From: Chrysochromulina parva
Taxonomy: Eukaryota; Haptophyta; Prymnesiales; Chrysochromulinaceae
Assembly: GCA_002887195.1 (NCBI GenBank)
Contig: PJAB01001694.1
Location: 1-12,801, forward strand
Length of the DNA stretch: 12,801 bases
Direction of reading: 5' to 3'
In this document: positions 1 through 12,801 of the stretch, piece by piece
Position numbering within the stretch: the stretch's first letter is position 1
Layout of the letters: the number at the start of each line of letters is the position of its first letter
Notes under the pieces: generated by a model
The model's database searches: none
What the model saw: only the letters and a program-made list of their open reading frames with translations
What the model was told of the DNA's origin: nothing
Made by a program: the position numbers and the translations under genes

Positions 1-1473
1 TGCCGCCGGTGCGTCGCCAGTCCTTGCCCTCCTCTTGCCACGTGAACCAGTCGACCCACTCGTCGTCATGGAGCATACGCGCGCTGAACCAGCCCGTCTC
101 TGGGCCAGAGCTGATCACCGTGACCACCGTCGCAGGCCGCCAGAGCGTCGCCCCCTCCTCCTCGACCTCAATCTCGACGCGATCTCCCTCGCGCGGCCAC
201 CGCCACCCCGCGGGCGGCGGCGGCGGCAGCGGCAGCGGCGGCGGCAGCGGCGGCGGCGGCGGCTCATCCTGCGAGGCGCTCGCTTTCGAAGCGCTCGCAT
301 TCGAAGCGCTCGCATTCGGATTCTTGCCTCTAGGCGCTGGAAAGGACTCAAAGTCTTCGTCGGATGCCTCGGGCCTCAATCGCCCCTTGGCCTTGAGCTC
401 ACCCCTTTTGGCAATAGGAGAGGGCTTGGCGAGAGAGCCTTCCTTATTAGGAGAACCTTCCTTCTTTGGAGAGCTTCCCTTGGGAGCCGAGCAAGGCGCC
501 GAGCATGCATGCATGCTTGCATTCGGTCCACCAAATTTGGGCTGCGGCGCCGAGCATGCATGCCGCCGCACATTCGGTCCACCAAATTTGGGCTTATCGA
601 GGCAATTAACGCATTGGCCGCAGTCGTCGAAGTGCTCTCGTCGTTCCGCGGCGCGCGCGCGCGCTTTGGCTGCCTTAGCCGCCTTGTCCACCTCAGCCTC
701 GGCGGCTGCTTCCGTGACTGTCTTCTTGGCGAGAGAGCCTTCCTTATTAGGAGAGCCTTCCGTGACTGTCTTCTTGGCGACTGCCTTCTTGGTCGCCTTT
801 CGGTCCGACGCCGCCTCCTCTGCCGCTGCTTCCGCCTCGGCCGCCTCGGCCGCCTCCGACGCGGTCGCGCTCAGCTTGCGCTTGCCGCCGGTGCGTCGCC
901 AGTCCTTGCCCTCCTCTTGCCACGTGAACCAGTCGACCCACTCGTTGTCATGGAGCATACGCGCGCTGAACCAGCCCGTCTCTGGCCCAGAGCTGATCAC
1001 CGAGACCACCGTCGCAGGTCGCCAGAGCGTCGCCCCCTCCTCCTCGACCTCAATCTCGACGCGATCTCCCTCGCGCGGCCACCTCCATCCCGCGGGCGGC
1101 GGCGGCGGCTGTGGCAGCAGCGGCGGCGGAGGCTCATCCTGCGAAGCGCTCGCGTTCGGATTCTTGCCACTAGGCGCTGCTGCTGTCTGTCTGGCCGCAT
1201 CGCCCACGACAGCGCCATCCGCCGCCGCCTCCGACGCAGTCGCGCTCAGCTTGCGCTTGCCGCCGGTGCGTCGCCAGTCCTTGCCCTCCTCTTGCCACGT
1301 GAACCAGTCGACCCACTCGTTGTCGTGAAGCATACGCGCGCTGAACCAGCCCGTCTCTGGGCCAGAGCTGATCACCGAGACCACCGTCGCAGGTCGCCAG
1401 AGCGTCGCCCCCTCCTCCTCGACCTCAATCTCGACACGATCTCCCTCGCGCGGCCACCTCCATCCCGCGGGCG
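1..1473 (-). repeat. Three copies of a ~216-bp Tudor-like coding module
   Basis: Near-identical copies lie at 1-216, 883-1098 and 1258-1473, all in the same minus-strand frame. Copies 2 and 3 are 375 bp apart. Differences are few, for example Asp/Asn in the MLHDDEW/MLHDNEW motif. Each is preceded on the coding strand by a run of CCG/CTG proline/leucine codons and WRWP. The very low divergence points to recent duplication or ongoing gene conversion. The window cuts copy 1, so more may follow to the left. Confidence 0.9.
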
Positions 1474-3130
1474 GCGGCGGCGGCTGCGGCAGCGGCGGCG
1501 GCAAGTCGCTGACGCTCGCTGCACCCCCCTCATTCACAGTCCCCTCATTCACAGCCTCTCCGTTCATCGCGTCGTCCTGGGACCGTTTGGTGCTCACGAC
1601 GGCGCCTCGAGCCCGTGGCTGTCCGTCGATGGCGTCATGCGCCCCTGTCCTAATTAGGCTCGCGTTTGGAGACTGCCTAGTTAGGCACTCCGGCGCCTTG
1701 TCCTCGTCAGAATGGTGACCATCACGGCGCTGCGTGAGGAAGGCAAACCTGACGACCGAGAAACGCAGCGGCACTCAGCGGCACGCAGCGGCACTCAATG
1801 GCACTCGGTAGCACTCTGGCACTCAGTGGGGTGGCACTCAGTGGGGTGGCACTCAGCATGCAATGAGGGAGGCACTCAGCATGCAATGAGGGCGGCACTC
1901 AGTGGGGTGGCTCTCAGCATGCACTCCGCGTACCACCAGGAGGATTGCCATCGTTCCCCACAGACGTTACACTCGAGCGTGTCCTCAGCGTCCTCGCATG
2001 CACGGCCAAAGCCGTTACATCTCCACGTAGGCTTCACACACGCGGGCCTCGCATTGCCCTTGGCCGGCTTGCGCACCTTGGATGCATGCAATTCCTTGAG
2101 GTCCTCGGCATCATCGCCCAAGTCTTCCACGTCCGTCGCCGCCGCTTTCGCGTCAAGGCTCGTCTGCAGGAGAGGGGGCAGTCACGTCCAGTCACGTCCA
2201 GTCACGTCCAGTCACGTCCAGGTCAAGGCTCGTCTGCAGGAGAGGTGGCAGTCACGTCCAGTCACGTCAAGTCACGTCAAGTCCAGGGTCGCCAGTTTTG
2301 AAGGAAGGACAGTCGGCGGCAAGACGTGGCACTCAGAATCAGTACGTGGCCCTCAGTCGTATTCGCACTCAGCGGCTCTCCCGAAACAGTCGTATTCACA
2401 CCTCGAGCAGCTGGGCGAGCTCCTCGGCTGTGAATCGGCGCTGCGGCAACGCCGAGGCCGACGAGGCTGACACGGCGTGCCAAGGCGATCGCGCGCTCGC
2501 GTCTGCTGGCGACGGTAGCGGCGCGGGCACCAGCAGCACGGGCGCATTGCGCGGCTGCCCTGGCAACGGCTCTCCGACCATCCCGAGGGCGGTGCCGCTG
2601 GGGAGTTCGTCCGGGGTCGCGAGGCGCCATCGCACGCCGTCGAGGTCGGGGCACTTGCCAGCCACGGCGAGCTCACAGCGCGCATAGAGCGTGGCCCCAT
2701 CGAGCTGGTGCGGCCTGGGGCCTCTGGCCATGTCCGCCGCGTCCTCGCAGTACGGGCAGAACCAGTTGCCTTCGGGCTCGCGGTCCAGGGGCTCCTCGAG
2801 GCAGGCGAGGTGCCATGCTTGGTTGCAGCCGGGCGTGTCGCAGAGCAAGACGCAGTTGCCGGGTTCGCTATTACCCCCGCACCAGACGCAGAACATGTTC
2901 CGGATCGGGTTCGCTGCGACGCGGCCGTAGAGATCATCACAATGCCCGTTGGCTGCCGCCTGCGCCTTCACGTGGCTTTTGTAGCGGGTGCCATCCGGTG
3001 CGACGTAGACCTTGTACCGTGGCAACCTCCCGCCCGGCCCACCACCCTTGCGAGGGAAGACCTCGAGGACCCATCCGGGCCCAAGCTCGGGGTAGGGCCT
3101 CGACGAGATGCAGTTGACGGCCGGCGCCAT
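1..3130 (-). CDS. Chromatin-reader-like protein: MBD-like, PHD finger, half-CXXC and three Tudor-like modules (partial)
   Basis: Read on the minus strand as three exons, 3130-2402, 2163-1934 and 1748 to beyond base 1, giving about 903 residues with no stop in the window. The start is the ATG at 3130. Exon 1 encodes an MBD/TAM-like segment (residues 15-57: GPGW, VFPRKGG, YKVYVAPDGTRY), then a canonical C4HC3 PHD finger (C81, C84, C97, C102, H107, C110, C125, C128). Exon 2 has a Cys-rich segment (WRCNGFGRAC ... CNVCGERW) that I do not recognise. Exon 3 has a CGQCVNC-LDKPKFGGPN half-CXXC motif near residue 696 and three copies of a Tudor-like module (REGDRVEIEVEEEG, WVDWFTWQEEGKDWRR), each with a poly-proline lead-in and a KRKLSATASEA tail. 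The frames join in phase at both introns (phases 0 and 2). The second donor (1933) is the less certain call. Known members of these domain families read histone marks or CpG DNA in the nucleus; that role here is inferred from domains only. Confidence 0.75.
500..633 (-). other. Half-CXXC zinc-binding motif with a duplicated KFGGPN tail
   Basis: The minus-strand translation shows DCGQCVNCLDKPKFGGPN followed by VRRHAC at about 633-553, and then a second PKFGGPN...MHAC at about 543-500. The full CXXC finger of DNMT1/MLL/TET-type proteins has two CGxCxxC half-sites, followed by a KFGG element and a final Cys. Only one CGxCxxC is present here, while the KFGG-to-Cys part is doubled. Zinc and CpG binding are therefore uncertain. 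Confidence 0.7.
1749..1933 (-). repeat. Second intron of the chromatin-reader gene, filled with GAGTGCC repeats
   Basis: On the coding strand the intron runs from a proposed GTACGC donor at 1933 to a TCGTCAG acceptor at 1750-1749, joining TGG-TG to G-TTT in phase. It is built of GAGTGCC(A/G)CCCCACT and GCATGCTGAGTGCC units, and the first unit overlaps GGAGTGCATGCTGAG just past the donor. The other acceptor reading (CACGCAG) also keeps the frame, so the boundary is provisional. Confidence 0.55.
2164..2401 (-). repeat. First intron of the chromatin-reader gene, with a duplicated acceptor and a GTGACTGGAC array
   Basis: The donor is GAG|gtgtga at 2401 and the acceptor CTCCTGCAG|ACG ends at 2164. 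A second copy of the acceptor plus exon start (CTGCAG ACGAGCCTTGAC) lies 70 bp upstream in transcript order, starting at 2233. The two are separated by four copies of a decamer reading AGTCACGTCC on the plus strand, and further copies follow beyond. Using the distal acceptor leads to an in-frame TGA, so the proximal acceptor is needed for the long protein. Confidence 0.75.
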
Positions 3131-3627
3131 CCTTCCTGTCGGCGCCAGCGATTTTCCCGGGCTCCGCTGCCGATCCCGGTGTGAACCAGCTTTGAGCTTT
3201 CGTCAAACCCCCACATCGCCAGATGTCAAGCTGTTCTCTCGACTCTGCAACAAAGAATGGCACTGCCAAAACCACACAGGAAACGCAGGAGTGACGAACA
3301 GGGCGCACCACAGCCGGGAGAGCTTCGCACCGTCCGCCCGACACATAAGGAACAATTCATTGTACTGTCATTGTACATCTCTCCCGGCGCTTCTCTCCCG
3401 CCCTCTCTCTCCCTCTTCCACGCCGAGACTCACTGATGCTCCAGCCCCGCGCTCGCCACGGCGCTCGCTTGGCCTTCGCAAGAGGGTCACAGGACGACTG
3501 GAGGACAGATGGGGACACAGTGGGAAAAGGGAGCGCGGAGGGCCGTTGAGGCATCACCGTTGCTGGCCACGCTCAACACGGCGCTCCGGACCGATGGGAT
3601 AAGGGAGCGCGGAAGGCCGTTGAGGCA
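3131..3627. other. Spacer: upstream region of the chromatin-reader gene and downstream end of the kinase gene
   Basis: No convincing coding region is seen. It must contain the promoter and 5' UTR of the minus-strand gene starting at 3130 and the 3' UTR of the kinase gene ending at 3628. Much of 3370-3500 (minus strand) is purine-rich. A small inverted repeat, TGTAC-7 nt-GTACA, lies near 3363-3380. A 36-bp direct repeat with one mismatch lies at 3527-3562 and 3601-3636; its second copy spans the kinase stop codon. Confidence 0.5.
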
Positions 3628-6295
3628 TCACCGTTGAGGCAACAGCTCCGTCGAGGTCGAGGGTGACGCTGAGGTCGAGGGTGACGCGGATCGAAGGCTG
3701 GCGCCAAACTCAACCGACGCGAGGACGCCTCGCCGCTTGGCCGCTTGCATCATTCGCGCCAGGCGCTCAACACGGCGCTCCTGCTGCAGCGCGAGACCGT
3801 CTGCGAGCTCGGGCCGGAGCTCACCGGAGCTCAATGCGAGCTCGGGCCGGAGCTCACCGGAGCTCAGCGGACATCTCCTCTGTGTGTCCTCACCCTGGTT
3901 CACACCGTGGTTCACACCGGTCGCGAGCTCATCGAGGGTCGTCGATGAGAAGACGTTACGCGTCAGCGCTGTCGTGGGCGCGCCGTCCCGAGCGGGAGAG
4001 CCGAGCGCAGAGGTGCTGGCAGGGCAAGCTGCGTCAGCGCTGTCTTGGGCGCGCCGTCCCGAGCAGCTGGTCACGGTGTGCGGCGAGCCCCACACGCACC
4101 TGGCGTCGCGGGCGCCCAGGTCGGCGGCGCTCGCACCGCCCACAACGGCGCTCGACGGCGCTGTCTTGGGCGGCGGCGGCATCGTCGCCGGCATCGCCAT
4201 TGAAGGCCATTGATGACCTTTGACAGCCGTGGGCAGCTTTGGCGTCGTCGCGGGCATCTCCATCGCCTCAGCGTACGAAGGCGTCTCGTTGACGAACCTC
4301 AGAGGTGCAATCTCGGCGTACGAAGGCGTCTCATTGACGAACCTCGGCGAGTAAGCTGCAGCCTCTGACGAATCTCTGACGAACCTCGGCGAGGCGGGTG
4401 CAGCATCTGTATGGGCGCCCAGGACGGCGCCCACCCTCGCATCGTCCACGTCAGTCATCGGCTCGTCTGGCGAGAGTGCATCTGGCGCGTGTTCCGTCCA
4501 CGTGTGCATGGCGCTCATTGACGCCGCGTCTGCCCTGATGACCTCGGATGGCCTCGGATGATGACCTCGGATGGCCTCGGATGGCCTCGGATGATGGCCC
4601 CTCATCGATTCGAGCAAGGTTTCGTCAGTTTCGTCATGGACTCTCAAGGTTTCGTCGGTTTCGTCATGGACTCTCAAGGTTTCGTCGGTTTCGTCATGGA
4701 CTCTCGCCGCTCCCGAGTGAGCAGCAGAGGCGGCGGCGGCGGCAGCTGGCGGCGGCGGCGGCGCTATCAACGCGGCTGCTGTGAGCTCGAGGCTGATGAC
4801 GGAGCTCATCGAGGCCGCATGCGGCATCGCCGCCTGTGGCGCCGCCACCATCGCTGCCATGTTGCCCAACGAGAACGCGCGAGGCACCGCGCTCTCTCCC
4901 TCCGCCCGCAGCTGCAATCTCGGCCAGGGAGATCGCTCGAAGGTGGCGAGAGAGCCACGCTTGCTCATGTCAGGCTCGAGGAGCGATTGGAGCAGCAGCT
5001 TCGCCTCGTGAGAAACCTGATGAGAGAGGCAATCAGTCGCAATCAGTGATTGGAGCAGCAGCTTCGCCTCGTGAGAAACCTAGAGCAGTCGCGTGGGCCG
5101 AGGTGCGCAATCGCCATCAGTCGCAATCAGTCGCCATCAGTCGCCATCAATCTCACAGGCGCGACGGAGAGACCGGTCACAATCAGACGCAATCAGACGC
5201 AATGATCGGTCACAATCAGACGCAATCATCGGCCACAATCAGACGCAATCATCGGCCACAATCAGACGCAATCATCGTTCACAATCAGACGCAATCATCG
5301 GACGCACCCAGAGGTCATCAGAGGGCACTCATTGGTCATCCAGAGGTCATCAGAGGTCATCAGTGGTCCTATTCACACCTTCCACCAATGGCGCGATGAG
5401 AAGTCGACGGGGCGCTTCCAATCGCCCTCCTCGAAGGGGAGCGCGTTGCACAGCAGCGCGTACATCACGACGCCCATCGCCCACGCGTCCGCAGCGAAGG
5501 TCCACAGAGGACCGCGGATCACTTCGGGCGCAGCATAGCCAGGCGTGCCGTAAAAGTTGCGATCGGTCTCCATGCTGTGACAGCTCATCGCGTGGCCCAG
5601 GTCGCACAGCTTCACCGACGGCGGGCGCACGCGCGTGTCGCAGAGCACGTTCTCCAGTTTCACGTCGCGATGGAGCACAGAGCGCGCGTGCAGATGGCGC
5701 AGGGCCGAGTGTAACTCAGAGATCATGGATTGGACCAACGGCTCGGAGAGCGCGCCCTGCCGCTGCAGCAGCTGCTGGCAGTCGCCACCCTGGACCAGGT
5801 CGAGCATGATGGCGCACTGCCACGGGCTCTCGTAATAGCCGTGATGGCTCACGAGGTTCGGATGACGGCCGACGTTACGGAGCAGCTCGTTCTCGTGCTG
5901 CATGAGCTGCGAGAGCCTGGACCACGACCTGCGCGCGCGCGAGAGAGAGAGACAGAGCGCGAGAGACGAGTCCGTGCACACGTGAGCTCCGCCAGCAGCG
6001 CACTCAGCTTCCTGTAAGCCAAGCAATCAGCCTTCAGGCGGCGGGTTTACCCTTTGGACTTGTGCCGATCGCACAGCTTGCAAGCCAGGAGCTGGCCGCT
6101 CTGGCGGTGCACAGCAACGTACACGGACGCCGTCATGCCATCTCCGAGCTTTGTGCGCAACTCGAACTGGTCGTCGAAGGCGCCGCTGCCTTCGGCTGAA
6201 TGCATCGTCAGCAGCCGGGTATCGTCTGGGAAGGTCGCAGGAATCGCATCTAACCGCATTCTCTCCAAAAAAGGAGGCCCAGATTTCCGTCTCAA
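3628..6295 (-). CDS. Serine/threonine protein kinase with a long repetitive C-terminal tail
   Basis: Four exons on the minus strand, 6295-6051, 6011-5982, 5928-5379 and 5016-3628, join in phase into 737 codons. Visible kinase elements: glycine loop LGDGMTASVY (residues 50-59), ATP lysine in ACK (K73), helix-C glutamate candidates in the region 90-106, HPNLV, catalytic loop HRDVKLEN (178-185), DLG in place of DFG (201-203), GTPGYAAPE (219-227), DxWxxGV, and subdomain XI LLEPDMSKRGSL running across the last junction. All catalytic residues appear present, so it is probably active and CAMK-like in layout. Residues from about 310 to 737 are low-complexity, with short tandem repeats (RVHDETDETL x3, RFVNETPSYAE x2, LSSGELRPELA x2) and no recognised domain. 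Start candidates are Met1 (6295), Met13 (6259) and Met31 (6205); the longest is given. It is divergent from the deacetylase gene 169 bp away. Confidence 0.82.
3802..3867 (-). repeat. 33-bp coding tandem repeat in the kinase tail
   Basis: Two adjacent 33-bp units (starting at 3802 and 3835 on the plus strand) encode LSSGELRPELA twice. The unit length is a multiple of three, so the frame is kept. Confidence 0.85.
4271..4345 (-). repeat. 30-bp coding repeat at 45-bp spacing in the kinase tail
   Basis: Near-identical 30-bp copies at 4271-4300 and 4316-4345 encode RFVNETPSYAE-type units. A shorter, related SPRFV segment lies near 4377-4395. Confidence 0.8.
4534..4597 (+). repeat. Exonic array of the GATGACCTCGGATGGCCTC type, inverted relative to the gene
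   Basis: The plus strand shows repeated GATGACCTCGGATGGCCTCG. It lies inside exon 4 of the minus-strand kinase and is read there as RGHHPRPSEAIRGHHPRPSE. The unit resembles the intronic TGATGGCCTC repeats but runs antisense to transcription, and in that orientation it has no stop codon. An unrecognised intron here cannot be excluded. Confidence 0.75.
4616..4705 (-). repeat. 30-bp coding tandem repeat, three units, in the kinase tail
   Basis: Units start at 4616, 4646 and 4676 and are nearly identical. On the coding strand they give RVHDETDETL three times, an acidic/polar decapeptide. Confidence 0.9.
5017..5378 (-). repeat. Third kinase intron with a duplicated acceptor/exon edge and strand-oriented repeats
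   Basis: The donor AAG|gtgtgaata is at 5378 and the acceptor CTCTCTCATCAG|GTTTCT ends at 5017. A 63-bp tandem unit carries a second acceptor (CTCTAG|GTTTCTCACGAGG, exon copy starting at 5079). The rest is coding-strand TGATGACCTC, then GATTGTGACCGATCATTGCG and GATGGCGACT variants. Splicing at the distal acceptor would add exactly 21 codons in frame, repeating VSHEAKLLLQSL. The joined reading restores kinase subdomain XI, which supports this intron. Confidence 0.8.
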
Positions 6296-6464
6296 TATTC
6301 TCCGCGAAGTCCCAGATTCTCCAACTAAACGTCACTTCGTCCCGATCGAACTGAGAAGAAGAGGCTCAAGTGTTTGCTTTGAGCTTCGATTTCAGAGGAA
6401 AGCGCACATTGGCGACGAAACTGGGACAAGTTTGCGCACTGGCCGCTGCAACTGGTCGCAAAAC
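6296..6464. promoter_or_regulatory. Divergent promoter between the kinase and deacetylase genes
   Basis: Only 169 bp separate the two outward-facing start codons (6295 minus, 6465 plus). The stretch is less GC-rich than its surroundings and has no repeats of the intronic type. I see no clear TATA box. If the kinase starts at Met31 the spacer would be 259 bp. The promoter role is inferred from position only. Confidence 0.5.
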
Positions 6465-9400
6465 ATGCACTCGCTCTTTCGCTTGAAGGACAGCCGAAAG
6501 ACGGAAGCCGCGCAGGCAGCCGCGCCGGGCAGCTCCGTCACCCGCTATGTCAACTGCCGGCTGCTCATCGGCCACGAGCTGCGCAAAGGCCAGGATCTGT
6601 GGGTGCGGGACGGCTCGGTCGCCGATCCGAAGCAGCTCTTCTGGGAGGGTCGCTCCGCGGACACGACTATTGACTGCCAGGGCCGCATTCTCGCCCCGGG
6701 GTTCATCGACCTCCAGGTGCTCGCGCACGCTCCAGCCAGCGCTCGCCCACGTCCCTGCTGCCAGGCTCTGCGCTCTGACGCGCGCCGCCGCGTGTCCGGC
6801 TGCTCCTCGTCGCGTCGCTCCTCCGTGCCGCAGCTCAACGGCGGCTTCGGCGCGGACTTTTGCATGCCCGAGCCGGGGCTCGAGGCCGGGCTGCGCCTCT
6901 GCGCGCGTCGGCTCGTCGAGTTTGGCGTGACCGCCTTCTTGCCCACGGTACTGATTGCCTCTGATTGCCTCTGATTGCCTCTGATTGCCTCTGATTGCCT
7001 CTGAGTTTGGCGTGACCGCCTTCTTGCCCACGGTAAACACCCCTCCTCGCTGGAGCCCTCGTACTGCGCCAGCCTGCCGAGGCATGTACGTGCTCAGTAC
7101 GGCGCCTACGCCTCCCTCTCCTCAGGTGATCACGTCCTCGTTCGAGAACTACTGCGCCATCTTGCCGAGGATCGTGCCCACGACGGCGTCGCGTGAGAAG
7201 GGTGCTGCCGTGCTCGGTGTCCATCTGGCTTGCATGCAGGTGCTCACCACAGCGCGCGCCCCCCCTCCATTCCCCACAGGTGCTGCCGTGCTCGGTGTCC
7301 ACCTGGAGGGGCCCTTCATCTGCCTGGAGAAGAAGGGGTGCCACCCGGCTGAGCACATCCGCGACGCCGACGGCGAACCAAACGCGCTGCGCCGGGCGTG
7401 CGGCTCCACAGCCTACGTCAAGATGGTGGGCAGCACCCTCGCCGCCGAAGCGATGGCGCATGCGTTCTGATGGCCTCTCCGAAGGCGTCCCTCATCAGCG
7501 GAGCAATGGCGCATGCATCCCCGGAGCGATCTGATGGCCTCTCTGATGGCGTCCCTCATCAGGTGACCATCGCCCCGGAGCGGCCCGGAGCGATCTGATT
7601 GCATGCTGATGGCGTCCCTCATCAGGTGACCATCGCCCCGGAGCGGCCCGGAGCGATCTGATTGCATGCTGATGGCGTCCCTCATCAGGTGACCATCGCC
7701 CCAGAGCGGCCCGGAGCGATGGCATGCATCAAGGAGCTCGTTGCGCAAGGCGTGGTCGTCTCCGCGGGTCACTCGAATGCGAGCGCCGACCAGGTGAGAT
7801 GGCCTCTAATTGCCTCTGATTGCCTCCGATTGCCTCTCCGCGGGTCACTCGAATGCGAGCGCCGACCAGGTGAGATGGCCTCTGATTGCCTCTGATTGCC
7901 TCTGATTGCCTCTCCGCGGGTCACTCGAATGCGAGCGCCGACCAGGTGAGATGGCCTCTAATTGCCTCTGATTGCCTCCGATTGCCTCTAATTGCCTCTA
8001 ATTGCCTCGAATTGCCTCTAATTGCCTCTGATTGCGTATCGAATGCGAGCGCCGACCAGATGGAAGCGGCGCAGGCGGCAGGCGTCAGCATGGTCACACA
8101 TCTATTCAACGCCATGCCCGCCTTTCATCCCTGTGCGCGGCCATTGATTGCGCCTTTCATCCCATTGATTGCGCCTTTCATCCCCGTGCGCGGCCATTGA
8201 TTGCGCCTTTCATCCCTTTGATTGCGCCTTTCATCCCCGTGCGCGGCCATTGATTGCGCCTTTCATCCCCGCGAGCGACTACTGTGTGCGTCTGAGTGAG
8301 TTTGATAGCCTCTGAGGATCGCTAATGATCCCTTGATGACCATTTGATGACCTCTATTGACCTCTGATTGTCAACGCTCACCACGGCGCTCTCGCAGGCG
8401 AGCCGGGCATCATCGGCATCCTCGGCTCCGCTTCGTCAACGGCTCCCAAAGGAGGCTCGGCTTCGTCAACGGCTGCCAAAGGAGCGGCGGCGACGCGCAC
8501 TCCCTTTTTTGGGTTGATCGCGGACGGTGTGCATGTACACCCGGCGTCGGTCAAGCTCGCGCATCAGGTGTGCCCTCTGATGACCTCTGATGACCTCTGA
8601 GGACCTCTGAGGACCCCTGATGACCCCTGATGACCTCTGCTGGTCGCGCTCACACGCCAGGTACGCCCGCGCTCCGTCGTGCTTGTCTCCGACATCATGC
8701 GCTCACGACGGCGCCGACGCTTCCCCACAGGTGCGCCCGCGCCAAGTCGTGCTCGTCTCCGACGCGATGGTCTGATTACCTCTAATTACCTCTAATTGCC
8801 TCTAATTGCCTCCCTCATCAGGTGCGCCCGCGCCAAGTCGTGCTTGTCTCCGACGCGATGGTCTAATTGCCTCTAATTGCCTCTAATTGCCTCCCTCATC
8901 AGGTGCGCCCGCGCCAAGTCGTGCTTGTCTCCGACGCGATGGTCGCCATGGGACTGCCTGCGGGGACCTACCATTTTGGGGGCGACACTGTCGAGGTGTG
9001 AACGCGCACGTGATTGCCGTTGATTGCGGTCGAGGTGTGAACGTGCACGTGATTGCCTTTGATTGCGGTCGAGGTGTGAACGTGCACGTGATTGCCTTTG
9101 ATTGCGGTCGAGGTGTGAACGCGCACGTGATTGCCTTTAAGTAGCCTCTGAGGGACCTCTGAGCGGATCTGATTGGCCTCCGATGGCCTCCTTCATCAGG
9201 TCATCTCGGACGGACCTCTGATGACCTTCTGAGAGGCAGCTGATGAGCTCTGATGGCCTCTAATGAGCTCTGATGGCCTCCCTCATCAGGTCACCTCGGA
9301 CGGACGAGCCATTCGCCCCGGGACGGACACGCTCGCTGGGACAGTCTTGCCCTTGGATGAATGCATGCGCCGATTCCGCAAGTTCACCGGCTGCTCCCTG

Positions 9401-10198
9401 GTGGAAGCGCTCGAGGCGGCCTCGCTGCACCCAGCCCAAGCCTTAGGGATTGAGAACCGCAAGGGGACTCTCGAGGTGGGTGATTGCTCTTGATTGCTCT
9501 TTGTTGACGCCCACTGATGGCCCACTGATTGTCCACTGATGGTCCACTGATGGTCAACCTGATGGCTCTCGGATTGCCTCCCTCATCAGGCTGATTGCCT
9601 CCCTCATCAGTCTGATTGCCTAATATGGCCCTCGGATTGCCTCCCTCATCAGGTGGGCGCAGATGCGGACTTCGTACTACTCGACGACGAGCTGCACGTG
9701 TGCGCCACGTACCTGCAGGGCGAGCAGGCATGGCCTCTGATGACCTCTAATGACCTCTGATTGCCTCTAATTGCCTCTATTTTACTCTAATTGCGTATCG
9801 AATGCGAGCAGGCATGGCCGTTGCCAGAGGGCACCGAGCCCGGCCCTCTAGTACATCAACCTTGGGCGTCCGTGGCGACACCGCAGGTACGAGTGCCACT
9901 GATGGCCTCTGATGACCTCTGATGACCTCTGATGGCCACTGATGACCTCTGATGACCTCTGATGGGGCTCTGATGGCCTCTTGATGGCCACTGATGGCCA
10001 CTGATGGCCACTGATTGCCTCTGATGGCCTCTGATGGCCACTGATTGCTTCTGATGATGGATGGTTGCCTCTGATGATGGCCACTGAGTGTGACAGATGG
10101 CCACTGATGAAACCCATGGGCGCCCCGTGACGATGCCGCAGAAGCAGACGACGGCGGAGGCGGGTGCCAAGCGACGACGTGTGGCGGCGCACTCATGA
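6465..10198 (+). CDS. nagA: N-acetylglucosamine-6-phosphate deacetylase (NagA/AMDHD2 family), 12 exons
   Basis: Exons: 6465-6716, 6834-6947, 7126-7201, 7280-7425, 7689-7793, 8060-8132, 8398-8567, 8903-8995, 9290-9475, 9653-9727, 9812-9886, 10142-10198. They sum to 474 codons including TGA. The family hydrolyses GlcNAc-6-P to GlcN-6-P and acetate in the cytosol. Visible landmarks: APGFIDLQ-LNGGFG (metal-site strand and substrate loop), HLEGPF with metal-binding E157, SAGHS (H224), THLFNAM (H245), GLIADGVHVHP, VLVSDAM with catalytic D323, and DADFVLLDD near the C-terminus. All key residues are present and the length is close to the family's (human about 409 aa) plus N- and C-terminal extensions. 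Junctions are in phase; nearly all are GT-AG, and intron 10 is GC-AG. The last exon adds a basic tail (KRRR). The first exon's ATG is the only in-frame Met before the conserved region. Most introns carry duplicated exon edges. Confidence 0.9.
6717..6833 (+). other. Deacetylase intron 1, 117 nt, frame-preserving
   Basis: CTCCAG|gtgctcg...gtgccgcag|CTCAACGGC. It is a multiple of three and has no stop, so retention would insert 39 residues. The family motif GFIDxQ-xNGGFG is restored only when it is removed. Unlike its neighbours it shows no exon-edge copies or TGATTGCC repeats. Confidence 0.75.
6948..7125 (+). repeat. Deacetylase intron 2: duplicated donor-side exon edge
   Basis: The exon end GAGTTTGGCGTGACCGCC...CCCACG|gta occurs twice, with donors at 6948 and 7033 (85-bp offset). 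Between them are five TCTGATTGCC-type units. Use of the second donor reads into TGA at once, so the first donor is the productive one. The acceptor is CTCTCCTCAG|GTGATC. Confidence 0.85.
7202..7279 (+). repeat. Deacetylase intron 3: a 78-bp tandem duplication of the exon start
   Basis: GGTGCTGCCGTGCTCGGTGT occurs at 7201 and 7279, 78 bp apart, with one difference in the following bases (CAT/CAC). The donor is G|GTGCTG and the acceptor CCCCACAG|GTGCTG, so intron and downstream exon begin with the same sequence. The intron length is a multiple of three and it is open in frame. Confidence 0.88.
7426..7688 (+). repeat. Deacetylase intron 4: exon 5 start repeated three times at a 63-bp period
   Basis: Acceptor plus exon start (CTCATCAG|GTGACCATCGCC...GGAGCGAT) occurs at 7563, 7626 and 7689. 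Only the last continues into the true exon; the first two read GCGATCTGA and stop. More diverged GCGATGGCGCATGC fragments lie at about 7448 and 7499. The donor is AAGATG|gtgggc. Confidence 0.88.
7794..8059 (+). repeat. Deacetylase intron 5: exon 5 end repeated at a 76-bp period, and again at the acceptor
   Basis: The unit TCCGCGGGTCACTCGAATGC...GACCAG|gtgaga has donors at 7794, 7870 and 7946. A fourth partial copy, TCGAATGCGAGCGCCGACCAG without the GT, forms the acceptor itself (ending at 8059). The spaces are filled with TGATTGCCTC/TAATTGCCTC units. Donor and acceptor thus both lie at the ends of copies of one exon segment. Confidence 0.9.
8133..8397 (+). repeat. Deacetylase intron 6: six copies of the exon 6 end
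   Basis: GCGCCTTTCATCCC-type units occur once in the exon and five times in the intron. The exon copy and two of the others are followed by a GTGCGCGG donor. The last is followed by GCGAGCG, matching the start of exon 7. The exon copy ends CCCT and gives Cys at the junction, whereas the intronic copies end CCCC and would give Arg. The acceptor is GCTCTCGCAG|GCGAGCC. Confidence 0.8.
8424..8483 (+). repeat. 30-bp coding tandem repeat in deacetylase exon 7
   Basis: Two 30-bp units (8424-8453, 8454-8483) encode GSASSTAPKG and GSASSTAAKG. This low-complexity insert lies between ILGS and FFGLIADG, a place where the family usually has a short loop. Confidence 0.9.
8568..8902 (+). repeat. Deacetylase intron 7: exon 8 start repeated four times
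   Basis: Acceptor-AG plus GTGCGCCCGCGCCAAGTCGT-type copies begin at 8661 (most diverged), 8731, 8822 and 8903 (the true exon). Spacing is 70, 91 and 81 bp. Copies 2 and 3 run into TGA or TAA right after GATGGTC. The first part of the intron is GATGACCTCT units. Confidence 0.9.
8996..9289 (+). repeat. Deacetylase intron 8: exon 8 donor repeated at a 39-bp period, plus one copy of the exon 9 start
   Basis: GGTCGAG|gtgtgaac occurs four times with donors at 8996, 9035, 9074 and 9113. An acceptor copy CTTCATCAG|GTCATCTCGGACGGAC begins at 9200, upstream of the true exon at 9290. Later donors read GTCGAGGTGTGA, a stop. Confidence 0.88.
9476..9652 (+). repeat. Deacetylase intron 9: reiterated acceptor modules
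   Basis: TGATTGCCTCCCTCATCAG-type modules occur three times before the exon at 9653; the earlier two end AG|GC and AG|TC. GATGGTCCACT units precede them. The intron begins GTGGGTG and the downstream exon GTGGGCG, a short echo of the junction. Confidence 0.8.
9728..9811 (+). repeat. Deacetylase intron 10: GC-AG intron bounded by a 16-bp direct repeat
   Basis: GCGAGCAGGCATGGCC is found at the exon 10 end and again at the exon 11 start. Cutting before GCATGG in both copies (GAGCAG|gcatgg ... gagcag|GCATGG) gives a continuous in-phase reading GEQAWPLPEG. The donor is therefore GC rather than GT. The interior is TGATGACCTC/TAATTGCCTC units. Confidence 0.75.
9887..10141 (+). repeat. Deacetylase intron 11: GATGGCCTCT array bounded by copies of the exon end
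   Basis: The exon ends GTGGCGACACCGCAG|gtacga and the acceptor is GTGACGATGCCGCAG|AAGCAG, 12 of 15 bases alike. The middle (about 9898-10110) is an array of TGATGGCC(A/T)C and TGATGACCTC. Antisense frames through it are open because of composition only. Confidence 0.75.
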
Positions 10199-10273
10199 CC
10201 GACCCGATTATTCGAAGCGCGATTGTATACCCGATCAGGCGCACTCATGACCCACCCGATTACTCGAAGCGCG
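10186..10273 (+). repeat. 36-bp direct repeat spanning the deacetylase stop codon
   Basis: 10186-10221 and 10238-10273 are alike except for two bases, at an offset of 52 bp. The first copy holds the TCATGA end of the deacetylase gene. The rest of 10199-10323 has no gene that I can see; it precedes the EMC1-like remnant. Confidence 0.85.
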
Positions 10274-10323
10274 TGAACGGTTTCGATGGGTTTCGTCACG
10301 CCCCTCCACATGTGCTCTCGCAG

Positions 10324-10669
10324 AGCTATTCGTTCGCCGCGCCGGTCGAAGCCCTCGCAGTCACCCAAACAGTGCAGGGCATCACGCCCAAGTACGTCCT
10401 CTCATGACCTCGGATGACCTCGGATGATCTCTGATGGCCTCTGAGGACCTCTGATGACCTCATCACGCCCAAGCTCGTCCTCGCCGCCACTCGGATGGCG
10501 CCTCTCATCACCGCTGATTGCCCCCTTGATCAGGTTCATCCTCGCCACCACGAGCGCCGGCCAGCTCGTGCAGCTCGATAAGCGCTTTCTCGATCGCACG
10601 CCGGCCGATGTTCCGGGCGGCCCCCAGAAAATGTCCGCTGAGGACCGCGAACTTCCCCAAGTTTTGTAA
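10324..10669 (+). pseudogene. EMC1: Remnant of EMC1 (ER membrane protein complex subunit 1), both ends missing
   Basis: Two exons, 10324-10391 and 10534-10669, joined at AA|gtacgt...TTGATCAG|G, read SYSFAAPVEALAVTQ..GITPK-FILATTSAGQL..LDKRFLDRTP and end in TAA. EMC1 of animals and plants has the same order near its C-terminus: QSY, then GIT(S/P)xxLL, then a SGQ/LxxLDxRxLDPRRP stretch. In the full protein this is followed by a conserved luminal segment and a transmembrane helix. Here the stop comes right after the LDxR region, and nothing upstream of CAG|AGCTAT resembles the large N-terminal beta-propellers. EMC1 is about 1000 aa, so this is roughly 68 codons. It could be a dispersed fragment, a break point, or an assembly join. 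The intron is still cleanly spliceable. Confidence 0.65.
10392..10533 (+). repeat. EMC1 intron containing an uninterrupted copy of the exon junction
   Basis: Inside the intron, 10462-10492 reads ATCACGCCCAAGCTCGTCCT and then CGCCGCCACT. The spliced junction reads ATCACGCCCAA|GTTCATCCTC and then GCCACCACG. The intronic copy therefore runs straight across the place where the exons are split. GATGACCTC units flank it. Confidence 0.8.
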
Positions 10670-10902
10670 TCGCTGGACGATTCCTAATCACAAAAAAGGC
10701 AAAAAAGAAGGCAAAAAAGCATCGGTTTCGGGTTTGACTTTTGGTTCTTCACACACCGTCATCGACGATGCACAAAAGACCCTTCGCCTGTAACAGATCC
10801 AGATGAGCAAGTTCTGGAGTTTTGGGCGAACGCGTTCATTGGTTTCGGTGTGTGGTCCCGCGGTGTGTGTGGAGGCGACCTCTCCACGGCACGGCAGCAC
10901 TC
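10670..10902 (+). promoter_or_regulatory. Upstream region of the TIR gene, A-rich, with an upstream ATG
   Basis: It begins with A-tracts (AAAAAAGGC repeated three times at about 10690-10720) and has no intron-type repeats. An upstream ATG at 10803 opens a 56-codon frame that ends at 10971-10973, past the main start at 10903 and in another frame. Alternatively, an intron with a GTGGTC donor near 10852 and a CGGCAG acceptor near 10897 would join this ATG in frame to the main reading. The promoter role is inferred. Confidence 0.4.
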
Positions 10903-12801
10903 ATGGATTTTCTCCCCGAGGCGCATGGGGATCGCTTCGTCGTGCCACGCGCAATCACAATCGAGCAGCTTGAGGGATGCAAGCGCCGAGCGCCCATGCA
11001 GCTCCCCAAAGGCGTCCTGTACAGAGATTTCTACCCCTCCATTGTTGTGACGTATGCATCGGGTCGCCGTACCAATCGCAAAGACGCTGCAGACGACTGC
11101 GAAGGCTCCGGGCCCGGCGTGATGTACGCCATGGGGCTGATGGAGTTCTTCCACGAGCGCGGCCTGCAGTGCTTCTCCGGGCTGCAAGTGCCCCCGGGCG
11201 TGGACTGGGAGACCTTTATGCTGCGCTTGACTGGCGAGAATGGGAAGCGTGAGAAGCCCAAGGTGCTGATCATCATCCTCACCGCGGGATTGTTCCACTC
11301 AAAGCCCTGCCTGAAGGAGATTGACACGGCCATCAAGAACAAGATCGCTCTCCTACCGGTGCGCTTTGAGGACAGATTGCCAGCCAAAGAGGAGCAGTGG
11401 ACGAATCTCGACGACCCGGTTTGGGAGATGCGGAAATTTCACGTACAAGCCAAACTTAACAAGCTCAACAACATCCCCAACCCCGGCACGGTGCTCAACA
11501 GAGCCACAGCCCTGGAAGACATCCTGGCGGAGCTCGAGAAACATCTTCCGGCACCGGCGAGCCCTGCCACGAGCACGCCCACGCCGCAGCCGCCTCCGCC
11601 CACCAAACCCTCCGGTGGGCCGTCAGGTGGGCCGCGCTTCCCCGTCGGCAGCCGCGTGTACGTGGATCAAGGCCACGGACAGGCGCGTCTCGGCCATGTG
11701 GCGACGTACAATGCGGCGAAGGGCACGTACACGGTGGAGCTCGGAGAGCGCGGCTCCGGCGAGCTCGATACGTGCTTCGACCAAGATCTGCGAAATGCCG
11801 ACGGCCCGCTTTCGCAGCTCATCGACTCTGCACGCGAGAGGGTGGGGAGCTTGTTCGGAGTCACCCCATTGGTCATAGATCGCGAGGGTGCGACGACGGA
11901 AAACGCAACTGCCTCCAAGCCCACGCCGCAGCCCCCGGCGAGCCCTACCAAGCCTGCGCCCAAGCCTCGCGCGCAAGCCGAGCCATTCATTCAGGACCTG
12001 GACGGCCCTCCGAGATCACCATCTCGCGCTGTGGAGCAAGGCGCTGAGGCAACTCCCGAAGACGCGAAGGTCGTCGAGCCAGTGCTCGAGTCGACCGACA
12101 GCGTGCCTACGGAAGTTGTGGAGCCGGCGGCCGGAGCGGCGACAGAGGCAGAGCCGGCGCCGGCAGAGGCGTCGGCCGAGACGAGGAACCCGATCTTCGA
12201 GATCGGCAGCTCCTTTATCGACGCGATCGTGCAGGCCTTCACGCCGCGTGGAACGTCCGTGCGAGCCAATACCATCAACGACGCGGATGACATCGACGAC
12301 GACATCGACAATGCTGCGCGGCCCACCGTGGCCATTGGCGCTCCGTCCGAGGAGATGATTCGCGTCCTTTCGGGGCTCGACAACCGGCTCGCCGACGCGC
12401 TCCGCACCGGCGACATCAAGCTGCTGCGTGTCTCGTGGCTGCGGCGGTTGCGGGGGCTACTGCGGCAGCCAGACTGGAGGTCGCTGAAGCGGCGGCAGGA
12501 GCTCGAGGCGCTGAGGGCTGAGTCGCCCTTCCTCTCGGCGGAGGAGGCCGTCGCGCTGCTCCGGCGTGGCAACCGCGGCGTTGGCGCGCTCACCCACGGC
12601 TGGCTGTCGCCCGGTGAGTGCGACCCGGACGGCGCGCGCCTGGACATGGTGCTCGCTGCACTTGACGAGCACCCGCACATTGAGGGCGTCTTCTGGGACT
12701 ATGCCTCGCTCTTCCAGAACCTGCCCGACCGCGAGCGCACGCCCGACGAGAGGGCCGCCTTTGGTCGCGCGATCAAGGTCATGGCCGACGTGTACGCCTC
12801 C
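10903..12801 (+). CDS. TIR-like / Tudor-like / HET-like multidomain protein (C-terminus outside the window)
   Basis: A single open frame of 633 codons from ATG 10903 to the window edge, without introns or intron-type repeats. Residues about 45-165 resemble a TIR domain: IVVTYASG, then GVMYAMGLMEFF and FSGLQVPPGVDW, then KVLIIILTAGLFHSKPCLKEI and IALLPVRFE. In NAD-cleaving TIRs such as SARM1 the catalytic Glu lies in a comparable KEI context; here the candidate is E139. A Pro-rich linker leads to a Tudor/KOW-like module (about 246-300: FPVGSRVYVDQG, RLGHVATYNAAKGTYTVEL). A second Pro/Ala/Glu-rich linker (about 330-440) follows. The end (about 560-633) has ALTHGWLSP, GVFWDYASLFQ, and then an E...M..VYAS spacing like the fungal HET domain's WIDALCINQ and M..IY. 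HET folds are related to TIR. Function is unknown; a signalling or cell-death role is inference. The first in-frame ATG after the stop at 10804 was chosen as the start. Confidence 0.75.
   Translation, partial: MDFLPEAHGDRFVVPRAITIEQLEGCKRRAPMQLPKGVLYRDFYPSIVVTYASGRRTNRKDAADDCEGSGPGVMYAMGLMEFFHERGLQCFSGLQVPPGVDWETFMLRLTGENGKREKPKVLIIILTAGLFHSKPCLKEIDTAIKNKIALLPVRFEDRLPAKEEQWTNLDDPVWEMRKFHVQAKLNKLNNIPNPGTVLNRATALEDILAELEKHLPAPASPATSTPTPQPPPPTKPSGGPSGGPRFPVGSRVYVDQGHGQARLGHVATYNAAKGTYTVELGERGSGELDTCFDQDLRNADGPLSQLIDSARERVGSLFGVTPLVIDREGATTENATASKPTPQPPASPTKPAPKPRAQAEPFIQDLDGPPRSPSRAVEQGAEATPEDAKVVEPVLESTDSVPTEVVEPAAGAATEAEPAPAEASAETRNPIFEIGSSFIDAIVQAFTPRGTSVRANTINDADDIDDDIDNAARPTVAIGAPSEEMIRVLSGLDNRLADALRTGDIKLLRVSWLRRLRGLLRQPDWRSLKRRQELEALRAESPFLSAEEAVALLRRGNRGVGALTHGWLSPGECDPDGARLDMVLAALDEHPHIEGVFWDYASLFQNLPDRERTPDERAAFGRAIKVMADVYAS

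What the first reader, a model, noticed from the sequence alone, without database searches (positions are those of the whole stretch)
6948..10533. A gene whose introns are built from reiterated copies of their own exon edges
Ten of the eleven deacetylase introns, and the EMC1 intron, show copies or echoes of the flanking exon edge, often with the splice site. Acceptor-side copies occur in introns 3, 4, 7 and 8, donor-side copies in 2, 5, 6 and 8, and both ends in 5, 10 and 11; intron 9 shows only a short junction echo. Periods differ between introns (39, 63, 76, 78, 85 bp), so this is not one mobile element. Established: the tandem-duplication model of intron gain (duplication of an exonic AGGT so that one copy supplies the donor and the other the acceptor) predicts exactly this. 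Inference: this genome gains and enlarges introns by local tandem duplication, repeatedly and recently.
Basis: partly seen in the sequence, partly recalled or inferred. Interest (0 to 1): 0.92.

Follow-up and report, generated by a model that had tools for sequence, protein, structure and literature searches.

The report
Short insertions that make new introns
In this algal genome, short repeated DNA pieces appear to have been copied into genes while about 30 letters of the target were duplicated, so that the piece supplies one splice signal and the duplicated gene edge the other, turning the insertion into an intron that can be removed cleanly.

Summary
The repeated exon edges are real in 9 of 11 deacetylase introns; introns 1 and 9 are at chance. 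The gene model is sound. But local tandem duplication is not the main story. The introns share dispersed pieces: family A core, 1,606 copies against 0 for the reversed pattern; family B acceptor, 2,001 against 1. Beside most sampled pieces the intron's first 11-45 nt copy the downstream exon's start (A: 62/85, permuted 5/833; B: 54/90, permuted 3/434). The copied exon edge brings GT; the piece brings branch-like site, pyrimidines and AG. Mirror cases exist. A pieces without an acceptor have the same duplications, and 14 of 14 non-array ones add a multiple of three, while intron-type copies are uniform mod 3. Joined exons keep codon-usage frame in 57/80; Pfam matches cross the junction in 8 of 10 hand-picked cases. 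It works like introners or staggered-break repair, yet the duplications (median 32 nt in clean cases) are longer than the 3-9 bp (introners) and 4-12 bp (Daphnia) that I read of. Tandem duplication then enlarges introns. No RNA and no relative was available.

The parts
6465..10198 (+). N-acetylglucosamine-6-phosphate deacetylase gene, 12 exons, 473 aa
   Evidence: spliced model; best solved-structure match 7nut_A E 6e-112 over residues 18-433; Amidohydro_1 2.9e-22
6717..6833 (+). intron 1, no exon-edge copy
   Evidence: 131/300, 265/300
6948..7125 (+). intron 2; copy of the upstream exon end plus donor at 7003-7032 and on
   Evidence: score 30, 0/300 shuffles
7202..7279 (+). intron 3, family A type: 7202-7228 copies exon start 7280-7306; A core (2 mismatches) from 7232; acceptor CCCCACAG
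7426..7688 (+). intron 4; 63-bp units with acceptor CTCATCAG plus downstream exon start (e.g. 7563-7594)
7794..8059 (+). intron 5, mirror type: GTGAG filler, then a copy of the upstream exon end supplies the final AG; 76-bp units repeated
8133..8397 (+). intron 6; upstream exon end repeated in a 53-bp array; GCTCACCACGGCGC at 8376-8389 near the acceptor
8568..8902 (+). intron 7; four copies of the downstream exon start counting the exon itself, each after an AG; GCTCACGACGGCGC at 8701-8714
   Evidence: (families D11, D13)
8996..9289 (+). intron 8; 39-bp array across the donor; second acceptor plus exon-start copy at 9200-9215
9476..9652 (+). intron 9; family B acceptor, no significant edge copy
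   Evidence: (listed as none)
9728..9811 (+). intron 10, GC-AG; begins GCATGGCC like the next exon and ends GCGAGCAG like the previous exon
   Evidence: 3/300, 4/300
9887..10141 (+). intron 11; 3' end 10125-10141 resembles the upstream exon end
   Evidence: 2/300
10392..10533 (+). EMC1 intron; interior copy of the exon end at 10462-10472 (read by eye)
   Evidence: sequence; EMC1_C 7.1e-14 across the junction

Best explanation
Short pieces of a few intron families (A: about 42 nt, core GCATGCAWGTGCTCACSACGGCGC plus pyrimidines plus CAG; B: decamers CTGATKGCCT... ending CTCATCAG) have been copied into exons throughout this genome. Each insertion leaves a direct duplication of target, about 28-35 bp in the clean cases. 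If the piece ends in AG and the duplicated segment begins with GT, the first copy becomes the 5' part of a ~76-nt intron and splicing restores the original mRNA exactly. If the piece begins with GT and the duplicated segment ends in AG, the mirror intron forms. If the piece carries neither signal, the insertion stays in the mRNA and only in-frame ones are seen. Later tandem duplications across the splice edges multiply the edge copies, as in introns 4-8 of the deacetylase. Shown here: dispersal, duplication, frame behaviour, protein continuity. Inferred: that the RNA is spliced at these sites, that the duplication arises at insertion, and the enzymology. For that I favour repair of staggered breaks with intron sequence copied in as filler (template switching), about 0.45, because both ends of the inserted piece vary and no terminal inverted repeats are seen.
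For: Dispersal: A core 1,606 v 0 reversed, shorter A core 1,466 v 16, B acceptor 2,001 v 1, A with its own 5' part 95 v 0. Duplication: A 62 of 85 v 5 of 833 permuted, left copy starts GT in 52 of 62, donor-to-core distance median 34, intron length median 76; B 54 of 90 v 3 of 434, 30 of them simple single-copy cases. Intron nt 3-25: 31% identical between introns, 86% to the own downstream exon, n = 59. Mirror type at five sites by eye. Frame: 57/80 kept, 40/43 when both sides are confident, intron lengths mod 3 = 22/30/28. Acceptor-less A copies outside arrays: 14/14 divisible by three; intron-type 18/20/17 for remainders 0/1/2; 13 of these 14 are open in at least one frame. Pfam matches cross the junction in 8 of 10 chosen joined translations, 6 above the curated cut-off. 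Deacetylase.
Against: No cDNA and no related genome: splicing and gain are inferred. No empty site was found for the joined exons in the sequence held. 23 of 85 A acceptors and 36 of 90 B acceptors show no copy above threshold, 10 of 62 A left copies do not start with GT, and in many A introns the match stops 10-30 nt before the core. The plain open-frame test is weak (62, 56 and 57 of 80 for shifts 0, 1, 2). In repeat pairs found without using the pieces, AG|GT at the 5' edge was not among the top boundary tetramers (arrays swamp the list); after stricter filtering it ranked 1st (26 v 5.0 expected) and at the 3' edge 4th (18 v 5.0) of 256. A pieces on one contig are not more alike than on different contigs (415 of 2,000 permutations), so local copying has no support. 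Four light-harvesting-gene stretches containing introns show no such repeats, so not all introns are of this type.
Confidence: 0.74

Rival explanations
1. Classical tandem genomic duplication (Rogers 1989): an exonic AGGT segment is duplicated and both splice sites come from it; the intron interiors later converge or expand by slippage.
For: Edge duplications are real; intron 10 fits; arrays in introns 4-8 show ongoing tandem duplication; the potato case crosses an intron-exon edge much as introns 4, 7 and 8 do (PMC4974935, passages).
Against: The A core is the same at over a thousand sites while the flanking duplications differ from site to site; in A introns the AG belongs to the dispersed piece and is often not preceded by AG at the left copy.
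Confidence: 0.12
2. Target-primed reverse transcription of excised intron RNA: the precise AG end is the RNA 3' end, 5' truncation gives variable 5' ends, and the staggered second nick gives variable duplications.
For: Intron-type A copies end at AG and have variable 5' extents; a longer form with its own donor exists (95 copies); reverse-transcriptase domains are present (5 matches).
Against: Core-only copies lack the RNA 3' end and the mirror type has the precise end at GT. The reverse-transcriptase matches are few and weak.
Confidence: 0.2
3. A non-autonomous DNA element moved by a transposase or recombinase that makes an unusually long (~30 bp) stagger.
For: Recurrent 5' boundary at GCATGC (20 of 76 pairs with no filler) and an 8-fold recurrent right boundary directly after the core (two of these eight are tandem cassette copies).
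Against: No terminal inverted match of 6 nt or more in 59 cassettes (max 4); duplication lengths vary from 14 to 65 nt.
Confidence: 0.2
4. Ordinary old introns with repeat expansion; the shared pieces are only convergent acceptor signals.
For: Branch-like sites and pyrimidine tracts recur in all introns; four light-harvesting stretches look ordinary.
Against: A 24-nt core recurring 1,606 times, found also in reading frames without an acceptor, is not a splice signal alone.
Confidence: 0.04

Closest known systems
Introners (Gozashti et al. 2022, PMC9860276: passages and section 15 read; Huff et al. 2016 recalled, not held)
   Same: Dispersed intron-making sequence; one splice site carried and the other co-opted from the duplicated target, in either direction; mRNA restored.
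   Different: Target duplications 3-9 bp in previously described families against a median of 32 here; here the duplicated target is nearly half of the intron, so the 5' part is not shared between copies; no terminal inverted match; splice-less copies persist in frame in exons.
Staggered-break intron gain in Daphnia (PMC4202315, abstract and passages)
   Same: [quoted passage not shown] secondary rounds of duplication inside young introns.
   Different: Exon-intron repeats of 4-12 bp there; here 11-45 nt matched, and the filler is a dispersed family.
Tandem genomic duplication (Rogers 1989 as described in PMC4974935, passages)
   Same: Exon-edge duplication creates a splice site without changing the protein.
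   Different: Here one splice site comes from a dispersed piece, not from the duplicated exon.
Direct repeats near intron borders (Rogers and Bendich 2025, PMC11782384: abstract and passages)
   Same: Direct repeats at intron borders read as traces of insertion.
   Different: 4-30 bp, mean 11.4, in 213 varied introns; no shared piece.
Amoebophrya introners (PMC7789003, passages)
   Same: Repeated introns with direct repeats overlapping the exon-intron borders.
   Different: Direct repeats of 3-5 nt and inverted repeats of 8-20 nt there.

Membership tests
Introner | similar sequence in many introns at unrelated sites | tested here: met
   core shared, flanks different; the fetched A copies were chosen as exact core matches, so core identity is partly by choice
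Introner | similarity reaching both intron ends (screen used in PMC9860276, section 15) | tested here: not met
   nt 3-25 only 31% identical between introns (n = 59)
Introner | one splice site carried, other co-opted from a target duplication | tested here: met
Introner (DNA-transposon type) | short target duplication (3-9 bp) | tested here: not met
   25 clean pairs, median 32, range 15-65
Introner (DNA-transposon type) | terminal inverted repeats | tested here: not met
   none of 59 with an inverted match of 6 nt or more within 12 nt of the ends; several known families also lack them
Introner | splicing seen in RNA | not testable with these tools
   no RNA held; only frame and domain continuity
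Tandem genomic duplication | both splice sites derive from the duplicated exonic AGGT | tested here: not met
   family A: AG lies in the dispersed piece; intron 10 of the window is an exception
Staggered-break repair intron | copy of the adjacent exon edge at the other intron end | tested here: met
Staggered-break repair intron | intron absent at the site in relatives | not testable with these tools
   no relatives; no empty site in held sequence

The most novel reading that the evidence does not exclude
A class of intron birth in which insertion itself duplicates about 30 bp of the exon, so that almost any inserted fragment of an intron family becomes a working intron when it carries one splice signal, and otherwise stays as an in-frame coding insert. 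Because the 5' or 3' half of each new intron is local exon sequence, screens that ask for similarity starting near both intron ends could miss it; many apparently unique introns in algae may have this origin.
Probability: 0.55. Interest if true: 0.9.

Novelty: new variant of a known kind. Interest (0 to 1): 0.8.

Why it matters
How introns arise is a long-standing question, and fresh, readable cases are few. Here the same piece is seen in three outcomes: donor from the duplication, acceptor from the duplication, or no splicing and strictly in frame. That separates the insertion step from the splicing step. The published introner screen that I read judges similarity from both intron ends, so introns whose first 30 nt are local exon could escape it (inference). 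The alga could serve to watch intron gain between strains.

Tried and rejected
Tried without result: naming the organism (no match to a conserved small-subunit rRNA stretch; the Rfam model of the same gene did not complete). 58 light-harvesting matches and the hits of one of them say a photosynthetic alga, probably with chlorophyll c (recall from hit names); I did not place it further. Same-contig likeness of A pieces: no support. Empty sites: 98 junction-spanning BLAST rows, 13 on another contig, none an empty site as far as I judged (they match cassettes or decamers; the one odd pair, L126 against L135, is not a paralogue). Boundary statistics without a filter for arrays were uninformative. 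The piece was found in one viral-collection contig that looks chimeric (L117) and in no prokaryote contig. Fillers resemble the 5' part of the longer A form only weakly (0.377 v 0.283 shuffled, n = 41).

Rejected: 'not one mobile element'; assembly artefact as the whole cause (copies differ by substitutions, families occur on many contigs); splice-signal convergence.

Literature: eight searches of the held open library showed no report of introners with ~30-bp duplications in the listings; subscription papers, among them Huff 2016, were not seen.

Rows dropped before counts: A hits with 3 mismatches (4 of 118; v); 29 A hits without acceptor by rule, at least two of which (L009, L107) are introns that the rule missed; B hits with short flanks; array copies. 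The acceptor-less 14 include two (L015, L035) whose repeats do not abut the core; without them 12 of 12. The ten translations were picked by eye from 66. The 20 first 10-kb loci were chosen mostly for decamer arrays, and the A and B sites are the first of the lists, exact matches only.

Full report
What was checked. The window is contig C1694 of an unnamed 45.07-Mb assembly. I built the deacetylase gene from 12 exons. The 473-aa product matches N-acetylglucosamine-6-phosphate deacetylase chains, best 7nut_A at 6e-112 over residues 18-433 (that this entry is the human enzyme is recall), which covers the joints of introns 1-9. Intron 10 is GC-AG. Introns 10 and 11 lie at or beyond the conserved end, so they rest on frame and repeats.

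Exon-edge copies in the window. Against 300 dinucleotide shuffles per intron, 9 of 11 introns contain a copy that lies exactly at an exon edge (introns 2-8, 10, 11); introns 1 and 9 are at chance. Copies of 30-40 nt in introns 2, 4, 5 and 7 were not reached by any shuffle. The arrays of period 39, 63, 76 and others are confirmed.

The copies lead to dispersed pieces. Introns 3 and 7 share GCTCACSACGGCGC, which occurs 1,466 times in the genome against 16 for the reversed pattern. The longer core GCATGCAWGTGCTCACSACGGCGC with up to 2 mismatches occurs 1,606 times against 0. A second acceptor motif, GCCTCCCTCATCAGGT with up to 1 mismatch, occurs 2,001 times against 1; introns 4, 7, 8 and 9 end in it or nearly so.

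Architecture of family A. From the 118 distinct core hits found in held loci, 114 have at most 2 mismatches; 85 of these have an acceptor by a simple pyrimidine rule and 29 do not. In 62 of the 85 the bases after the AG recur upstream of the core (score 11 or more), against 5 of 833 when right flanks are exchanged between loci. The left copy begins with GT in 52 of 62. Donor-to-core distance has median 34, intron length median 76, matched length 11-45 with median 26, identity 94.7%. An example is L009: a 35-nt exact copy, a 40-nt cassette, then the exon. Across 59 such introns, nucleotides 3-25 are 31% identical between introns but 86% identical to the intron's own downstream exon, while the core is 97% identical. 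The 86% is raised by having chosen introns with a copy, and the 97% by having fetched exact core matches.

Family B and the mirror type. Of 90 B acceptors, 54 have an upstream copy of the following exon start (score 12 or more) against 3 of 434 permuted. In 34 of these 54 the left copy is itself preceded by AG: some are tandem copies of the acceptor edge, others AG|GT donors. Thirty meet a stricter definition of a simple single intron. L029, L152 and L023 are clean cases. In the 210,843 bases of larger loci, repeat pairs also show the reverse: filler beginning GT, then a copy of the upstream exon's end that supplies AG. By eye these are L023 (5479), L026 (2595), L027 (4239; 27 nt exact), L028 (9011) and window intron 5. 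Two A copies of this kind, L039 and L063, carry GTACGTTG... before the core; that longer form occurs 95 times against 0.

Splicing is inferred from frame. With a codon table from the window's deacetylase and TIR-domain reading frames, the frames on both sides agree after removal in 57 of 80 A and B introns, 40 of 43 when both sides are confident (one third expected; binomial 5e-12 and 3e-16). Intron lengths leave remainders 0/1/2 in 22/30/28 cases, so most retained introns would break the frame. A plain test for open frames is uninformative (62, 56, 57 of 80). Ten joined translations picked by eye from 66 were scanned with Pfam: a domain crosses the joint in 8, six of them above the curated cut-off (Helicase_C, PQQ_2, Glycos_transf_2, Myosin_head, UCH, U-box), two below (Aldo_ket_red, Melibiase_2), and two had no match.

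Pieces that cannot splice. Among A copies with a flanking repeat pair but no acceptor and outside arrays, the spacing of the copies is a multiple of three in 14 of 14 (2e-7); intron-type copies have 18, 20 and 17 with remainders 0, 1 and 2. Two of the fourteen (L015, L035) have repeats that do not abut the core; without them it is 12 of 12. Thirteen of the fourteen are open in at least one frame (L067 is not), and several read HASAHHGA through the core. So the duplication comes with the piece whether or not the result can be spliced, and coding selection has sorted the outcomes.

Length and ends. Where the left copy ends within 3 nt of the core, 25 pairs have median 32 nt, quartiles 28 and 35, range 15-65. 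No terminal inverted match of 6 nt or more was found in 59 cassettes. Both ends of the inserted piece vary.

Not every intron is like this. Stretches around introns of four light-harvesting genes have no direct repeat above threshold; deacetylase introns 1 and 9 have none either.

Mechanism. The pattern fits copying of intron fragments into staggered breaks, with duplication by fill-in, followed by selection for splicing or frame. Target-primed reverse transcription of excised introns explains the precise AG end and the 5' variation but not the core-only and mirror copies. A transposase with a long stagger explains recurrent ends but not the wide range of lengths. None is proved. Growth of existing introns by tandem duplication across an edge is directly visible in introns 4-8 and resembles the potato case (PMC4974935, passages).

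Against known systems. Introners with one carried and one co-opted splice site are known, in both directions (PMC9860276, passages and section 15). Previously described duplications are 3-9 bp; Amoebophrya has 3-5 nt (PMC7789003, passages); Daphnia neointrons have 4-12 bp (PMC4202315, passages); a survey of 213 introns reports 4-30 bp, mean 11.4 (PMC11782384, abstract and passages). I therefore rate this a new variant of a known kind. My literature search covers open papers only.

Noticed in passing
L117:4230-4554: A contig in the viral collection is prokaryote- or phage-like (judged by eye) for most of its length and ends in alga-like decamers plus a family A piece followed by CAG|GTGAG; probably a chimeric assembly.
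   Followed up: partly
window 6951-10461 and many loci: Tandem arrays with a 10-base period are the commonest in the 21 larger loci (92 of 442); 80 of 92 hold CTRA, a branch-site-like word, on one strand, against 2,209 of 20,000 random genomic 10-mers. The loci were partly chosen for such arrays.
   Followed up: partly
window 8424-8483: Exon 7 holds a 30-bp in-frame tandem duplication (GSASSTAPKG / GSASSTAAKG) that falls in an alignment gap against the best solved structure.
   Followed up: no
window 10110-10668: The EMC1 piece matches only positions 49-101 of 214 of EMC1_C before a stop: perhaps a truncated copy.
   Followed up: no
window 2-1774 (minus): Long open frame with three repeats of about 70 residues (PPAGWRWPREGDRVEIEVEEEG...), read by eye, not searched.
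   Followed up: no
window 10807-12801 (plus): Open frame with a weak TIR_2 match (4.9e-5, below cut-off).
   Followed up: no
L028, L035, L041, L054, L087, L088, L106: Core-only copies in reading frames can encode HASAHHGA or a close variant in different genes.
   Followed up: partly
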